Origin: Phycisphaeraceae bacterium
Lineage (GTDB): Bacteria > Planctomycetota > Phycisphaerae > Phycisphaerales > SM1A02
Assembly (NCBI GenBank): GCA_019636735.1
Contig: JAHBWY010000007.1
Location: 1 to 64,000, forward strand
Length of the DNA: 64,000 nt
Direction of reading: 5' to 3'
Shown: in pieces, positions 1 through 64,000 of the stretch
Numbering within the stretch: position 1 is the first letter of the stretch
How the letters are laid out: each line of letters opens with the position of its first letter
The notes under the pieces: generated by a model
The model's database searches: none
What the model saw: the letters and a program-made list of their open reading frames with translations, nothing else
Told to the model about the DNA's origin: nothing
Program-made: the position numbers and the translations under genes

Positions 1-1
1 G

Positions 2-1525
2 CCACTGGTGGCGGCCGATCCAAGTCGTGCACCGCTGCTTGCGGCCGCCCTTGCCGTCATCGCTGGAGCCATCCTCCTCCTGATCGCCCTGCTCCGCGCC
101 GGCGTGGTGGCGGACCTCCTATCGAAGCCCGTTCTCGTCGGCTACATGACCGGTGCGGCGCTCATCCTGATGTCGACACAGTTGGGCAAGTTCTTCGGCC
201 TGAAGCTTGAGTCGTCGGACTTCTTCGACATCGTCGGTGAGCTCATTCGACGACACCCGGAGTTCCACGGCCTCACAACATGGCTCGGACTCGGCCTCGT
301 GGCCCTCCAGGTCGTGATTCGATTCATCGATCGGAGGATTCCCGCCGCACTTGTGGTCTTCGTTGCAGGACTGGCGCTCTCGTTCACCATGGATCTGCAG
401 GCGCGCGGCGTGAATCTCGTCGGAGAGGTGCCCGCCGGTCTCCCCGTTCCCACCGTCCCGTGGATCAGAGTCTCCGACCTCCAGTTTCTCATTCCCGGCG
501 CGTTCGCCGTGGCGCTCCTGATGGTCCCGGAGGGTGTCCTGCTCGCACGAGCGTTCGCCGCACGCAATGGCTACAACATCAGGGCGAACCAGGAGATCAC
601 CGCCCTCGGCGCAGGAAACCTGCTCGCAGGCTTCGTTCAGGGCTTTCCCATCGGCGCCAGCCAGTCCCGCACCACGGTGAACGATGCCGCCGGAGGCCGC
701 ACGCCGCTTTCGGGGCTTGTGGCGGCCATCGGACTGCTGCTCTTTCTTCTCTTTCTCACTCCCCTGCTCGCGAAGCTGCCGAGTGTCGCGCTGGCATCGA
801 TCCTGATCTACGCGGGCATCGGGCTCATCGAACCGCACCAGTATCGGGAGTTGCTTCGCTTCAGCTGGCGCGCGTTCGTTCTCGCCCTGCTGGTGCTGCT
901 CGGTGTGCTGGTGGCCGGCGTGCTCCAAGGCATCCTGATCGGCGTTGGGCTTTCGCTCATCTACCTGATCGGACGCCTCACGCGACCGATGGATGCGGTT
1001 CTCCAGGAGATTCCGGGACGACGACGCTACCACGATCTCGGCGGCGATCACCCGACGACCAGCCAGACTGCACCAGGTGTCATCGCCTATCGCGTCTACG
1101 CGCCGCTCTTCTTCGCAAACGCCGAGTGGTTCGTCGGTCGCGTGCGATCGCTCATCGATCGCTCCGTCGCCCCTACTCGATGCTTCGTGCTCGACGCGCA
1201 GGCGATCTCCGAGTTCGACTCGACCGCCGCCGATGCGCTCGTTCGCGTGGCGCATGACCTCTCGCACCGCGGGATCAGCTTCCGCATCGCTCGCGCAAAC
1301 CGACCGCTCCGGGAGATGTTCCACAGGACCGGGGTTCTTGCGATCGTGGGGGAGGACGCGCTGTTCCCCAGCGTTCATGCGGCGGTGCATGACTTCCTCG
1401 GGCTTCCCCCCGACGCTCCCTCCCCTGAAACCTCCGCGCCCGACCACGCTCCCCTCAGCCCACCACCCTCGGCCTCGCCACCAGCGTCCTCGATCGATGG
1501 CGGCGCACCGAGATCGTTGCCCTGA
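2..1525 (+). CDS. SulP-family anion permease with STAS domain (5' end cut by window)
   Basis: The protein is an inner-membrane transporter of the SulP (sulfate/bicarbonate/dicarboxylate) family. The visible part enters at about the fourth or fifth membrane helix; motifs such as LLSKPVLVGYMTGAALI and the later QGFPIGASQSRTTVNDAAGG are typical of the SulP core. A STAS regulatory domain follows at about residues 355-465, with FDSTAADAL at the site where STAS proteins carry their regulatory Ser/Thr, then a Pro/Ser-rich tail. About 100 N-terminal residues expected for the family lie outside the window; a GTG at 8 is in frame but is not credible as the true start. The substrate cannot be told from sequence. 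PPK2 starts 48 bp downstream on the same strand. Confidence 0.9.
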   Translation, partial: PLVAADPSRAPLLAAALAVIAGAILLLIALLRAGVVADLLSKPVLVGYMTGAALILMSTQLGKFFGLKLESSDFFDIVGELIRRHPEFHGLTTWLGLGLVALQVVIRFIDRRIPAALVVFVAGLALSFTMDLQARGVNLVGEVPAGLPVPTVPWIRVSDLQFLIPGAFAVALLMVPEGVLLARAFAARNGYNIRANQEITALGAGNLLAGFVQGFPIGASQSRTTVNDAAGGRTPLSGLVAAIGLLLFLLFLTPLLAKLPSVALASILIYAGIGLIEPHQYRELLRFSWRAFVLALLVLLGVLVAGVLQGILIGVGLSLIYLIGRLTRPMDAVLQEIPGRRRYHDLGGDHPTTSQTAPGVIAYRVYAPLFFANAEWFVGRVRSLIDRSVAPTRCFVLDAQAISEFDSTAADALVRVAHDLSHRGISFRIARANRPLREMFHRTGVLAIVGEDALFPSVHAAVHDFLGLPPDAPSPETSAPDHAPLSPPPSASPPASSIDGGAPRSLP

Positions 1526-1573
1526 TCGATCGACCTCCACGGCGGTGGATGTGCTCTTTGGTCAGGACATCAC

Positions 1574-2479
1574 ATGTCACACTCCGCCAAACTGCGGCGA
1601 TCGAAGACATCGTCGCACGCCGAGAGCTCGTCCAAGCCACCTTCGACGAAGACCTCCACAGCCGGGGAGCGCGCCACGAAGAGCGAACCCGACAAGCCTG
1701 ACAGGATGAAGGCACGCGAGTTCGAACGCGAGCTCAAGAAGCTCCAGGTGGAACTCTGCTTCCTGCAGGACTGGGTCAAGGCCACCGGTGAGCGCATCAT
1801 TGTGATCTTCGAAGGCCGAGACGCCGCAGGCAAGGGCGGCATCATCCGACGAATCATGGAGCGCGTGAGCCCGCGCTGCTTCAGGCTGGTCGCACTCCCG
1901 GCGCCAAGTGACCGCGAGAAGTCGCAGCTCTATCTGCAGCGCTACATGCAGCACTTTCCAGCCGCCGGGGAGATCGTGATCTTCGACCGGAGCTGGTACA
2001 ACCGCGCCGGCGTTGAAGTGGTCATGGGCTTCTGCAGCAAGCAGGAGAGCGAGCGGTTCCTCACGCTCTGTCCCATCGTCGAGAGGTACTTCAAGAGCGC
2101 CGGGATCAGGGTCATCAAGTACTGGCTCGAGGTGAGCAACAAGGAGCAGAAGCGACGATTCGAGGCGCGCATCGAGGATCCGCTCCGCCAGTGGAAACTG
2201 AGCGCCATGGATCTTCCTTCGCGCCGCCGCTGGTACGACTATTCGAGGGCGCGGGACCGGATGCTTGAGGCGACCGACACCGACGAGAACCCGTGGCACA
2301 TCGTGCCCTCCGATGACAAGAAGCGCGCCTGCCTGAACTGCATCGCTCATCTTCTGAGCGTCATTCCGTACACGCGGATCAAGCGCAAGAAGGTCGATCT
2401 GCCCGACCGCTCCACCAAGGGCGCGTATGACGATCAGGCCTCGTTGAAGGGCCGACGGTTCATTCCTTCAAAGTACTGA
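1574..2479 (+). CDS. ppk2: Polyphosphate kinase 2 family protein (PPK2)
   Basis: Cytoplasmic kinase expected to transfer phosphate between polyphosphate and a nucleotide (usually making NDP or NTP from polyphosphate). A Lys/Ser/Thr-rich N-terminal region of about 45 residues precedes the P-loop kinase fold. Walker A is GRDAAGKGG (residues 81-89), Walker B is IVIFDRSWYNR (134-144), and the lid region has Lys/Arg-rich QKRRFEARIEDP. Length (301 residues) fits a single-domain PPK2. Whether it prefers ADP, GDP or AMP is not resolved. It sits 48 bp after the SulP transporter and may be co-transcribed with it. Confidence 0.93.
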   Translation: MSHSAKLRRSKTSSHAESSSKPPSTKTSTAGERATKSEPDKPDRMKAREFERELKKLQVELCFLQDWVKATGERIIVIFEGRDAAGKGGIIRRIMERVSPRCFRLVALPAPSDREKSQLYLQRYMQHFPAAGEIVIFDRSWYNRAGVEVVMGFCSKQESERFLTLCPIVERYFKSAGIRVIKYWLEVSNKEQKRRFEARIEDPLRQWKLSAMDLPSRRRWYDYSRARDRMLEATDTDENPWHIVPSDDKKRACLNCIAHLLSVIPYTRIKRKKVDLPDRSTKGAYDDQASLKGRRFIPSKY

Positions 2480-2590
2480 TCGACGCGGACCACCTCCCTT
2501 TCCCCCTCCTTGATCCAGGACATGCGTACCCACGACGCGTTCGCGCGCAGTTCCCCGACCCGCGGGGCCCCGAGCCACAACATCCTGCGA

Positions 2591-2607
2591 GCGCCCCGTT
2601 GGGGCGC
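2591..2607. promoter_or_regulatory. Perfect GC-rich hairpin upstream of the first RND operon
   Basis: GCGCCCC (2591-2597) and GGGGCGC (2601-2607) form a 7-bp perfect stem with a GTT loop. It lies between the PPK2 stop and the preferred GTG start (2645) of the efflux channel. No T-run follows, so it may be a leader hairpin rather than a classic terminator. If translation starts at one of the upstream starts instead, the hairpin would lie inside coding sequence. Confidence 0.4.
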
Positions 2608-2644
2608 CGGCTGGTGCGATCAGCGCTCGTCCCCGGTAGCCACC

Positions 2645-4315
2645 GTGGGACGAACCGCGGTCACGCGCAGCACCGTGCTGGCAGTGGCCACCCTCTTCGC
2701 CGGCGGCTGCATGATCGGTCCCGAGTACGCAACACCGGAGACGAAGGTCAATGCGGAGTGGCTTGAACGCACCGGCGAAGGAACGGGGGTGCTCGAGTCG
2801 CAGGCCCATGTCGAATGGTGGCAGGTCTTCAACGACCCCGTGCTCGATGCGCTCATCGAGGAGGCCTATCGCGAGAATCTCACGCTGCGCACCGCCGGCC
2901 TGCGCGTGCTGGAGGCTCGCGCAAGGCGAGGGATCGCGGTGGGTCGCTTCTTCCCGCAGACGCAGGAGGCGTTCGGGGGAATCGCCGGCAACCAGTTGAG
3001 TGCGAATGTTCCGGGCGGCGAAGGTGATCGCTGGTACGGTTTCAACGAGGTCGGCTTCCAGGCCGTGTGGGAGCTGGACATCTGGGGCAAGTTCCGTCGT
3101 GGCATCGAGGCGGCGGACGCCGAGGTTCTTGCCTCGCTGGCCGACTACGACCAGGTGCTGGTCAGCCTCGTCGCCGAGGTCGCCGCAACCTATGTCGCGC
3201 TGCGCTCCTTCGAGGAGCGGGTGGCCATCGCCCGCTCCAACGCCGACCTCCAGCGGGCCACGCTCGAGCTCACCACAATCCGTTTCGACGCCGGCGCCGT
3301 CTCTGAACTCGATGTGTCGACCGCGAAGGCGACCCTTCTCAACACCGAGGCCACGATCCCGGTGCTCGAGAACGCCATCCGCGAGACGACGCTTGCCCTG
3401 TGCGTCCTGCTTGGTCGAGCGCCGAGCCAGTTGAGCGAGGAGCTCACGCCCCCCGGTGGTGCGCCCCCCAGGGTTCCTGAGGCACCCCCGCAGATCGCCA
3501 TCGGTGTTCCAGCCGATCTCCTGCGCCGCCGCCCCGATGTTCGAGCCGCGGAGCGCCTCGCCGCCGCCCAGAGCGCTCGCATCGGAGCCGCCGAGACCGA
3601 GCTCCTGCCGCGCATCTCGATCGCCGGTCTGACCGGCTTTGCCAGCAGCAACTACCGCGGACTCCGTTCACCCGAACTCGGAAACATCTTCGACGGCAAC
3701 TCCTTCCAGGGGTTCATCGGTCTCGAAATCAACTGGCCCATCCTGAACTACGGCCGCATCATCGGCGCCGTCCGGGCGCAGGACGCCGTGTACGAACAGG
3801 CGGCCGCTGCGTACCAGGATTCTGTCCTGCGCGCTGCCGGCGAAGTGGAGGCGGGCCTCTCCCGGTTCCTCCGTTCGCGCGAGCGCACAACCATGCTTGC
3901 CGAGAGCGTGGTCGCCGCGAAGCGCAGTGTCGAACTCTCGCTCATCCAGTATCGAGCCGGTGCCGTTGACTTCATTCGGGTCAATGACGCCCAGACAGTC
4001 CAGCTTCAGCAGGAGGACCTGCTTGTTGACGCGCGCGCGAGCATTGCTCTCGGCGCGATCGCCGCCTATCGCGGCATGGGTGGAGGCTGGCAGATCCGCG
4101 GCGATTCGGAGCTGGTCGATCCCGCCACCATCGAGCGGATGCGACAGACCGTCGACTGGGGCGATGTCCTGAGTCCCGACTGGTCCCGCGGCTCCGATCT
4201 CGGCTTCCGGCGACCTCGCAGTGACCTCGAAGGCGCCGAGGTCAACCCGCCGCGCGAGGGCGCCACACCCGAGTCATCACCGATGCCGGAGTCCGCCAAG
4301 GGAGTGAACCCATGA
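2645..4315 (+). CDS. RND efflux outer-membrane lipoprotein (NodT/OprM type), copy 1
   Basis: Outer-membrane channel of a tripartite efflux pump, TolC-like trimer. I chose the GTG at 2645 because it gives a compact lipoprotein signal ending LFAGGC (Cys 22), directly followed by MIGPEY, the usual start of NodT-family channels. The frame is open from a TTG at 2510 and has an ATG at 2522, so a longer N-terminus is possible. The body has two outer-membrane efflux repeats: ELDIWGKFRRGIEAADAE in the first half and INWPILNYGRIIGAVRAQ in the second. A Pro/Glu-rich tail of about 70 residues follows the second repeat. The stop overlaps the next gene by 4 bp. Confidence 0.9.
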   Translation: MGRTAVTRSTVLAVATLFAGGCMIGPEYATPETKVNAEWLERTGEGTGVLESQAHVEWWQVFNDPVLDALIEEAYRENLTLRTAGLRVLEARARRGIAVGRFFPQTQEAFGGIAGNQLSANVPGGEGDRWYGFNEVGFQAVWELDIWGKFRRGIEAADAEVLASLADYDQVLVSLVAEVAATYVALRSFEERVAIARSNADLQRATLELTTIRFDAGAVSELDVSTAKATLLNTEATIPVLENAIRETTLALCVLLGRAPSQLSEELTPPGGAPPRVPEAPPQIAIGVPADLLRRRPDVRAAERLAAAQSARIGAAETELLPRISIAGLTGFASSNYRGLRSPELGNIFDGNSFQGFIGLEINWPILNYGRIIGAVRAQDAVYEQAAAAYQDSVLRAAGEVEAGLSRFLRSRERTTMLAESVVAAKRSVELSLIQYRAGAVDFIRVNDAQTVQLQQEDLLVDARASIALGAIAAYRGMGGGWQIRGDSELVDPATIERMRQTVDWGDVLSPDWSRGSDLGFRRPRSDLEGAEVNPPREGATPESSPMPESAKGVNP

Positions 4316-5535
4316 TGCAGTCGTTGAAACGAGGCGCCTTGAGCCGAGCCAACAGGGTGACGGGGCCACGCCTCGTGATCGGACCTCTTGCGGCGGCGGT
4401 CATCGTCCTTGGCTCCTGTGAAAGGGAGTCGGAGCAGAATGTCTACGCGCCCCCTCCGCCACCCGAAGTGCATGTCTCCGCTCCGATCCAGAAAGAGGTG
4501 ACCAAGGAGCTGCGGTACACGGGACAGGTCATTCCCAAGGCCACGGTCGAACTCCGGGCTCGCGTCCAGGGGTTCCTGGAGCAGATGAACTTCCGCGAAG
4601 GGCAGCTTGTGAAGGAAGACGACCTGCTCTATGTCATCGACAAGCGTCAATACGAGGCGGCCGTCAACCGGGCTGCAGCGCAGGTCGAGGCGACCAAGGC
4701 GTCGCTCGAGGGTGCCATCAATGACGCGAAGCTCGCCGAGGACCTCGCCGCGCAGAACGCCGGTCCGCGCATTGACGCGATCATCAAGGCGGCGCGGCGG
4801 GACACCATCGCCGCCCAGCTTGACGCCGACAAGGCGGCGCTGGCGAGCGCCCGGCTCGATCTCGACTTCTGCGAGATTCGAGCGCCGATGGGTGGCCGGA
4901 TCAGCAAGAGCAATGTCGATGTCGGAAATCTGGTCGGCCGCGACGGCCCGACCCTGCTTGCGACCATCGTGCAGGACGATCCGGTCTATGTGAATGTGGA
5001 TGTGAGCGAGGCGGATGTCCTGATGGTGCGGCAGATCATCTCGCAGTCAGGCGAACGGGTGGAGGGACTGCAACCCGGTGAGGTCGCGCCCGGCCGATGG
5101 CGCGATGTGTACCTCACCATCCCCGGACACGAGCAGCACCGCTTCGACGGCCATGTCAACTATGTCGCGCCGCAGCTCGATCAGGAGACCGGCACCCTTC
5201 GCGTGCGAGGAGTCTTCGAGAACCCCTTGAATGTGCTCGTCCCCGGCATCTTCGTTTCGATGCACTTTCCGATCTCCACCTACGAGACGCTCCTCGTCCC
5301 CGATGCGGCACTCCTTTCCGACCAGCTTGGACGCTACGCCCTCGTGATCGACGCGAACGACACGGTCCAGCAGCGCCGCGTGACGGCGGGCGAGCGTCGC
5401 GGGTCGCTGCGCGAAGTGTCCAGCGGCCTTCAGCCGACGGACCGCGTCATCGTCCTCGGCGTGCTGAAGGCGCGCCCGGGCAGCAAGGTCACCCCGAAGA
5501 TGGTCGAGATCAAGGACGGCGCAGCAGCGTCATGA
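4312..5535 (+). CDS. RND efflux periplasmic adaptor (membrane fusion protein), copy 1
   Basis: Periplasmic adaptor linking the inner-membrane RND pump to the outer-membrane channel. It has a lipoprotein-like N-terminus ending LGSC (Cys 36), a biotinyl-lipoyl-like segment (RYTGQVIPKATVELRARVQG), a long Ala/Asp-rich alpha-hairpin from about residue 115 to 185, the second lipoyl half (LDFCEIRAPMGGRISK), then beta-barrel and membrane-proximal domains. Length, 407 residues, fits AcrA/MexA proteins. It overlaps the channel gene by 4 bp upstream and the pump gene by 4 bp downstream, so the three are translationally coupled. Confidence 0.93.
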   Translation: MMQSLKRGALSRANRVTGPRLVIGPLAAAVIVLGSCERESEQNVYAPPPPPEVHVSAPIQKEVTKELRYTGQVIPKATVELRARVQGFLEQMNFREGQLVKEDDLLYVIDKRQYEAAVNRAAAQVEATKASLEGAINDAKLAEDLAAQNAGPRIDAIIKAARRDTIAAQLDADKAALASARLDLDFCEIRAPMGGRISKSNVDVGNLVGRDGPTLLATIVQDDPVYVNVDVSEADVLMVRQIISQSGERVEGLQPGEVAPGRWRDVYLTIPGHEQHRFDGHVNYVAPQLDQETGTLRVRGVFENPLNVLVPGIFVSMHFPISTYETLLVPDAALLSDQLGRYALVIDANDTVQQRRVTAGERRGSLREVSSGLQPTDRVIVLGVLKARPGSKVTPKMVEIKDGAAAS

Positions 5536-8500
5536 GCACCACCTTCTTCATCCGACGGCCGATCGTCGCGATCGTCATTTCCCTGCTGATCCTGCTGGCA
5601 GGTCTGGTGAGCTATCCGACGCTTCCGGTCGCGCAGTATCCCGACATCACCCCGCCCGTCATCCAGGTCACCACGACCTATCCCGGTGCAAGCGCCCAGG
5701 TGGTGGCCGACACCGTGGCCGCACCGATCGAGCAGCAGGTCAATGGCGTGCCGGGGATGATCTACATGGAGAGCACCTCGGCGAGCGACGGCTCGTACAC
5801 GCTGAAGGTGACCTTTGAGCTGGGGACGAACATTGACATCGCCTCGGTGCTCGTGCAGAACCGCGTGGCCATCGCCACGCCGAAGCTTCCCGAGGAGGTC
5901 AAGCGCAACGGGGTCACGACGGACAAGGTGTCCTCGAACATCGTGATGATCTTCGCGCTGGCGCCGAAGGACGACGAGAAGACCCGGAGCATGTACTCCG
6001 ATCTCTTCATCGCCAACTACCTCACGATCAATGTCTTCGACGAGGTGAAGCGCATTGCAGGCGTCGGTGACGCGAAGATCTTCCCCGCAATGGACTACAG
6101 CATCCGGGTCTGGCTCGATCCGGAGCGTCTCCGTGCCCGCAATCTCACTACGACCGATGTCATGCGGGCGCTCAACGAACAGAATGTGCAGGTCGCCGCC
6201 GGCCAGATCGGTCGCCCGCCGATCCCGTCGGGGCAGGCGTTCCAATACAACATTTCAGCGCTGGGCCGCCTCTCAACCGTCGAGGAGTTCGAGGACATCA
6301 TCGTTGCCGCCGAGGGCAACCGGATCGTTCGCCTGAGGGATGTGGCCCGCGTCGAGTTGGGCGGGAAGTCGTATGACATCCTCGCCCGCTACATGAAGGT
6401 TCCGGCCGCCGTCATGGTGGTCTACCAGGCGCCCGGCGGAAACGCCGTGCAGGTGGCCGAAGATGTGAACGCCCTGCTCGCGCGCAAAGGCGGCGAGCTC
6501 CCTGAAGGCCTGCGCTTCGATGTCATCTACGACACCTCACAGTTCGTTCTCGGCGCCATCAAGGAGGTGCAGCACACCTTCCTTGAAGCGGTCGTGCTCG
6601 TTCTGATCGTGGTGGTGGCGTTCCTCGGCAGCATCCGGACCAGCATCATTCCGCTCGTGGCGATCCCGGTGTCCATCATCGGCACCTTCTTCGTCGCCAA
6701 GCTGCTCGGCTTCTCCGTCAACCTGCCCGTTCTCTTCGGCATGATCCTGGCCATCGGCATCGTGGTCGACGATGCAATCGTGGTGGTCGAAAATGTCGAG
6801 CGCGTGATGAAGGAGTCCCACCTTCCTCGCAAGCAGGCGACCGCGAAGGCCATGAACGAGGTGGTGGGTGCCGTCGTGAGCATCTCGCTGGTGCTCATGG
6901 CCGTCTTCCTGCCGACCGCGTTTCTTCCCGGCATCAGCGGGCAGCTCTTCCGGCAGTTCGCCCTCACCATCGCGGTGAGCACCTTCTTCAGCGCCGTCTG
7001 CGCCCTCACGCTCTCTCCCGCCCTCTGCGGAATCCTGCTCAAGGAGCACAAGCCCGGCCAGAAGGAGGATTGGTTTGCGCGCACCTTCAACAGGGTGTTT
7101 GACGCCATCGCCGGCGCCTATGGCCGCCTCGTCCAGTTCCTGATTCACCCGGCGGCCATGCCCTTTTCACTCGCGACCTTCGGGCTTGCATCGGTCGCCA
7201 CGGTGTGGAGCTTCACCCAGGTTCCGACGGCATTCGTGCCGACCGAGGACCGCGGTCTGGCGCTCGTGGAGGTCTGGCTTCCCGACTCCGCGAGCCAGGA
7301 ACGGACGCTGGCCGCCGTGAAGAAGGTGGAGGAGATCGTCGCCCGCACGGAGGGGGTGCGCAACTTCTCGACTCTGCCGGGGTTCTCGCTCATCAACAAC
7401 AACGGCAGCAACTACGCGCTCGTCTTCATCGGACTCGATGACTTCGAGGAGCGGGCCAAGACCGGCCGATCGCTCGATGTGATCCTGCGGGAACTTGCCG
7501 CCGAGACCGCGAAGATTCCCGACGCCATCATTCCCGTCTTCTCACTGCCGGCCGTCGATGGCGTGGGCAATGCGTCGGGCTTCGACCTGCGTCTCCAGGA
7601 CCGCGGCGGCCTCGGCCGCGAAGCGATGGGCGAAGTGGTGCAGCGCTTCGTCGTCGACGGCAACGCGCAGTCAAAGCTGCGCGGTGTGAACAGCGCCTTC
7701 CGTCCCGCGGTGCCGCAGCTCTTCGCCGACATCGATCGCGAGAAGGTGAAGAAGCTCGGCATCCCCCTGAACGATGTCTTCCAGACGCTCTCGGGGTATC
7801 TCGGCTCCGCTTACATCAACGACATCAATCTCTTCGGTCGCACATGGCAGGTCACGCTCTCGGCCGACAGCCAGTTCCGGATGACCGCGGAAGATGTGCA
7901 GAAGCTCGAGGTGCGAACGCCCGATGGTCGCATGGTGCCGCTGGGCACTCTCGCGACCATCGAGGAAACACTCGGACCCGATCGTGTCATCCGCTACAAC
8001 CTCTTCCCGGCCGCCGTGGTGCAGGGGCAGCCCGCTCCCGGGGTCTCGTCGGGCCAGGCGCTCGCGGTCGTCGAGAGCATGGCCCAGGACATCCTGCCGC
8101 CCGGCATGAGCTTCGAGTGGACGGCGCTCTCCTACCAGGAGAAGCTCGTCGGCAACCAGGCGATCATCGTCTTCGGCATGGCGCTCCTGATCGTCTACCT
8201 GATCCTTGCCGCGCTCTACGAGAGCTGGCTCACGCCACTGGCCGTGATCCTCTCGATTCCGCTTGCGGTGCTCGGCGCCATGGCCGGTCTCATGGCGCGA
8301 GGCATGGACAACAACATCTACACGCAGGTCGGACTGGTGCTGCTCGTCGGCCTGGGGGCCAAGAACGCCATTCTCATCGTGGAGTTCGCCAAGGCGAATC
8401 GCGAGTCGGGCATGAGCATCACCGAGTCCGTCGTCATTGCCTCCCGCCAGCGCATGCGACCGATCCTCATGACGGCGTTTGCGTTCATCATGGGCGTGTA

Positions 8501-8786
8501 TCCGCTGGTCTTCGCGATCGGCGCTGGCGCTGCGAGCCGCCAGGCGATCGGCACGAGCGTCTTCTTCGGGATGATCGGCAACACCTTCCTGGGCCTGATC
8601 TTCACGCCGATTCTCTTCACCGCCATCCAGTGGTTCTCGGAGAAGCTCTTCGGCGCCCCCAAGCCGATCGGCAGCGACGATCTGGCACCACCGCCGTCAA
8701 CCGCCGCCAGCCCCCATGGCGCGGCGCATGGCGGCGCCAAGGGCACGGCGCCAGGCAGCGAGCACGGCGCGGCCGAGGCGCGGTGA
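5532..8786 (+). CDS. RND efflux pump, HAE1 family, copy 1
   Basis: Proton-driven inner-membrane pump of the AcrB/MexB type, 1084 residues. The start at ATG 5532 overlaps the adaptor stop and gives the canonical STTFFIRRPIVAIVISLL; the frame is open far upstream but that part reads through the adaptor gene. The proton-relay residues are present: the Asp pair D413-D414 in VVDDAIVVVENVER and K944 in GAKNAILIVEFAK. Two large periplasmic loops and about twelve membrane helices are evident. The C-terminus carries an unusual tail of about 35 residues rich in Pro, Ala, Gly and His. Substrates cannot be predicted. Confidence 0.95.
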   Translation: MSTTFFIRRPIVAIVISLLILLAGLVSYPTLPVAQYPDITPPVIQVTTTYPGASAQVVADTVAAPIEQQVNGVPGMIYMESTSASDGSYTLKVTFELGTNIDIASVLVQNRVAIATPKLPEEVKRNGVTTDKVSSNIVMIFALAPKDDEKTRSMYSDLFIANYLTINVFDEVKRIAGVGDAKIFPAMDYSIRVWLDPERLRARNLTTTDVMRALNEQNVQVAAGQIGRPPIPSGQAFQYNISALGRLSTVEEFEDIIVAAEGNRIVRLRDVARVELGGKSYDILARYMKVPAAVMVVYQAPGGNAVQVAEDVNALLARKGGELPEGLRFDVIYDTSQFVLGAIKEVQHTFLEAVVLVLIVVVAFLGSIRTSIIPLVAIPVSIIGTFFVAKLLGFSVNLPVLFGMILAIGIVVDDAIVVVENVERVMKESHLPRKQATAKAMNEVVGAVVSISLVLMAVFLPTAFLPGISGQLFRQFALTIAVSTFFSAVCALTLSPALCGILLKEHKPGQKEDWFARTFNRVFDAIAGAYGRLVQFLIHPAAMPFSLATFGLASVATVWSFTQVPTAFVPTEDRGLALVEVWLPDSASQERTLAAVKKVEEIVARTEGVRNFSTLPGFSLINNNGSNYALVFIGLDDFEERAKTGRSLDVILRELAAETAKIPDAIIPVFSLPAVDGVGNASGFDLRLQDRGGLGREAMGEVVQRFVVDGNAQSKLRGVNSAFRPAVPQLFADIDREKVKKLGIPLNDVFQTLSGYLGSAYINDINLFGRTWQVTLSADSQFRMTAEDVQKLEVRTPDGRMVPLGTLATIEETLGPDRVIRYNLFPAAVVQGQPAPGVSSGQALAVVESMAQDILPPGMSFEWTALSYQEKLVGNQAIIVFGMALLIVYLILAALYESWLTPLAVILSIPLAVLGAMAGLMARGMDNNIYTQVGLVLLVGLGAKNAILIVEFAKANRESGMSITESVVIASRQRMRPILMTAFAFIMGVYPLVFAIGAGAASRQAIGTSVFFGMIGNTFLGLIFTPILFTAIQWFSEKLFGAPKPIGSDDLAPPPSTAASPHGAAHGGAKGTAPGSEHGAAEAR

Positions 8787-8900
8787 GCCGCAGTCACGGT
8801 CCATTCGACCAAGGCCGCTACTTCGGCGTGCCGCAGTGCGACGGCTCGTGGTCGTCGACCATCGGATTCGTCGATCCTGACACGCCTTCCCGAGCGCTTC

Positions 8901-9848
8901 TCAGAAGCGCAACGACGCAAAGAGGCCGAGGAGCGGCGCGGGATCGGCGTCGCTCGCCGTCAGGCGATCGCCCTGCGCATTGTCGAGGGTCAGGCGATTG
9001 AGCACCGAGACGCCCGCCATCAGGTCGATGCGGAACGCCGGGTGTGGCCTGTAGGTCAATCTCGCAAACAGGGGCACACCACTGTCGTTGCCCACTCCCC
9101 CGGGCACCGGGCCTCGATTGCTCAGTCGAAAGCGCCGGGTGACATACGCCGCGCCCGCACCCACTTCCCATCCTGCATCGAGCGACTTGATCACTTCGAG
9201 CCCGGCGAACGGATTCGCCTCGGGCCCTCGCACATTGCTGATGCGCCAGCCATCGCCGAGCTTCCAATCCACCAGCGGGACGGGAAGGAAGAGAGGATCG
9301 TCTTCCAACTGGGTCAGAACGAGCAGGCCGAGGCCGATGACATGGTCGCGATCGAAGGCATAGCGCACGGCGCCGAGTCCACCCCACTGGATGGAGTCAC
9401 CAATGTCAGCCTCGCGCTCGCCGGTGAACTCCACGACCGGTCCTGCCGTGATCGCCCAGTGCTCCGAGAGCGTCCATGTGAGTCGAGGGGCGAGCGCAAC
9501 CGCGTAGACCTCGCTCCATGGGGCGGAGTCAAAGGTCCCGCTGCCCCGGAATCGGTAGCTGCTGAACTCGAAGGCTGCGGGAATGCGAAGCTCGAGACTC
9601 TCCGAGAGGTCGAACTCCGCGCCGGCCGTCGCATAGACATGAGTCGCCCCGTAGCGCCCGCCGTTGTCCAGCGTTGCATTGAACTGCTGGAGCGCCCCGG
9701 CGCCGATCCGAAAGGGAGGAATCGTGAAAGCCGGCTCGGCGACGGCCGGCTCCTCGAGCGTCGGTTCCATGCCTTGCGCGTTGCAACGCAAGGCGGTTGC
9801 CATCGTGAGGAGGACACCGACTGCTGACACGCGTGCGATGGAATGCAT
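8901..9848 (-). CDS. Predicted outer-membrane beta-barrel protein (DUF6268-like)
   Basis: A secreted protein of 315 residues with a signal peptide (MHSIARVSAVGVLLTMATAL, cleavage probably near the CNAQ that follows). The rest is made of alternating amphipathic strands rich in aromatic and Gly residues, for example HVYATAGAEFDLSESLELRI and LAPRLTWTLSEHWAITAGPV, and ends with Phe (FASLRF), as outer-membrane barrels do. It resembles the DUF6268 group, but I cannot confirm this without a profile search. The start at 9848 was chosen for the signal peptide; the frame continues upstream antisense to the SDR gene and that part is not credible. It converges with the first RND operon. Confidence 0.72.
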   Translation of the reverse strand: MHSIARVSAVGVLLTMATALRCNAQGMEPTLEEPAVAEPAFTIPPFRIGAGALQQFNATLDNGGRYGATHVYATAGAEFDLSESLELRIPAAFEFSSYRFRGSGTFDSAPWSEVYAVALAPRLTWTLSEHWAITAGPVVEFTGEREADIGDSIQWGGLGAVRYAFDRDHVIGLGLLVLTQLEDDPLFLPVPLVDWKLGDGWRISNVRGPEANPFAGLEVIKSLDAGWEVGAGAAYVTRRFRLSNRGPVPGGVGNDSGVPLFARLTYRPHPAFRIDLMAGVSVLNRLTLDNAQGDRLTASDADPAPLLGLFASLRF

Positions 9849-9861
9849 GGCCCGAGTGTAG

Positions 9862-9890
9862 GACGCCCCCTGACCGACCATGGGGGCGTC
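9862..9890. promoter_or_regulatory. 9-bp inverted repeat in the divergent region before the barrel gene
   Basis: GACGCCCCC (9862-9870) and GGGGGCGTC (9882-9890) are perfectly complementary around an 11-nt spacer. The element begins 13 bp upstream of the barrel-protein start codon (minus strand), in the 196-bp region shared with the divergent SDR gene. It could be an operator or a structured 5' leader; the sequence does not tell which. Confidence 0.4.
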
Positions 9891-10044
9891 GCTTCCCTCC
9901 TGTTCCGGCCCCATCCGGCCCCAGGCCACCCTCGCCCGCTCCCGGGTTGACCGTTCCGCACGCGAGGCTCCGTCGGTCCCGGGGCGACCACCACGATGGC
10001 GCCAGCCCCGGTCACCGTCGACCCGCCTCGGTACAGTGCGCTTC

Positions 10045-10809
10045 ATGCCTGGCGCGTTCGACGGCACAGTGGTCATCGTCACCGGTGGCAACTCCGGCAT
10101 CGGTCGCGCCACCGCGCTTCGCTTCGCCGCCGAGGGGGCCCGCGTGGTGATCGCGGCCCGTCGCGCCGCAGCCTGCGAGGAGGTCGCCCGCGAAGTCCGT
10201 GCGGCGGGGGGCACCGGTCTTGCCGTTCCCACCGATGTCTCCGATGAAGCCGCCGTCGAGGCCCTCGTCGATCGAACCCTGCGCGAGTTCGGTCGGCTCG
10301 ATGCTGCATTCAACAACGCGGGAGTTGGAGGAGCCGCGCGACTGCACGAGTGCGACGCGAAGCTCTTCGATCGAATCCACGCGGTCAACCTCCGCGGGGT
10401 CTTCCTCTGCATGAAGTACGAGCTTCGCGCGATGCTCCACGGAGGCGGTGGCTCGATCGTGAACAACGCCTCCGCAGCCGGCCTCACCGGGCATGCGCTG
10501 TCGCCGCCCTACGCCTCGAGCAAGCATGGGGTCATCGGGCTGACGAGGTCTGCGGCCCTCCAGTATGTGCGGGACAACATCCGCGTGAACGCCATCTGTC
10601 CTGGCGTCATCGGGACTCCGATGGTCGAGCGTGCCGCGGGCGCCGAAGCGGCGGGCATGTCCTGGTTCCTCTCGAAGCAGCCCGGCGGAGCCGCGGGTTC
10701 GCCGGACGATGTCGCCGGAGCGGTCCTCTTCCTCTGTTCGGCCGAGGCCCGCTTCGTCACGGGCGCTGCGCTCTCGGTCGATGGCGGCATGACGGCGGGG
10801 TTCTTCTAG
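10045..10809 (+). CDS. Short-chain dehydrogenase/reductase (SDR), classical type
   Basis: NAD(P)-dependent oxidoreductase of 254 residues, cytoplasmic. Cofactor motif TGGNSGIG is at 13-20, NNAG at 90-93, catalytic Ser near 143 (NNASAAG), and YASSK supplies Tyr156 and Lys160. ICPGVIGTPM and the C-terminal SVDGG are typical of the glucose-dehydrogenase/FabG-like branch. ARR at 38-40, after the second strand, suggests NADP preference, which is inference. I chose ATG 10045 because family similarity starts there; the open frame extends to 9880. The gene stands alone, divergent from the barrel gene. Substrate unknown. Confidence 0.93.
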   Translation: MPGAFDGTVVIVTGGNSGIGRATALRFAAEGARVVIAARRAAACEEVAREVRAAGGTGLAVPTDVSDEAAVEALVDRTLREFGRLDAAFNNAGVGGAARLHECDAKLFDRIHAVNLRGVFLCMKYELRAMLHGGGGSIVNNASAAGLTGHALSPPYASSKHGVIGLTRSAALQYVRDNIRVNAICPGVIGTPMVERAAGAEAAGMSWFLSKQPGGAAGSPDDVAGAVLFLCSAEARFVTGAALSVDGGMTAGFF

Positions 10810-10978
10810 CTCCGCCTCATCTGGTCGCCAACCGCCACCGCCGGTGCAGGCGCACCATCCAACGACCATGTATTCCGGCTGATCGGGCTGGATGGCGCCG
10901 ATGGACGGCGGGGCTTCACAAGGCGCTTGGAACGGCGTAGATGGAAGCGACCGTTGCCTGTTCAACGGAGCATCCATC

Positions 10979-11794
10979 ATGCCGAGGACCTTCACACGAC
11001 CTTCATCCAGCCCCACTCGCCCCACCTCCCCGCTGCGCTTGGCCCTCTCGGGCACCGTGGCGCTGGTGGCGGCTTTGGGTCTGTCTTCAGCAACCCACGC
11101 CGATGTCGTCATCGACTCTCCCGATGGCTTCGTCATTCGCAGCGGCGGCTCCACCACCGTGGGTGGCGCCTCGCTGATTGAAGGCTCGCTGGGTGCAGGC
11201 GGCGCGTTCGATCTCGGCTGGGGAAGCAAGATCACCGGAGTGATCGAGAAGGGCTCGCCGCACACCTGGCTGTCGCCGACCATCGGTGACATGCCTCCGT
11301 GGGGCAAGGTGTCCATCAATCTCGATTGGCGCGAGAAGGCGAGCCTTGCTCCCGGCGCCTACGCCGGATTCTCGAGTAACTCCGAGACCACCCTTCTCCT
11401 CTCCGCGGGTGAGTATGTCTTCAGCAAGTTCCAGCTCGGCTGGGCCGGAGTCGTGATGGCCGACACCAGCGGTGGCGATGTGTACCTCTATATTGGCGAC
11501 TCCCTCTCGGCAGGCGCCAACACTCGCTTCGTGACGAATGGCGGCGGCAGTCTCTACATCATCGCCGGTGGCAGCGCGAGCTTCGACTTCCGAAGCGAGA
11601 TCGAAGGTCTCCTCTATACGAAGGGCTCTCAGAACTTCGGCAGCGAGACGCGCCTCACCGGCCTGACCTGGTCGGCAGGATCCATCTCCGTCGGATACGG
11701 AAGCACCTTCGAGTACTCGGCCCCCATTCCCACGCCTGCGGCGCTGGCCCTGCTCGGCCTTACCGGTGTTCTTCTGCGGCGCCGCCGCTCGTGA
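10979..11794 (+). CDS. PEP-CTERM-like secreted surface protein
   Basis: An exported protein of 271 residues. It has an N-terminal signal (about residues 1-40, ending ATHADVV), a Gly/Ser-rich beta-structured body, and a C-terminal sorting signal: Pro-rich TPAA, hydrophobic helix, then RRRRS. Such tails in Phycisphaerae are PEP-CTERM variants expected to be processed by an exosortase/archaeosortase-type system; no sortase gene is in this window. GGAG at 10967-10970 lies 8 nt before ATG 10979 and decides the start. The body has no catalytic motif I recognise. Its last 35 bp overlap, antiparallel, the 3' end of the second RND pump gene. Confidence 0.8.
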   Translation: MPRTFTRPSSSPTRPTSPLRLALSGTVALVAALGLSSATHADVVIDSPDGFVIRSGGSTTVGGASLIEGSLGAGGAFDLGWGSKITGVIEKGSPHTWLSPTIGDMPPWGKVSINLDWREKASLAPGAYAGFSSNSETTLLLSAGEYVFSKFQLGWAGVVMADTSGGDVYLYIGDSLSAGANTRFVTNGGGSLYIIAGGSASFDFRSEIEGLLYTKGSQNFGSETRLTGLTWSAGSISVGYGSTFEYSAPIPTPAALALLGLTGVLLRRRRS

Positions 11795-14700
11795 CCGCAG
11801 CGGGCTCGGCGAGTGACGCCGACAGGCGCTTCCGTGCCTCCACGGGATCGACACCGAAGACATTCGAGCGAATCCACTCGACGATCACATAGAAGGTGGG
11901 CACCACCACCAGCGTGAAGAGTGTGCCGACCAGTAGCCCGCCGATGACCGTGTAGCCGATCGAGTGACGGCTGTTTGCACCGGCGCCCGTGGCCATGGCC
12001 AGCGGAACGACGCCGAGAATGAACGCGAAGGCCGTCATCAGGATCGGTCGCAGGCGAAGGCGCGCCGCCGTCGCGGCGGCCTCGATCGCGCTCTGCCCGC
12101 TCTCGCGGGCATCTTTGGCGAACTCGACAATCAGAATCGCGTTCTTCGCCGCCAGCCCGACCAGCAACACGAGGCCGATCTGGGCATAGACATCGAGCGG
12201 GCGACCGAAGAGCCGCAGCGTGATGACCGCTCCGAGCGCGGCGAGCGGCACACTCACGATGACGAGCACCGGCAGGGCGAAGCTCTCATACTGGGCGGCC
12301 AGGAAGAGGAAGACCGCCAGCACCGCGAGCCCGAAGATGACCGGCGCGAGATTCCCCGCTTCGAGTTGCTGGAAGACGATGCCGGTCCAGTCGTGCGTGA
12401 TGCCCGGCGGAAGGACATCGCGACAGATGGCATCGACCGCCTCGATGGCCTGCCCAGAACTGAACCCGGGGTTTGCGTCACCGAGGACCGCGACTGAGTT
12501 CATCACATTGTAGTGCGAGAGGTTGTCGGGTCCGGTGGTCCACTGCACCGTGGCGAACGCGGAGAACGGCACCTGTTCACCACTTCGATTGCGCACATAG
12601 AGCTTCAGGACATCGTCGGGCTGCATGCGGCTCGGCGCATCAGCCTGGACATAGACCTGATAGACCTTGCCGAATCGATTGAACTGATTGATATAGAGCG
12701 ACGCGACATTGATCTGGAGCACCGTGAACGCGTCATCAGGATTGATGCCGAGCATTTGCATCTTCGTGCGATCGAAGTCGACGAAGAGCTGCGGCACATT
12801 GGCGTCGAACTGCGGGTTGAGCCTGCTCAGTTCAGGGCGCTGGCGGGCCGCGGCAATCACATCCTCCACGGCCTTGAGCAGGGTCGGAAGGCCGAGCCCC
12901 GATTGATCGTTGACCTGGAACTGGAAGCCACCCACATTGCCGAGACCGGGAATCGCCGGGGGTCCGGCCACCATGGCGACTCCATCCGGAAGCTCTGCCA
13001 CCGCGTGGCGAAGGCGCGCCATGATGGCATTCGCGGTCTGGTCGGCTCCTGGACGCTCGGACCAGTTCGTCAGCACCGGGATGAGGAACCCCGCATTCGT
13101 CTGCTGCACGCTCGTGATGAAGTTGAAGCCGTTCACCTCGATGATGGTGGCGACTTGCTTCTCCTCCTCGATGAGCGAACGCAAGGTGGCCGCGAAGGCC
13201 TGCGACCGTTCGACCGTTGAACCGGCGGGGAGCTGATAGGCCACATAGAAGTAGCCGTTGTCTTCATCGGGAATGAAGGCGGTCGGCGTCGTCACGAAGA
13301 GCCACGCCGTCAGCGCCAAGCCGGCGACGAAGATCGTCACCACGAGCCACCATGCGCGGATCGCTCCCCGCACCAACGCCTCGTAGAAGCGGACGAGACC
13401 GCTGAAGGCGGAGTCGAACGCGCGGAAGGCGATGAACTTCACATGCCCCGATTGCCGGGGCCGCAGCAGCAGAGCACAGAGCGCCGGGCTCAACGAAAGC
13501 GAGTTGATGCCTGAGAGGACCACTGAGAAGGCGATCGTCATGGCGAATTGGTTGTAGAGCTGCCCCGTGATGCCCGGCATGAGCGCGGCGGGCACGAACA
13601 CCGCGGCCAGCGAGAGCGTCGTCGCCACAATCGGGCCAGTCACTTCGCGCATCGCCTTGGCTGTTGCCAGGCGCGTGTCGGTCATCCCTTCCTCGAATTG
13701 GCGCTCGACATTCTCGACAACCACGATCGCATCATCGACGACCAGTCCGATCGCGAGCACCAGACCGAGAAGGGAGAGCGTGTTGATCGAGAATCCCGCA
13801 GCGAGCATGATGCCGAAGGCACCCACGATCGACACCGGAATGGCGATCATCGGAATCAGCGTGGAGCGGAAGTTCTGCAGGAAGACGAAGATCACCAGCA
13901 ACACCAGCACCACGGCTTCGGCAAAGGTCTTCAGCAGATCGGTGATTGATGCCGAGACGAATCGTGTCGTGTCGTAGGGAACGCTCCACTCGATGTCCGG
14001 CGGGAAGCTCGACGACAGCTCGCTCATGGCCGTTCGGATGCCGTTGGCCACGGTGAAGGCGTTGGCTCCCGGCAACTGGTAGATGCCCAGCAGCGCCGAG
14101 GGCTTGCCATCGCGTTCGCTGGAGGTGGCGTAACTGGCCGCGCCGAGTTCGGCTCTTCCGATGTCGCGAATGCGGACGATCGCTCCCTCATCGGTGTGAC
14201 GCACGACGATGTCTTCGAACTCGCTCGGCAGCGTCAGTCGACCAAGCGCATTCACCTGAAGCGTGAAGGTCGGATCACCCGTGGTCGGAAGAGCGCCGAC
14301 CTGGCCACCGACCACCTGCTGATTCTGCGTGGAGACCGCGTGCGCCACCTCCTGCGGAGTGATGCCAAGGGCCGCAAGCTTCTGCGGATCGATCCAGATT
14401 CGAATGGCGTACTGGAGCAGTCCGAAGTTCGTGACACTGCCGACTCCGTTGACGCGCTGCAGCGCGGGCGTGAGATTGATGTCGGCGTAGTTCCCCAGGA
14501 AGAAGCTGTCGTAGGTGCCGTTCGGGCTCGAAAGGCCCACCACCAGCAGCAGGTCGGTGGACTGCTTGGCGATGGCAATCCCCTGCTTCTGGACCTCCTC
14601 CGGGAGCTGGCTCATGGCCGTCGAGACGCGGTTCTGCACATCGACGGCGCCGATGTCCTGGTCGTAGCCAACCTGGAAGGTGATCGTGATCAACGAAGTG

Positions 14701-14957
14701 CCGTTGTTCGTCGAGGCACTCGACATGTAGATCATGCCTTCGACGCCATTGATCTGGATCTCCATGGGTCGGGTGACCACATCGGAGGTGATCGCGGCAC
14801 TGGCACCCGGATAGTTCGCGGAGACCTGCACCGTCGGCGGCGTGATCTCCGGATACTGCGCGACCGGCAGGAGCACGATCGACAGCCCGCCGCCGATGAG
14901 CATCAGGAGCGCCATGACCGCGGCGAAGATCGGACGCTTGATGAAGAACTCGATCAT
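11760..14957 (-). CDS. RND efflux pump, HAE1 family, copy 2
   Basis: Second AcrB-type pump, 1065 residues, starting MIEFFIKRPIFAAVMALLML. The proton-relay Asp pair is D408-D409 (VVDDAIVVVENVERQF) and the TM10 Lys lies in LAAKNAILIVEFAKDA. It is the last gene of a channel-adaptor-pump operon on the minus strand, and its start overlaps the adaptor stop by 4 bp. It is clearly diverged from copy 1 (for example a different periplasmic entrance and no His-rich tail), so this is not a recent duplication. Its 3' end overlaps the PEP-CTERM-like gene by 35 bp on the opposite strand. Confidence 0.95.
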   Translation of the reverse strand: MIEFFIKRPIFAAVMALLMLIGGGLSIVLLPVAQYPEITPPTVQVSANYPGASAAITSDVVTRPMEIQINGVEGMIYMSSASTNNGTSLITITFQVGYDQDIGAVDVQNRVSTAMSQLPEEVQKQGIAIAKQSTDLLLVVGLSSPNGTYDSFFLGNYADINLTPALQRVNGVGSVTNFGLLQYAIRIWIDPQKLAALGITPQEVAHAVSTQNQQVVGGQVGALPTTGDPTFTLQVNALGRLTLPSEFEDIVVRHTDEGAIVRIRDIGRAELGAASYATSSERDGKPSALLGIYQLPGANAFTVANGIRTAMSELSSSFPPDIEWSVPYDTTRFVSASITDLLKTFAEAVVLVLLVIFVFLQNFRSTLIPMIAIPVSIVGAFGIMLAAGFSINTLSLLGLVLAIGLVVDDAIVVVENVERQFEEGMTDTRLATAKAMREVTGPIVATTLSLAAVFVPAALMPGITGQLYNQFAMTIAFSVVLSGINSLSLSPALCALLLRPRQSGHVKFIAFRAFDSAFSGLVRFYEALVRGAIRAWWLVVTIFVAGLALTAWLFVTTPTAFIPDEDNGYFYVAYQLPAGSTVERSQAFAATLRSLIEEEKQVATIIEVNGFNFITSVQQTNAGFLIPVLTNWSERPGADQTANAIMARLRHAVAELPDGVAMVAGPPAIPGLGNVGGFQFQVNDQSGLGLPTLLKAVEDVIAAARQRPELSRLNPQFDANVPQLFVDFDRTKMQMLGINPDDAFTVLQINVASLYINQFNRFGKVYQVYVQADAPSRMQPDDVLKLYVRNRSGEQVPFSAFATVQWTTGPDNLSHYNVMNSVAVLGDANPGFSSGQAIEAVDAICRDVLPPGITHDWTGIVFQQLEAGNLAPVIFGLAVLAVFLFLAAQYESFALPVLVIVSVPLAALGAVITLRLFGRPLDVYAQIGLVLLVGLAAKNAILIVEFAKDARESGQSAIEAAATAARLRLRPILMTAFAFILGVVPLAMATGAGANSRHSIGYTVIGGLLVGTLFTLVVVPTFYVIVEWIRSNVFGVDPVEARKRLSASLAEPAAVTSGGAAEEHR

Positions 14958-16228
14958 CGGGAGGCACCCGAAGTGGTCCGCCGGGAAGAACGCGCCGGAG
15001 CCGAGGCCGGCGCGGCTGGCGCGGCCTGAGCCGGAGCACCCCCCGCGCTTGGCGATGGCGGCGTGACCACGCGCACCGGCTCACCCTGACGCAGCCGAAG
15101 CTGACCTGAAGTCACCACGCGCTCGCCGCCAGAGAGCCCCTTCGTCACCACGATGCCCGCACCACCGCGCGGTCCGGTCTCGATCGAGACGAGGTTCGCC
15201 TGCTCCTGCGCATCGACGATCCAGACGGTCGCCTGCGCTGATTGATAGGCAATCGCACTCTCCGGAATGGTGACGACATTGGAGAGCGTGGCGGTCCTCA
15301 GGCGAACCGTCACATAGGTTCCAGGCAGGACCGCAAGGTCGGGATTGGGAAACTCGAGACGGCTCAGAATGGTGCTCGACCGCGAGCCGACGGAGTTGTC
15401 AATGAAGACGACCTTGCCCTTGGTCGACCAGCGCTGACTGCTCGATGCGGGCAGCGCGATCTCGGTGACCGCCTCGCCCGACGACATGAGCGCACGCAGG
15501 GCGGGAACATCATCGCTCACCGGCTGGAACTCCACCCACAACGGATCGAGCTGCCGAACATTGTTGAGCGTGGCGTTCACGCCGGGCGTGACAAGCGTGC
15601 CCTCGAAGACCCGCGAGCGTGAGAGCTGGCCTCGCGCCGGGCTCGGAATGACGCAGTAGGAAAGGTTCAACGCCGCCTGTTCGACCGCGGCCGTCCTCGC
15701 CTCCACCGTCGCGCGGGCGCCGAGGTACTGCGCCTCGAGCGTCTCGAACTCCTCCGCCGAAACGGCATCCACTTCGACCAGCGGGCGATTCCGCTCGTAC
15801 TTCTGCTTGGCATTGGCGTACTGCGCTTCGGCGACGGCAAGGTCGGCCTGCGCCTGGTCGAGGGCGACGACAAAGGGCGCCGGATCGAGCTCATAGATGG
15901 TCTGTCCCGGGCTCACCATCGCCCCGTCGGGCACATGCTGGCGAAGGAGCCATCCCTCGACGCGCGCGTTCAGCTCGACCGTGCGAATGCTCTCGAGCGT
16001 TCCCGGGTACTCGCGATAGACGGGCACATCACTGCGCGCCGCCGTCGCCACCTCGACGGGTGCCGACGGCACGGCCGTGGGCTTGGCGGCATGTCGGCGA
16101 CATCCGCCGGCGACGAGCACAACGCCCAGGAGTGCAATCACGCCAAGCGACTCCCTCGAACCGCGGCGACAGCACCAATCGGCAACTCGTGCGAACCAAA
16201 TGGATGAACCGGTCTGAGTTGCTGTCAT
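14954..16228 (-). CDS. RND efflux periplasmic adaptor (membrane fusion protein), copy 2
   Basis: AcrA-type adaptor, 424 residues, with a lipoprotein signal whose box VLVAGGC puts the lipidated Cys at 43. Order of parts: lipoyl half (YREYPGTLESIRTVELNARV), alpha-hairpin from about 110 to 180, second lipoyl half (LSYCVIPSPARGQLSRSRVF), barrel and membrane-proximal domains, then an Ala/Pro/Ser-rich tail of about 40 residues. It overlaps the channel gene by 4 bp (16225-16228) and the pump gene by 4 bp (14954-14957), which implies translational coupling of the whole operon. Confidence 0.93.
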   Translation of the reverse strand: MTATQTGSSIWFARVADWCCRRGSRESLGVIALLGVVLVAGGCRRHAAKPTAVPSAPVEVATAARSDVPVYREYPGTLESIRTVELNARVEGWLLRQHVPDGAMVSPGQTIYELDPAPFVVALDQAQADLAVAEAQYANAKQKYERNRPLVEVDAVSAEEFETLEAQYLGARATVEARTAAVEQAALNLSYCVIPSPARGQLSRSRVFEGTLVTPGVNATLNNVRQLDPLWVEFQPVSDDVPALRALMSSGEAVTEIALPASSSQRWSTKGKVVFIDNSVGSRSSTILSRLEFPNPDLAVLPGTYVTVRLRTATLSNVVTIPESAIAYQSAQATVWIVDAQEQANLVSIETGPRGGAGIVVTKGLSGGERVVTSGQLRLRQGEPVRVVTPPSPSAGGAPAQAAPAAPASAPARSSRRTTSGASR

Positions 16229-17760
16229 GATGAACTCGTCGTCTCCTGGGGAGGTTGGTCCTTCGGCCGCTGCGGCGGGAAGTCACGACCATCGGGGGGA
16301 GTGCCGTCCGGTCCGAATGCATCGGCGCCGCCGAATGGAATCGCGTCGCGCTCCCAGCCACCGCCGAGCGATCGATAGATCTCGACGAGGTTGAGCGCCG
16401 TCTGTCCGGTTGCCTGGGCAAGGCCATCCTGCGCTTGGAGGACCACTTGGGCAAACTGAAGAAGCTGCGTCAGGTCAATGGTGCCCGCGCGATATCGCGT
16501 CACGGCCAGCTCGTACGCGCGAGTGACATCAGTCAATCCGGTTTCGAAGTCGCGCATGGCGCGGCGCGTGCCGTCATAGTTCGTCAGCGAAGTTTCCACC
16601 TCGCTCACCGCCTTCAGCACCACCTGTCGGTAGCCAAGCTCGTCGATGAGCTGTTGCGCCTGCGCCTCCTGCACCTGACTCACGACGCGCCCCGCATTGA
16701 AGAAGTTCCATGTGATGCGTGGACCGAAGGTGTAGGTTCGATTACCCCAGTCCCCGAGGCCGCTAAAGGTGGTCGAATCAATGCCCCAGACGCCCATGAT
16801 CGTGAGCTCGGGCAGGAACCCCGCTTCAGCGACACCGATCCGCGCCACGGCCGCCACAAGGCGCCGCTCCGCTTCGAGCACATCGGCGCGGCGACGGAGA
16901 AGGTCCATTGGGATGCCGAGGAGTAGCTCGTCGTTCGGCAGCGGGATCGGCGCCGGCTCCGCGAGTTCGTCGGCCACTGGGCCCGGCATCTCTCCGAGCA
17001 GCAGCGAAAGCCCGTTCGACTGCGCGATGATCTGCGACTCAAGCACGGGAATGCGCGCCTGCGAGGTCGCCAGCTGCGCCTTGACTTGCGAGAGATCGAT
17101 CAGCGAAGTCGTCTGGGCGGCGAACTTGGCCTCGGTGATGCGAACGACCTGCGAGAGGAGTTCCACCGACTCGCGGGTGTAGCGCAACTGCGCCTGAAGC
17201 GTACGGACGGTCAGGTAGGCAATCGCAACTTCGGCGCGAAGTGAGACCAGCGCCTGGCGATACTGCTCCACCGTCGCCTGAAGCTCGGCCTGCCGCGCCT
17301 GCATCGCGCGACGGATCTTGCCGAAGAGATCGATCTCCCATGTGGAGAGCGCCAGGCCGTACTGCCAGTCGTTGAAGGGTGAGTTGGTTCCCTCGGCCCC
17401 GCCGAGCGAGGCGAAGTTCACCCGACTGCGCGAGTAGGACGCCCCGAGGCTGATACTCGGAAAGAGCTCGCTGTAGGTGATGCCGTAGCGAGCCCGATAG
17501 ACCTGGACATTGGCCGCCGCCTGCTGAAGAGTGAGGCTTCCGCTCTCGGCGCGGGCAACCAGCGCGTTCAAGGTCGGGTCCTTGAAGCAGAGCCACCATT
17601 CATCGAGCGGGGCCTCTGCCGGCGAAGTTCGCAGCGCGGCGGGAGGTCGGTACGACGACGGCATGTCGATGACCGGCCGCTCGTAGTTCGGGCCGACGAG
17701 ACACCCCGGGATGACGACGACGAATAGACCGATCAGAGCCGCGACAGTCGTCCGTGACAT
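16225..17760 (-). CDS. RND efflux outer-membrane lipoprotein (NodT/OprM type), copy 2
   Basis: Outer-membrane channel of the second pump, 511 residues. ATG 17760 gives a textbook lipoprotein signal, MSRTTVAALIGLFVVVIPGC, with Cys 20 followed by LVGPNYERP, the standard NodT-family N-terminus. The frame is open upstream to 18366, but that stretch is antisense to the next gene. Two efflux repeats are seen (TWEIDLFGKIRRAMQARQAE and ITWNFFNAGRVVSQVQEAQA). It is first in its operon and starts 158 bp from the divergent DUF481-type gene. Confidence 0.93.
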   Translation of the reverse strand: MSRTTVAALIGLFVVVIPGCLVGPNYERPVIDMPSSYRPPAALRTSPAEAPLDEWWLCFKDPTLNALVARAESGSLTLQQAAANVQVYRARYGITYSELFPSISLGASYSRSRVNFASLGGAEGTNSPFNDWQYGLALSTWEIDLFGKIRRAMQARQAELQATVEQYRQALVSLRAEVAIAYLTVRTLQAQLRYTRESVELLSQVVRITEAKFAAQTTSLIDLSQVKAQLATSQARIPVLESQIIAQSNGLSLLLGEMPGPVADELAEPAPIPLPNDELLLGIPMDLLRRRADVLEAERRLVAAVARIGVAEAGFLPELTIMGVWGIDSTTFSGLGDWGNRTYTFGPRITWNFFNAGRVVSQVQEAQAQQLIDELGYRQVVLKAVSEVETSLTNYDGTRRAMRDFETGLTDVTRAYELAVTRYRAGTIDLTQLLQFAQVVLQAQDGLAQATGQTALNLVEIYRSLGGGWERDAIPFGGADAFGPDGTPPDGRDFPPQRPKDQPPQETTSSS

Positions 17761-17918
17761 TGCTGATGCGTGAAGGTACCACCAAAACGGGCCAGCCGCG
17801 AACCTCCGGGCCACTCGATCGCCCTTGCGTGAAGAGCATTTCGCTCCACGGCTCCGCGCAGTCCCCCGGTGGTCGAGGCCGTCTTGGCGATCGTGCTGGC
17901 ATCGGATACTTTCACGCG

Positions 17919-19103
17919 ATGCTGTCGATGTCGTTCGCCTCCCGCAGCGCGGGCGCGCTGCTGCGGTCGTTCCGCGCCACCTGCGCCCGCATGCGGGCCC
18001 TGCTGCCCTCAATCGTGGCCATGACGATCGTGCACTCCGCCGCTCTCGCCAATCCGCCGCAGGCTTCAGCACCTCCATCCGACGAGGTCGTGGTCCACCT
18101 TGTGACCGGCGAGGTCCTGCGCGGAACACTCGTCGATTCAACGGCTGGTGAACTCGTGCTCGCCCACGCGATCCTTGGCCGCCTGGTCGTTCCCCAGTCG
18201 TCCGTTGCCCGAGTTGAGTCGATCCCGGTCGTTCCGCCTCCGAAGACGGTGAACGGGAGTCTGGACTTTGCAGCGGTTCCGCCCGATTCGGAGGACCTGC
18301 TCGAAGATGCTGACCTCCTCGCGCCTCCGGCGGATGCCCAAGCGGTTGCCGCGGGTCGCGCCCCACGCAAGGTAGGTGACCCTCCGCGACCAGCGTGGGC
18401 GGCGGGGCGTGTCGACTTGCTTGAAACCGACGAGTCTCTGCCTCCTCCGGGCACGGTGGAGTGGCTCCTGAGCGCCCAGGCGGCGCTCGCCGGGGTGAAC
18501 TCTGACGACACGCAACTCGATCTTCGCGTCGCGGGCACGCTCACTCGACGAACCTGGACCGATCGCTGGACGACCTCCGCCGAGTACTTCCTGAGCCTCG
18601 TGGACAGCCAGACCACGGACAACAACCTGCTCGCGACTTCGGTCTACGACTACTACTTCATCCCGACGAACTGGCTCGCCTTCGGCAAACTTCAGTACCA
18701 GTACGACCAGTTCCAGGCGTGGGAGCATCGACTCAGCGGGTATGCCGGGTTCGGCTACCGGATCTTTCATGAGCGGCCACTTGCCATCACCATCAAGGGC
18801 GGATTCGGTGCAACGCGCGAGTTCGGAACCTCCGATGAGTGGACGCCCGAGGCCTACGGCGAGGCGGCTCTTGCCTGGTGGATCAACTCATGGCAGACCC
18901 TCGAAGCCAGCGTGAACATTGCGCCGAGTCTCACGGACTTCGGCGACTACCGGATCCTCGCTCGCCTCGACTGGATCGTTCGGCTGAATGACCAGGGACT
19001 TGCCTTCGTGGGCGGGCTGCGGAACGAGTACCAGTCGGATGTCCCACCGGGCAGCACCAACAACGACCTGCGCTACTACCTTGGCGTGCGATATGACTTC
19101 TGA
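17919..19103 (+). CDS. DUF481-type outer-membrane protein with N-terminal small beta domain
   Basis: Predicted outer-membrane protein of 394 residues. The signal peptide is long (cleavage probably near ALANPP, residue 45). Residues 56-100 form a small beta unit, VVVHLVTGEVLRGTLVDSTA and the following 25 residues, which also occurs in the protease at 38580-39530. A Pro-rich linker leads to a C-terminal part (about 165-394) with aromatic-rich strands such as YFIPTNWLAFGKLQYQYDQF and the final YYLGVRYDF, matching DUF481 (YdiY-like) salt-induced outer-membrane proteins. ATG 17919 was chosen for the signal sequence. The last 11 bp overlap the acetyltransferase gene. Confidence 0.82.
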   Translation: MLSMSFASRSAGALLRSFRATCARMRALLPSIVAMTIVHSAALANPPQASAPPSDEVVVHLVTGEVLRGTLVDSTAGELVLAHAILGRLVVPQSSVARVESIPVVPPPKTVNGSLDFAAVPPDSEDLLEDADLLAPPADAQAVAAGRAPRKVGDPPRPAWAAGRVDLLETDESLPPPGTVEWLLSAQAALAGVNSDDTQLDLRVAGTLTRRTWTDRWTTSAEYFLSLVDSQTTDNNLLATSVYDYYFIPTNWLAFGKLQYQYDQFQAWEHRLSGYAGFGYRIFHERPLAITIKGGFGATREFGTSDEWTPEAYGEAALAWWINSWQTLEASVNIAPSLTDFGDYRILARLDWIVRLNDQGLAFVGGLRNEYQSDVPPGSTNNDLRYYLGVRYDF

Positions 19104-19827
19104 GCCACCCCAGGCCTCCGCGCCCAGCCATCAGCCGAGCCCCATTCGGGTCCGCCCTCTCGAACTCCGCGATTACGACGCGATCGAGCGCCTCTGCCAG
19201 GTGATCTACCCCACCGAGCGGCCCTACACCATGAAGGAGCTCGAGACGCACCATGCGCTCTTTCCCGAGGGGCAACTGGTGGCCGAGTCGGTGGAGCACG
19301 GAACGGTGTCGGGCACGCTCGCGTCGCTCATCATCCGATGGGATGACTATCGAACCACGGCGCCTTGGAGCACCTTCACCGCCGGTGGTTCATTCGCCAA
19401 TCACGATGCGCGCCATGGACGCACGCTCTACATCGCGGACATGATGACCGATCCCGCGCTTCAGCATCACGGCATCGCCCATGCGCTCGCCGCCGAGGCC
19501 ATCGAGGTCGTGAAGCGCCGCGGGCTGCTGCGCAAGCGCGGCGGTTCACGGCTGCCGGGCTATCACCTGCATGCGTCGACCATGACACCACGCCAGTATG
19601 TCCGCGCGGTCGTCCGCGGCGAACTCCACGATCCCACCCTCTCGTTCCATCTGCACCAGGGCTTCAAGGTCTTCGGCGTCGTACGCGGCTACCTGCCCCA
19701 TGATGACGAAAGCCGGGGCTGGGCGGCGTTGACGGAGTGGGTCAACCCGCGTGTCGCCTCACCGGAGCAGTTGCAGGAGCATCAGCGCGCCGAAGCGCAG
19801 GCCATTGCCGGCGACGATGGTGCATGA
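19093..19827 (+). CDS. GNAT-family N-acetyltransferase
   Basis: Acyl-CoA-dependent acyltransferase of 244 residues. The GNAT core is visible: IRVRPLELRDYDAIERLCQV, the strand LYIADMMTDPALQHHGIAHA with the acetyl-CoA-binding pyrophosphate loop QHHGIAHAL, and the C-terminal HLHQGFKVFGVVRGY. The insertion between RRG and ASTMTPRQYVRAV is longer than in small GNATs. The start ATG 19093 lies inside the end of the DUF481-type gene, so the two are probably translationally coupled. Its 3' end overlaps the convergent glycosyltransferase gene by 86 bp. Substrate unknown. Confidence 0.85.
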   Translation: MTSEPPQASAPSHQPSPIRVRPLELRDYDAIERLCQVIYPTERPYTMKELETHHALFPEGQLVAESVEHGTVSGTLASLIIRWDDYRTTAPWSTFTAGGSFANHDARHGRTLYIADMMTDPALQHHGIAHALAAEAIEVVKRRGLLRKRGGSRLPGYHLHASTMTPRQYVRAVVRGELHDPTLSFHLHQGFKVFGVVRGYLPHDDESRGWAALTEWVNPRVASPEQLQEHQRAEAQAIAGDDGA

Positions 19828-21004
19828 CGAGCTCCGCGATGCGCCGGGCCGCCCCTGCGCGCGAAGAGGCGCGGGCGGCGGCACGCATCGCGACGAGCGA
19901 GGGCGTGGCCTGACCGCAAAGCAGGCGATTGACGCGCTCTGTCAGCGCGTCGAGCGACGGTATCTGCTGGGCGGCGCCACAGGCGATCATTTCGGCCGCG
20001 TTGTGCTCCTCCTGGCCGGGAATCACCGAGGTGATGAGCATGGGAAGCCCCGCAGCCCGACACTCGGCGCTCGACAGCCCACCTGGTTTGCCAATGAAGA
20101 GATCGGCCGCCGCCATCCAGATGTGCATGCGATCGGTGAACCCCTCGAAACGCAGGGTGACTCCGGGCCGCAACAGCCAATCGGCCGCCTTGGCCTGAAG
20201 GTCGCGCTTGACGGCCGCGGCGTGACCACAGATGACAATGACCTGCGCGGGACCGTTGATGTTCGCCAGCGCACAGACACAGCGCTCCGCCGGCCCCACG
20301 AAGGCGCCACCGGTTGAGAAGAGGATCACCGGGCGATCATGATCGAGGCCGAGCGCGCGTCGAGCCCATGGCGCTGGAGGCAGGCGCTCGAAGGCGGGAT
20401 CGATGGGAATGCCCGTTTCGATCACCCTGCTCGCGGGCACCCCCGCCGAGGCGAGCGTCGCGGCCGCGCGCGCCCCGGAGACGAAGTACCGATCCGTCTC
20501 TGGCCAGATCCACATCCCATGCGCGTCGACATCGGTCACGACCGTGTTGAGCGCCACCGTCGCCCCCCCGCGGCGCATCGCCGCGACGAGTTCACTGGCG
20601 AGGAAGTGGGTCGAGACAATCGTCTCCGCGCGGCTTTCATCGACCAGTCGGCGAACTCGCCCGAGGGCCCGCCAGAGGAGGCGCCCCCGCAGGCCCGAAG
20701 CCGCGGGGCGATCGAAGCGGTGGTAGAGCCAACGCAGCATGCGCGGTGCGCGTCGGACGAGGCCGAGGTACGCATCCCGACACACCACGCTGACGATCCG
20801 CGGGCTCTCATCGAGCAGATCGACGATGCGCACCGGAGTCGACTGACCTCTCTCCTCGAGCGATTCGCGCAGAGCGACCGCCACGGCCTCCGCGGCGCGC
20901 GTGTGTCCGCTGCCGACACTGGCCGTCAGCAGGATGATGCCGCCCGATGCGCCTTCGACGGCTCGACATGGGGCAGCGGGAAGGGCAATGGTGGGTCGAT
21001 CCAT
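19742..21004 (-). CDS. Glycosyltransferase of the MGDG synthase type
   Basis: GT-B fold glycosyltransferase (GT28-like) of about 420 residues, resembling monogalactosyldiacylglycerol synthase and processive diacylglycerol glucosyltransferases, so it likely sugar-modifies a diacylglycerol lipid at the inner membrane. N-terminal acceptor domain: LLTASVGSGHTRAAEAVAVA; C-terminal donor-sugar site: FIGKPGGLSSAECRAAGLPM followed by IPGQEEHNA. The start at ATG 21004 (MDRPTIALP) is the shorter of two; an upstream in-frame start at 21055 adds 17 residues. Either overlaps the end of the phosphoesterase gene by 79-130 bp, an unusually long same-strand overlap. Confidence 0.82.
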   Translation of the reverse strand: MDRPTIALPAAPCRAVEGASGGIILLTASVGSGHTRAAEAVAVALRESLEERGQSTPVRIVDLLDESPRIVSVVCRDAYLGLVRRAPRMLRWLYHRFDRPAASGLRGRLLWRALGRVRRLVDESRAETIVSTHFLASELVAAMRRGGATVALNTVVTDVDAHGMWIWPETDRYFVSGARAAATLASAGVPASRVIETGIPIDPAFERLPPAPWARRALGLDHDRPVILFSTGGAFVGPAERCVCALANINGPAQVIVICGHAAAVKRDLQAKAADWLLRPGVTLRFEGFTDRMHIWMAAADLFIGKPGGLSSAECRAAGLPMLITSVIPGQEEHNAAEMIACGAAQQIPSLDALTERVNRLLCGQATPSLVAMRAAARASSRAGAARRIAELVMHHRRRQWPALRRADAPATAPVRRHAG

Positions 21005-21798
21005 GGGTCGGGATCCTCGGTGGGAACGGCGCCGCTCTCCTCCAGGCGGCGCCATGACTCGTTGAATGCAAGCCCGTCGAGCAGCTCGAGACGCCCATCC
21101 TCGTGTTCAACGAGCGCCGTGCAGCTCTCCACCCAGTCGCCGCAGTTGGCGTAGGTCAGGCCCTGGTCGACGCGGAGCTCGGCCTTGTGAATGTGGCCGC
21201 AGACCACGCCATCACACCCTCCACGCTCCGCCTCGCGCCGCAGCTCCTCCTCGTAGTGGGAGACATACATGCACGCGCGCTTCACACGGAGTTTCACCGC
21301 CTGCGCCAGCGAGTGATAGGGAAGCCCGAACATGCGACGGCCGGCGTTCCACAACCGATTGGCGCGCAACAGAACCTCGTAGCCGGCGCTCCCGAGCATT
21401 CCGAGCCAGGGTCGGGTGCGAACCACGAGGTCATAGTGGTCGCCATGGCAGACAAGAAGGCGCCGACCATCGGCACACTCGTGCTGTGCCGCCAACTCCA
21501 CCCTGATGCCGCCAAACTCCATGCCTGCGTAGGGTCGGGCCGCATCATCGTGATTCCCGGGCAGGTAGATGATTTCCACGCCCTTCGAACTCAACTTGAG
21601 CAGTCGACGAAGGACCGTCGTGTGCGACGCCGGCCACTTCCATCGCTGCCTGAGCCACCACATGTCAATGATGTCGCCCACGAGGTAGAGGCGGTCACAT
21701 GTGACCCGCTTCAGGAAGAAGGCGAGGTCGTCCGCGCGGGCACTTCCCGTCCCGAGGTGGGTGTCACTGATGAAGATGGTTCTGAAGCGCGTTCGCAC
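20926..21798 (-). CDS. Metallophosphoesterase, LpxH/YfbR-like calcineurin family
   Basis: Two-metal phosphoesterase of 290 residues, close in layout to UDP-2,3-diacylglucosamine pyrophosphatases of lipid A synthesis. All metal-binding motifs are present: SDTHLG near the N-terminus, VGDIIDMWW, LPGNHDD, VCHGDHYD and GHIHKAEL. GTG 21798 is chosen because AGGAGGG lies just 3-4 nt upstream; a longer ATG-started version (21819) lacks such a site. Its neighbour is a lipid glycosyltransferase, so a role in envelope lipid metabolism is plausible, but the exact substrate is inference. Confidence 0.85.
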   Translation of the reverse strand: MRTRFRTIFISDTHLGTGSARADDLAFFLKRVTCDRLYLVGDIIDMWWLRQRWKWPASHTTVLRRLLKLSSKGVEIIYLPGNHDDAARPYAGMEFGGIRVELAAQHECADGRRLLVCHGDHYDLVVRTRPWLGMLGSAGYEVLLRANRLWNAGRRMFGLPYHSLAQAVKLRVKRACMYVSHYEEELRREAERGGCDGVVCGHIHKAELRVDQGLTYANCGDWVESCTALVEHEDGRLELLDGLAFNESWRRLEESGAVPTEDPDPWIDPPLPFPLPHVEPSKAHRAASSC

Positions 21799-21801
21799 GA
21801 G

Positions 21802-21808
21802 CCCTCCT
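21802..21808 (-). promoter_or_regulatory. Shine-Dalgarno site fixing the GTG start at 21798
   Basis: On the minus strand AGGAGGG precedes GTG by 3 nt. It is the strongest ribosome-binding site near this gene, and it argues for GTG 21798 over the in-frame ATG at 21819. Confidence 0.55.
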
Positions 21809-21935
21809 GGTCTGACCATTGATCGACACCCGGCGCTCGCCCACCGTGAGCGGTCGCCCAAGGGGAGATTCACTCCGCGCGAAGTCTGCGCAAGGGTCCG
21901 GGGCCCCGGTATGATCGGCCCATGGAGGCAACTCG

Positions 21936-22496
21936 ATGACATCGATGGTCATTGCGGCTGGTCGAACGCGCCACTGGAAACTGGTGCTGATCGACGGCGT
22001 TCTTCTCACGCTGCTCGGCGTCCTGCTCCTCATCGGGGCGATCCTGCCGCGACCGTGGATCCTTGAGGCGTTCGTGCAGGGGCTCGGGTTCTTTCTGGTG
22101 CTGGTGGGCGCAGCGGGCCTCGTCACCGCATTCCGCCTGCACGAGGTTGGTCTTCGCTCGGTGCTGCTCTTTCTCGGGCCGTTCCTGGCCATTCTGCTCG
22201 GCTTCGGCGCAATCTTCGCGCCGGCGGTTGCGGCGGGAAGCGCCGTTCAGGTGTTCGGCGCACTCTCACTCGCGGGCGGCATCTTCCAGATTGTCGCGGC
22301 GCTCTCCATGCCGGGGCGCGAGCACTGGGGCGTCCTGCTCCTCAACGGCGTGCTGACCGCCATCGTGGGCGCCATCATGCTTCTCTCCCCGGGCATCGCC
22401 TTTCTCGTCCTCGTGATCTTCTTCGGTGTCGAGCTCATTCTGCTCGGTGCCCACCGTGTCCGCGCCGCCCTTCGACTGCGGCGACTCGCCGCCTGA
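21936..22496 (+). CDS. HdeD/DUF308-family membrane protein
   Basis: Small integral membrane protein, 186 residues, with six hydrophobic helices in three paired repeats (for example LVLIDGVLLTLLGVLLLIGA and LLLNGVLTAIVGAIMLLSPG). This is the pattern of HdeD/DUF308 proteins, linked in enterobacteria to acid resistance; the function here is not known. GGAGG at 21924-21928 lies 7 nt before ATG 21936. It opens a plus-strand run: the deoxyhypusine-synthase-like gene starts 23 bp downstream. Confidence 0.8.
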   Translation: MTSMVIAAGRTRHWKLVLIDGVLLTLLGVLLLIGAILPRPWILEAFVQGLGFFLVLVGAAGLVTAFRLHEVGLRSVLLFLGPFLAILLGFGAIFAPAVAAGSAVQVFGALSLAGGIFQIVAALSMPGREHWGVLLLNGVLTAIVGAIMLLSPGIAFLVLVIFFGVELILLGAHRVRAALRLRRLAA

Positions 22497-22519
22497 CCTG
22501 ATTGACTTCGAGTTCCGAC

Positions 22520-23581
22520 ATGCCGACCGCCACGACCACGCGCCGAACCCGCACCGCCCGCCCCAGTTCCCGACCGAAGAGCGCCTCCGCCGAGCGCGGC
22601 CGCGCCGGTGCAGGCGTCATCCGCGCCTTCATGCGCGAGCACTTCCGTCACTTCAATGCCGCCACGGTGATTGACGCGGCGGACGGATACATCCGGCACC
22701 TCGACAAGGGCGGGCGCATGCTCGTCACGCTCGCCGGCGCCATGAGCACGGCGGAACTCGGGCGTTCGCTCGCGGAGATGATCCGACGCGACAAGGTGCA
22801 CATGATCTGCTGCACCGGGGCCAACCTGGAAGAGGACATCTTCAACCTGGTGGCCCACACCCACTATGAGCGCGTGCCCCACTGGCGCGAACTCCCGGTG
22901 ACCGAGGAGACGAAGCTTTACAAGCGCCACTTGAACCGCGTCACCGATACCTGCATCCCCGAGGAGGAGGCGATTCGACGACTGGAGCGCGCGGTCCTCG
23001 ATGAGTGGGTGCGGGCGGATCGCGCGGGTGAACGCTACTTCCCGCACGAGTTCTTCTATCGCATCCTGCTCTCGGGCAAGCTCAAGAAGTTCTACGACAC
23101 TGATCCCGCAAACTCCTGGCTCCTGGCCGCCGCGGAGCGCCAGTTGCCGATCATCGTGCCGGGGTGGGAGGACAGCACGCTTGGCAACATCTATGCGGCC
23201 CATTGCATCGAGGGCGATGTCAAGCATGTGCACACCGTGCGAAGTGGCATCGAGTACATGATGGAGCTCGCGGAGATCTACGAGCGGACCGCTCCGAAGA
23301 ACCCGATCGGCTTCTTTCAGATTGGCGGCGGCATCGCCGGTGACTTCCCCATCTGTGTCGTGCCCATGTTGCACCAGGACCTGCGCCGCACGAAGGTGCC
23401 GCTCTGGGGCTACTTCTGCCAGATCGGCGATTCAACGACAAGCTACGGCAGCTACTCGGGCGCCAGTCCCAATGAAAAGATCACCTGGGGGAAGCTCGCT
23501 CCGACCACGCCGCGTTTCATGATCGAGAGCGACGCGACCATCGTGGCCCCGCTCATCTTCGCCTATGTGATGGGGATGTAG
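22520..23581 (+). CDS. Deoxyhypusine synthase-like protein (possible homospermidine synthase)
   Basis: NAD-dependent aminobutyltransferase family, 353 residues. The fold is full length: LVTLAGAMSTAELG, then CTGANLEEDIF (counterpart of the TAGGxEED motif), FFQIGGGIAGDF, and the catalytic lysine in ITWGKLAP (Lys325, aligning with the active-site SWGK of human DHS). Bacteria lack the eIF5A substrate, and several bacterial homologues make homospermidine or related polyamines; that role here is inferred, supported by arginine decarboxylase 3 kb away. A Ser/Thr/Arg-rich N-terminal stretch precedes the core. ATG 22520 is preferred over TTG 22502. The GTPase gene begins 10 bp after the stop. Confidence 0.88.
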   Translation: MPTATTTRRTRTARPSSRPKSASAERGRAGAGVIRAFMREHFRHFNAATVIDAADGYIRHLDKGGRMLVTLAGAMSTAELGRSLAEMIRRDKVHMICCTGANLEEDIFNLVAHTHYERVPHWRELPVTEETKLYKRHLNRVTDTCIPEEEAIRRLERAVLDEWVRADRAGERYFPHEFFYRILLSGKLKKFYDTDPANSWLLAAAERQLPIIVPGWEDSTLGNIYAAHCIEGDVKHVHTVRSGIEYMMELAEIYERTAPKNPIGFFQIGGGIAGDFPICVVPMLHQDLRRTKVPLWGYFCQIGDSTTSYGSYSGASPNEKITWGKLAPTTPRFMIESDATIVAPLIFAYVMGM

Positions 23582-23591
23582 GTCACGCCAG

Positions 23592-24827
23592 ATGGCGCAG
23601 CGCGGGTCATCGAACGGTCATCGTGACGATCCCATCGGGCGCGACGGCGACCCGCCGGATGAGACCTTCATCGACCTCGGTGAGGAGAGCGCCTTCCCGG
23701 GCCCCATCGAGGTTCACGATGACCCTTCACCCATCCCGCCTCCGGGCGGCACGCCGGGCGGAGCACGGAGCCCAGGCTCCCGTCCCCCCCCACCACCACC
23801 CGCGCCTTCCGCCGCCCCAACGGATGCGCGAAGCGGCGCGGGACCGCGCCCCAGTCAGCGCGATGTCTCCGGCACCGTGATCCGGCAGGATCGTTCGGTC
23901 TTCAGCCAGCCGGGCGACGATCGCGCAGTTCGAGATCGGATCGTCATCCTGGGCCGACGAGCGAGCGGCAAGACGGTCTTTCTCGCGCGCCTCTACCACG
24001 AGCTCTTCCGCGGTTCGCACGGCCTGTCGATGCAGGCCCTCAACGGGCCCTCGCACCTGCGCTGCCTCAGCGCCATGGATGACCTTGCCCGCGGCCAGTG
24101 GCCTGCGGCCACCGCCGAAAGCGCCGTGATTGAACTCGAAGTCTCCTACCCCGGCGGACGCGAGCGGCTCGTGGCGCTCGACTACCCAGGTGAGGTCTTT
24201 CGCCGCGCGTTCGTCGAGGAACTCTCAGGTCCCGATGTGGCCACGCTGCTTGACCAGGTGGATCACGCCGCGGCCGTCATCATCCTCATCGATCCGGGTT
24301 CAGTCCTCTCGGCCCCCCCCGGAGACCGCGTGGAGGAGGACTTCGGTTCCATCCAGGCGCTCCGGCGCATTCGTGCGACGCACCATGGCGCCCATGTTCC
24401 GGTGGCGGTGGTGCTCACGAAGTTCGATGTTCATCGCTCCATGGTCGAAGCCGCGGGTGGACTGCGCGCCTTTATCCAGCGCTACTATCCGCCGCTGGTG
24501 CGCGAGGCCCCCGGCGCGAAGGCCTTCGGGTGTGCAGCGGTGCGAGCCATTCCCGACCCGATGGGCCGAACGGCGCCGCAGGTTCGAGGTGAACCCGAGG
24601 GATTGATCGAGCCGCTCGTCTGGTGTCTCGAGCGCATGGGCCGGCTTCGCCGCGAAGAGTCGCGCGAAGCTCTGCAGAGCGAGCAATCCCGTCTCCTGGC
24701 CGACGCCATTCGGGCGGAAGAGGAGGCGGAGCGGCGGGAGCGGCGCGTGCTGACTCTCATCTGGAGCTTCGTGGCGTTCGTCGTCATCGTCGGCGGCTTC
24801 ATCGCGTGGTATGTGCTTTCATCTTGA
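23592..24827 (+). CDS. Tail-anchored P-loop GTPase with proline-rich N-terminus
   Basis: A 411-residue protein. Residues 1-110 are acidic and Pro-rich, probably disordered. The G domain follows: G1 GRRASGKT (121-128), G3 DYPG (197-200) in LVALDYPGEVF, G4 TKFD (276-279) and a likely G5 near FGCAAV (312-317). A charged, Glu/Arg-rich helix (about 350-386) leads to one C-terminal membrane helix (about 387-409), so the G domain should face the cytoplasm. It resembles the TRAFAC-type GTPases that are paired with GAP1 proteins in bacterial conflict systems, although I cannot run the profile. The gene is 10 bp after the DHS-like gene and 18 bp before its probable partner. Confidence 0.8.
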   Translation: MAQRGSSNGHRDDPIGRDGDPPDETFIDLGEESAFPGPIEVHDDPSPIPPPGGTPGGARSPGSRPPPPPPAPSAAPTDARSGAGPRPSQRDVSGTVIRQDRSVFSQPGDDRAVRDRIVILGRRASGKTVFLARLYHELFRGSHGLSMQALNGPSHLRCLSAMDDLARGQWPAATAESAVIELEVSYPGGRERLVALDYPGEVFRRAFVEELSGPDVATLLDQVDHAAAVIILIDPGSVLSAPPGDRVEEDFGSIQALRRIRATHHGAHVPVAVVLTKFDVHRSMVEAAGGLRAFIQRYYPPLVREAPGAKAFGCAAVRAIPDPMGRTAPQVRGEPEGLIEPLVWCLERMGRLRREESREALQSEQSRLLADAIRAEEEAERRERRVLTLIWSFVAFVVIVGGFIAWYVLSS

Positions 24828-24845
24828 GGAGGCTTTGCGTCGACC

Positions 24846-26789
24846 ATGCGATTGGGCGTTCATCTCCTTGCGTCTCAGCAGGGCTACCGCACGCGTGCGG
24901 CCAGTCCTGATGTGACTGGCGAGGAGCAGCGGGCGCTCGAAGCACTCGTCTACGGGCAGTCGAACGACCCTGACTTCCTGCGCTCGCTGGAGCGGGAGCC
25001 CGCCGTGCTCGTTCGACCTCTCCCGAGCGGTCGCTGCGCCATCACCCGTCTCTTTCAGGGAAGCCCGGATGATGCCGGGCGCGCCACGCTGGACATGCGC
25101 ACCCTGCTCTGTCCGCTTCCGGACTACGAGCACCTGGTCCGGGGCGACCTCGAGCAGATCCTGCAACGACCTGAGCTCTGGGCCCGCGAGCGCTTCGAGG
25201 AGGCGCGCGTGCTCGCCTTGGCCCACCCGCCGAGGAGTGCGCCGCCGACCATCGGCCCCCGAACCCTGCGACTGGTTGACGCCTACCTCGATGCGCTTGA
25301 TCACAAGCGTCCGACGGTGCTGCTTCCTGACAGCGAAGCGCATCGGCGGGACCTGATCAACCTGGTGCGCGTGCTCGCCTCGGAGGATCTCGCGCAGGTG
25401 CGCTGGGGCCTGCGGGTGCTGTCGCTTGCCGGTGACCCTGATCTTGTGACGGGCGTCGGCGCCGTTGATCGAAGTCGACGCACGATTCTCATGCCGGACC
25501 TGGAGACTCCTCCAGCCCACGAAATCGTGCACTTCCTTGCGGTGAACGCCGCGGCCATCCGGGTGCTTCCGCCCATTGCGAAACTCCGGGGAGGCGAGTT
25601 GTTGAAGTGGATGCTCACGGTGCAGAACGAGCCCGCCTCCGATGAACGGGCCGTACCAGCGCCGGGGGCGTCAACCATCTTTGAATCTGCTCCCCACCGC
25701 CGAGTCACTCGCTCGTCAGGCAAGGTGATGGCGCTCTCGATCGCAGCCGCCGTGATCATCACGGGCGTGTGTCTCGGTCTGGTGATCACGCTGCTCTTCC
25801 TTCGCGATGCGAGAGATTCGGTGCCACCGGGCCAGCAGGCCGCACCGCAGGCGAGCACCGATGAAGGAAGCGAACCTGAAGCGATCGTCCAGTCGCGCGA
25901 ATCGTTGCGAGCGAGAGCACTTTCGCGTCCTGCAACTCGCTCGTCGGGCGGCACCGCAGCACCCGAAGCTTCCCCGTCTCCAACGCCCTCTGTCCTACCA
26001 CCTCCCGAGTCCCGTCCGCCCGACGGAGCGGCGCCCCCCGAACAGCCTGCGTTACCGAGCGGAGCGCCCGCAAGCACTCCGGCCCCTGTGCCGAAGCCAT
26101 CGACTCCACCCGCCGGCGCACCACAACCTGACGACTCCCGGGAGCCAGCCACTCCTCAGACGCCGTCCGCCAAGGCGCTCGCGGTGATCGAGGCTGAGCG
26201 GAGGCAGATCGCCGCTCAGATGGGAGCCTTGGTGGAGCAAGTCGCCCAGCTTCAGAAGGCTCTTCAATTGGCCGCCAGCAGCGGCTCCGCGTCGCGCTGG
26301 GATGCAGCCCGCTGCACGAGAGTGCTCGAAGCAATCGACCGCGTCGACAGGGTCCTCAGCCGAAGTCCGCTCGTCTTCTTCGAAGAAGAACTCAAGCCAT
26401 GGTCGCGCACTCCTCCCCCCGTCTTCTCCGATCTGGATGACTTCCTTGCGCAGATCCCGGCGCTCGTCGCCGCACTCGACGCGACCACGGCGCTCACTTC
26501 GGAGGATGGCCTCAACGCGCTCGTGACCCGACGCAATGCGATCGACGCCGCCGGTCGCGCCACCTGCGCCGGTCCACTGAGCGCCCCGATTCGAGAGAGC
26601 ACCCAGCGCTTTCAGCGCACGATCAACCCCTTCGTGCCCATCGACGACTTGCGACGCTTGAACCGCGAACGCGCGGCCAGCACACAGGAGCGCTTCCGGC
26701 GCGGCATCCGCGAGGGTCTTCGCCGCTTCGCTGACGACCTCGACACCGATCTTCGCGACGCGCTCCGGGCCGCAGCCGCGGCGCCGTGA
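24846..26789 (+). CDS. Membrane protein with GAP1-N-like domain, partner of the GTPase
   Basis: A 647-residue protein that I do not recognise with certainty. Residues 1-260 form a globular domain starting MRLGVHLLASQQGYRTRAAS; the Q-x-GY-x(4)-ASPDVTGEE pattern recalls GAP1-N (GTPase-associated protein 1, N-terminal) domains. One membrane helix at about 295-319 is followed by a Pro/Ala/Ser-rich linker (325-440), a helical segment likely to coil (442-476) and a helical C-terminal domain (to 647). With the N-terminus inside, the C-terminal third would be outside the cytoplasm. GAGGAGG overlaps the GTPase stop codon, 13 nt before the ATG. The 3' end is 6 bp from the convergent speA. Confidence 0.7.
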   Translation: MRLGVHLLASQQGYRTRAASPDVTGEEQRALEALVYGQSNDPDFLRSLEREPAVLVRPLPSGRCAITRLFQGSPDDAGRATLDMRTLLCPLPDYEHLVRGDLEQILQRPELWARERFEEARVLALAHPPRSAPPTIGPRTLRLVDAYLDALDHKRPTVLLPDSEAHRRDLINLVRVLASEDLAQVRWGLRVLSLAGDPDLVTGVGAVDRSRRTILMPDLETPPAHEIVHFLAVNAAAIRVLPPIAKLRGGELLKWMLTVQNEPASDERAVPAPGASTIFESAPHRRVTRSSGKVMALSIAAAVIITGVCLGLVITLLFLRDARDSVPPGQQAAPQASTDEGSEPEAIVQSRESLRARALSRPATRSSGGTAAPEASPSPTPSVLPPPESRPPDGAAPPEQPALPSGAPASTPAPVPKPSTPPAGAPQPDDSREPATPQTPSAKALAVIEAERRQIAAQMGALVEQVAQLQKALQLAASSGSASRWDAARCTRVLEAIDRVDRVLSRSPLVFFEEELKPWSRTPPPVFSDLDDFLAQIPALVAALDATTALTSEDGLNALVTRRNAIDAAGRATCAGPLSAPIRESTQRFQRTINPFVPIDDLRRLNRERAASTQERFRRGIREGLRRFADDLDTDLRDALRAAAAAP

Positions 26790-26795
26790 GCCGAC

Positions 26796-28811
26796 TCAAT
26801 CGCGCTTTTCAAGGTAGGTGTAGCCCGCGAGCCCGCTCTCGTAGGCCCGAACGAGCTGGGCGCTCTCGGCGACGCTCATCTGCTTGGTGCGCACGGCCCG
26901 TTCGCACTCGCGACGAATCTCCGCAAGCAGCTTGTTCACATCGTATTGAACATAGCTGAGCACTTCGCGGACCGAGTCACCCTCGATGATCTCGTCGATC
27001 CACCACTGCCCATGCTCGTCGAGCTTGACATGCGCCGCATGCGTGTCGCCGAAGAGGTTGTGGAGATCGCCGAGCGTCTCCTGATAGGCGCCCACCAGGA
27101 AGGCGCCCAGCAGATACTCCTCGCCCTCGCGGAAGTCGTGCAGCTCGACGAAGCGCTTGATGTCGTGATCGTCGACGAATCGATCGATGCGGCCGTCGGA
27201 GTCGCAGGTGATGTCGGCGAGCGTCGCGCGTCGAGTCGGCCGCTCGGACAGGCGGTGAATCGGCACGATCGGGAAGAGCTGGTGAATGGCCCAGATGTCG
27301 GGAAGGCTCTGGAAGATCGAGAGATTGCAGAAGTAGGTGTCGCTCAGAACACTCTCGAGGTCGTCGAGCTCCTCGGGAACCTCCTCGAGCTCGCGCACCT
27401 TGTCGCGGATCTTGGCCGCCGTGGCCCAGAAGATGCGGTCGCAGAGGGCGCGGTGCTCCAGTGACATGTACCCCAGCGAGAACGAGCGCATCGCCTCGTC
27501 GCGGGCGTCGAGAATGTCGTGGTAGTGCTCGAGAAGCCTTCGCTCCGAGACATTGCGATAGACATCGAAGAGCTCGATGAGCGGTCGCGGCAGTTCATCG
27601 CCCTTCGGCGCCGCAGGGAGCTCCGCAGGCACCGTGAAGCGATCGAGCCGATTCGCACCGAGCACATCGAAGACGAGCACGCTCTGCTGGGCGACCATCG
27701 CGCGGCCGCTCTCGGTCACGATCGTGGGATGCGCCACCCCCTCCTCGTCGCAGATCGACATGATCTTGTAGACAACATTCGTCGCGTACTCAGGCAGCGT
27801 GTAGTTGGTCGAGAACTCGAAGCTCGACTGAGTCCCGTCGTAGTCGATGCCGAGGCCCCCCCCGACATCGATGTACTTCATGCCTGCCCCGAGCTTGGCG
27901 AGCTGCACATAGACGCGGGCGAGCTCGCTCACTCCCGCGTTGACCTGACGAATGTCGTGAATCTGGCTGCCCATGTGGCAGTGCAGGAGCTGAAGGCAAT
28001 CCTGCATCCCGCGGCTCTTGAGGAAGTCGAGCACCTCGAGCACTTCGCTCAGGGAGAGGCCGAACTTCGCCTTGGCGCCGGAACTGTGGCGCCAGCGTCC
28101 CGCTCCCGGGGCCGAGAGGTTCACGCGCACGCCGATGCGAGGCATGATCATGTAACGCTCGGCGAGCTCCACGATGAGCTTGAGCTCAGTGAGATTCTCG
28201 ATGACCGGAATGATGGTACGCCCGAGCTTTCCAGCCAGCGTGACGAACTCGATGTAGCGCTCCTCCTTGAAGCCGTTGCAGATGATGAGGCGCTCGGGAG
28301 CATCGCTCGTCATGCCCAGCACGGCGAGCAGTTCCGGCTTGCTTCCCACTTCGAGTCCGAAGCCCAGCGGGCTGCCATACTGCCGCACCTCTTCCACCAC
28401 GCGGCGCTGCTGATTCACCTTGATCGGATAGACGCCGATGTAGCCCCCCTTGAAGTTCTGCTCGCGAATGGCCGTCTGAAATGCGTCGTGCAGATCGTTC
28501 AGTCGCCGCGAGAGCAGGTCGGAGAAGTGCAGGAGCACCGGCGTCTTGAGACCGCGATCCTGGATTCCCTTGACCACTTCGAAGAGATCGATCTCGCGCC
28601 CCGGCTGACGCGTCGGCCGAACCACGACATGCCCGCGCTCGTTCGCGTCGAAGAATCCCTTGCCCCAGCCGCGCATGTTGTAAAGGTCGATCGAGTCCTC
28701 GACGGTCCAGCCGGGCTCGATGCCATTTCGAGGCGAGCGCTGGCGCTGCGCTGAACCCGCCGCAGCGCTGCCGGCCTGCGGTTCGGTCGAGGGAACATGG
28801 TGCGTTGTCAT
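26796..28811 (-). CDS. speA: Biosynthetic arginine decarboxylase
   Basis: PLP enzyme that turns arginine into agmatine, the first step of the agmatine route to putrescine. At 671 residues it has the family length. The PLP-binding Lys131 lies in GVYPIKVNQQRR; HCHMGSQIHDIRQ, IDVGGGLGIDYDGT and VTESGRAMVA are further alanine-racemase-fold/decarboxylase motifs, and the helical and C-terminal beta parts specific to SpeA follow. ATG 28811 is chosen because GCAGGAGA lies about 10 nt upstream; an in-frame start at 28844 adds 11 residues. It is divergent from the TPR-protein gene and tail to tail with the GTPase-partner operon. Confidence 0.95.
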   Translation of the reverse strand: MTTHHVPSTEPQAGSAAAGSAQRQRSPRNGIEPGWTVEDSIDLYNMRGWGKGFFDANERGHVVVRPTRQPGREIDLFEVVKGIQDRGLKTPVLLHFSDLLSRRLNDLHDAFQTAIREQNFKGGYIGVYPIKVNQQRRVVEEVRQYGSPLGFGLEVGSKPELLAVLGMTSDAPERLIICNGFKEERYIEFVTLAGKLGRTIIPVIENLTELKLIVELAERYMIMPRIGVRVNLSAPGAGRWRHSSGAKAKFGLSLSEVLEVLDFLKSRGMQDCLQLLHCHMGSQIHDIRQVNAGVSELARVYVQLAKLGAGMKYIDVGGGLGIDYDGTQSSFEFSTNYTLPEYATNVVYKIMSICDEEGVAHPTIVTESGRAMVAQQSVLVFDVLGANRLDRFTVPAELPAAPKGDELPRPLIELFDVYRNVSERRLLEHYHDILDARDEAMRSFSLGYMSLEHRALCDRIFWATAAKIRDKVRELEEVPEELDDLESVLSDTYFCNLSIFQSLPDIWAIHQLFPIVPIHRLSERPTRRATLADITCDSDGRIDRFVDDHDIKRFVELHDFREGEEYLLGAFLVGAYQETLGDLHNLFGDTHAAHVKLDEHGQWWIDEIIEGDSVREVLSYVQYDVNKLLAEIRRECERAVRTKQMSVAESAQLVRAYESGLAGYTYLEKRD

Positions 28812-28940
28812 CGTCGGAGCGTCTCCTGCCCGGACCGAAGGCACACCGCCTTCTCATGTGACCACCGGGAGTGCGTGAACAATCAATATAGGCGTACCGC
28901 GCCAAAATGGAAGCGACTTCAGTGCGGTAGTCTGACACGC

Positions 28941-29879
28941 ATGCGACTCTTCACCCTCCCTTCGATGGCCTTGTTGACGCCACGATCCGCTCCACGGTGG
29001 CTTCCGGTGACCTTCACACTCCTGCTGCTGACCGGCACCGCCTCGGCTCAGGCGCCGGCCGGCGCTGAACCCGGATTGGCCCCCGCCCGACTGGAGCGAT
29101 GGCTCGACGATGGCGACACGGCGCTGATCACCCAGAGCTTCCGTCGCCACCCCGAGCAGGTGCTCGCCTTCTTCGACAACCACCTCGAAACAGCCATGAA
29201 GATGATGGAGCAGAGGGCGGCCTATGAAGATGTGATGAAGGAGATGCGGAAGGGCCTCCGCTTCGGACAACTGGCCAGCGAAGCATTCCGGGATCCCATC
29301 TTCGGGGAGTATGCCGCCAACTTCGCCAGTTGGAGCGACGCCGAGCGTCGGAACTTCCGGGCGGGTCAGCAGGCGTACCGCTCGGGCGCACGGGCGCTGC
29401 GCGACGGCCGGAGTGAGTCGGCCCGCGACTTCTTCCAGCAGTCCCTGGACCTCGCGGAGCCGCTGGGTGATGCCTGGGGTATGCAGATGTCCCTCCGCGG
29501 ACTCGCCCAAGCGAACTTCGCCCTCGGCGAGTGGCAGGCCGCCAGCGATACCAGCATCCGGGCGATGGACCTCTCCGCACGGCTGCAACTCCGTACCGAT
29601 GAGATCGAACAGGCCCTGCTGTGCGCGGAAGCGCGGCACCAGTTGAAGACTCCCGACAGCGGGCTTGGGCATGCGCGCCTTGCGTGGTCGAAGCTCAAGC
29701 GGACCGACCCGCCGGCCCTTCGACAGAAGGCGGGCGACGCGCTCGCGGCGGCGCTCGAGCGGACGGGTCGCCCGGAAGAGGCGGCCAAGATCCGCGAGGA
29801 AGCGTGCGCCCCCGCCGCGAAGGGTGAGGGGGAGGGCGAGGGTGTGGGCGATTCGGCGACACCCGCGTCCGACGGTTGA
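28941..29879 (+). CDS. Secreted TPR-like protein of unknown function
   Basis: A 312-residue exported protein. The signal peptide is evident (hydrophobic WLPVTFTLLLLTGTASAQAP, cleavage near ASAQ). Two or three TPR-like helical pairs follow, for example QAYRSGARALRDGRSESARD, SLRGLAQANFALGEWQAAS and AGDALAAALERTGRPEEAAK, ending in a Gly/Glu-rich tail. No enzymatic motif is seen. ATG 28941 was chosen for the signal peptide. The stop codon lies inside the first unit of the 19-bp tandem repeat. Confidence 0.75.
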   Translation: MRLFTLPSMALLTPRSAPRWLPVTFTLLLLTGTASAQAPAGAEPGLAPARLERWLDDGDTALITQSFRRHPEQVLAFFDNHLETAMKMMEQRAAYEDVMKEMRKGLRFGQLASEAFRDPIFGEYAANFASWSDAERRNFRAGQQAYRSGARALRDGRSESARDFFQQSLDLAEPLGDAWGMQMSLRGLAQANFALGEWQAASDTSIRAMDLSARLQLRTDEIEQALLCAEARHQLKTPDSGLGHARLAWSKLKRTDPPALRQKAGDALAAALERTGRPEEAAKIREEACAPAAKGEGEGEGVGDSATPASDG

Positions 29880-29987
29880 GGTCCCGCGTCGAAGCCGAGG
29901 TCCGGCGACAGAGTCAAGATCAGGCGTCTGAGCCAAGGTCCAGCGTCTGAGTCGAGATCAGGCGCCGAATCGAGGTCAGGCGTCGCG
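29875..29987. repeat. Six-unit degenerate 19-bp tandem repeat between convergent genes
   Basis: Units begin at 29875, 29894, 29913, 29932, 29951 and 29970 (the last is 18 bp). The consensus is close to GTCGAGGTCAGGCGTCTGA; adjacent units differ at only a few places, for example GTCAAG/ATCAGGCGTCTGA and GCCAAG/GTCCAGCGTCTGA. The array fills the whole gap between the TPR-protein gene and the Hsp70 gene and covers both stop codons. No T-run terminator is present here. Confidence 0.85.
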
Positions 29988-31790
29988 CAGGCTTTCGGTG
30001 ATCGCGATCTCGTGCATCCGCACGCTGGTCCGGTCGAGCGCCTCCTTCGCTTGGTGCAATCGATCGGGATCGACCGTCTCAAGGCTTCCGCGCTCCACCG
30101 CGTCAACCAGCGACTGAACTTCGGTCATGGCCTGTTCAAGCTGCGCGAGATACGCCGGCTCAAGGCGCGATCGGACGCGATCGAGCGCATCGGCGATCCA
30201 CTTGAGGTCGAGCCGAGCGTTGACCGCGAGATCGATCAGCCGATGCCTTCGCATGTCATCCCTGGCGTGGAGCACGCTCTCGACCTCCATCTGTTCCACT
30301 TCATCAGCAGTCAGGCCGCAACTCGGAACCACCTGGACCCCGGCGCGGCGCCCGCTTCGACGCTCCACCGCGCTGACGGTGAGCACGCCATTCTCATCGA
30401 CGAGGAACTCGACCTCGATCTGCGGAATGCCCGCGGGCATGGGCGGAATGCCTCGCAGATCGAAGCGAGCGATCGACCGGCAATCACGGACCAGTTCCCG
30501 CTCGCCCTGAAGGACATGGATCAGGACGGAGGTCTGGCCGTCGACGCTCGTCGAGAAGCGCTCGACGGCGCGGGTGGGCACCGTGCTGTTTCGCATCAGA
30601 AGTTTCGCGACTCCCCCGCCGCGCGTCTCGATGCCGAGCGAGAGCGGAATGACATCGAGCAGCAGAAGATCGCGCCGCGCGCCGTCAACGATCGCAGCCT
30701 GCACCGCCGCACCGAGCGCCACGACCTGGTCGGGATCGAGCGCGATGTAAGGTTCGATCCCGAAGAGCCCTGCCGCGGTGCGGCGGACCGCAGGCATGCG
30801 CGTCATGCCGCCCACCATGACGACGCGATCGATGGCAGGCCTGCCCGCGTCTTCGAGGGCACGGCGACAGCACTGCGCCACGCGCTCAAGCAGCGGCTCG
30901 ACCGCTCTCTCAAAGTCCTCCCGGCGAATGACGACTTCCTCGCCGTTCTTCCCAAGTCCCGATCGAAAGAGCGCTTCGTCCATCTCCGAAAGGAGTCGCT
31001 TGACACGCTCCGCCTCGCGCCGCAGCCTGCGAGCCTCGGCCGGACTCGCCTCGCTTGCACCGGGCACAAGTGACTCAAGCGCGCGGTCGAAGTCATCGCC
31101 GCCAAGGCGCGTGTCACCTGCGGTCGAAAGCACTTCGAAGAGCGCGCCATCCTCGGCCCCATGTTCAATGCGCAGCAGAGAAATGTCGAAGGTCCCGCCG
31201 CCGAGGTCGAAGACCGCGACGGTCTCCCCCTGCCGACGATCGAGCCCATAGGCGAGCGCCGCCGCCGTGGGCTCGTTGACGATGCGCTCGACCTCGAGAC
31301 CCGCCAGCCGTGCCGCATCGCGCGTCGCCTTTCGCTGCGCGTCATCGAAGTACGCAGGGACCGTGATCACCGCGCGCCGAACCGTCGCGCCGAGTTCCCG
31401 CTCGGCGATCGTCCGCAGCGCGTCAAGAATGCGCGCCGCCACTTCCTGCGGTGTCCGAACGCCGTCGGGCGTGGCGAACGCGGCGATTCCACGAGGTCCC
31501 TCCGCAAGGGCCAATCGAAGATCCGCCGCAAGGGCGCGGCTCTCCGATTCGCTGCGCCCCATGAAGCGCTTGGAACTGGCGATCGTGACGCTCTCGGGCG
31601 GCGGATCGGGGTCGTCGCGTGCTGGCCACCCGACCAGCGGCGCCTGGCCCGATTCGAATCGCACGACCGATGGCAGCAGCGAGCGGCCTTCCGAATCGCT
31701 CAGCGCACGCGGGCCGCGCTCATCGCAGATCGCCACCAGCGAATGAGTCGTGCCGAGATCGATGCCGACGCACGGACCTCGCTCACTCAC
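29976..31790 (-). CDS. Hsp70-family chaperone, HscA/DnaK-like
   Basis: ATP-dependent chaperone of 604 residues, cytoplasmic. The nucleotide-binding domain has the phosphate loops VGIDLGTTHS and VFDLGGGTFDISLL, the connect motif VNEPTAAALAYGLDRR and the adenosine motif VVMVGGMTRMPAVR. A substrate-binding domain (about 385-510) and a helical lid follow, without the DnaK-type EEVD-like C-terminus. The nucleotide-binding domain is shorter than DnaK around GGDDFDRALESLV, as in HscA. No iscU, hscB or ferredoxin gene is nearby, so a specific iron-sulfur role is not supported by context. The start overlaps the upstream lipoprotein gene by 4 bp. Confidence 0.88.
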   Translation of the reverse strand: MSERGPCVGIDLGTTHSLVAICDERGPRALSDSEGRSLLPSVVRFESGQAPLVGWPARDDPDPPPESVTIASSKRFMGRSESESRALAADLRLALAEGPRGIAAFATPDGVRTPQEVAARILDALRTIAERELGATVRRAVITVPAYFDDAQRKATRDAARLAGLEVERIVNEPTAAALAYGLDRRQGETVAVFDLGGGTFDISLLRIEHGAEDGALFEVLSTAGDTRLGGDDFDRALESLVPGASEASPAEARRLRREAERVKRLLSEMDEALFRSGLGKNGEEVVIRREDFERAVEPLLERVAQCCRRALEDAGRPAIDRVVMVGGMTRMPAVRRTAAGLFGIEPYIALDPDQVVALGAAVQAAIVDGARRDLLLLDVIPLSLGIETRGGGVAKLLMRNSTVPTRAVERFSTSVDGQTSVLIHVLQGERELVRDCRSIARFDLRGIPPMPAGIPQIEVEFLVDENGVLTVSAVERRSGRRAGVQVVPSCGLTADEVEQMEVESVLHARDDMRRHRLIDLAVNARLDLKWIADALDRVRSRLEPAYLAQLEQAMTEVQSLVDAVERGSLETVDPDRLHQAKEALDRTSVRMHEIAITESLRDA

Positions 31791-32464
31791 GGATTCGGCT
31801 CCGAAGGCTCGGCTCCCGTCCCGGCGCCATCACCCGAGGATGGCGGTGCCGCGCGGCGCTCCTCCGGTCGCGGAGTGCCGATCGTCATCGACCTTCGATC
31901 GGAAGCCTCGGGCAAGCGCTCGAGCGCCGCGTCAAATCGGCGCCTCGCAATGGGTTCGAGCAAGGTTCGCATCTCCGTCACACTGCTCGGTTCACCACGA
32001 CCTTCCCAAGTCCGCTGCCTCGTGTCGCACCACACTTCAAGGCGCACTCGAACGGAACTCTCCCGATCACTCTCCGGAAACCCGTAGCACCAGCCTGTGC
32101 GGGCCAGCAGCGACCGGAATGAGGCGATCTCGGCGTCGGTCATCGCGCCACTCCAGGTCGTGTTGCTGTTGAAGGCCGCCATTCCGCCGCCATACTCAAG
32201 ATCGCCCGCGGGGGTCACGCGGAAGAGTTCGTAGGACTGTTCCGCAGGTTTCGCGATCCAGAGGAGGAGCGAGTCACCTCCGGTGCGTTGCGGTCGCCGA
32301 TCCGATGAGCCGAGGCCCTCGCACCCGCCGACGATCAGCAGCATGACCATCGCGACGCTGAGAAGCATCACCGCGCCCGATCGCACCACGCGCTGCTGAT
32401 CCGACGCGACCCGCGGCGCCGTTGGCCCATCGCGCTTCACATTCACTCGGACGCTGCGAATCAT
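31787..32464 (-). CDS. Putative lipoprotein upstream of the Hsp70 gene
   Basis: A 225-residue protein I do not recognise. The N-terminus has about 30 polar residues, then a hydrophobic stretch ending LLIVGGC (Cys 48), a lipobox. The globular part contains SGAMTDAEIASFRSLLARTG and a Pro/Gly/Glu-rich C-terminal tail. ATG 32464 overlaps the upstream stop (ATGA), but in-frame GTGs at 32389 and 32386 would give a shorter, more usual signal peptide. It overlaps the Hsp70 start by 4 bp, so the three minus-strand genes 33114-29976 look like one operon. Confidence 0.7.
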   Translation of the reverse strand: MIRSVRVNVKRDGPTAPRVASDQQRVVRSGAVMLLSVAMVMLLIVGGCEGLGSSDRRPQRTGGDSLLLWIAKPAEQSYELFRVTPAGDLEYGGGMAAFNSNTTWSGAMTDAEIASFRSLLARTGWCYGFPESDRESSVRVRLEVWCDTRQRTWEGRGEPSSVTEMRTLLEPIARRRFDAALERLPEASDRRSMTIGTPRPEERRAAPPSSGDGAGTGAEPSEPNP

Positions 32465-33114
32465 GGAGCGCGCCGACGGAACCCCGTGTAGGGATTCGGA
32501 CCGAAGTCATAGCGGATGGGAAGGAAGCGATCGGGCGCCGGATCCCGGCTCCACGCCAGTTCAGCAAGCGCGCGAAGGATCCGAGCAAAGGCGGGGTCGG
32601 GGTCGGCGCCAGCGGGCATGCTCCGAGCGAAGATCCAACGCTCGCCATTCGCGGAGAGCGCAAGAATGTGAATGGTCTCGCCTCGCTCGGGAATCACGAG
32701 CGCCGGGTTCCCGGTGAAGTCGGCGTTGGCTGGATTGGTGAAGCCCAGATCGCGCGCAAGGCGCCAGAGATCGGCCACCTGCTGTTGGTAGAGCATGCGG
32801 ACGCGCCCCGGCCTCTGCGACCAGCTCACGCTCGGACCTGAGTCATGGAGAAGTGAGCCATCGGCAAGCAGAATGAAGTGCCCGGGTCGAAGCTCAACGC
32901 GCCCCTGGTCCGGCACGCGCGGCCCTGTCAGGATCACCGCATCGAGCGTGAAGTCATCGGGAGGTCGCTGGAGTTCATCGACAGCACCGGGCGAGCGCGC
33001 CGCTTCGTCGGTGGCGCAGCCGGGCATCGACCACGCCGCCAGCAGAAGCACCACGGCGACGATCGACGCAGCATGTCGCAGAGATGACGGAGGAGCCACG
33101 GCGGAAGGGTACAC
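32461..33114 (-). CDS. Putative lipoprotein, first gene of the Hsp70 operon
   Basis: A 217-residue protein of unknown function with a signal peptide ending in the lipobox WSMPGC. The mature part includes RPGHFILLADGSLLHDSG and RMLYQQQVADLWRLARDLGF, loosely similar in pattern to the following lipoprotein (a residue-of-interest test followed by an Ile/Leu-rich helix), which suggests a paralogous pair. Starts with GTG 33114; GTG 33099 is an alternative that gives a shorter n-region. Divergent from pheT with 29 bp between start codons. Confidence 0.68.
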   Translation of the reverse strand: MYPSAVAPPSSLRHAASIVAVVLLLAAWSMPGCATDEAARSPGAVDELQRPPDDFTLDAVILTGPRVPDQGRVELRPGHFILLADGSLLHDSGPSVSWSQRPGRVRMLYQQQVADLWRLARDLGFTNPANADFTGNPALVIPERGETIHILALSANGERWIFARSMPAGADPDPAFARILRALAELAWSRDPAPDRFLPIRYDFGPNPYTGFRRRAP

Positions 33115-33143
33115 GCGACGGGTCGCCTCGGTACCCTTCGTCC

Positions 33144-35210
33144 ATGCGAACGAGCGTCGCCTGGATCAACGACTACCTCGAACCGAACGCCGATGCCGAC
33201 GAGCAGGCGAGCGTGCTGACCCGGGTCGGTCTCGCCTTCGATGGCCGGGAACCGCTCGATGACGGCGATACGGCGCAGGAGATCGAGACCACCAGCAATC
33301 GAGGAGATTGTCTCTGCCACCTCGGCCTCGCTCGTGAGATAGCCGCCGCGACGGGACGACGACTGAAGACACCGGGTGCCACCATCTCCGGTGGTCCCCG
33401 CCGGGCCTCCGACAGCGTGCGCGTCACGGTCGAAGACACCGTCGGCTGTCCGCGGTACACGGCCCGCATCATCCGGGGCGTTCGAGTGGCACCCAGCCCC
33501 GAGTGGATGCAGCGACGGCTCCGCGCCATCGGCCAGATTCCGCGCAACAACTTGGTGGACTGCACCAACTTCGTGCTCTTCGAGATGGGGCAGCCGACCC
33601 ATGTCTTTGATCTCGCCGCGCTTCGAGGTGGCGAAATCAGGGTCCGCCGAGCGAAGGCTGGCGAGCGCTTTCTTCCCCTGGGAGAGGGTGCGCATGCACT
33701 CACCCTCGTTCCTGAGGATCTCGTGATTGCCGATGGGGAGCGCCCCGTAGCACTCGCCGGCGTGAAAGGCGGTGCCGAGACCGCGGTGACCGCGCAGACT
33801 GTGGATGTGCTTCTTGAAGCCGCGACCTTCGACGGTCCGCTGGTCCGCGCAATGTCGCGTCGCCATCGGGTCACAAGCGACTCCGCCTATCGCTTCCAGC
33901 GCGGGGTCCATCCGATGGACATCGATGCCGCCGCGGCGCGGCTTGCGGCGTTGATCTTGGAGACGGCCGGTGGAACGCTCGAACTCGGGGTGGTCGAGGC
34001 GGGCGCGCCAGCACCGGCGACCCGAACGGTGTCCATCCGCCCGGCCCGGGCGAGATCCCTGCTGGGGATCGACCTTGGCACGGGCCGGATGCTGGAACTG
34101 CTCGAAGCGCTCGAACTCGCACCGGTCGAGCGAGGTGATCGAATCGAGTGCACCATTCCCCCGCGCCGCATCGACATCGAGCGGGAAGTGGACTTGATCG
34201 AGGAGCTCGCGCGCACCCACGGACTCGACGCGCTCCCCGTGCAGGAGCGGATCGAAGTTCGTCCGAGCGCAACCCAGCCGTTCATCATGGCGAAGCGCGC
34301 CGTTCGGGCGATGCTGGTCGGCGCTGGAGCTGTCGAGACCGTCACGCACACGCTGATCTCCGAGCGACTCGCGGCGGCCTTCCTCCCGCCACAGCATGCG
34401 CCGCTTCGCGTCGATGATGAGCGGGCCGGGGGCGAGCCGATCCTCCGCCCCAGCGTGATTCCCAGTCTTCTCCAGGTGCGCAAGCGCAACGCCGATGCAG
34501 GCGTCTCGCCGCTTGATCTCTTCGAGTTCGGATCGGCCTTTCACCTCGAAGGCACCGAGCATCGTGAGCGCGAGGTTCTCGGCATGGTGCTTGACGCGGG
34601 TGAACCGGGACGACCCTTGACGGAGTCGACCGCGACCGCCGGATTCCGACGATTGCGGGGCGTGGTCGAGAGACTGGCGACACGACTGCTTGGAAGCGGT
34701 GTACGCGTCGAGGTCCGAGCGGAGCATGCGGACGCAATCTCGCCTGCACCGGCGCTCGCTCCCGCCGCGGCGATTCTCTGGAACGGCGAGCGCGTGGGAG
34801 TGGCGGGCATCGTCACCGCGGCGGTGCAGCAGGCGTGCGGACTCGATGTCGCCGTAGTTGCCGCCGAACTCGAGATCCGGCGATTCATGGACAACTACCC
34901 CGCCGAGGTCATCGCGCAGCCGATGCCTGCGTTCCCGGCGATCGAGCGCGATCTCTCGATCCTCGTCGACGAGGGGACGCCATGGGAGGCGCTGGCCCGG
35001 ACGGTCATCGAGGCGAAGGCGCCTCGCTTCGAATCGTTGGCGTTTGTTGGGACTTATCGCGGTGCGCAGACCGCGGGGCGCAAGAGCGTCACGATGCGTC
35101 TCCACTTCCGGGACCCCGCTCGCACGATGAAGCGCGAGGAGGCCGACGGCGCCGTGGCGACGATCGTCGCCGCGCTCAGCAGGGACCACCGCGCGGAGCT
35201 GCGGGCGTGA
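33144..35210 (+). CDS. pheT: Phenylalanyl-tRNA synthetase beta subunit lacking the N-terminal tRNA-binding domain
   Basis: Charges tRNA-Phe together with the alpha subunit, which is not in this window. 688 residues against about 790 in E. coli. The N-terminal strand MRTSVAWINDYL runs almost straight into IETTSNRGDCLCHLGLAREI, so the EMAP/OB-type tRNA-binding domain (B2) that normally sits between them is missing. The rest is intact: the B3/B4 region (YTARIIRGVRVAPSPEWMQR and VDCTNFVLFEMGQPTHVFDL), B5 domain, synthetase-like core and a C-terminal ferredoxin-fold anticodon-binding domain (about 595-688, PAFPAIERDLSILVDEGTPW). ATG 33144 begins family similarity. The next gene overlaps its stop. 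Confidence 0.93.
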   Translation: MRTSVAWINDYLEPNADADEQASVLTRVGLAFDGREPLDDGDTAQEIETTSNRGDCLCHLGLAREIAAATGRRLKTPGATISGGPRRASDSVRVTVEDTVGCPRYTARIIRGVRVAPSPEWMQRRLRAIGQIPRNNLVDCTNFVLFEMGQPTHVFDLAALRGGEIRVRRAKAGERFLPLGEGAHALTLVPEDLVIADGERPVALAGVKGGAETAVTAQTVDVLLEAATFDGPLVRAMSRRHRVTSDSAYRFQRGVHPMDIDAAAARLAALILETAGGTLELGVVEAGAPAPATRTVSIRPARARSLLGIDLGTGRMLELLEALELAPVERGDRIECTIPPRRIDIEREVDLIEELARTHGLDALPVQERIEVRPSATQPFIMAKRAVRAMLVGAGAVETVTHTLISERLAAAFLPPQHAPLRVDDERAGGEPILRPSVIPSLLQVRKRNADAGVSPLDLFEFGSAFHLEGTEHREREVLGMVLDAGEPGRPLTESTATAGFRRLRGVVERLATRLLGSGVRVEVRAEHADAISPAPALAPAAAILWNGERVGVAGIVTAAVQQACGLDVAVVAAELEIRRFMDNYPAEVIAQPMPAFPAIERDLSILVDEGTPWEALARTVIEAKAPRFESLAFVGTYRGAQTAGRKSVTMRLHFRDPARTMKREEADGAVATIVAALSRDHRAELRA

Positions 35211-35863
35211 CCACCAGCGGGCCGGGCCACTCTTCCGCGGCACCCGCCGGAGTCGCGGCGATGACTGTCGAGGCGTTCATCGAGGCGCTCGCGGCGAAGA
35301 CGCCTGTTCCGGGCGGCGGCGCCGCCGCGGCGCTCGCGCTTGCGCAAGGTTCGGCGCTCGCGGCGATGGTGGTCGCCTACTCCCTCGGCAAGGCCTCACT
35401 GGCGGCCCATCAGACGGCGCTCGAAGAGGCCCGGCGCGCGCTCGAACAGCAGCGTCGCCACGCGGTGCAACTGGCCGATGATGATGCCTCCGCCTACGCG
35501 CGTCTCAACGCGGCCATGGCGTTGCCGAAGGATGATCCAACCCGCGCGTCACGCATTGCCGAAGCGGCCCGCTCCGCAATCGTCCCACCACGGGAGATTC
35601 TCGACTCCGCAGCGGAGCTTCTCGAGCGCGTGAGCAGCCTCGTGCCGATCACCGCGCCCATGCTTCGCAGTGACCTCGGCGTGGCAGGTGCGCTCGCGCA
35701 TGCCGCCGCCGAAGGAGGCGCCTTGAACATCCGCGCGAATCTCTCGCTGCTGGCGAGTGATCGGGAGAGCGTTGATCGCGCGAGCGGCGCCGCCCTCGCG
35801 CGGGCTTTGGCGGCGCGAGCATCGCTGGATGCGGCCCTTGAGCGCGCCGCGGCGCGATCGTGA
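35207..35863 (+). CDS. Cyclodeaminase/methenyl-THF cyclohydrolase family protein
   Basis: Small all-helical protein of the FTCD C-terminal family (formiminotetrahydrofolate cyclodeaminase, methenyltetrahydrofolate cyclohydrolase, serine cycle FchA). FIEALAAKTPVPGGGAAAAL near the N-terminus is the family signature. GTG 35207 overlaps the pheT stop (GTGA) and has GGAG 8 nt upstream; ATG 35261 also has GGAG 8 nt upstream and matches the usual family start, giving 200 residues instead of 218. The role is probably in one-carbon folate metabolism, by family. Confidence 0.85.
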   Translation: MTTSGPGHSSAAPAGVAAMTVEAFIEALAAKTPVPGGGAAAALALAQGSALAAMVVAYSLGKASLAAHQTALEEARRALEQQRRHAVQLADDDASAYARLNAAMALPKDDPTRASRIAEAARSAIVPPREILDSAAELLERVSSLVPITAPMLRSDLGVAGALAHAAAEGGALNIRANLSLLASDRESVDRASGAALARALAARASLDAALERAAARS

Positions 35864-36777
35864 TGTTCGGCGTCGTCACACTCATCCTGATCGGAGCACT
35901 CCTCGCATGGCTTCTCGCGGTGATGGGCGTCGCCCTCGAAGCACTGCGACCGCGTCGACGCACGCTCGCGTGGGCCCTCACGATGGGCAGCCCCGCCGAC
36001 CCCGAGGAGTTGCCAGACATGAAGGGCCGCTTTCGGCTGCATCATGCGCGACTCTCCATTGGTCTTGAAGTCCCATGCTGGGATCTCGAGGGATTGGCCC
36101 CCGCGGGTCCACTCGTCGTCATCGTGCACGGATGGGGGCGCTCGCGCTGGGATTCGTTGCGACGCGCGCCCCTCGTCCTCCCCCACGCCTCGCGCGTTCT
36201 CCTTCCCGATCTTCGCGGCCATGGCGAAGCGCGAGGGCTGACCCGCCTCGGCTCGATTGAGGCCGATGACCTCATCGCACTCCTCAACGAGCGCGGCGCG
36301 CTCGATGCTGGCGCTCCACCGATCGTCGTGATCGGCCACTCGATGGGGGCCGGTATCGCGGTCCGCGCAGCGCTCCGCTCACCGGCGATCCGGGCCGTGA
36401 TCGCGCTCGCCCCCTACAACCGCGTGCGCACGCCAATCTCGGCTCGACTGACGCTGAGGGGGCTGCCATCCGCGCTCCTCGTGCGCCCCTCGCTCATGGT
36501 GCTCCGCACTCTTGGCGTGCGCGATGATGCGTTGACCGACGCGGCGGCTGGGCTCCTGGTTCCGCTCACGGTGATCTCGGCCGAGAGTGACCTCATCTCG
36601 CCAGCCCAGGATGGTCGAGCGATCGCCGCGCGGGTGCCCGAGGGCCGAGGAACCTCTCACCTGCTGCCTGGAAGCGACCACGCGGAACCGGGCACCGCCG
36701 AACCGGAGCGCTACGCGAAGTTGGTCGTCGACGCACTCGTCAGGGTGACGAAGCCTTCGTCGGGCGAAGGAAGCTGA
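35863..36777 (+). CDS. Membrane-anchored alpha/beta hydrolase
   Basis: A 304-residue serine hydrolase with an N-terminal membrane helix (GVVTLILIGALLAWLLAVMG), so the catalytic domain is likely tethered to the membrane. Nucleophile elbow GHSMGAG, oxyanion-hole segment VHGWGRS, acid in SAESDLISP and His in LPGSDHAEPG complete a lipase/esterase-like triad. The ATG 35863 overlaps the upstream stop by one base (TGATG), linking it to the pheT operon; GTG 35860 is an alternative. The last 38 bp overlap the convergent gene. Substrate unknown. Confidence 0.85.
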   Translation: MFGVVTLILIGALLAWLLAVMGVALEALRPRRRTLAWALTMGSPADPEELPDMKGRFRLHHARLSIGLEVPCWDLEGLAPAGPLVVIVHGWGRSRWDSLRRAPLVLPHASRVLLPDLRGHGEARGLTRLGSIEADDLIALLNERGALDAGAPPIVVIGHSMGAGIAVRAALRSPAIRAVIALAPYNRVRTPISARLTLRGLPSALLVRPSLMVLRTLGVRDDALTDAAAGLLVPLTVISAESDLISPAQDGRAIAARVPEGRGTSHLLPGSDHAEPGTAEPERYAKLVVDALVRVTKPSSGEGS

Positions 36778-38557
36778 AGCGATAGACGAGGCCCCGATTG
36801 TCCGCGGCGAAATCCCAGAGCTGGGGGCCGACGAACTGCGAGATGAACTCGGGATCCATCTTCCGCAGGGTGTCGATCATCTTGGTCGGGAGTTCGACGC
36901 CGACGACCTCGCTGACGACGCGACCGCGTTCGTCGACAAAGTCGAGCACTTCCGACTTCCCATCGGAAGCCATGAGGGCCTGGCGTGTGACCTCGAAGCC
37001 GGCGACGGTGTCGAACCAGCCCCATCCGACCAGCGGCCGCGACGGAAGGAGCGACATGGCCGCCTTCTCCGCGGGGGACTGGATGGGACCGCCGCCGCCC
37101 TGCGCCGTGCTGCGCAGCGCCTGCTCCACCTTGGGCGTCTGACCAATCAGCATGAAGCCGCCACCAAAGCCGACGGAGAAGTCGTCGAGTGTGAAGATCG
37201 TCTGGCCGAGGAAGTCGCGGCTCTGCATGCCAACCATCGGGGCGAACATGTTGATGAGCGGCAGCACCGCTTGCTCATCGCTGCACGCAAGCGCGATCGT
37301 GTTCGACTGGCCGTCATCATCGGCGGGCGTGGAGACGGAGGTGAACACATGGAGGTCCGGTCCCAGCGCCGCGAAGGCGCTTCGAAGCACCGGGCCGTAG
37401 GCCTGAAGCATCGGCTCGATCTCCTGCGCATACATTTCAGGAAGACTGGCGACCGTGCCATCGACCACCTTCATCAGATCCGCAAAGGCAATGTTCATCC
37501 GGCCGTAGCCAATGGCATCGGTCGGAACGACCGCCGGTGCCGCGCCCGGCGAGGCGGTGCTCAACAGCGAAAGCAGACCCTTGCGTCCCCCAGGCGAGAA
37601 GATGGACACGGCCCCGTCGATCTGGCCAATCGAGCCATCGAAAGTCAGCGAGCCGCCGTAGGCCTGAATGTCGCCAAAGAGCTGGGTGAGCAGCGGCGAC
37701 GCCATCGCCATCATGCCGCCGCCCGCCTCCTGGACGAGCGGCTGAAGCGGTCCGGTGCGGAGCAGAATCTGCACATCGCCCTTGCCGAGTTGCGTGAGGG
37801 CATCCCGGGCATCCTCCTGGTCGGTCACGAGGTTCTTGGGCGGCGAATCAATGTTCGCGAGCGCATCCTCAAGTCCATCAAAGGTGGACGCGAAGACGAA
37901 CCTCGCGCCATCGCGCACATAGGCGATGCGCTCGACCGCCCCGAGTTCATCCATGGGGTTCGGACCGAGCGGTGACGGGCCGGAGCCTCCACCCTGCTGC
38001 GGGAGATCAATGATGATCGCCTTGCGACCTCGCACATCGCGACGCGTCACGCGGTCAGGCGACTGCTTCTCAATCTCCTTGATGTTCGCTTCGAAGAACG
38101 CTTCCATCTTCTCGGCGCCATCACCCCAGTCGAAGACACCCATGAAGGTCGACTCGAGGACATCGAGCTCCTCGTTGCGATCGAGGTACCCGGCAAGACC
38201 TCCACTCACGGGCCAACTCAGCGTGTCCTCGGGAAGCTCGAGTTCCTTGAGACGGTCGGTGAGACCATCCTTGAACTCCTTCCAGTCATCGGCGACCGCT
38301 CGCTGGACCGTCTCGCTCTGCCAGAGCGCAAAGAGCGGTGTGCGCTGGAAGCGCTCCACCGAGCCCCGGATGTCATCGGCCATCACCAGCACGAAGCTGC
38401 GCGACGGCGCGATCGTGCGGATGGACACCGAGTCGTCCGCCTGCGCCGGGCCATGGGCGAACACCATCAGGAGCGCTGCTGGCGCGAGCGCGACCGAGGC
38501 ACGACGCGAGCGGGAAGCCGCGCGGTGCGCAGCAACGAAGGGGGTGTGTGAGTTCAT
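36740..38557 (-). CDS. Large secreted protein of unknown function
   Basis: A 605-residue exported protein that I do not recognise. The signal peptide includes APAALLMVFAHGPAQADD. The mature part begins SVSIRTIAPSRSFVLVMADD and has a mixed alpha/beta composition with conserved-looking segments such as DRVTRRDVRGRKAIIIDLPQ, AYGGSLTFDGSIGQIDGAVS and FTLDDFSVGFGGGFMLIGQT. No catalytic motif is evident. ATG 38557 was chosen for the signal peptide; the open frame runs to 38596. It starts 22 bp after the stop of the HtrA-like protease gene, suggesting joint transcription. Its 3' end overlaps the hydrolase gene by 38 bp. Confidence 0.78.
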   Translation of the reverse strand: MNSHTPFVAAHRAASRSRRASVALAPAALLMVFAHGPAQADDSVSIRTIAPSRSFVLVMADDIRGSVERFQRTPLFALWQSETVQRAVADDWKEFKDGLTDRLKELELPEDTLSWPVSGGLAGYLDRNEELDVLESTFMGVFDWGDGAEKMEAFFEANIKEIEKQSPDRVTRRDVRGRKAIIIDLPQQGGGSGPSPLGPNPMDELGAVERIAYVRDGARFVFASTFDGLEDALANIDSPPKNLVTDQEDARDALTQLGKGDVQILLRTGPLQPLVQEAGGGMMAMASPLLTQLFGDIQAYGGSLTFDGSIGQIDGAVSIFSPGGRKGLLSLLSTASPGAAPAVVPTDAIGYGRMNIAFADLMKVVDGTVASLPEMYAQEIEPMLQAYGPVLRSAFAALGPDLHVFTSVSTPADDDGQSNTIALACSDEQAVLPLINMFAPMVGMQSRDFLGQTIFTLDDFSVGFGGGFMLIGQTPKVEQALRSTAQGGGGPIQSPAEKAAMSLLPSRPLVGWGWFDTVAGFEVTRQALMASDGKSEVLDFVDERGRVVSEVVGVELPTKMIDTLRKMDPEFISQFVGPQLWDFAADNRGLVYRFSFLRPTKASSP

Positions 38558-38579
38558 GGGAGTGTCTTGAAATCGGCGA

Positions 38580-39530
38580 TCAGGAACCGCTGCCATCTCG
38601 AAGCATCGGGGGCACGCCTGCTCGCGTTCTCGAGGGCGGCTCGTGGTACTTGTAACCGGAGTTCGGGTTCCGCTTGTCGTAGGCGAAGGCCTCGCGATTG
38701 CGCAGGAAGTCCTTCACATATCGCGAGGGGATCGCGAAACCCATGTTCTCGCCGAACATGAGCTTCATATTGGTGATGCCGATCACTTCGCCGCGGGTGT
38801 TGAAGAGCGGGCCACCGCTGTTTCCCGGGTTGATGGGCGTGTCCGTCTGGATATAGGTTCGTCCACCCATGCTGCGACGCGGCGTGCTGATCACGCCCTG
38901 GGTCAGCGTGCGCTCGAGCCCGAGAGGATTTCCGATCGCGAAGACCGGCTGACCGATCTCGAGGCGCTCCTCGCGTTCGAGTGGCGCGGGGACATAGGTG
39001 CGGCCCGGCACTACTGGAAGCTGTACGAGCGCCAGGTCCATTTCGTTGTTCACCGCGATCAGTTCCACATCGTCAATATCGCGGCGCGTCAGCGAACCGT
39101 CGGCCTCGGGGAACCAGACCGTCGCCTGAAGCTTGGTCTCGCCCTGCACGACATGGGCGTTGGTGATGGCGTGGCCTTCGCGATTGATGATGACACCTGA
39201 GCCGAGACCGCTCGGTGTCCGCACCTTGATGACCGATGGGCCGATGATCTTCGCGTGCTCCTTGGGCGACATGGTGGGCGAGTTCACCGCCACGAAGAAG
39301 AGATCCTCCGCAGCCACCTCGGCGGCCTGCGCCGGCGCCGCGGTGACGATGTCGCCGACATCTTCAAGTTCGAGAACCACGACATCGGGACCGATGTCCA
39401 CCCAGACCCGGCGATCCGTGCGCTTCAGGATCTGACCTTGGACGACGGCCCCGCTCTTGAGGGTGACGACATCCTTGGCGTCCTCAGTGACGGCGCCAAG
39501 CGCCACGGCAACGATCAAGGCCTCGAACAT
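38580..39530 (-). CDS. Secreted HtrA-like trypsin-family serine protease without PDZ domain
   Basis: A 316-residue protease exported by an N-terminal signal-like helix (MFEALIVAVALGAV). Residues 20-62 form a small beta domain (VVTLKSGAVVQGQI) like that in the DUF481-type protein. The protease domain carries the triad His126 (TNAHVV), Asp165 (NNEMDLALV) and Ser238 (NPGNSGGPL). After it there are only about 60 residues, so the PDZ domain typical of DegP/HtrA is missing. ATG 39530 is chosen; the frame extends to 39617 through the divergent promoter region. It is divergent from the FG-GAP protein gene with 77 bp between starts. Confidence 0.88.
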   Translation of the reverse strand: MFEALIVAVALGAVTEDAKDVVTLKSGAVVQGQILKRTDRRVWVDIGPDVVVLELEDVGDIVTAAPAQAAEVAAEDLFFVAVNSPTMSPKEHAKIIGPSVIKVRTPSGLGSGVIINREGHAITNAHVVQGETKLQATVWFPEADGSLTRRDIDDVELIAVNNEMDLALVQLPVVPGRTYVPAPLEREERLEIGQPVFAIGNPLGLERTLTQGVISTPRRSMGGRTYIQTDTPINPGNSGGPLFNTRGEVIGITNMKLMFGENMGFAIPSRYVKDFLRNREAFAYDKRNPNSGYKYHEPPSRTRAGVPPMLRDGSGS

Positions 39531-39576
39531 GGTGTGGATCCTCGGGAGTGCAAGAGCGTTACTATAAGCGTTCCCC

Positions 39577-39590
39577 CTCCCGCAAGGGAG
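39577..39590. promoter_or_regulatory. Small GNRA-type hairpin in the divergent region
   Basis: CTCCC (39577-39581) pairs with GGGAG (39586-39590) around a GCAA tetraloop. It lies in the 77-bp region between the protease and FG-GAP gene starts and ends 17 nt before ATG 39608, just ahead of the AAGGA ribosome-binding site of the plus-strand gene. Confidence 0.3.
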
Positions 39591-39607
39591 CTTCACCAAG
39601 GAACACC

Positions 39608-41965
39608 ATGACAGCACGATCTTTCCGGCGCACCACGCTGGTCACCCTGATGTCCACCCTGGCCGTCTCCATGGCTCCAACCATGGCGGTCGCCGACGAT
39701 CTCGCGGGCTACTTCGGATTCGAACCGCTCGAGGTCATCAAGATCGATCCGCGGGCCGGCCCCTTCATCGTGGTGGATCTCAACGGCGACGGCCTGCTCG
39801 ACATGGTGGCCGTCAACAACCACAAGAGCCGGCTCGACATCCTCTATCAGAAGAAGGGCGCCCTCCCGACCGATGAGCCGCCACCACCACGAGGTCCGAA
39901 CGAGCTCCCCGATCACTGGCGCTTCCGGCGCGACAGCATCACGGTCAGCCACGAAGTGAGAGGCGTTGTTCCCTACGATTTCGATCACGACGGGCTCATG
40001 GACCTGATCTATGTCGGAGTGCCGGGGCACATCGTCTTCATCCGGCAGACGAGGGCGGGCGTCTTCGAAGTGACGCGCCGAATTCCCGTGCGCGGGCTCA
40101 ATGCGAACCGCGATGCAATCGCCATCGCCGATGTCATGGGCGACGCCAAGCCCGAGCTCATCACGATCGTCAACGGACGCATCTCCATCTGGCCCCTTGA
40201 TGGCGACAACCTCGGAACGCCGGTCGAGCTCTCGCCCGGCACGGGCAACATCATCGCGGTGCTCATCGATGACTTCGATGGCAACGGCACGAAGGACATC
40301 GTCGGCGTGATGCCGGATGACGCCTCGCCAATCCGGGTCTGGTTCACTTCGCGAGATGGCGACAAGACGGTGATCGGCCCGCAGCTTCGATTCGAGAGCG
40401 TGCCGCTGCGCGAAGCGGCGGCCGTGCGCCTGCCGACCCGCAATGCGGCGCTGCTCGGGCTCATCGAGCGCCCGAGCAAGAGGACCGTGTTCTACGAGTT
40501 TGGCCGGACTCCGATCGATCGCAGTGGCGATCGACAGACCGCCATCCAGACCTGGAGCTGGGAAGACCCGGGCAATCGCCGACGCGACTACGCGGTGGTC
40601 GACCTCGACGGCGACGGCTTCCTCGATCTTCTCGCCACCAACACGCAGACGAACTCGATCATGGCGTACCTCCAGCGCGCCGGGCGGGGCTTCGATCGCG
40701 CCGTTGCCAATCCCTCATACGCCGATCTCAACGGCGTCGCGGCGTATGCACCGACCGGTGGCCCAGTGCAGGTGTTCGCACTCTCAGAGAAGGAGGGCGT
40801 CGCCGGTCGAAGCGTGGTCGAGGACGGTCGCATTCCCTTCCCGCAGGCGCTGCGGCTCCCGTCGGGCGTCACGCCCTCGACCATGGCGCTTCTGCGCGTC
40901 GCGGGTTCGACCCGCGTAGGCGTCGTGTGCAAGGATGGCCGCAACTTCACCTTGGAGCTCATTCCTCCCGACGGTTCCGAGGAAGGTCGGCAATCGATTG
41001 CGCTCGGACAGCTCTCCCGCGCACCGGAAACGATGATTGCCCTTGAGGCCGGCGATGGTGCCGCGAATGTCCTCTTCTTCACTCCCGATCGACCGTTGAC
41101 GATGGCGCACTGGGACGGGCAGTCGTGGAAGGTGCTTGAAAGCAAGGACATGGGACAGTTCGGGCTGGTCCAGGCGGCCAGTGGCCTGAACACCGCCGTC
41201 TTCGATGTCACCGGCGACGGCCAGCCGGAACTGCTGGTCGCCGATCGCAACTTCATTCGCGCGCTTCGATACGACCCGAAGCCCCCCGCCGGCCAGAGCC
41301 CCGGCTGGCAGGTGGTCGAGCAGATGAATGCGCTCGCCCGCGACGCCAAGCTCAACTCGCTCACCATCATGGGCGACCGCGTGGTCGCGGGCGACTCGGA
41401 CAACGGCAAGCTTCTCTTCTTCGCCCGCGAGAGTGCCTCGGACGCGAGTGGGTCCACGGCCGGATCAGCGCAGGTGTGGCGACAGGTCGATGTCGTCGAC
41501 ATTCCCTCATTCAAGTTCAACCGACTGCACTCCGGTCACTTCTCGGGTGACACGCAGGACAACATCCTGCTCATCGGGGACGATGGATTTGCCGTGGTGC
41601 GCCTCGCCGGCGATCGGATGCGCATGCATGAGGTGGCGAGCTATGTGAGCGATGATCCGCGCCGCGTCCATCACGAAATGGTGGTGGGCGATGTCAACGG
41701 CGACGGCTTCACCGATGTGGTCCTGCTTGATGCCGGCCAGCAGATGGCCGAGATCCTCACCTTCTCCGAGTCGGAGCGGGTGATGCTGGGCAATCAGTTT
41801 GCTGTCTTTGAGAGCCGACTCTTCACAAGCGGAGAACCGCGCGAGTTCGAGCCGAGCATGGGGTGGATCGCCGATGTCACCGGCAACGGCCTCAAGGATC
41901 TCATCCTGCTCGCCCACGATCGCCTGCTCCTCTACCCGCAGCAGGCGGAAGCCAAGTCTCCCTGA
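39608..41965 (+). CDS. Secreted FG-GAP/VCBS repeat protein
   Basis: A 785-residue exported protein with a signal peptide ending VADD. The mature part is a beta-propeller-like array of FG-GAP/VCBS repeats with calcium-binding Asp/Asn loops: DLNGDGLLDMV, DFDHDGLMDLI, DDFDGNGTKDIV, DLDGDGFLDLL, DVTGDGQPELL, DVNGDGFTDVV and DVTGNGLKDLI. Such proteins usually sit on the surface or in the periplasm and bind ligands. AAGGA at 39598-39602 is 5 nt before ATG 39608 and fixes the start. A protease gene is divergent from it and the YbjQ-family gene is 40 bp downstream. Confidence 0.88.
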   Translation: MTARSFRRTTLVTLMSTLAVSMAPTMAVADDLAGYFGFEPLEVIKIDPRAGPFIVVDLNGDGLLDMVAVNNHKSRLDILYQKKGALPTDEPPPPRGPNELPDHWRFRRDSITVSHEVRGVVPYDFDHDGLMDLIYVGVPGHIVFIRQTRAGVFEVTRRIPVRGLNANRDAIAIADVMGDAKPELITIVNGRISIWPLDGDNLGTPVELSPGTGNIIAVLIDDFDGNGTKDIVGVMPDDASPIRVWFTSRDGDKTVIGPQLRFESVPLREAAAVRLPTRNAALLGLIERPSKRTVFYEFGRTPIDRSGDRQTAIQTWSWEDPGNRRRDYAVVDLDGDGFLDLLATNTQTNSIMAYLQRAGRGFDRAVANPSYADLNGVAAYAPTGGPVQVFALSEKEGVAGRSVVEDGRIPFPQALRLPSGVTPSTMALLRVAGSTRVGVVCKDGRNFTLELIPPDGSEEGRQSIALGQLSRAPETMIALEAGDGAANVLFFTPDRPLTMAHWDGQSWKVLESKDMGQFGLVQAASGLNTAVFDVTGDGQPELLVADRNFIRALRYDPKPPAGQSPGWQVVEQMNALARDAKLNSLTIMGDRVVAGDSDNGKLLFFARESASDASGSTAGSAQVWRQVDVVDIPSFKFNRLHSGHFSGDTQDNILLIGDDGFAVVRLAGDRMRMHEVASYVSDDPRRVHHEMVVGDVNGDGFTDVVLLDAGQQMAEILTFSESERVMLGNQFAVFESRLFTSGEPREFEPSMGWIADVTGNGLKDLILLAHDRLLLYPQQAEAKSP

Positions 41966-42005
41966 GCGAACCAATCATCGCCCGCGACCTCCACGAGGGA
42001 CCGAC

Positions 42006-42338
42006 ATGTTCGTGACCACGACCTTCTCTTTCGAGGGCTATCGCATCGCACGGTACTGCGGCATGGTGCGCGGCATCATTGTTCGAGCGCCGACGATTTC
42101 GCAGGGCATCATGGGCGGATTGAAGGGCATCGTGGGCGGCAACATCGGTGCCTACACCGACATGTGCGAGCAGGCGCGGCAGCACGCCTTCGATCGCCTG
42201 GTCGAGCATGCGCAGCAGCTCGGCGCCAACGCGATCGTCGGCCTCCGCTACGACTCATCCGATGTGGGTGCCTCGACCTCGGCCGTCGAAGTGCTCTGCT
42301 ACGGCACGGCTGTCGTGATCGAGCCAACCACCACCTGA
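42006..42338 (+). CDS. YbjQ/UPF0145-family protein
   Basis: A 110-residue protein of the YbjQ family (called heavy-metal-binding domain, though no function is proven). Family features are FVTTTFSFEGYRIARYCGMV, GIIVRAPTI, and the C-terminal segment LGANAIVGLRYDSS ... VEVLCYGTAVVI. These proteins form pentamers in known structures. A GAGGGA sequence lies just upstream of ATG 42006. It follows the FG-GAP gene on the same strand and converges with the ResB-CcsA gene. Confidence 0.88.
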   Translation: MFVTTTFSFEGYRIARYCGMVRGIIVRAPTISQGIMGGLKGIVGGNIGAYTDMCEQARQHAFDRLVEHAQQLGANAIVGLRYDSSDVGASTSAVEVLCYGTAVVIEPTTT

Positions 42339-42454
42339 GTGTGCCTGATCGAGGCGAAGGCCCCGCCGAGCGGTTCGATCACCGTCGACCCGGCGCGATT
42401 CGAACGCCGCTGGTGCCCGCTTGACGCGAACCCAACTGACCACGACGCCGTGGC

Positions 42455-45400
42455 TCAGGCGTAGCTGTGCAGGCCGGTGATCACGAAGTTGATGACGATC
42501 CAGTTGAAGAGCATGACCGCGGCACCGATCACCGCGAGAACGGCCGTCCAGAGCCCCTTGTCCTTGGCGTAGAGCCGGACATGGATCAGGATCGCGAAGA
42601 CGAGGAAGGTGTTGAGCGCGAAGACCTCCTTCGGATCCCATCCCCATGGGCGTCCCCAACTGTGGTCGGCCCAGATCGCACCCATCGCAATACCCGCCCA
42701 GAGGAGCACGAAGGAAATCTCCATGAGAAGCATGGTGACTCCATCGAGGACCTCGCCAAGGCGAGCGCCTCGATGCGCCGTGAGCGCGTCACTCCCCGGC
42801 ACACCCGACATTGCCGCGCCTCCGGACGCCATCGCCAGCATCTCCCCCGCCCCGCCGACGCGCGCAAAGGTCGCGGCACCACCGGTGATCCGGTGGATCA
42901 TGTACGCGAAGGCGCTCACCGCCGCCATGAAGATCAGCGCGTAGCTGAAGATGATCACATTCGTGTGGATGTAGAGCCACACATCGTGAAGCACCGGCAT
43001 CATGTTCGAGATGTTCGGGTTGAGCTGCGCGGGCATCAGGGCCACCGCCATCAGCGCGACCATGCTGCCCACTGATGCGCCGAGCGCGAAGTAGCCGCGC
43101 ATCGGCATGCGCCGGGCGAGGATCTCGAGCACCACGGCTGCACAGGTGCCCATCCATGCCGCTGTCGTGACCGCTTCGAACATGTTCGAGTTTGGCCAGC
43201 GACCGGAGATCCACCAGCGAAGTCCCACCGCCGTCGTCTGAAGGAGGAACGCCACCGCGAAGACCACGAGGCCGATACGCAGCGCCGTGGGCCAGCGGTA
43301 GACGAGTCCAAGCAGCAGGAAGACGATCGCCCCCATGAAGACGAGCCAGACGCGCGTCATGTTGCCGTTGCGGAAGTACCAGCTCTCCCACCAGAGACGC
43401 GCGGTCTCGGGGTAGACCTCGGGATCGGTCATGTGCAGGAGGTCAGCCAGTTGCTGGACGGCCTTGTTGACCGCGTTCGCATCGCCGGAGCCCCATCCCG
43501 TCACCAGCGCTCGCCACGCGGCGGCGATCTGCGCCTGGAGTTCGGGGTCAAGTCCGTCGAGCGGCGTGTCGGCGGCCTCGGCGCCCATGCGCCGCGCTCG
43601 ATTGGCATCGAAGCCATCGGGGCCCGGCAGCAACTGGATCTCGCCGATGGTGCGCCACGGGGCATCGGTGCGCCCGCCACCCGGCGGCAGGATGCGCAGG
43701 AGCATCAGCAGCGTGGCGGGGTTCTTCAGGTTCAGCGCGGCCGTGATCTGATCCACCTGCCGTGCCGTTCGAATCAGGTCCCCTTCCAGTTCGCGCATGA
43801 CATTCGCGAGTTCGCGGCGCCACTGTCGCACCCCGGGCTCCACCAGGAACTGCTCGCTGATCAATCCGGTTCGCTCGAAGACATCCATGCGCTCCGACAC
43901 GGTCGAGACATCGATCCCGGCGATCGGACGACCGATGACGGCGGCATCACCCGCCGCCGCACGCCACGCCTCGGCGATGCGCGCGCGAACCTCGCGGTTC
44001 TTGATGTAGATCACATCGGCGTCGGCATAGGCCTCCGGGCGCAGGAGCATGTCGAGGTAGGTGAAGGCCGTCGACTGGCCCGCGATCGTGCGCGGGCCCG
44101 ACACCACATTCATGATGGTGTTGGCGAAGCTGCCATAGCTCTTGAGTCGGCCCTCGGAGTGCACGGCAATGGAACCGAGCGGACGAAGATCGACCTGCTC
44201 GGCGAAGGAACGCGCCTTCGGAGGAGCGCCCTCGGACGGCGTGTCGGCGAAGGCGGCTCGCATGGGAACGACCATGGCGAGCGCCACGATCGCGGTCGAG
44301 GCGAGTGCCTTCGATCCTGACTTCCTCGAGAGTGCTCGCCCGCTTGCGGCAACCTCCGCGTGAACCCGCGCGATGCGGCGCCGCTTGAGAATGGGCTTCA
44401 CATAGAAGGCGTAGATCATGCCGATGGTCGAGAGCACGACGCCGAAGAGCTGTGTGTACACGCCATGCCTGTTGCCGACGCCGAGCACCGTGTAGTTGAG
44501 GCCCTGGCTGGCGCGTTCACCCTGCCGCCGCGCCTCTTCGGGCGGGTCCCACTTGGCCTGGAAGTATGAGAAGCCTCCGTTCTCGACCGGCGCGTTCACG
44601 CTGACCTCCGTGGGTGCTCCCCATGAACCGTCAGGCTTCCTGAATCGAAGCACGCTGGTGTAGTCGCGGATCGACCCCGTCTCACCGGTGTAGCCACCGA
44701 CATGCGAAGTGAGGACGAAGGTGTCGAGAATGATCTCCGTCGGAAGCGGAATGCGCTGCCGACCGAAGATGACCTCGGCGACACGACCATCGGCGAGCCT
44801 GATTCGCGTCGGGCGGTACTCATTGCGACGGATGCGCTCCTCGGGGCGATCGAAGACATAGGGATGGAAGGGCAGCCATGTGGGGGCTCCTTCGGGAGCG
44901 CGAAGGCGCACTCGGCTGAGCAGTTCTCCCGCATCACGAATGCGCTGAGCCGGATGCACGATGAGCGGGCGCGGCTCGGAGAGCGCTCGCGGCAGGTATC
45001 GCGTGACCTCGATCGAGAGACCGGCCCCGAGATCCGTGCGCTCTCCGGCGGAGAGATCGGCCGTCTGGGCCGGCTCACTGCCGATCGCGGTGACACTGCG
45101 AAGGCGCTCAGGCTCCGGTCCCGCGACCAGCAGGACGATGGACCGCCCGATTCCCGGCTCATAGAGCACTTCGATCGACGGGTCGGCGAGAGCCGGTGCC
45201 CGGTGGGGATCGCTCGCGTCAGTTGGTGCATCGCGCGTCATCTCAGCGCGATCGAAGACCCAGCGCCGTTGCGGGCCACTGGGCGTGCGAAGTTCGACGA
45301 TGGCGAGGCTCACCGGCGTTCCGGCGATGGGAACATCATCCTCGAGTGCCACCACGCGATAGGAGTAGCCGTTCGAAGGATCGCCGATCGGGGTCATGCC

Positions 45401-46723
45401 CCGCTGCGGATCGACGAGGGCCACGCCGTCGATCGTCTCCCGAAGATCAATTCCCAATGACGGAATCCGGAAGCGCAGGGCCGGTGGCTGCACGAGGCGC
45501 TCGAACTCCTCCTCGCTCGCAACGGTGCGGAAGCGAAGGAGCCCCTGCTCCGCCGTCCGCGCCGAGGGGTCGAAGGCCGCGAGCGTGTAGGTCGAGTTCA
45601 TGCCGTCGGAGCCGCGCAGCGTGAAGCCGACCGATGGATTGAAAGGCGCACCCGGGCCACCATCGACGAGGCGCGTGCGATCGACCGCGTAGCGAAGGTA
45701 GCCGTCGATCTCGAACGCGACATCGGGAAAGGGGTCATTGTCGGCGACTGCAGGCACTCGGATGTCGAGCGGGCGCGAGGGAATCCTGAGTCCATCGGGG
45801 ACCGTCACATCATCGAATGAGCCAACCCATTCGTTGTAGAGCGGGAGACCGTGAATCGGGCGCATGGTCCACTCGAGCTCCCCCGGCTTGCGGACATAGA
45901 GGGCCCACGCCTTCGATATGTCATTGCGCAGGTACACCCACCCCTGGCTCTCATACTCCATGCGGGCGACAATCCTCGGCTCGATGATCGCCTCGCCCGA
46001 GAGTCGAACAGCACGCTGAAGAGGCTGGTCGCGATCGGCCGTGAAGACGAGATCCTCGGTGTATTCGGGGTGGCCGTCGATGAGCTGCCGCACGAAGCGC
46101 GTGCCATCGGGCCGGGTGATCAGCAGGTTCGCGCTGAAGGCGCGCTGACCGGCATCGCGCCCGGAGAGGAGCTCCCACTGCGGATCGGTCGAGAGCACTT
46201 CGATCGCGAAGCCCTCGCGATCGGTGCCGAGCGCGGTGCTGTTGCCGGGCATGGCGAGCACCCGGTTCGAGGCGACCACCTCGCCGTTGCCGTCGACCAT
46301 CTCCACGACCACCGCCCGACGCACCACGGGCGCTTCGCCCTCGACCTTGGTGACGAAGTAGATGACGCTGCCGACGATCAGGATGACGATCCCGGAGTGG
46401 ATCATCCAGACCCCGTAGTTGATGGGCTTGAAGGGGATGCGGCGGATCGTGGTGACGATGAGGTTCGCCGTCAGCAGGGCCAGCATCAGGTCGAAGGGCC
46501 ACCAGTGGAACCACTCGAACTCCGTCATCTCGAAGATGGGCCGCTGCCGGATCTGTTCATGCCGCCATGCCGCCGGATGGAGGATGTTCGGATGGACCGG
46601 GTAGATCACCCCGGCCGATCCGATGCTCATGTAGATGAACAGGAGGACGAAGAGCGTGACGCCGAGGCGCACGCTGCTGAAGAGGTCCAGAACCGCTCGG
46701 AGAAGTCCGCGCATCGCGGCCAA
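42455..46723 (-). CDS. Fused ResB-CcsA cytochrome c synthetase (System II)
   Basis: Very large membrane protein (1422 residues) for attachment of haem to apocytochrome c on the outer face of the inner membrane. The N-terminal part is ResB-like, with membrane helices (VRLGVTLFVLLFIYMSIGSA; GVWMIHSGIVILIVGSVIYF) and a long extracytoplasmic insert to about residue 790. A middle helical region of some 350 residues precedes a CcsA-type domain with tryptophan-rich haem motif WGRPWGWDPKE (about 1354-1364) and final helices. Bacteroidetes and planctomycetes have similar fusions. Met at 46714 is an alternative start. The cyclophilin gene is divergent. Confidence 0.9.
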   Translation of the reverse strand: MAAMRGLLRAVLDLFSSVRLGVTLFVLLFIYMSIGSAGVIYPVHPNILHPAAWRHEQIRQRPIFEMTEFEWFHWWPFDLMLALLTANLIVTTIRRIPFKPINYGVWMIHSGIVILIVGSVIYFVTKVEGEAPVVRRAVVVEMVDGNGEVVASNRVLAMPGNSTALGTDREGFAIEVLSTDPQWELLSGRDAGQRAFSANLLITRPDGTRFVRQLIDGHPEYTEDLVFTADRDQPLQRAVRLSGEAIIEPRIVARMEYESQGWVYLRNDISKAWALYVRKPGELEWTMRPIHGLPLYNEWVGSFDDVTVPDGLRIPSRPLDIRVPAVADNDPFPDVAFEIDGYLRYAVDRTRLVDGGPGAPFNPSVGFTLRGSDGMNSTYTLAAFDPSARTAEQGLLRFRTVASEEEFERLVQPPALRFRIPSLGIDLRETIDGVALVDPQRGMTPIGDPSNGYSYRVVALEDDVPIAGTPVSLAIVELRTPSGPQRRWVFDRAEMTRDAPTDASDPHRAPALADPSIEVLYEPGIGRSIVLLVAGPEPERLRSVTAIGSEPAQTADLSAGERTDLGAGLSIEVTRYLPRALSEPRPLIVHPAQRIRDAGELLSRVRLRAPEGAPTWLPFHPYVFDRPEERIRRNEYRPTRIRLADGRVAEVIFGRQRIPLPTEIILDTFVLTSHVGGYTGETGSIRDYTSVLRFRKPDGSWGAPTEVSVNAPVENGGFSYFQAKWDPPEEARRQGERASQGLNYTVLGVGNRHGVYTQLFGVVLSTIGMIYAFYVKPILKRRRIARVHAEVAASGRALSRKSGSKALASTAIVALAMVVPMRAAFADTPSEGAPPKARSFAEQVDLRPLGSIAVHSEGRLKSYGSFANTIMNVVSGPRTIAGQSTAFTYLDMLLRPEAYADADVIYIKNREVRARIAEAWRAAAGDAAVIGRPIAGIDVSTVSERMDVFERTGLISEQFLVEPGVRQWRRELANVMRELEGDLIRTARQVDQITAALNLKNPATLLMLLRILPPGGGRTDAPWRTIGEIQLLPGPDGFDANRARRMGAEAADTPLDGLDPELQAQIAAAWRALVTGWGSGDANAVNKAVQQLADLLHMTDPEVYPETARLWWESWYFRNGNMTRVWLVFMGAIVFLLLGLVYRWPTALRIGLVVFAVAFLLQTTAVGLRWWISGRWPNSNMFEAVTTAAWMGTCAAVVLEILARRMPMRGYFALGASVGSMVALMAVALMPAQLNPNISNMMPVLHDVWLYIHTNVIIFSYALIFMAAVSAFAYMIHRITGGAATFARVGGAGEMLAMASGGAAMSGVPGSDALTAHRGARLGEVLDGVTMLLMEISFVLLWAGIAMGAIWADHSWGRPWGWDPKEVFALNTFLVFAILIHVRLYAKDKGLWTAVLAVIGAAVMLFNWIVINFVITGLHSYA

Positions 46724-46863
46724 TAGTAGGTCGATGGCGCCCCTCGTGCCATTGGGGAACCCGCTTCACGGCCGCCATTGAGCCGTTGCCCGAAAGCGAC
46801 CGCAGCGTGTTGCCATATGATGCCCGGTTCATCCGCACCCGATTTCCACGGAGTCACGGCGTC

Positions 46864-47805
46864 ATGATCATTCCTTCTCGTCGTTGCGCAATGGTCGCAC
46901 TTCTCGCCCCCCTGCTCTGCCTTCCGCTCGCCTGCGGGCAAGGCGGGTCAGAGCAACCCGGCAGTGGCACGACTCCTTCCACGGGACCAGGTGGCGCTGC
47001 AAAGGCCGCAGTTCCGGAGCGCGCGTTCGTGGTCATGGAGACGAGCAAGGGGCCCATCATCCTCGAGCTTGATGGCGCGAAGGCCCCCATCTCCGTCGAG
47101 AACTTCCTGCGGTACGCGAAGGAGGGCTTCTATGACGGAACCATCTTCCATCGCGTCATGCCGAACTTCATGATTCAGGGAGGTGGCTTCGACAAGGAGG
47201 GAGTTCAGAAGGCGACTCACGCGCCCATCCGGAACGAGTGGAAGAACGGCCTGAAGAATGCGCGGGGAACCATCGCGATGGCGCGAACTCAGAACCCCGA
47301 CTCCGCCACGGCGCAGTTCTTCATCAATGTGGTTGACAACTCCTCCCGATGGGCTGGCAATCAGCCCGGCTACGCCGTCTTCGGAGAGGTGATCGGCGGC
47401 ATGGAGACGGTCGACGCCATTCGGGTGGTCCCCACCGGACAGCGCTCGCTGACAGCCCGGAGCGGCGAGATGCGACAGATGATCGTGGCGAGTGATGTTC
47501 CCGAGACGATCGTTGAGATCATCTCGGTCTCCGAGGTGAGCGAGCAGGAAGCGAAGAAGCGCATCGCCGACCTCAAGGAAGGCCGTACGACTCCGCCAGC
47601 CAAGGGTGAACAACCTGCGACTCCCGCCGCACCTGGCGAAGCAGCACCCGGCGGCGCCGGCTCTGGCGGCAGTGGTGGTTCAGGCGCCGGTGGCAGCGGC
47701 GGCGCTGGAGGCACCGGTGACGGCGGCAGCGGCTCAGGCGGCTCCCCTGGCAGTGGCGCCGGTGGCAAAGGCGGCAGCGGCGGTGCTTCGCCGTCCGGCG
47801 AGTGA
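46864..47805 (+). CDS. Lipoprotein cyclophilin (peptidyl-prolyl cis-trans isomerase) with Gly-rich tail
   Basis: Speeds proline isomerisation during folding, here outside the cytoplasm. Lipobox LPLAC gives Cys24. The cyclophilin domain (about 53-225) has FHRVMPNFMIQGGGFD with catalytic Arg97 and Gln105, then ATAQFFINVVDN. A charged helix (about 226-240) leads to a Gly/Ser-rich low-complexity tail of roughly 50 residues. ATG 46864 was chosen for the signal peptide; the open frame starts at 46786. Divergent from the ResB-CcsA gene, a pairing that fits envelope protein maturation but proves no link. Confidence 0.92.
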   Translation: MIIPSRRCAMVALLAPLLCLPLACGQGGSEQPGSGTTPSTGPGGAAKAAVPERAFVVMETSKGPIILELDGAKAPISVENFLRYAKEGFYDGTIFHRVMPNFMIQGGGFDKEGVQKATHAPIRNEWKNGLKNARGTIAMARTQNPDSATAQFFINVVDNSSRWAGNQPGYAVFGEVIGGMETVDAIRVVPTGQRSLTARSGEMRQMIVASDVPETIVEIISVSEVSEQEAKKRIADLKEGRTTPPAKGEQPATPAAPGEAAPGGAGSGGSGGSGAGGSGGAGGTGDGGSGSGGSPGSGAGGKGGSGGASPSGE

Positions 47806-47847
47806 CGCGCTCGAACGACTGACACCCCTTCGCCTTCACTGGCAACG

Positions 47848-47863
47848 CCGCGCTCTCGCGGCA
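47848..47863. terminator. Possible GC hairpin between convergent genes
   Basis: GCCGCG and CGCGGC form a 6-bp stem with a CTCT loop, in the 78 bp between the cyclophilin and ALDH7 stop codons. There is no T-run, so it is only a weak candidate for a bidirectional transcription stop. Confidence 0.3.
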
Positions 47864-47883
47864 GGTGCGCGCGTTCCGCCCGC

Positions 47884-49431
47884 CTACTCGTCGCCGAAGC
47901 GGATTCCCTGCGCGAGCGGCAACGAGCGACTCCAGTTGATCGTGCAGGTCTGGCGTCGCATGTACTGCTTCCAGGAATCGGAACCGCTCTCGCGTCCGCC
48001 GCCGGTGTCCTTCTCACCACCGAAGGCGCCGCCGATCTCCGCACCGCTCGTCCCGATGTTCACATTGGCGATGCCGCAGTCGCTGCCCTGGTGAGAGAGG
48101 AACCCCTCCGCCGATCGCACACTGTCGGTGAAGATGGCGCTCGAGAGCCCCTGATCGACTCCGTTGTGCAGTTCGATCGCCTCGTCCAGCGACTTCACCG
48201 TGAAGACATAGAGGATCGGCGCAAAGGTCTCCTCACGCGTGATCGCGGGCACCTTGCCCTTGGGCACTCGAATGATCGTCGGCTCGACGAAGTGCCCTGG
48301 CCGCCCCTTGAAGCGATCGATGCCGGGAAGGCCGCCGCAGAGCACCTCGCACCCCTCCGCCACCGCATGCTCGATCGCGTGGCGCATCTGGGTGACAGAC
48401 TGCGCGGAGATGAGCGGCCCCATCAGGGTTCCCTCATCCGACGGGTCGCCGATTCGAACCCCGGCGTAAGCGCGAACGAGGCGCGAGACGACCGCGTCAA
48501 CAATGCCCTCCTGGCAGATGAGCCGACGCGTCGTCGTGCAGCGTTGACCCGCCGTGCCCACTGCGCCGAAGAGAACGGCGCGAGGCACCAGGTCCATGTC
48601 GGCGTCGTTCATCACGATGATCGCGTTGTTTCCGCCCAGTTCGAGAAGCACTCGGCCGAGGCGTCCCGCCACCACCTGCCCCACGCGGCGCCCCATCCGG
48701 CAGGAGCCGGTGGCGCTGATGAGCGGAAGCCGCCGATCGGCGACGAGCGGCTCGCCGACCTCTGCGTCGCTTCCGATCACGAGCGTCAGCAGGTCACGCG
48801 GATCACCGACCTTCGGCCGGAAGATCTCCTGGCTCTTCAGGACGCGATGCGCCACCTTGGTGCAGGCGATCGCCGTGATGGGTGTGAGCAGGCTCGGCTT
48901 CCAGATCACCGAGTCGCCGCAGACGAGCGCGATCATCGCATTCCAGGCCCAGACCGCCGCGGGGAAGTTGAACGCCGTGATGACACCGATGGTGCCCAGC
49001 GGATGCCACTGTTCGAACATGCGATGCTGCTCGCGCTCACTATGCATTGAGGAGCCGTAGAGCTGCCGAGAGAGCCCGACGGCGAAGTCCGCGATGTCGA
49101 TGCACTCCTGGACTTCTCCGAGACCCTCGGCGCGGATCTTGCCCGCTTCGAGAGTGACAATCTCGCCAAGCTCGCTCTTCCACTCACGAAACGCTTCGCC
49201 CAGCAGCCGCACGACCTCGCCTCGCTTGGGAGCGGGGACCATGCGCCACTGGCGCTGCACCGCTTCAGCCCGGGCAATGGCAGCCTCAAGATCGACCCTC
49301 GCGTCGAGGCGGACCGAGGCGATCGGTTGATCCGTGGCGGGGTTCTCGCTCACCACTCGCTCCTTCCCCGAGGAGGGGTCGAAGCGTTCGTGATCATCGA
49401 TCTTCAGCCGCTGGAGGATGCTCTTGCCCAT
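47884..49431 (-). CDS. ALDH7-family aldehyde dehydrogenase (probable alpha-aminoadipate semialdehyde dehydrogenase)
   Basis: NAD(P)-dependent aldehyde dehydrogenase of 515 residues. Catalytic Cys298 lies in GTAGQRCTTTRRL and Glu264 in LLELGGNNA. The C-terminal MRRQTCTINWSRSLPLAQGI is characteristic of ALDH7 (antiquitin) enzymes, which oxidise alpha-aminoadipate semialdehyde / piperideine-6-carboxylate in lysine breakdown; other aldehydes are possible. No other lysine-degradation gene is in the window. Start ATG 49431 matches the family N-terminus. Divergent from the CoA-transferase gene. Confidence 0.9.
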   Translation of the reverse strand: MGKSILQRLKIDDHERFDPSSGKERVVSENPATDQPIASVRLDARVDLEAAIARAEAVQRQWRMVPAPKRGEVVRLLGEAFREWKSELGEIVTLEAGKIRAEGLGEVQECIDIADFAVGLSRQLYGSSMHSEREQHRMFEQWHPLGTIGVITAFNFPAAVWAWNAMIALVCGDSVIWKPSLLTPITAIACTKVAHRVLKSQEIFRPKVGDPRDLLTLVIGSDAEVGEPLVADRRLPLISATGSCRMGRRVGQVVAGRLGRVLLELGGNNAIIVMNDADMDLVPRAVLFGAVGTAGQRCTTTRRLICQEGIVDAVVSRLVRAYAGVRIGDPSDEGTLMGPLISAQSVTQMRHAIEHAVAEGCEVLCGGLPGIDRFKGRPGHFVEPTIIRVPKGKVPAITREETFAPILYVFTVKSLDEAIELHNGVDQGLSSAIFTDSVRSAEGFLSHQGSDCGIANVNIGTSGAEIGGAFGGEKDTGGGRESGSDSWKQYMRRQTCTINWSRSLPLAQGIRFGDE

Positions 49432-49530
49432 GGGGCGGCGAGTCTACCGCTGCCCGGGCACGCTTCGATGGCATCGGACGAGGTCATGACGCGCCGTGGC
49501 AGGCGCACCCGCTTCAAGCACTTCGGTTGC

Positions 49531-49547
49531 CCGGCGGACGCCGCCGG
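49531..49547. promoter_or_regulatory. Leader hairpin upstream of the CoA-transferase gene
   Basis: CCGGCGG (49531-49537) and CCGCCGG (49541-49547) form a perfect 7-bp stem with an ACG loop. It ends 14 nt before ATG 49562. No Shine-Dalgarno sequence is visible between the hairpin and the start, so the hairpin may shape the leader. Confidence 0.35.
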
Positions 49548-49561
49548 TCTACAACATCTCC

Positions 49562-50248
49562 ATGCCGCTTGATCGCAACCAACTGGCCCAGCGCGCCGCG
49601 CGCGAACTCCGCGACGGTTTCTATGTCAACCTCGGCATCGGGATCCCCACGCTGGTGGCGAACTTCGTGCCGCCGGGCATGACGGTCTGGCTTCAGAGCG
49701 AGAACGGCCTGCTCGGCATGGGGCCCTTTCCGACCGACTCTGAAGTCGACCCCGACATGATCAATGCGGGCAAGCAGACGGTCACCGGAGTGCCGGGCCA
49801 CTCCTTCTTCTCAAGCGCCGACAGCTTCGCGATGATTCGCGGCGGCCACATCGACCTGGCCATTCTTGGCGCGATGGAGGTCTCCCAGGAGGGCGATCTC
49901 GCCAACTGGATGATTCCCGGAAAGATGATCAAGGGCATGGGCGGCGCCATGGATCTCGTCGCCGGCGTGCGTCGCTGCATCGTGGTCATGGAGCACTGCA
50001 ACAAGAAGGGTGAGAGCAAGATCATCCCGAAGTGCACGCTGCCCCTCACCGGCCTTCGCTGCATCGACATGGTCATCACCGACCTCGGCGTCCTCCAGAT
50101 GGACCCCGCGAAGCGCCGCTTCCGATTGACCGAGGTGGCGCCGGGCGTGACGGCCGAAGAGGTCAAGGCGAAGACGGCCGCTGAAATCCTGACGGATGTC
50201 ACTCCCGAAGTGATTCGCTTCGATCAGGCACTCGTCGGCGCCCGCTGA
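49562..50248 (+). CDS. scoB: 3-oxoacid CoA-transferase, subunit B
   Basis: Beta subunit of succinyl-CoA:3-ketoacid CoA-transferase, which moves CoA between acyl groups in ketone-body or related acid metabolism. 228 residues with NLGIGIPTLVANFVPPGMTV, the catalytic glutamate in LQSENGLLG (SENG motif), and GGHIDLAILGAMEVSQEGDL. The alpha subunit, normally encoded directly upstream, is absent here; the upstream neighbour is ALDH7 on the other strand. A start at ATG 49562 gives the family N-terminus; the open frame extends to 49496. A strong hairpin follows the stop. Confidence 0.92.
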   Translation: MPLDRNQLAQRAARELRDGFYVNLGIGIPTLVANFVPPGMTVWLQSENGLLGMGPFPTDSEVDPDMINAGKQTVTGVPGHSFFSSADSFAMIRGGHIDLAILGAMEVSQEGDLANWMIPGKMIKGMGGAMDLVAGVRRCIVVMEHCNKKGESKIIPKCTLPLTGLRCIDMVITDLGVLQMDPAKRRFRLTEVAPGVTAEEVKAKTAAEILTDVTPEVIRFDQALVGAR

Positions 50249-50290
50249 CTTGCCAACGATTGCTCGCAGCCCCGTGAAGAGGGCTCGCAT

Positions 50291-50326
50291 GACACAACCA
50301 CCGTGAATCATCACGGTGGTCGTGTC
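50291..50326. terminator. Long hairpin between convergent scoB and sigma factor genes
   Basis: GACACAACCACCGTGA (50291-50306) pairs with TCACGGTGGTCGTGTC (50311-50326) with one A/C mismatch, leaving an ATCA loop: a 16-position stem. It sits in the 107 bp between two convergent stop codons, a good position for a bidirectional terminator. Neither side has a T-run, so termination may depend on the hairpin alone or on another factor. Confidence 0.6.
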
Positions 50327-50355
50327 AGGGCCTGTGTGTTGTCGTCGAGACGCTC

Positions 50356-51369
50356 TCAGTCGTCCTTGAGGCGGTGGCTCATCCGCGCCTTCAGGCGCTG
50401 GATGATGGACGAGTGCATCTGGCTCACGCGGCTCTCAGAGAGATCCAGCGTGGCGCCGATCTCCTTCATGGTCATCTCCTCCTCGTAGTAGAGGATGAGA
50501 ATGAGCCGCTCGGCGCGGGACAGCCCTCGCGTCAGGAGCGTCCGCAGATCGCCGCGCTGCGCGAGCTGGTTGGGGTTCAACTGGCGAATGTCCTCGATGA
50601 CATCGATCTCGCGCACATCGCGGCTCGAGTCGGTCTCGAAGAACTTGCGATTCAGACTGACGACGCCGACGGGACGCGAATCCTTGTTCAGCTTCGAGAA
50701 CTCCTCCGCGGAGACATTCATGCGCTCGGCGACCTCGCCCTCGGTGGGACGACGGCCCGTCTGCATCTCGAACTGCTTGCGGACCCGCTCCACCTTGGCG
50801 GTGCGCGAACGCACCAGGCGGGGCACCCAGTCCATGCTGCGAAGCTCATCGACGATCGCACCGCGAACGCGCTGGGCGCAGTAGGTCTCGAACTTCACGC
50901 CGCGCTTCGGGTCGAAGGCCTCGATGGCGTCCATCAGACCGAAGAGGCCCGCGGACATGAGGTCGTCGACATCGACTTCGGAGGGCAGCTTGACCCTCAT
51001 GCGCTCGGCGGTGAACTTGACGATCTCGTAGAAGCGCTCGATGAGCCGGTTGCGAAGCTCGCGTCGCTTCGCCTCCTGCTTCTCCGAGGGCTTGGCCTGG
51101 GAGACGCGACGGAACTCCGTCCACAGCGCGTCCGTCTCGGCGTCGCCGTTCGAAGTCTTCGTCACTTGTTCCGTGACCGCGGGCAGCTCGGCGACGGTCT
51201 TGCGACCGATGCGGCGTCCCTTGGCTGGCGGCTCGATGACTGCGACTGCCGAGTTGGCAGGCGAGGTGATCGCGCTCGTTGACCCGTCCCTTCGACGCGC
51301 CCCTGGTGAAGCCTGCGAAACAGCACCGCCCCTCACTTGACGCGCCTTGCGTGCACTCGTCTTCGGCAT
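50356..51369 (-). CDS. FliA/WhiG-family sigma factor with N-terminal extension
   Basis: Alternative sigma factor (sigma-28 type) of 337 residues expected to direct late flagellar or motility genes. Region 2 is at about 110-185 (RLIERFYEIVKFTAERMRVK, DLMSAGLFGLMDAIEAFDPK), region 3 around 200-250 and region 4 helix-turn-helix near MTMKEIGATLDLSESRVSQM. Before the core is a basic, Ser/Thr/Ala-rich stretch of about 70 residues not found in E. coli FliA. ATG 51369 has AAGGAG 7 nt upstream. It is the last gene after the flagellar export genes, separated from flhG by 369 bp, so it may have its own promoter. Confidence 0.92.
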   Translation of the reverse strand: MPKTSARKARQVRGGAVSQASPGARRRDGSTSAITSPANSAVAVIEPPAKGRRIGRKTVAELPAVTEQVTKTSNGDAETDALWTEFRRVSQAKPSEKQEAKRRELRNRLIERFYEIVKFTAERMRVKLPSEVDVDDLMSAGLFGLMDAIEAFDPKRGVKFETYCAQRVRGAIVDELRSMDWVPRLVRSRTAKVERVRKQFEMQTGRRPTEGEVAERMNVSAEEFSKLNKDSRPVGVVSLNRKFFETDSSRDVREIDVIEDIRQLNPNQLAQRGDLRTLLTRGLSRAERLILILYYEEEMTMKEIGATLDLSESRVSQMHSSIIQRLKARMSHRLKDD

Positions 51370-51738
51370 ATGGTCGCTCCTTGACACTTCACGCGGCCCA
51401 ACGGTGTGCTCGTCGAGCCAGAATCCCCACAGCAGAGATTCCACCTGACCTGTCGTCGATCCATGACGAACAATTCAGGCGTGGCGGAATATATGGGGCC
51501 AAAGTACGACGACGCAAGTGCGCTCTCGACGAATCGCGCGGGATATGCCGGGTCGATGACGGATTGCGGCGCACATCCTGCCTGCTGGTAGGGTTTTCTT
51601 AGGGTCGAGGTGCAAACCGTCGACCGCCCCTCCACGCGCCTTCCACGAGCCATCGACGGTTGACTGAAGCGCCCGACCGATCGATCCGCCGTTCATGCAC
51701 CGAGACAAGTTGTGGACAACGCTGCTTCCGGCCCTCGA
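51370..51738. other. 369-bp intergenic region between flhG stop and sigma factor start
   Basis: No credible gene is seen. On the minus strand a possible sigma-70-like promoter lies about 120 bp before the sigma factor gene (separate entry). Nearer flhG there is a weak inverted repeat (GGTCGA at 51603-51608, TCGACC at 51620-51625) and one DnaA-box-like 9-mer (TTGTCCACA on the minus strand, 51711-51719), which alone is not evidence of an origin. The region is AT-richer than the flanking genes around 51480-51600. Confidence 0.6.
51488..51517 (-). promoter_or_regulatory. Candidate sigma-70-like promoter for the sigma factor gene
   Basis: Minus strand: TATATT at 51493-51488 as -10, and TTGCGT at 51517-51512 as -35, with an 18-bp spacer. 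The -10 is good (5 of 6) but the -35 matches only at TTG. This is prediction by eye. Confidence 0.25.
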
Positions 51739-52698
51739 TCACCCCATGACCAGGCGCCGGAGACGGCCGAGGAAGCCCTGCTGCGAGTCACTCGGTGGCG
51801 CTCCATGGCGCCGCGACTGCATCGGATTGGCAATCGGTGAGGGACCGCGCATCTGCTGCGCAAGTCGGAGGATGCTTCGTGCGGCGGGAGAGTTCGGCGA
51901 CTGCTCGAGCAGCGGAACCCGCGAGCGCACGGCCTGCGGGAGTGACGCGTCATAGGGCAGCCACCCTGCGAGAGGCAGCTCCCGGGCGAGAAAGGCCCGG
52001 CTCACGCGGTCGAGCCTGAGCCAGACGCCTCGGGCGTCTTCCTCGTCACGAGCCTGATTCACCACGGTCTGCACCACGCCGGGCTCGACGCGAGGCGCAA
52101 GCGTCTTGATCATGCCGTAGGCGTCGGCCATGGACGGCGGCTCCGGGGTCGTCACCACGAGCACGCGGTCTGCCGCCGCGGCAAAGGCGACCGTGTTCAG
52201 CCCGAGCCCGGCGCCAGTGTCGACGATGAGCCAGTCGACCGTGTTCGCGATCGACTCGATCTCGCCGAGCAGCCAACCCCGATCACTCGCGTCAAGATCA
52301 GCCAGTCGCGCCACCCCGCTTGCCCCGGGAATCAGCGTGAAACGGCCGCGAACCTCGACCGCGCAGTCCAGCACCGGCCGACGAAGCGCAAGGCACTGTT
52401 CGATGGTCGCCAGGGGCTGAACACCGCAGAGCACATCGGCATTGGCCAGGCCGAGATCGGCGTCGACCAGGGCCACCCGCTCCCCCTGCTGCGCGAGCGC
52501 CATCGCGAGATTCACCGAGAGATTGCTCTTGCCAACCCCACCCTTGCCACTGGTGACCGCGATGGCGGTCGCCCGGGTCCGCGCCATCCGAAGCGGCGGA
52601 GTCTTCGTCTCGGGAACGATCGTTGGCGTTCCAATCCCGCCCTCGGCTCCTTCGCGAACCCCCACCATTCGACGCAGGAGCGCCGCCTGATCACTCAT
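51739..52698 (-). CDS. flhG: FlhG/FleN (MinD-like) ATPase
   Basis: MinD/ParA-type ATPase that limits flagellar number and works against FlhF at the pole. 319 residues with the deviant Walker A SGKGGVGKSNLSVNLA at about 50-65, a Walker A' ALVDADLGLANAD and switch VDWLIVDTGAGLG. A 40-residue N-terminal region precedes it. The start ATG 52698 overlaps the flhF stop by 4 bp, so the two are co-translated. Followed by a 369-bp gap before the sigma factor gene. Confidence 0.92.
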   Translation of the reverse strand: MSDQAALLRRMVGVREGAEGGIGTPTIVPETKTPPLRMARTRATAIAVTSGKGGVGKSNLSVNLAMALAQQGERVALVDADLGLANADVLCGVQPLATIEQCLALRRPVLDCAVEVRGRFTLIPGASGVARLADLDASDRGWLLGEIESIANTVDWLIVDTGAGLGLNTVAFAAAADRVLVVTTPEPPSMADAYGMIKTLAPRVEPGVVQTVVNQARDEEDARGVWLRLDRVSRAFLARELPLAGWLPYDASLPQAVRSRVPLLEQSPNSPAARSILRLAQQMRGPSPIANPMQSRRHGAPPSDSQQGFLGRLRRLVMG

Positions 52699-54311
52699 GC
52701 CGCCACTCCTCCAAGCACAAGCTCCGCCAGGCGATCCGCCCGGGCTGGCTCAATGTCATCGGGAACATGCTGGCCCGTGGTCAGCCAGCTCACCGGCTGC
52801 CCGATGCGCGAGAGCGCTCCGAGCAGAACCCCGAAGCCGACAGCCTCGTCAAGCTTCGACACCACGACACGATCGACCCCCACCCCCGCAAAGGCGTGCG
52901 CCTGCGCCACCAGCGTCTCATCTCGCCCCGTGGCACTGAGCACAAGGTGCGTCTCATCCGGTTCCGCCGCGCGAACCAGCCGCGCGAGTTCCGAAAGCCG
53001 CTCACGGTCCGTGTGTCCGCGCCCCGCGGTGTCGATGAGCACGATGTCTCGATCCGCGAGCGTCTCGCAGGCGGCGCGAACGCCTTCTTCGCCCTTGGCC
53101 ACATGCAGCGGCAGTCCCACGATGTCCGCATAGGTCCGGAGCTGTTCGACCGCGGCAATGCGGAAGGTGTCCGTGGTCACGAGCCCGACCTTGCGTCCCT
53201 CGCTGAGCGCGAAACCTGCCGCGAGCTTGGCAATCGTGGTGGTCTTTCCTGTTCCCGTCGGGCCGACCAGCGAAATCACATGGGGGCGCCCCATGCGACC
53301 TTCAACGCCGCGCCTTCTCACGGGCTCGCTTGGCGCAGTCGTCGGCAGCAGGGCCATGACGCGATCTCGGAGCGCCATCCGAACCGTCACAGGATCGAGG
53401 CGCTCGGCCGCCGAGAGCTGCGAGTGCGTCTCTTCGATCAGGCGCCGCGCGAGGTCCGCCGCCATCGCGTGCCCGATGAGGGTGGCATAGAAGCCGGCGA
53501 GCGGTTCACCAACGAGCGAGGCATCGACTGAGTCGGTCCACGGTGCCGGTGAAGCGAGATACGCCTCGGCGAGTTCGCGATCGTCACCGGTCTCTCTCGC
53601 CTGCACCACGCGCTCGACCAAGGCGCGCAGCGCCCGAAGATCGGACGCGAGGATCGAGACTGCGCGGGCCGGGTCGGCCACTTCCGCAGCCAGAAGATCG
53701 CCAGGCGCCGTCGCGTGTCGGACTCCAGCGGCGGGCACCAGCAGGAATCGCCGCGCCGAGGGTGCGTTCAGAGCGGACGCCGACTCGCCCTCAGCAAGGT
53801 CGTCTGCGGGCAGCGGATGCGAGATGTCGACTCCCGCTTCGATGTCGGGAGCCATGCGACGCCGCGTCTCCACTTCGTTGGCTTCGGCGAGGCGTCGCGC
53901 AGCTTCGTCCCGTTCGAGTCGAATCGCCATCGCCTGCGCGAGAAGGCGCGTGCGCTTTCGATCAAGATCGCTCACCACGCCGCTCGTCGCGGCGCCATAG
54001 GCGCGCTTCGCCACCGCGCTTCGCAGGTCCGCGTCGGGTGATGCGGCATCACCTCGTCCCTCGGCGGATTCACTCATGCACGGCGCGATGCGATCCGATG
54101 GCGAGGGACGATGCGCTGAACCCGCGGCCGCCATCGACTGAAGATCGCTCGCGGGACCGGCCAGCAGTTCATGGACCAGGCGGCGGCGGAAGAAGGGCCC
54201 CTCGCGTCGACTTCGCACGGCATGAATGACCGCGTCAGCCCCGAAGTCGCGCTGGGCGGCTTGCATGCATGTGTCGAGTGAGAGTGCCTTGTATCGCTTC
54301 AACCTGCTCAT
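52695..54311 (-). CDS. flhF: Flagellar biosynthesis SRP-type GTPase FlhF
   Basis: SRP-family GTPase that sets the place and number of flagella. 538 residues: an N-terminal B domain starting MSRLKRYKALSLDTC, a long variable Ala/Glu/Arg-rich region, an N domain at about 260-330 and the G domain with GPTGTGKTTTIAKLA (about 350-364), IVLIDTAGRGHTDRE and VVSKLDEAVGFG. ATG 54311 is preferred over 54323 because GGAGGG lies 4 nt upstream. Between flhF and flhA there are 65 bp. Confidence 0.93.
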   Translation of the reverse strand: MSRLKRYKALSLDTCMQAAQRDFGADAVIHAVRSRREGPFFRRRLVHELLAGPASDLQSMAAAGSAHRPSPSDRIAPCMSESAEGRGDAASPDADLRSAVAKRAYGAATSGVVSDLDRKRTRLLAQAMAIRLERDEAARRLAEANEVETRRRMAPDIEAGVDISHPLPADDLAEGESASALNAPSARRFLLVPAAGVRHATAPGDLLAAEVADPARAVSILASDLRALRALVERVVQARETGDDRELAEAYLASPAPWTDSVDASLVGEPLAGFYATLIGHAMAADLARRLIEETHSQLSAAERLDPVTVRMALRDRVMALLPTTAPSEPVRRRGVEGRMGRPHVISLVGPTGTGKTTTIAKLAAGFALSEGRKVGLVTTDTFRIAAVEQLRTYADIVGLPLHVAKGEEGVRAACETLADRDIVLIDTAGRGHTDRERLSELARLVRAAEPDETHLVLSATGRDETLVAQAHAFAGVGVDRVVVSKLDEAVGFGVLLGALSRIGQPVSWLTTGQHVPDDIEPARADRLAELVLGGVAA

Positions 54312-54376
54312 GACGCCCTCCATGGCTTCATGCTGCGGTCACGCCCGCCTCAACGATCCGCGACGCATCCAAGGCG

Positions 54377-56521
54377 TCATGCCGCCTGCGCCGCGTGAGC
54401 ATCGAGTTGTACCAAGCCGACGGACTCGATGTCGACCCCCTTGGCCAGTTCGTTGTACCCAAGCACCGCGACTCCGGGAATGTGAGGCGAGAGGATCTGC
54501 CTTACCGTCGCGCGGACTCCGGGTCCGGTGACCACCACCACCGGTCGGCCAGCGGCGGCCAGCGGTCGAGCCACTTCAGCGACGGCGCGGGCGAGTTTCG
54601 CCGCCAGCGCCGGCGGCACGGTGGCGCTCGTCCCGGCGTTGCTTCGCTCGATATGCCCGGCGATCTTCGCCTCGGCGGCGGGGTCGAGCGTGACGCAGTG
54701 AAGGCGTTGACGACCCTCGGCGTCGCTGTCGGCAAACTGCTGGCAGATGGAGCGTCGAAGGGCGTGCCGGGCGTACTCGACCAGCACATCGGGGTCCCTC
54801 GTGTGGGGAATCCAATCCGCCGTCGATTCGATGATCGCCTCGAGATCGCGGATCGGGACCCGCTCTCGCAGAAGCCCCTGGAGCACCTTCTGGAGTTCAG
54901 CGGGCTTGACCACTGCGGGAATGGTCTCTTCGACGAGCTTCGGCGCGCGCGCCTTGAGCGCGGCGAGGAGCGAGGCGACCTCTTCGCGCATGAGGAGTTC
55001 ATCGGCGTGCTCTCGCACGAGTTCGACGAGATGGGTCGCAACCACTCCCGAGGGCTCAACCACCGTGTAATGCAAGCTCTCCGCGCGACTGCGCAGGTCG
55101 GGTTCGATCCAGATCGCCTCGAGACCGAAGGCCGGCTCGCGACCGGGAATGCCGTCGATGGGAGCGCCGGTGACGCCTGAGTCCATCGCCATGAGCCGAT
55201 CGGGGTGGATGGCACCCTCGCCGATCGCGGCCCCTCGCAGGCGGATGCGATAGGAGTTGGGCGGCAACCTGAGATTGTCGCGAATGCGGACTGGCGGAAT
55301 CACAAGCCCCAGCTCCCCGGCAAGCTGGCGGCGCACGCCGCCGATCCTGGCGAGAAGATCGCCTCCTCCCGCCGCATCGACGAGGGGCACAAGCCCGTAG
55401 CCGATCTCGATCTCGAGGGCGTCAACCGCGCCTTCCCCGCCCGCCGCAGGCTCCGCTGGTGTCGGCGAGGCGCTCGCCTCCTCCTGCGCCCGGCGCTTGC
55501 GGGCGAGCGAGCGCCCCGCGAAGTAGGCGATCGCGCCGACCACCGAGCCGCCGATCAGAAGCGGCGTGGTCGGCAGCGGCGTGGCCGCCATCAGGAAGAG
55601 GAAGCCGCAGATCATCCAGAGCGCGACGGGCTGGCTCGCGATCTGCGCGGGAATCTCGCCGCCGATCGTTCGGCCGCCACCGGCCCGCGCCACGATCAGG
55701 CCCGCGGCGATCGCCACGATGAACGCCGGGATCTGGCTCACCAGTCCATCGCCGATCGCCAGCAGGGTGAAGGTCCGCAGTGCTTCGCCGGGCGACCACC
55801 CCTTCTGAAGCGTGGCGATCAGGAGTCCACCGACGACATTGATGACCGTGATGACGATGCCCGCGATGGCGTCGCCGCGCACAAACTTGCTCGCGCCATC
55901 CATGGCGCCGTAGAAGTCCGCCTCGCGCATGATCTCATCGCGGCGCTTGCGAGCCTCCTTGTCGTCGATCGATCCGCTGGAAAGCTCGGCATCGATCGCC
56001 ATCTGCTTGCCGGGCAGTGCGTCGAGCACGAATCTCGCGGCCACTTCGCTCATGCGTGTGGCGCCCTTGGTGATCACGACGAACTGCACGATCACGAGGA
56101 TGGTGAAGACCACCGCGCCGACCACGGCGTTGCGTCCGGCGACGACATCGGCGAAGGCCTCGATCACATGACCCGCGACGGCGGTGGCGTCGACGGGGGT
56201 CTCCGTCTCCATGCCCAGAATCAGCCGCGTACTGGCGACATTGAGCACCAGTCGAAGCAGCGTCGTGCCCAGCAGCAGCGCCGGGAAGACACTGAAGTCG
56301 AGCGGGCGCCGCATGGTGATGACCGTGAGAAGCACGATCGACGAGAGGGCGATGTTCCCGCACAGGAGAAGATCCATCGCCCAGGTCGGCATGGGCACGA
56401 CCAGCACCACGACGAGACCGAGGAACGCCAGCGGAACGAGCAGGTCATTGCGCGCGGCGAGCCATGCGAAACCATTCGCCAGACGGTCGGCCGCACCGGA
56501 GCCAGGTGCAGGTGCGCTCAT
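54377..56521 (-). CDS. flhA: Flagellar type III export gate protein FlhA
   Basis: Inner-membrane export-gate subunit of 714 residues. The N-terminal half has about eight membrane helices and the FHIPEP-region hallmark (RFVLDALPGKQMAIDAELSS); the C-terminal cytoplasmic part, about 365-714, binds flagellar chaperone-substrate complexes (IRLRGAAIGEGAIHPDRLMA). Length fits the family. It overlaps the flhB stop by 4 bp and sits in the fliP-Q-R-flhB-flhA order common in many bacteria. Confidence 0.95.
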   Translation of the reverse strand: MSAPAPGSGAADRLANGFAWLAARNDLLVPLAFLGLVVVLVVPMPTWAMDLLLCGNIALSSIVLLTVITMRRPLDFSVFPALLLGTTLLRLVLNVASTRLILGMETETPVDATAVAGHVIEAFADVVAGRNAVVGAVVFTILVIVQFVVITKGATRMSEVAARFVLDALPGKQMAIDAELSSGSIDDKEARKRRDEIMREADFYGAMDGASKFVRGDAIAGIVITVINVVGGLLIATLQKGWSPGEALRTFTLLAIGDGLVSQIPAFIVAIAAGLIVARAGGGRTIGGEIPAQIASQPVALWMICGFLFLMAATPLPTTPLLIGGSVVGAIAYFAGRSLARKRRAQEEASASPTPAEPAAGGEGAVDALEIEIGYGLVPLVDAAGGGDLLARIGGVRRQLAGELGLVIPPVRIRDNLRLPPNSYRIRLRGAAIGEGAIHPDRLMAMDSGVTGAPIDGIPGREPAFGLEAIWIEPDLRSRAESLHYTVVEPSGVVATHLVELVREHADELLMREEVASLLAALKARAPKLVEETIPAVVKPAELQKVLQGLLRERVPIRDLEAIIESTADWIPHTRDPDVLVEYARHALRRSICQQFADSDAEGRQRLHCVTLDPAAEAKIAGHIERSNAGTSATVPPALAAKLARAVAEVARPLAAAGRPVVVVTGPGVRATVRQILSPHIPGVAVLGYNELAKGVDIESVGLVQLDAHAAQAA

Positions 56522-57582
56522 GTCGCCACCTGGCCCTTCAGGCGATGCACGAAGGCGAGGACTTCAGCGACAGCCTTCCAGAGCGTGGGCGGAACCTCAC
56601 GCCCGATGTCCGCGTCCTTCCAGAGGGCCCGCGCGAGCGAGCGACGCTCGATGATCGGCACGCCGTGCTTCTGCGCGAGCATCCGGATGCGCAGCGCGAG
56701 TTCGTCACTGCCCATCGCCGTCACGATCGGCGCTCGATCGCGCCCAGGCCGGTAGGCAAGCGCCACCGAGATGTGTTCGGGATTCGTCACGATCACATCG
56801 GAGCGAGGCACCGCGTCGGTCATCCGATGCATGGCGATCTGCCGCGCCATCTGGCGCCGACGAAGACGCATTTCGGGGTCACCTTCGGATTGCCGCAGTT
56901 CATCCTTGAGTTCCTCGCGCGTCATGCGGAGCCGGCCGCGCCAGCGATGGTGCTGCCACCACCAGTCGAGCAGGGCGAGGAGCGCGACCACACCGGCGGT
57001 AATCGCAGCAACCGTCAGCGCAAGTCGGGCGAGGCGCAGAAAGGCCGCCCCCGATTCGAGCGCCGGCAGGGTGACGATCACCTCCGCCGCCGACCACGCC
57101 GCCCAGCCGGCGGCGCCGAGCACCAGCAGCACCTTGGCCGTGTCGAGCACGAACTTGACCACGCTGTCCAAGCCGAAGATGCGCTTGAATCCCTTGATCG
57201 GATCGAGGCGCGTGGGATCGGGCGCGACCCGTGACGGCGTCGCTCGAAAGCCGACCTGGGCGAGGCCCGCGAGGAACGCCGCGACCACCGGCACGAGCGC
57301 GAGCGGCAGCCCGAGCATGAGCAGCCAGCGAGCGCCGCCGAGGAGCGCCGCTCCCGGTTCCGTTGACGCCACGACGACACTCGCAGGGTCAAGGAGCGAT
57401 CGAATCATTCGAAGCCCCCCTTCCCACGCGAACGGCACCAGCACCATCGACGCCGCGACCACGGCCACCAGCACCACGGCGCCGGTCGCCTCAGCGCTCC
57501 GTGCAACATCACCGCGCTCCCGCGCATCCTGGAGGCGCTTCGCCGTCGGTTCGATCGTGCGCTCGCCGAGATCCTCGCGCAT
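56518..57582 (-). CDS. flhB: Flagellar type III export switch protein FlhB
   Basis: Substrate-specificity switch of the flagellar export apparatus, 354 residues. Four membrane helices precede a cytoplasmic domain with the autocleavage site NPEH at 267-270 (family NPTH), in DVIVTNPEHISVALAY; the Asn-Pro pair needed for cleavage is kept. The start is immediately next to the fliR stop, and the stop overlaps flhA by 4 bp. Confidence 0.95.
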   Translation of the reverse strand: MREDLGERTIEPTAKRLQDARERGDVARSAEATGAVVLVAVVAASMVLVPFAWEGGLRMIRSLLDPASVVVASTEPGAALLGGARWLLMLGLPLALVPVVAAFLAGLAQVGFRATPSRVAPDPTRLDPIKGFKRIFGLDSVVKFVLDTAKVLLVLGAAGWAAWSAAEVIVTLPALESGAAFLRLARLALTVAAITAGVVALLALLDWWWQHHRWRGRLRMTREELKDELRQSEGDPEMRLRRRQMARQIAMHRMTDAVPRSDVIVTNPEHISVALAYRPGRDRAPIVTAMGSDELALRIRMLAQKHGVPIIERRSLARALWKDADIGREVPPTLWKAVAEVLAFVHRLKGQVAT

Positions 57583-58356
57583 CTAGCGGGCGCCTCCCGT
57601 CGCCCAGTCGCGCATCAGCGCGAGGGTCTCATCGATGAAGCCATCCATGGCCATGCGGATCACGCCGATCCCGAGAGCCAGAATGGCGAGGCCCACGCCG
57701 ACCCGCAGTGCAAATCCGACGCTCAACACATTGATGGCCGGCATGGTCCGGCCCACGAAGCCGAGCGCGATGCTCTCAAGCGCCACCACGGCAAGGATCG
57801 GGGCTGCTACCCGAAGTCCGAGTTCGCACGCTGCTCCGAGGAGTCCGACCACCACGCCCCCCGCCGTGGCCACGGTCGCCGTGTTGAGGAGCCCGGGTTC
57901 GATCCACGCGAAACTCCCCGCCACGGCGAGAACCATCTGCTCGATGCCGCCCACCGCGATGAAGAGCATCAAGGCGAAGAGATAGAAGAGCTGTTCGAGC
58001 GCATCGCCCTCGTCATCCATGGAGGGCAGATAGAAGCGACCGAAGCCGAGGCCGAGTTGCTGACTGCCGAGGAGGCCGCCCAACTGCGCCGCCACCATGG
58101 GAAGCGATGCGATCAACCCGATGACAGCACCGATCGCGATCTCACCGGCGAGGATGCCGAGCCCGGGCTCGGGCGCATGGCCCGGCAGCCCCGTGAGCGG
58201 GAGCGTCGCGCCGGCGAGCGTCACCACGAGGAAGACCCGCACCTTCCATGGCACCGACGGAGAACCGAGGATCGGCCCGAAGATCGCCACGCCGCCAAGT
58301 CGACAGAGGACCAGGATGGCCGGCACGACCCAGGTCTCGAAGAAGAGCTGGATCAC
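57583..58356 (-). CDS. fliR: Flagellar type III export gate protein FliR
   Basis: Membrane subunit of the export gate, 257 residues with about six hydrophobic helices. Recognised by FETWVVPAILVLCRLGGVAI at the N-terminus, PWKVRVFLVVTLAG, and the family segment QLGLGFGRFYLPSMDDEGDA. Starts 4 bp inside the fliQ end and stops one base before flhB. Confidence 0.92.
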   Translation of the reverse strand: MIQLFFETWVVPAILVLCRLGGVAIFGPILGSPSVPWKVRVFLVVTLAGATLPLTGLPGHAPEPGLGILAGEIAIGAVIGLIASLPMVAAQLGGLLGSQQLGLGFGRFYLPSMDDEGDALEQLFYLFALMLFIAVGGIEQMVLAVAGSFAWIEPGLLNTATVATAGGVVVGLLGAACELGLRVAAPILAVVALESIALGFVGRTMPAINVLSVGFALRVGVGLAILALGIGVIRMAMDGFIDETLALMRDWATGGAR

Positions 58357-58607
58357 ACGCCCCCCGCGAACATGCGCACGGCGAAGTCAACGAGCTTCGA
58401 TCCGAGCCAGCCGAGAAGCACCACCGCAGTGACAACGACAGCGACGATCTTCGGCAGGAAGGCCAGCGTCTGATCCTGCACCTGCGTGACCGCCTGCGCG
58501 AGGCTGGTCAGCAGCCCGACGATCAGCGCCGCCGCGAGCAACGGCGCTGCAATCAGGAGCGCGAGCAGCAGGGCGTCGCGAAGAAGATCGACGGTGACGG
58601 AGGTCAC
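58353..58607 (-). CDS. fliQ: Flagellar type III export gate protein FliQ
   Basis: 84-residue export-gate subunit with two membrane helices and the family motif LLTSLAQAVTQVQDQTLAFL followed by PKIVAV. Starts with GTG at 58607, 12 bp after the fliP stop, and overlaps fliR by 4 bp. Confidence 0.92.
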   Translation of the reverse strand: MTSVTVDLLRDALLLALLIAAPLLAAALIVGLLTSLAQAVTQVQDQTLAFLPKIVAVVVTAVVLLGWLGSKLVDFAVRMFAGGV

Positions 58608-58619
58608 GGCATGCTCCGA

Positions 58620-59468
58620 TCAGGCGAGAAATCGAACAGCCTCGAGCGCAGGCATCCAGATCGACGGGTCAGGTGACGCGGGAGTGAGCAGGTTGACGAC
58701 CGATTCGGGCAGCGGCGACGCGAATCCGGAGAGGAGGCTGCCCACCACGAGCGTCCACCCATCGGCCATCACGAAGAGAAGAAGCTTGATGGGCAGGCTC
58801 ACCAGGATTGGCGGCAGCATCATCATGCCCATCGAAACGAGCAGTCCGCTGATAACGAGATCGATCACCAGGAACGGCAGGTAGATCCTGAACCCAATCA
58901 GGAACGCGGTCTTGAGTTCGCTGATGACGAAGGCGGGCACGAGCGCGAGCATGTCGACATCGGCACGCGTGAGCTTCGAAAGATCGCTCGTATCCACGCC
59001 TCGGGCGCGGAGCATCATGACGAGCGAGTCCCAGTTCCCCGTGGCGTCGATCTGCGCGAACATGAAGTCCCGCAGGGGCTGCGCCGCCCGAGTCCACGCA
59101 TCGCGCTGATCGGTGATCTCACCGCGCATGTAGGGGCCGAGCCCTTCATCCCACGCCCTCGCGGCGGTGGGCGCCATCACCACGAAGGTCAGGAGGAGGC
59201 TGAGACCGACCATCGTCTGGCTGGGCGGCAGGCTCTGGAGTCCAAGCGCCTGTCGCAGCAGTCCGAGCACCACGACCATCCGCGTGAAGCATGTGCACAG
59301 AATGAGAATGGCCGGCGCCAGGCTGAGCACCGTCAGGAGAAGCACGATGTTGAGCGAAGTGCTCAGACCTGAAGGGCCGCCTTCACTGCCCGGCAGCATG
59401 CGCGACGCCTCTTCGAGGAGCGCGATGGGCGTCGCGTCGATCGCAAGAATGAGCGATCCGGAGATCAT
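58620..59468 (-). CDS. fliP: Flagellar type III export gate protein FliP
   Basis: Core of the export gate, 282 residues. N-terminal signal-like region, then the family signatures ILILCTCFTRMVVVLGLLRQ and MVGLSLLLTFVVMAPTA, a periplasmic part (MFAQIDATG), and the membrane segment FRIYLPFLVIDLVISGLLVS followed by MGMMMLPP. The start overlaps the fliO stop by 4 bp. Confidence 0.94.
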   Translation of the reverse strand: MISGSLILAIDATPIALLEEASRMLPGSEGGPSGLSTSLNIVLLLTVLSLAPAILILCTCFTRMVVVLGLLRQALGLQSLPPSQTMVGLSLLLTFVVMAPTAARAWDEGLGPYMRGEITDQRDAWTRAAQPLRDFMFAQIDATGNWDSLVMMLRARGVDTSDLSKLTRADVDMLALVPAFVISELKTAFLIGFRIYLPFLVIDLVISGLLVSMGMMMLPPILVSLPIKLLLFVMADGWTLVVGSLLSGFASPLPESVVNLLTPASPDPSIWMPALEAVRFLA

Positions 59469-60349
59469 CGCACAGGCGTCCCCCGAACAGGTCCAAGTGA
59501 AGTCGAGGCGCTTCGAGCGCGCGGTGTTGAGCTACTCCGTCCAGCGCGCGCCGCAATGGGCTCATGGCGGGTGAGATCCACCATCTCCGCATCAGCGAAG
59601 GGATCGAGACTCCGGCTCTTTCGATCGAGAATGCGCGAGAAGAGGTCGCCCCCCTGCTCGCGCGCCCGCGACAGAATCTCGGCGACCTCGTCGGCGTCGG
59701 TCACTTCGCTCAGCGTTCGGAGCGTGCGGTCGGCCTGGTGGGCCACGATCACGCGACGCCCGACGCGCATCAGGATCACCTGCTGTCCCCTTGAGAGTGG
59801 AAAGCGGGCCACCACCTCGACGACGCCGGCCGGACGAGGTCCACCGGCGCGGGACGAGTTCGTCCAGACGCGGAGCAGCATGATGAGAGCACCGAGCACA
59901 CCGAGAAGCACGAGCAGGGGCGTCGACTCGAAGAGACGCCACCAGAACGGGCCTTCAGTCGCGCTGACCGCACTCACCTCAGCGCCCGGCGCATTGGAGG
60001 TGCCGCCCTCACCCGCCGCAGCGCTTGTGCCGTCGGGGCCGGCCCCATCCTGCACCGCAGTGCTGGCCTTTGGGGCACCAGAGTGGCGCTGTGGCACGAT
60101 CGGCAGGGCCTCACACGGCGGCGGAACATGGGGCGCCGCGCGTTCGATCGCCACCGGAGTGTTGGCAACCAGCGAGTCGCCGGGCAGCAGCATCGGCGGG
60201 CGGAACGCGGTGTCGTCGGCGGCTGCGGCGCGCGCCACCAGCAGCATGGCGACGACGAAAAGCGCCGTGCTGCCGCGCGGCATGGAATTGCGGTCTGATC
60301 GAATCGCTTGTCGACCCGCGCAGCGGCGGGCCCTGGGCAGTCGCGCCAT
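59465..60349 (-). CDS. fliO: FliO-like flagellar protein with long periplasmic N-terminus
   Basis: Assembly helper for the FliP ring. A signal-like segment (ALFVVAMLLVARAAAADD) is followed by a long Pro/Ala/Gly-rich extracytoplasmic region, one membrane helix at about 140-160 (LLVLLGVLGALIMLLRVWT) and a cytoplasmic domain (VVEVVARFPLSRGQQVILMR) as in FliO/FliZ. At 294 residues it is longer than enterobacterial FliO. I chose ATG 60349 because AAGGAAGG lies 4 nt upstream; ATG 60367 is possible. Assignment rests on position before fliP plus the domain pattern. Confidence 0.82.
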   Translation of the reverse strand: MARLPRARRCAGRQAIRSDRNSMPRGSTALFVVAMLLVARAAAADDTAFRPPMLLPGDSLVANTPVAIERAAPHVPPPCEALPIVPQRHSGAPKASTAVQDGAGPDGTSAAAGEGGTSNAPGAEVSAVSATEGPFWWRLFESTPLLVLLGVLGALIMLLRVWTNSSRAGGPRPAGVVEVVARFPLSRGQQVILMRVGRRVIVAHQADRTLRTLSEVTDADEVAEILSRAREQGGDLFSRILDRKSRSLDPFADAEMVDLTRHEPIAARAGRSSSTPRARSASTSLGPVRGTPVR

Positions 60350-60445
60350 GGTGCCTTCCTTGGCCATCGGCCATGAATCGCATCCTGCGATCCGTCGGCC
60401 GCCCGCATCCTGCGGGAGTTGCGCCGGGTCGGCCCGGCTGGATTG

Positions 60446-60919
60446 TCACGACGCCGCTCTGGCGCCACCACTTCGATCGAGTGGTTCCATGATCTCGCTC
60501 ACGCGGACACAGAAGTTCTCGTTCACCACCAGCACTTCGCCGCGCGCGATGTGCCGGCCATTCACAAAGATGTCCACCGGATCCCCGGCGGCCTTGTCGA
60601 GTTCAACGACCGAGTCGGCGCCGAGGCGAAGGACATCTTCGACCAGCATGCGCGTCCGGCCGAGCTCGATGCGAACATCGAGCTCCACATCGTCGATCAA
60701 TCGAAGCGAAGTTCGGTCCCCGTGGTTCGACACGGCACCTCGCTCCACCAGTCGCGTGAGACCATCGAAAGCGCGGTCCGCGCGATTGAGCGCGTCCTCG
60801 GCTGCTGAGAGCGGTGAAACCACCGGTTCACCGGAGGCCGGCGCCGGTCCCTGCCGCCCGGCTCCCGAGGGCGGCGGGCCTTGGTTGGCGGGATCGGGCG
60901 TTGGATTTGGTCCATTCAT
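60446..60919 (-). CDS. fliN: Flagellar motor switch protein FliN
   Basis: C-ring component of 157 residues. A Pro/Gly-rich N-terminal part precedes the SpoA domain (about 80-150): LIDDVELDVRIELGRTRMLV, VVELDKAAGDPVDIFVNGRH, IARGEVLVVNENFCVRVSEI. ATG 60919 gives MNGPNPTPDP and has GAGG upstream; the open frame runs further to 61060 through the hairpin region, which looks non-coding. No fliM lies between fliL and fliN, unlike the common fliL-M-N order. Confidence 0.92.
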   Translation of the reverse strand: MNGPNPTPDPANQGPPPSGAGRQGPAPASGEPVVSPLSAAEDALNRADRAFDGLTRLVERGAVSNHGDRTSLRLIDDVELDVRIELGRTRMLVEDVLRLGADSVVELDKAAGDPVDIFVNGRHIARGEVLVVNENFCVRVSEIMEPLDRSGGARAAS

Positions 60920-60939
60920 TGAACGGCCTCGCAAAGGAA

Positions 60940-60967
60940 CAAGCCGGGTCCCTCTGGACCCGGCTTG
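60940..60967 (-). terminator. 12-bp perfect hairpin between fliL and fliN
   Basis: CAAGCCGGGTCC (60940-60951) is perfectly complementary to GGACCCGGCTTG (60956-60967) with a 4-nt loop. In the direction of the flagellar genes it is followed by TTCCTTT, and it ends 20 nt before the fliN start. It may terminate or attenuate transcription after fliL, or act as a leader structure for fliN. Confidence 0.55.
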
Positions 60968-61012
60968 CTCATCGGCCGACTTGGCTCCCGCCCTGAAGTT
61001 TCGGAGTGCCCT

Positions 61013-61056
61013 CGTCCTGGTCAGCGAATACCTGCCATTCCGTCCCGACCAGGACG
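61013..61056. promoter_or_regulatory. Second inverted repeat between fliL and fliN
   Basis: CGTCCTGGTC (61013-61022) and GACCAGGACG (61047-61056) form a perfect 10-bp inverted repeat with a 24-nt spacer, 45 bp upstream of the 12-bp hairpin. It could be an operator or part of a two-hairpin leader. The 160-bp gap holds no plausible gene. Confidence 0.4.
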
Positions 61057-61079
61057 CCACTCAGAAGTTCACCGGGGCC

Positions 61080-61610
61080 TTAGCGTCCCAGCCGCAGTCC
61101 TGCCCCCGAGACAACCACCACCTTCTCCACTCCCTGACGCCCGGAGCGGTTGAAGCGCTCGCGGAGCATTGCTTCCAGACGGGCGGTGAGCGTCTCGAAG
61201 CGAGGTTCCTGAAAGTGCGCCGGCTCGGCGCTCCGCCAGATGGCGGCAATTTCTGCACGAAGTTCATGTCGCGTGCGCTCGATCTCCTTGCGGACCCGTT
61301 CCGCTTCGGAGCGAGGCACCTGCAGATAGATTTCGGTGTCGTAGGCGTAGACGCTGCCGGCTCGATCATTCGAGAGCCGACCTTCAAACAGCGGGAGTTC
61401 CTGGGTCTCGCGCTCGGCGTTGGCCATGCCCACATCCGCTTGAGTCGCCGCGGGGCGCCCCACGAACGCGAAGAGACCCACGATCGCCGCCGCCTCGGCC
61501 ACCAGCAGTGCGGTGGTCAGGGCCGCGATCTTGAAGACGCTGGCGCCGTTCGTCGCAGGGGCGTTCGCGGCTGCGGGTGTTCGCTCATTGGTTGGCTGCC
61601 TGGTTCCCAT
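61080..61610 (-). CDS. fliL: FliL-like flagellar basal-body protein
   Basis: Single-pass membrane protein of 176 residues: about 26 cytoplasmic residues, one helix (27-50), then a periplasmic domain with AYDTEIYLQVPRSEAERVRK and a C-terminal FNRSGRQGVEKVVVVSGAGL, in keeping with the FliL stomatin-like fold. Sequence match to FliL is moderate; the place directly before fliN supports it. The start ATG 61610 is fixed by a perfect AGGAGGTG site 7 nt upstream. Confidence 0.72.
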   Translation of the reverse strand: MGTRQPTNERTPAAANAPATNGASVFKIAALTTALLVAEAAAIVGLFAFVGRPAATQADVGMANAERETQELPLFEGRLSNDRAGSVYAYDTEIYLQVPRSEAERVRKEIERTRHELRAEIAAIWRSAEPAHFQEPRFETLTARLEAMLRERFNRSGRQGVEKVVVVSGAGLRLGR

Positions 61611-61617
61611 CGAATTG

Positions 61618-61625
61618 CACCTCCT
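61618..61625 (-). promoter_or_regulatory. Perfect Shine-Dalgarno site for the fliL-like gene
   Basis: AGGAGGTG on the minus strand lies 7 nt before ATG 61610. It matches the 16S anti-Shine-Dalgarno sequence fully, is unusually strong for this window, and selects ATG 61610 over the in-frame start at 61667. Confidence 0.7.
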
Positions 61626-61650
61626 CGTCGGACGGTGAGACGATCGAATC

Positions 61651-62616
61651 TCATGAGCGGCCGACAAGTGAGCTCAAGCGGGTTTCCCTTCCGCCGGGCG
61701 GTTCATTCGGAGCAGGCAGCAACACCGGAACGCGCAGATGGGACAGACGGAATTCAACACCCTCAACCGCAGGCCATGGGGCCGCATCGCCATCGAGTTG
61801 CCACAGACAAGGGCGTTCGCAACGCACCCGCAGGTGCGGGGCGGAGACACTCGCAGGTGGCCGGCCGAAGCGGCATCGCACAGCCCAGGAGAGCGACGAG
61901 AGCGCGCTGCGCCCCGGCAGGATCGCGGCGTGGAGGCGGTGGTCGTCCATGCGCGCCGCGGGAATCGGATTGAGGCCGATCGCGTATCGAGGACTGTTGG
62001 CGACGATCGCACCGACGGTCGGCTGACCCGAGAGGAGCGCCTGCCCGTCGCATTCGATGTGCACACCCACAGGGGTGAAGTGTCGCAGCGTCGACAGAAT
62101 CGGCGCGGCGTAGGAGAAGTGCGAGATGGGGCCGCGCCGCACCGCCGCGAGACGCGAGACCACATCGGCGTCGAATCCACAGGAGGCCATGAGCAGAAAC
62201 GGCTCGGGCTTGCTGTCGGTCATGCCGAGCGGTGTCGCCAGCGCGAGGTCGATCTCGTGAGTCACGCCGCACTCGAGCGCCTTGAGAATGGCGCGATCAT
62301 CGCCGCGCATGCCGAGTGACCTGGCGAAGAGGTTCTCCGTCCCCGCCGGCGCGTGCCAGAGGTTCACTCCGAACTCTGCGAGCAGTGGCGCGCTCTGTCG
62401 CACGGCGCCATCACCGCCGACGACGATCGCAAGGTCAATCCCCGACAACTCCGGCGCAAGCCACGGCCTCGCATCACCCGGCGAGGTGTGGAGCACGCGC
62501 GCCTCCTTCACATCGGGCGCAAGGGTCTGTGCCAGTCGCTCCGCCAGGCGCGCCGCCCGACCACCGCCCGAGACCGGGTTCGCAATCAGCAGAATTCTCT
62601 TCAGAGTGACCGGCAC
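61651..62616 (-). CDS. Diacylglycerol/lipid kinase family protein
   Basis: DAGK/LCB5-type lipid kinase of 321 residues, likely phosphorylating diacylglycerol or a related lipid at the inner membrane. Nucleotide-binding motifs GGDGAV (67-72) and PAGTENLFAR (90-99; family P-x-GT-x-NDFA) are clear, plus the later SCGFDADVV. It starts with GTG 62616 (PVTLKRILLIANPVSGGGRA). It stops 40 bp before the flagellar fliL-like gene on the same strand and is divergent from the BamD-like gene with 32 bp between starts. Confidence 0.88.
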   Translation of the reverse strand: MPVTLKRILLIANPVSGGGRAARLAERLAQTLAPDVKEARVLHTSPGDARPWLAPELSGIDLAIVVGGDGAVRQSAPLLAEFGVNLWHAPAGTENLFARSLGMRGDDRAILKALECGVTHEIDLALATPLGMTDSKPEPFLLMASCGFDADVVSRLAAVRRGPISHFSYAAPILSTLRHFTPVGVHIECDGQALLSGQPTVGAIVANSPRYAIGLNPIPAARMDDHRLHAAILPGRSALSSLSWAVRCRFGRPPASVSAPHLRVRCERPCLWQLDGDAAPWPAVEGVEFRLSHLRVPVLLPAPNEPPGGRETRLSSLVGRS

Positions 62617-62648
62617 CGAGCCGCCACGGTAGCCGCCGCACGATCCGC

Positions 62649-63827
62649 ATGGTGAGTACGATCCGCTCCGCTCCCATGCGGACTCTGCAAATGCTGCTGA
62701 TCGGCCTCGCCCTCGCGATCGCCTTCGCCCCCGTGGCCACGGCCCAGGAGACGCGCCGCCTCGACGACATGGACGAGTGGAAGGGCCCGGAGACCGACCC
62801 TTCGCCGCCTGCGCAGCAGCTCACGATGGCCAAGCAGGCCCTGGCGCGCGGCGAAGCGTCACGAGCTCAGAGTCTCGTTGATGCGTGGCTCGAGCGCTAT
62901 CCCACCCACCCGCTCCGACCGGAGGCCTTGCTTGTGCAGGGTGACGCCCTTCTCGCCCAAGGCGATGAGTACAAGGCGCTCTTCTCCTATGAAGACCTCA
63001 TCCGGCGCTACCCGATGAGCGAGTTCTTCGTTCCCGCACTCGAGCGAGAGTTCCAAGTCGCGGTGGCCTACGCGAACGGGCTCAAGCGAAAGTTCTTCGG
63101 CACCTTCAGGATCATCGACGCAGGCCCCGAGGCGCAGGAGATCCTCATTCGCATTCAGGAGCGCCTGCCCGGAAGCGCGCTCGCCGAGCGCGCGGGCATG
63201 GAGTTGGCGGACTACTACTTCCGCATCCGAGACATGGCGCTGGCGGTCGAGGCCTACGATGTGTTCATTCAGAACTATCCCCGCTCGCGACAGATCAACA
63301 AGGCTCGACTGAGGCTCATCGCTTCGCACCTGGCGCAGTTCAAGGGTCCGCCCTATGACGCGAGCGGATTGGTGGAAGCCACGGTGAAGATCAAGGAGTT
63401 GCAGGCGATCGAGCCCGTCGTGGCCCAGCAGGTCGGCGCCGAGGCGCTGCTCGTGCGAATCTACGAAAGCGAGGCGGCGAAGCTCGCTGAACAGGCTCGC
63501 TGGTATCGCCAGACGAGCGACTACATCGCCAGTGAAAGGACGATTCGCCGGCTGCTGCGCGAATACCCGAGCTCGATCGCCGCCGTGGCCGAGGCCCGGG
63601 CGCTTCCGGCCCTGATGGAACGCCTGCCGCAGGCCTATGTTCGAACGATGCCCAACTACCGACCCATTCGACGCGCGATTCTCGGTGAGGAAGGTGATGT
63701 CGAACTTCCCACGGGCATTCCGCCAGTTGGCACGCCAGCGATCCCCGCAGTGCCGCAGGAATCCGCCGAGCCGGTCCGAGTCGAGTCGGCCGGGGCATCG
63801 TCGACAGGAAGCGGGGGCAACCCGTGA
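62649..63827 (+). CDS. BamD/YfiO-like outer-membrane assembly TPR protein
   Basis: Periplasmic TPR protein of 392 residues resembling outer-membrane assembly lipoproteins (BamD/YfiO). A signal peptide (MRTLQMLLIGLALAIAFAPV, ATG 62676 or 62649) is followed by TPR-like repeats: RAQSLVDAWLERYPTHPLRP, KALFSYEDLIRRYPMSEFFV and LAVEAYDVFIQNYPRSRQIN. The signal has no lipobox Cys, unlike E. coli BamD. The C-terminal tail is Pro/Ser/Gly-rich. Its stop overlaps the next ATG (TGATG). Confidence 0.82.
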   Translation: MVSTIRSAPMRTLQMLLIGLALAIAFAPVATAQETRRLDDMDEWKGPETDPSPPAQQLTMAKQALARGEASRAQSLVDAWLERYPTHPLRPEALLVQGDALLAQGDEYKALFSYEDLIRRYPMSEFFVPALEREFQVAVAYANGLKRKFFGTFRIIDAGPEAQEILIRIQERLPGSALAERAGMELADYYFRIRDMALAVEAYDVFIQNYPRSRQINKARLRLIASHLAQFKGPPYDASGLVEATVKIKELQAIEPVVAQQVGAEALLVRIYESEAAKLAEQARWYRQTSDYIASERTIRRLLREYPSSIAAVAEARALPALMERLPQAYVRTMPNYRPIRRAILGEEGDVELPTGIPPVGTPAIPAVPQESAEPVRVESAGASSTGSGGNP

Positions 63828-64000
63828 TGCCGCTTCGAGACCTTGCCGCATCGCTGGCCCGCATGATGACCGCGATGAGAGCGACGAGAGCGATGACCGC
63901 GATCACCTTCCCGGTGATCGTCGCCGTGGTCATAGCCGCTGGAACGCAACTGAGCGGCTGCGCCGCCAATCCGAACGAAGGGTGGTCGACGCGCTCGTCG
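63827..64000 (+). CDS. Lipoprotein, probably LptE-like (3' end beyond window)
   Basis: 58 residues are visible. After an Arg/Met-rich start a hydrophobic segment (ITFPVIVAVVIAAGTQLSGC) ends in a lipobox. The following CAANPNEGWSTRSS recalls the start of LptE-like LPS-assembly lipoproteins of Phycisphaerae, and the location after a BamD-like gene fits; this identification is tentative. ATG 63827 overlaps the upstream stop by one base, so the pair is coupled. Confidence 0.55.
   Translation, partial: MPLRDLAASLARMMTAMRATRAMTAITFPVIVAVVIAAGTQLSGCAANPNEGWSTRSS

Follow-up and report, generated by a model that had tools for sequence, protein, structure and literature searches.

An adjacent pair of genes in a Phycisphaerae planctomycete, coding for a Pro-rich GTPase (P0001) and a membrane-anchored partner (P0002), raises the question of whether it is a conflict system, a housekeeping unit or a signalling module of another kind. 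We analysed the pair within a 64,000-nucleotide window, the whole stretch of DNA under study. A first-pass annotation had called two genes 18 bp apart, and both open reading frames were recovered exactly, with 18 nt separating the end of P0001 (24827) from the start of P0002 (24846; Table 1). The P0002 ATG is preceded by a strong Shine–Dalgarno sequence, GAGGAGG. Because homologous adjacent pairs occur in dozens of genomes, the pair is, judged by homology, far from a chance ORF find.

Table 1 Features of the pair and its upstream neighbour
Feature	Position	Strand	Residues	Basis
Deoxyhypusine-synthase-like (DHS) gene	22502..23581	+		Pfam DS 2.4e-40; ends 10 nt before the GTPase gene
P0001, tail-anchored DO-GTPase, 411 aa	23592..24827	+		Pfam, motifs, transmembrane helix (TM)
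P0001, Pro-rich N-terminus			~1–110
P0001, GTPase domain			~114–350
P0001, C-terminal membrane helix			386–404
P0002, whole GAP1-N2-type partner gene, 647 aa	24846..26789	+		ORF, sequence
P0002, GAP1-N2-like N-terminal domain	24846..25238	+		Pfam, profiles, AlphaFold
P0002, GAP1-M-like second lobe	25239..25631	+	~132–262	Profile alignment, pLDDT
P0002, single membrane helix	25716..25814	+	291–323	AlphaFold helix; hydropathy peak about 301–319
P0002, Pro-rich disordered linker	25815..26168	+	~324–441	pLDDT under 50; sequence
P0002, predicted extracytoplasmic helical domain	26169..26786	+	~442–647	AlphaFold, low confidence

Domain architecture of the GTPase and its partner

P0001 passed the Pfam cut-off of 27 for both DO-GTPase1 and DO-GTPase2 (39.1 and 39.3 bits; PF19975/PF19993), and its G1 (GRRASGKT, 121–128), G3 (DYPG, 197–200) and G4 (TKFD, 276–279) motifs are all intact. 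Among 59 homologues, the catalytic residues of these motifs are 97–100% conserved, and the glutamate of the family DxxGE signature, E201 of DYPGE in P0001, is present in every one (59/59, 100%). The lone hydrophobic helix of P0001 forms a tail anchor, and a C-terminal TM recurs in 48 of 60 related GTPases. These features, which bear out the initial description of a Pro-rich, tail-anchored GTPase, identify P0001 from its sequence as an intact DO-GTPase of the TRAFAC type that carries a C-terminal membrane helix. PDB searches returned no sequence relatives of P0001 beyond noise and none of P0002.

The suggested resemblance of P0002 residues 1–260 to GAP1-N was upheld and assigned to type N2. P0002 alone scored 17.8–20.8 bits against Pfam GAP1-N2 (PF20013), below the cut-off of 24 bits, a value that marks the limit of detection rather than any biological property. 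GAP1-N2 was the only recurrent good match for 21 of 22 homologous N-termini, and the subfamily loci G289, G341, G114, G212, G221 and G310 exceed the cut-off. Profile–profile comparison with canonical GAP1-N2+M (hhalign) spanned 180 columns at E values of 1.1e-4 with 22 sequences, with scrambled decoys scoring far lower, and 4.4e-6 with 59 sequences; a first comparison with four sequences had given an E value of 0.007 and a probability of 5.5, which the deeper alignments resolved. The alignment is colinear through P0002 residue ~198, into the canonical M domain. On this profile evidence, P0002 is homologous to GAP1-N2 through intermediate members of its subfamily. The profile check proposed at the outset succeeded for DO-GTPase and, via relatives, for GAP1-N2. 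For GAP1-M its outcome was mixed: the profile alignment reaches the canonical M domain, but none of the 22 N-termini had a Pfam match to GAP1-M, whereas canonical controls do. GAP1 stands for GTPase-associated protein, and the name does not denote a GTPase-activating function.

The ~260-residue predicted cytoplasmic part of P0002 folds confidently in AlphaFold, with pLDDT mostly about 90 in the second lobe. Its N-terminal domain has its best Pfam stretch at residues 9–80 and a longin-like layout over residues 1–131, and contains a DxxGR motif (75–79) that is invariant among homologues. The single membrane helix, Pro-rich linker (residues 324–440 predicted disordered) and ensuing helical domain (442–645 predicted helical, at low confidence) of the first-pass annotation were all recovered, and all of 70 homologues have a membrane helix at the equivalent position, after the N/M part. 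The C-terminal half of P0002 drew no Pfam match, GAP1-C included; the C-terminus of P0002-type partners varies between relatives, and in a C-terminal search the outer domain had a recognisable relative only in the same-genus locus L113. Structural matches to this low-confidence model were generic helical bundles and were discarded as a guide to function.

Linkage, distribution and genomic context

Linkage in related genomes, named beforehand as decisive for the pairing, was found: a P0002-type partner directly follows 59 of 67 related GTPase genes, nearly all in Planctomycetota, usually at a gap of 0–65 nt. Distances in the GTPase and partner trees correlate (r 0.75; the highest value among permutations was 0.16). 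Shared ancestry contributes to this correlation, as it does to linkage and co-occurrence. The subfamily is patchy, occurring in 28 of 397 Phycisphaerae genomes. We favour, at a probability of roughly 0.55, the reading that the pair is a two-gene, membrane-bound DO-GTPase/GAP1-N2 variant, most likely a transmembrane GTP switch.

The window pair sits between polyamine genes, with DUF308, DHS-like and arginine decarboxylase genes as its neighbours; the last (26796–28844) is convergent with the pair. The DHS-like and arginine decarboxylase flanks are missing from the first-pass annotation. One alternative, which we consider improbable, is a DUF308–DHS–GTPase–partner operon whose role lies in growth or in polyamine/envelope homeostasis, not in conflict. 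Both genomes of the genus share this gene order, the DHS-like and GTPase genes are tightly spaced (a 4-nt overlap in G001, a 10-nt gap in the window) and probably co-transcribed, no promoter- or terminator-like sites were seen across the region (a weak test), and Pfam searches of the neighbours found no obvious effector gene, as had been remarked from the first reading. However, the DHS-like gene is not pair-specific: it is present in 25 of 41 relatives, mostly without the pair alongside, and was not found in the stretch examined of 41 other pair clusters. The pair also looks inserted, because in G036 the DHS gene converges with the arginine decarboxylase gene at a distance of about 17 nt, without the pair. 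The patchy distribution, together with the trypsin, vWA and other variable parts carried by relatives, likewise disfavours the housekeeping version that had been entertained earlier.

A mobile-element origin was not supported. The GC content of the pair is 0.678 versus 0.660 for the window, no tRNA lies at the pair (the sole tRNA is tRNA-Pro at 3052), no phage record or PHROG matched the pair, and plasmid records gave one weak match at 25% identity. PADLOC gave no meaningful match; its lone hit, PD-T4-6 on P0002, covers the Pro-rich stretch 269–440 and was put down to composition bias.

Proteases and canonical GAP1-N2 sets in relatives

A membrane-anchored trypsin, with the TM preceding the protease, is encoded by a third gene in 12 of 42 clusters, and two GTPases are fused through a TM to trypsin (L025/L132 and L119). 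Among the neighbours examined, neither an FNIII-repeat component nor a variable effector accompanies the window pair, which is not classed as a complete GAP1-N2-type conflict system because its neighbours are the DUF308, DHS-like and arginine decarboxylase genes. A Trypsin_2 protein encoded at 38580–39617 may be an output of the pair; it lies 12 kb off with genes intervening, and no evidence links the two. Some GAP1-N2 systems carry HSP70 (Kaur et al. 2020, PMC7159879); a tie between the pair and the Hsp70 gene at 29976–31790 was not supported, and other genes on both strands intervene.

With the GAP1-N2 systems of Kaur et al. (2020; eLife 9:e52696, PMC7159879) the pair shares the GTPase family, a downstream GAP1-N2-type partner, membrane association and outer domains. 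That survey lists planctomycetes, among them ones whose systems are coupled to a trypsin-bearing GYF protein, and names an FNIII component and effector for GAP1-N2 systems. The pair differs in that P0001 is tail-anchored and without N-terminal zinc ribbons, the GAP1-N2 domain of the partner belongs to a divergent subfamily with P0002 itself below the Pfam cut-off, the N/M part is always followed by one membrane helix, and the FNIII component is absent, as in the window is the effector.

The same genome encodes, on contig C10 (locus L026), a canonical GAP1-N2/GAP1-M protein and a DO-GTPase-like gene. The N and M domains of this protein are profile-related to those of P0002 and share their predicted fold class; unlike P0002, it matches GAP1-N2 and GAP1-M well over cut-off, and the GTPase gene beside it, unlike P0001, has only a sub-threshold DO-GTPase2 match. 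The pair might therefore be a regulatory half that cross-talks with the C10 system and supplies its second ('double') GTPase, an arrangement that we regard as unlikely. Six other loci unite the pair and a canonical set in one cluster, and their co-occurrence is enriched at the genome level (12/22 against 92/375, Fisher p 0.003) and within the family (p 0.008 among genomes listed). Nevertheless, the two sets lie on separate contigs in the window's genome, most pair clusters show no canonical set, and 10 of the 22 strong genomes have no canonical match over cut-off.

That the pair is the decayed remnant of a once complete system, its effector lost and its function gone, is very improbable: although no effector adjoins it and relatives have a protease as third gene, both frames, the G-motifs and DxxGR are intact, and a second genome of the genus keeps the same arrangement although its proteins are only 53% (GTPase) and 38% (partner) identical, for which purifying selection is needed.

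Structural resemblance to GTPase regulators

In two independent AlphaFold models of the N/M part, from P0002 and the canonical GAP1 protein, the best structural matches were TagF and the longin/DENN GTPase regulators (DENND1A/1B, DENND10, FLCN–FNIP2, C9orf72–SMCR8, GATOR1 and Lst4), which have no sequence similarity to P0002 and scored a Z of only 6–8, the range typical in the structure-comparison tool of models without a clear match. No PDB sequence match was found for either GAP1 profile. The β2–α–β3–α order of the N-terminal domain fits longin; PAS/LOV domains were also among the fold matches, and the longin domain has been described as PAS-like in fold (PMC3521125). A longin/DENN-like fold of the P0002 N/M part is suggestive only and, with Z too low, is not claimed as proven.

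Longin/DENN proteins bind or regulate GTPases (PMC8213707, PMC3521125). TagF, whose likeness to the longin domain of Sec22b has been reported (PMC3325213), is a type VI secretion protein with Fha, not a GTPase, as its reported partner (PMC5995506); no T6SS genes were found among the neighbours examined. The paper that named GAP1 does not mention a relation to longin, DENN or TagF. The SRP receptor, in which the SR-α longin domain (SRX) holds the membrane GTPase SR-β (PMC4686813), offers a works-like analogy to the pair and only that, with no sequence relation claimed. We tentatively raise the possibility, itself doubtful, that GAP1-N/M is a bacterial longin–DENN-type GTPase-regulator module whose invariant DxxGR loop acts on the DO-GTPase like the arginine of longin-type GAPs such as SMCR8 on its GTPase; in this subfamily it would form a single-pass receptor that lets control pass across the membrane, in either direction, between the state of the GTPase and an extracytoplasmic domain or trypsin.

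A candidate transmembrane GTP switch

The pair is probably a GTPase-gated transmembrane signalling module, a pared-down variant of a known but little-studied kind of predicted bacterial conflict/signalling system. In the GTP switch that we favour, the two anchors would keep both cytoplasmic domains together at the inner membrane face, where the N/M part of P0002 would bind the GTPase and read or set its nucleotide state, as longin/DENN modules do for small GTPases, with the invariant DxxGR loop as a candidate GTPase contact. The membrane helix and the flexible linker would connect the nucleotide state with the outer domain. Relatives would use the membrane-anchored trypsin as their output arm, encoded by a third gene or fused beyond the membrane helix of the GTPase. 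Because no protease is adjacent in the window's genus, the outer helical domain there may instead be a sensor or ligand-binder, or may recruit an output encoded elsewhere. An accessory role in signalling envelope stress or countering invaders is more probable than a housekeeping one because the subfamily is patchy, modular and co-located with canonical conflict-system sets; a conflict or immunity role of the pair is a prediction.

DO-GTPase/GAP1 systems stand as predictions from comparative genomics only, and the literature searched contained no experimental study of them, their conflict or immunity role included. With only two genes, no effector and a fixed topology, the present version offers the simplest setting for testing GAP1 binding and regulation of the GTPase and the direction of the signal across the membrane. 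If the longin/DENN resemblance is true, GAP1 would gain a testable biochemical role, and these bacterial systems would be linked to eukaryotic membrane-trafficking and nutrient-sensing GTPase regulators. Should the longin–DENN module reading hold, bacterial conflict systems would share regulatory logic with eukaryotic Rab/Rag/Arf control.

The gene pair and its neighbourhood

Both open reading frames were recovered at exactly the positions proposed in the first-pass annotation, with the partner gene (P0002) beginning 18 nt past the GTPase gene (P0001), the spacing it had given, behind a strong ribosome-binding site. P0001 begins with a proline-rich stretch, its GTPase domain starts at about residue 114 and, by hydropathy, one hydrophobic helix (residues 386–404) lies just short of the C-terminal end. 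None of the neighbouring genes encodes a protease or other effector, in agreement with the earlier observation that no known effector is visible at the pair. Some GAP1-N2 systems elsewhere include HSP70 genes (Kaur et al., PMC7159879).

Features of the window and of related loci
Feature	Location	Strand	Remarks
DUF308 gene			precedes DHS gene; neighbour of the pair
Deoxyhypusine-synthase-like (DHS) gene, Pfam DS	22502-23581	+	ends 10 nt ahead of P0001
P0001, tail-anchored DO-GTPase	23592-24827	+	411 aa
P0002, GAP1-N2-type partner	24846-26789	+	647 aa
Arginine decarboxylase gene	26796-28844		downstream of P0002, convergent with the pair
Polyamine locus	22502-28844		DHS and arginine decarboxylase genes on either side of the pair
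Hsp70 family gene	29976-31790		604 aa; ~3 kb from the pair, other genes intervene
Trypsin_2 family protein	38580-39617		hydrophobic helix at the N-terminus; lies 12 kb from the pair
Own-genome canonical locus L026	G000 C10:40000-59900		canonical GAP1-N2/GAP1-M protein
GTPase-trypsin fusions	L025:7741-9525; L119:7905-10241		His and Ser motifs intact; protease predicted extracytoplasmic
Long partner	L024:10113-12647		~840-850 aa subgroup
Proteins with FHA-like start	L079:794-2455; L072:10946-12667		directly upstream of GTPase

The DHS gene is widespread among relatives, mostly without the pair alongside, and in one genome (G036) it converges with the arginine decarboxylase gene, about 17 nt away, with the pair absent; this suggests insertion of the pair next to polyamine genes. 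A second genome of the genus has the same DUF308–DHS–GTPase–partner order, and among related loci the outer domain of P0002 (442–647) is recognisable there alone.

In the genome from which the window comes, contig C10 encodes a canonical GAP1-N2/GAP1-M protein. Near it lie a DO-GTPase-like gene, a protein of 984 aa with no Pfam match and several small membrane proteins, one with a start like FSFQDIMAAVTG. Small membrane proteins of this type recur next to canonical sets in relatives (L028, L029).

Family membership

P0001 is, on sequence grounds, a direct member of the DO-GTPase family, because it exceeds the curated cut-offs of both Pfam DO-GTPase models and the catalytic positions of G1 (GxxxxGKT), G3 with the family glutamate (DYPGE) and G4 (TKxD) are 97–100% conserved across the 59 homologues with a partner gene; the GTPase motifs read in the first pass thus hold. 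P0002 by itself scored below the Pfam GAP1-N2 threshold (17.8 bits, cut-off 24). GAP1-N2 was matched by 21 of the 22 N-terminal regions of related loci, with no second family recurring at a good E-value, and a genome search placed subfamily loci of G289, G341, G114, G212, G221 and G310 over the cut-off. Compared with a profile of about 30 canonical planctomycete GAP1-N2+M proteins, a 22-sequence subfamily profile gave E 1.1e-4 (score 38.8, against a top score of 20.4 among 100 scrambled decoys) and a 59-sequence profile E 4.4e-6. The alignment was colinear over 180 columns spanning both canonical N and M domains, and placed the DxxGR Asp and Arg, which vary little or not at all in either group, in the same register (P0002 D75 and R79; canonical D81 and R85). 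GAP1-M was not detected by Pfam in the subfamily, though canonical controls do match. Taken over the subfamily, this profile evidence settles the relation of P0002 to GAP1-N2, in support of the suspected GAP1-N-like N-terminus.

Linkage and architecture in relatives

Among 397 sampled genomes of class Phycisphaerae, 28 had a P0001-type GTPase (22 at E < 1e-30) and 104 a canonical GAP1-N2 over the cut-off. Canonical sets were commoner in genomes with the subfamily (12/22 versus 92/375, p 0.003), a difference subject to shared ancestry. The named loci were nearly all from uncultured Planctomycetota, many labelled Phycisphaerae or Phycisphaerales, the closest being a Phycisphaerae bacterium genome (VGXK01000147.1). 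Conservation of the linkage, set beforehand as a test, was clear: the partner comes directly after the GTPase gene in 59 of 67 non-identical cases with sufficient sequence downstream; of the other eight, three are the first of a tandem GTPase pair and two are fragments. GTPase and partner tree distances were correlated (r 0.75; permutation maximum 0.16), as expected of co-inherited genes and alone no proof of binding.

A membrane helix follows the N/M part in 70/70 partners, and 48/60 GTPases have one at the C-terminus. Downstream, 12/42 clusters encode a trypsin-like protein (N-terminal segment, membrane helix, protease domain); most complete proteases retain the histidine and GNSGGP serine motifs. 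GTPase–membrane helix–trypsin fusions occur at L025/L132 and L119, those at L025 and L119 being a direct hint that the GTPase may control the protease across the membrane. Some clusters include a vWA protein, Prok-RING/PDZ proteins or a borderline FHA protein, and six hold a canonical DO-GTPase/GAP1-N2 set within the same gene run. In the L024 partner the outer part contains bacterial thrombospondin type 3 repeats; the long-partner subgroup to which it belongs also includes L067, L145, L150 and L155, and the canonical set comes next in the gene run at L024, L145, L150 and L155. A sigma-70-family gene lies upstream at L024. The similar-looking proteins with an FHA-like start score borderline for Pfam FHA in L072 and not at all in L079; for TagF, which heads the structural matches of the partner, binding to an Fha protein has been reported from type VI secretion (PMC5995506).

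Predicted fold

In the AlphaFold model of P0002, residues 1–262 have pLDDT mostly around 90 and are followed by a membrane helix (291–323), a disordered linker and a helical domain of low confidence. As a replicate, the canonical GAP1 of the window's genome (N+M) was modelled independently, with pLDDT 94. In both cases the structural matches of this region are led by TagF (P0002, Z 7.6, rmsd 5.1, 240 residues; canonical, Z 8.0, rmsd 4.5, 199 residues), a Lokiarchaeal longin domain (Z 7.0 and 7.4) and, at Z of about 5–7, DENND10, DENND1A/1B, FLCN/FNIP2, Lst4, C9orf72–SMCR8 and GATOR1 chains. All of these other than TagF and the isolated archaeal longin domain are proteins of longin or longin-DENN type with a known action on GTPases. 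TagF has itself been likened to a longin domain (PMC3325213). A longin/DENN-type fold of the N/M part is plausible but unproven, since Z values of this size are, according to the tool, common for models that lack a clear match, and no sequence similarity backs a longin, DENN or TagF fold. The GAP1-defining paper mentions neither longin, DENN, roadblock nor TagF (Kaur et al., PMC7159879).

Proposed role

The sequence analysis shows domain content, hydropathy-based topology, gene linkage and modular outer or output parts. We propose that the N/M part of P0002 would bind the GTPase in the cytoplasm, and that nucleotide state would be coupled across the membrane, with signalling possible in either direction. 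Models for such a mechanism are SMCR8, a longin-type GAP with catalytic Arg147 (PMC8213707), and the SRP receptor, in which a longin domain holds a membrane GTPase (PMC4686813); we hypothesize that P0002 R79 plays the part of the longin-type GAP arginine. The first-pass annotation had weighed conflict against housekeeping; we consider a housekeeping role less likely, and the pair may be employed in stress or conflict.

The protein families of the pair are already known and named, and it has been pointed out that GAP1 can have membrane helices and that there are planctomycete systems linked to trypsin (Kaur et al., PMC7159879). We found no description in the literature searched of the tail-anchored GTPase with single-pass GAP1 as such; this combination is a distinct, widespread planctomycete variant.
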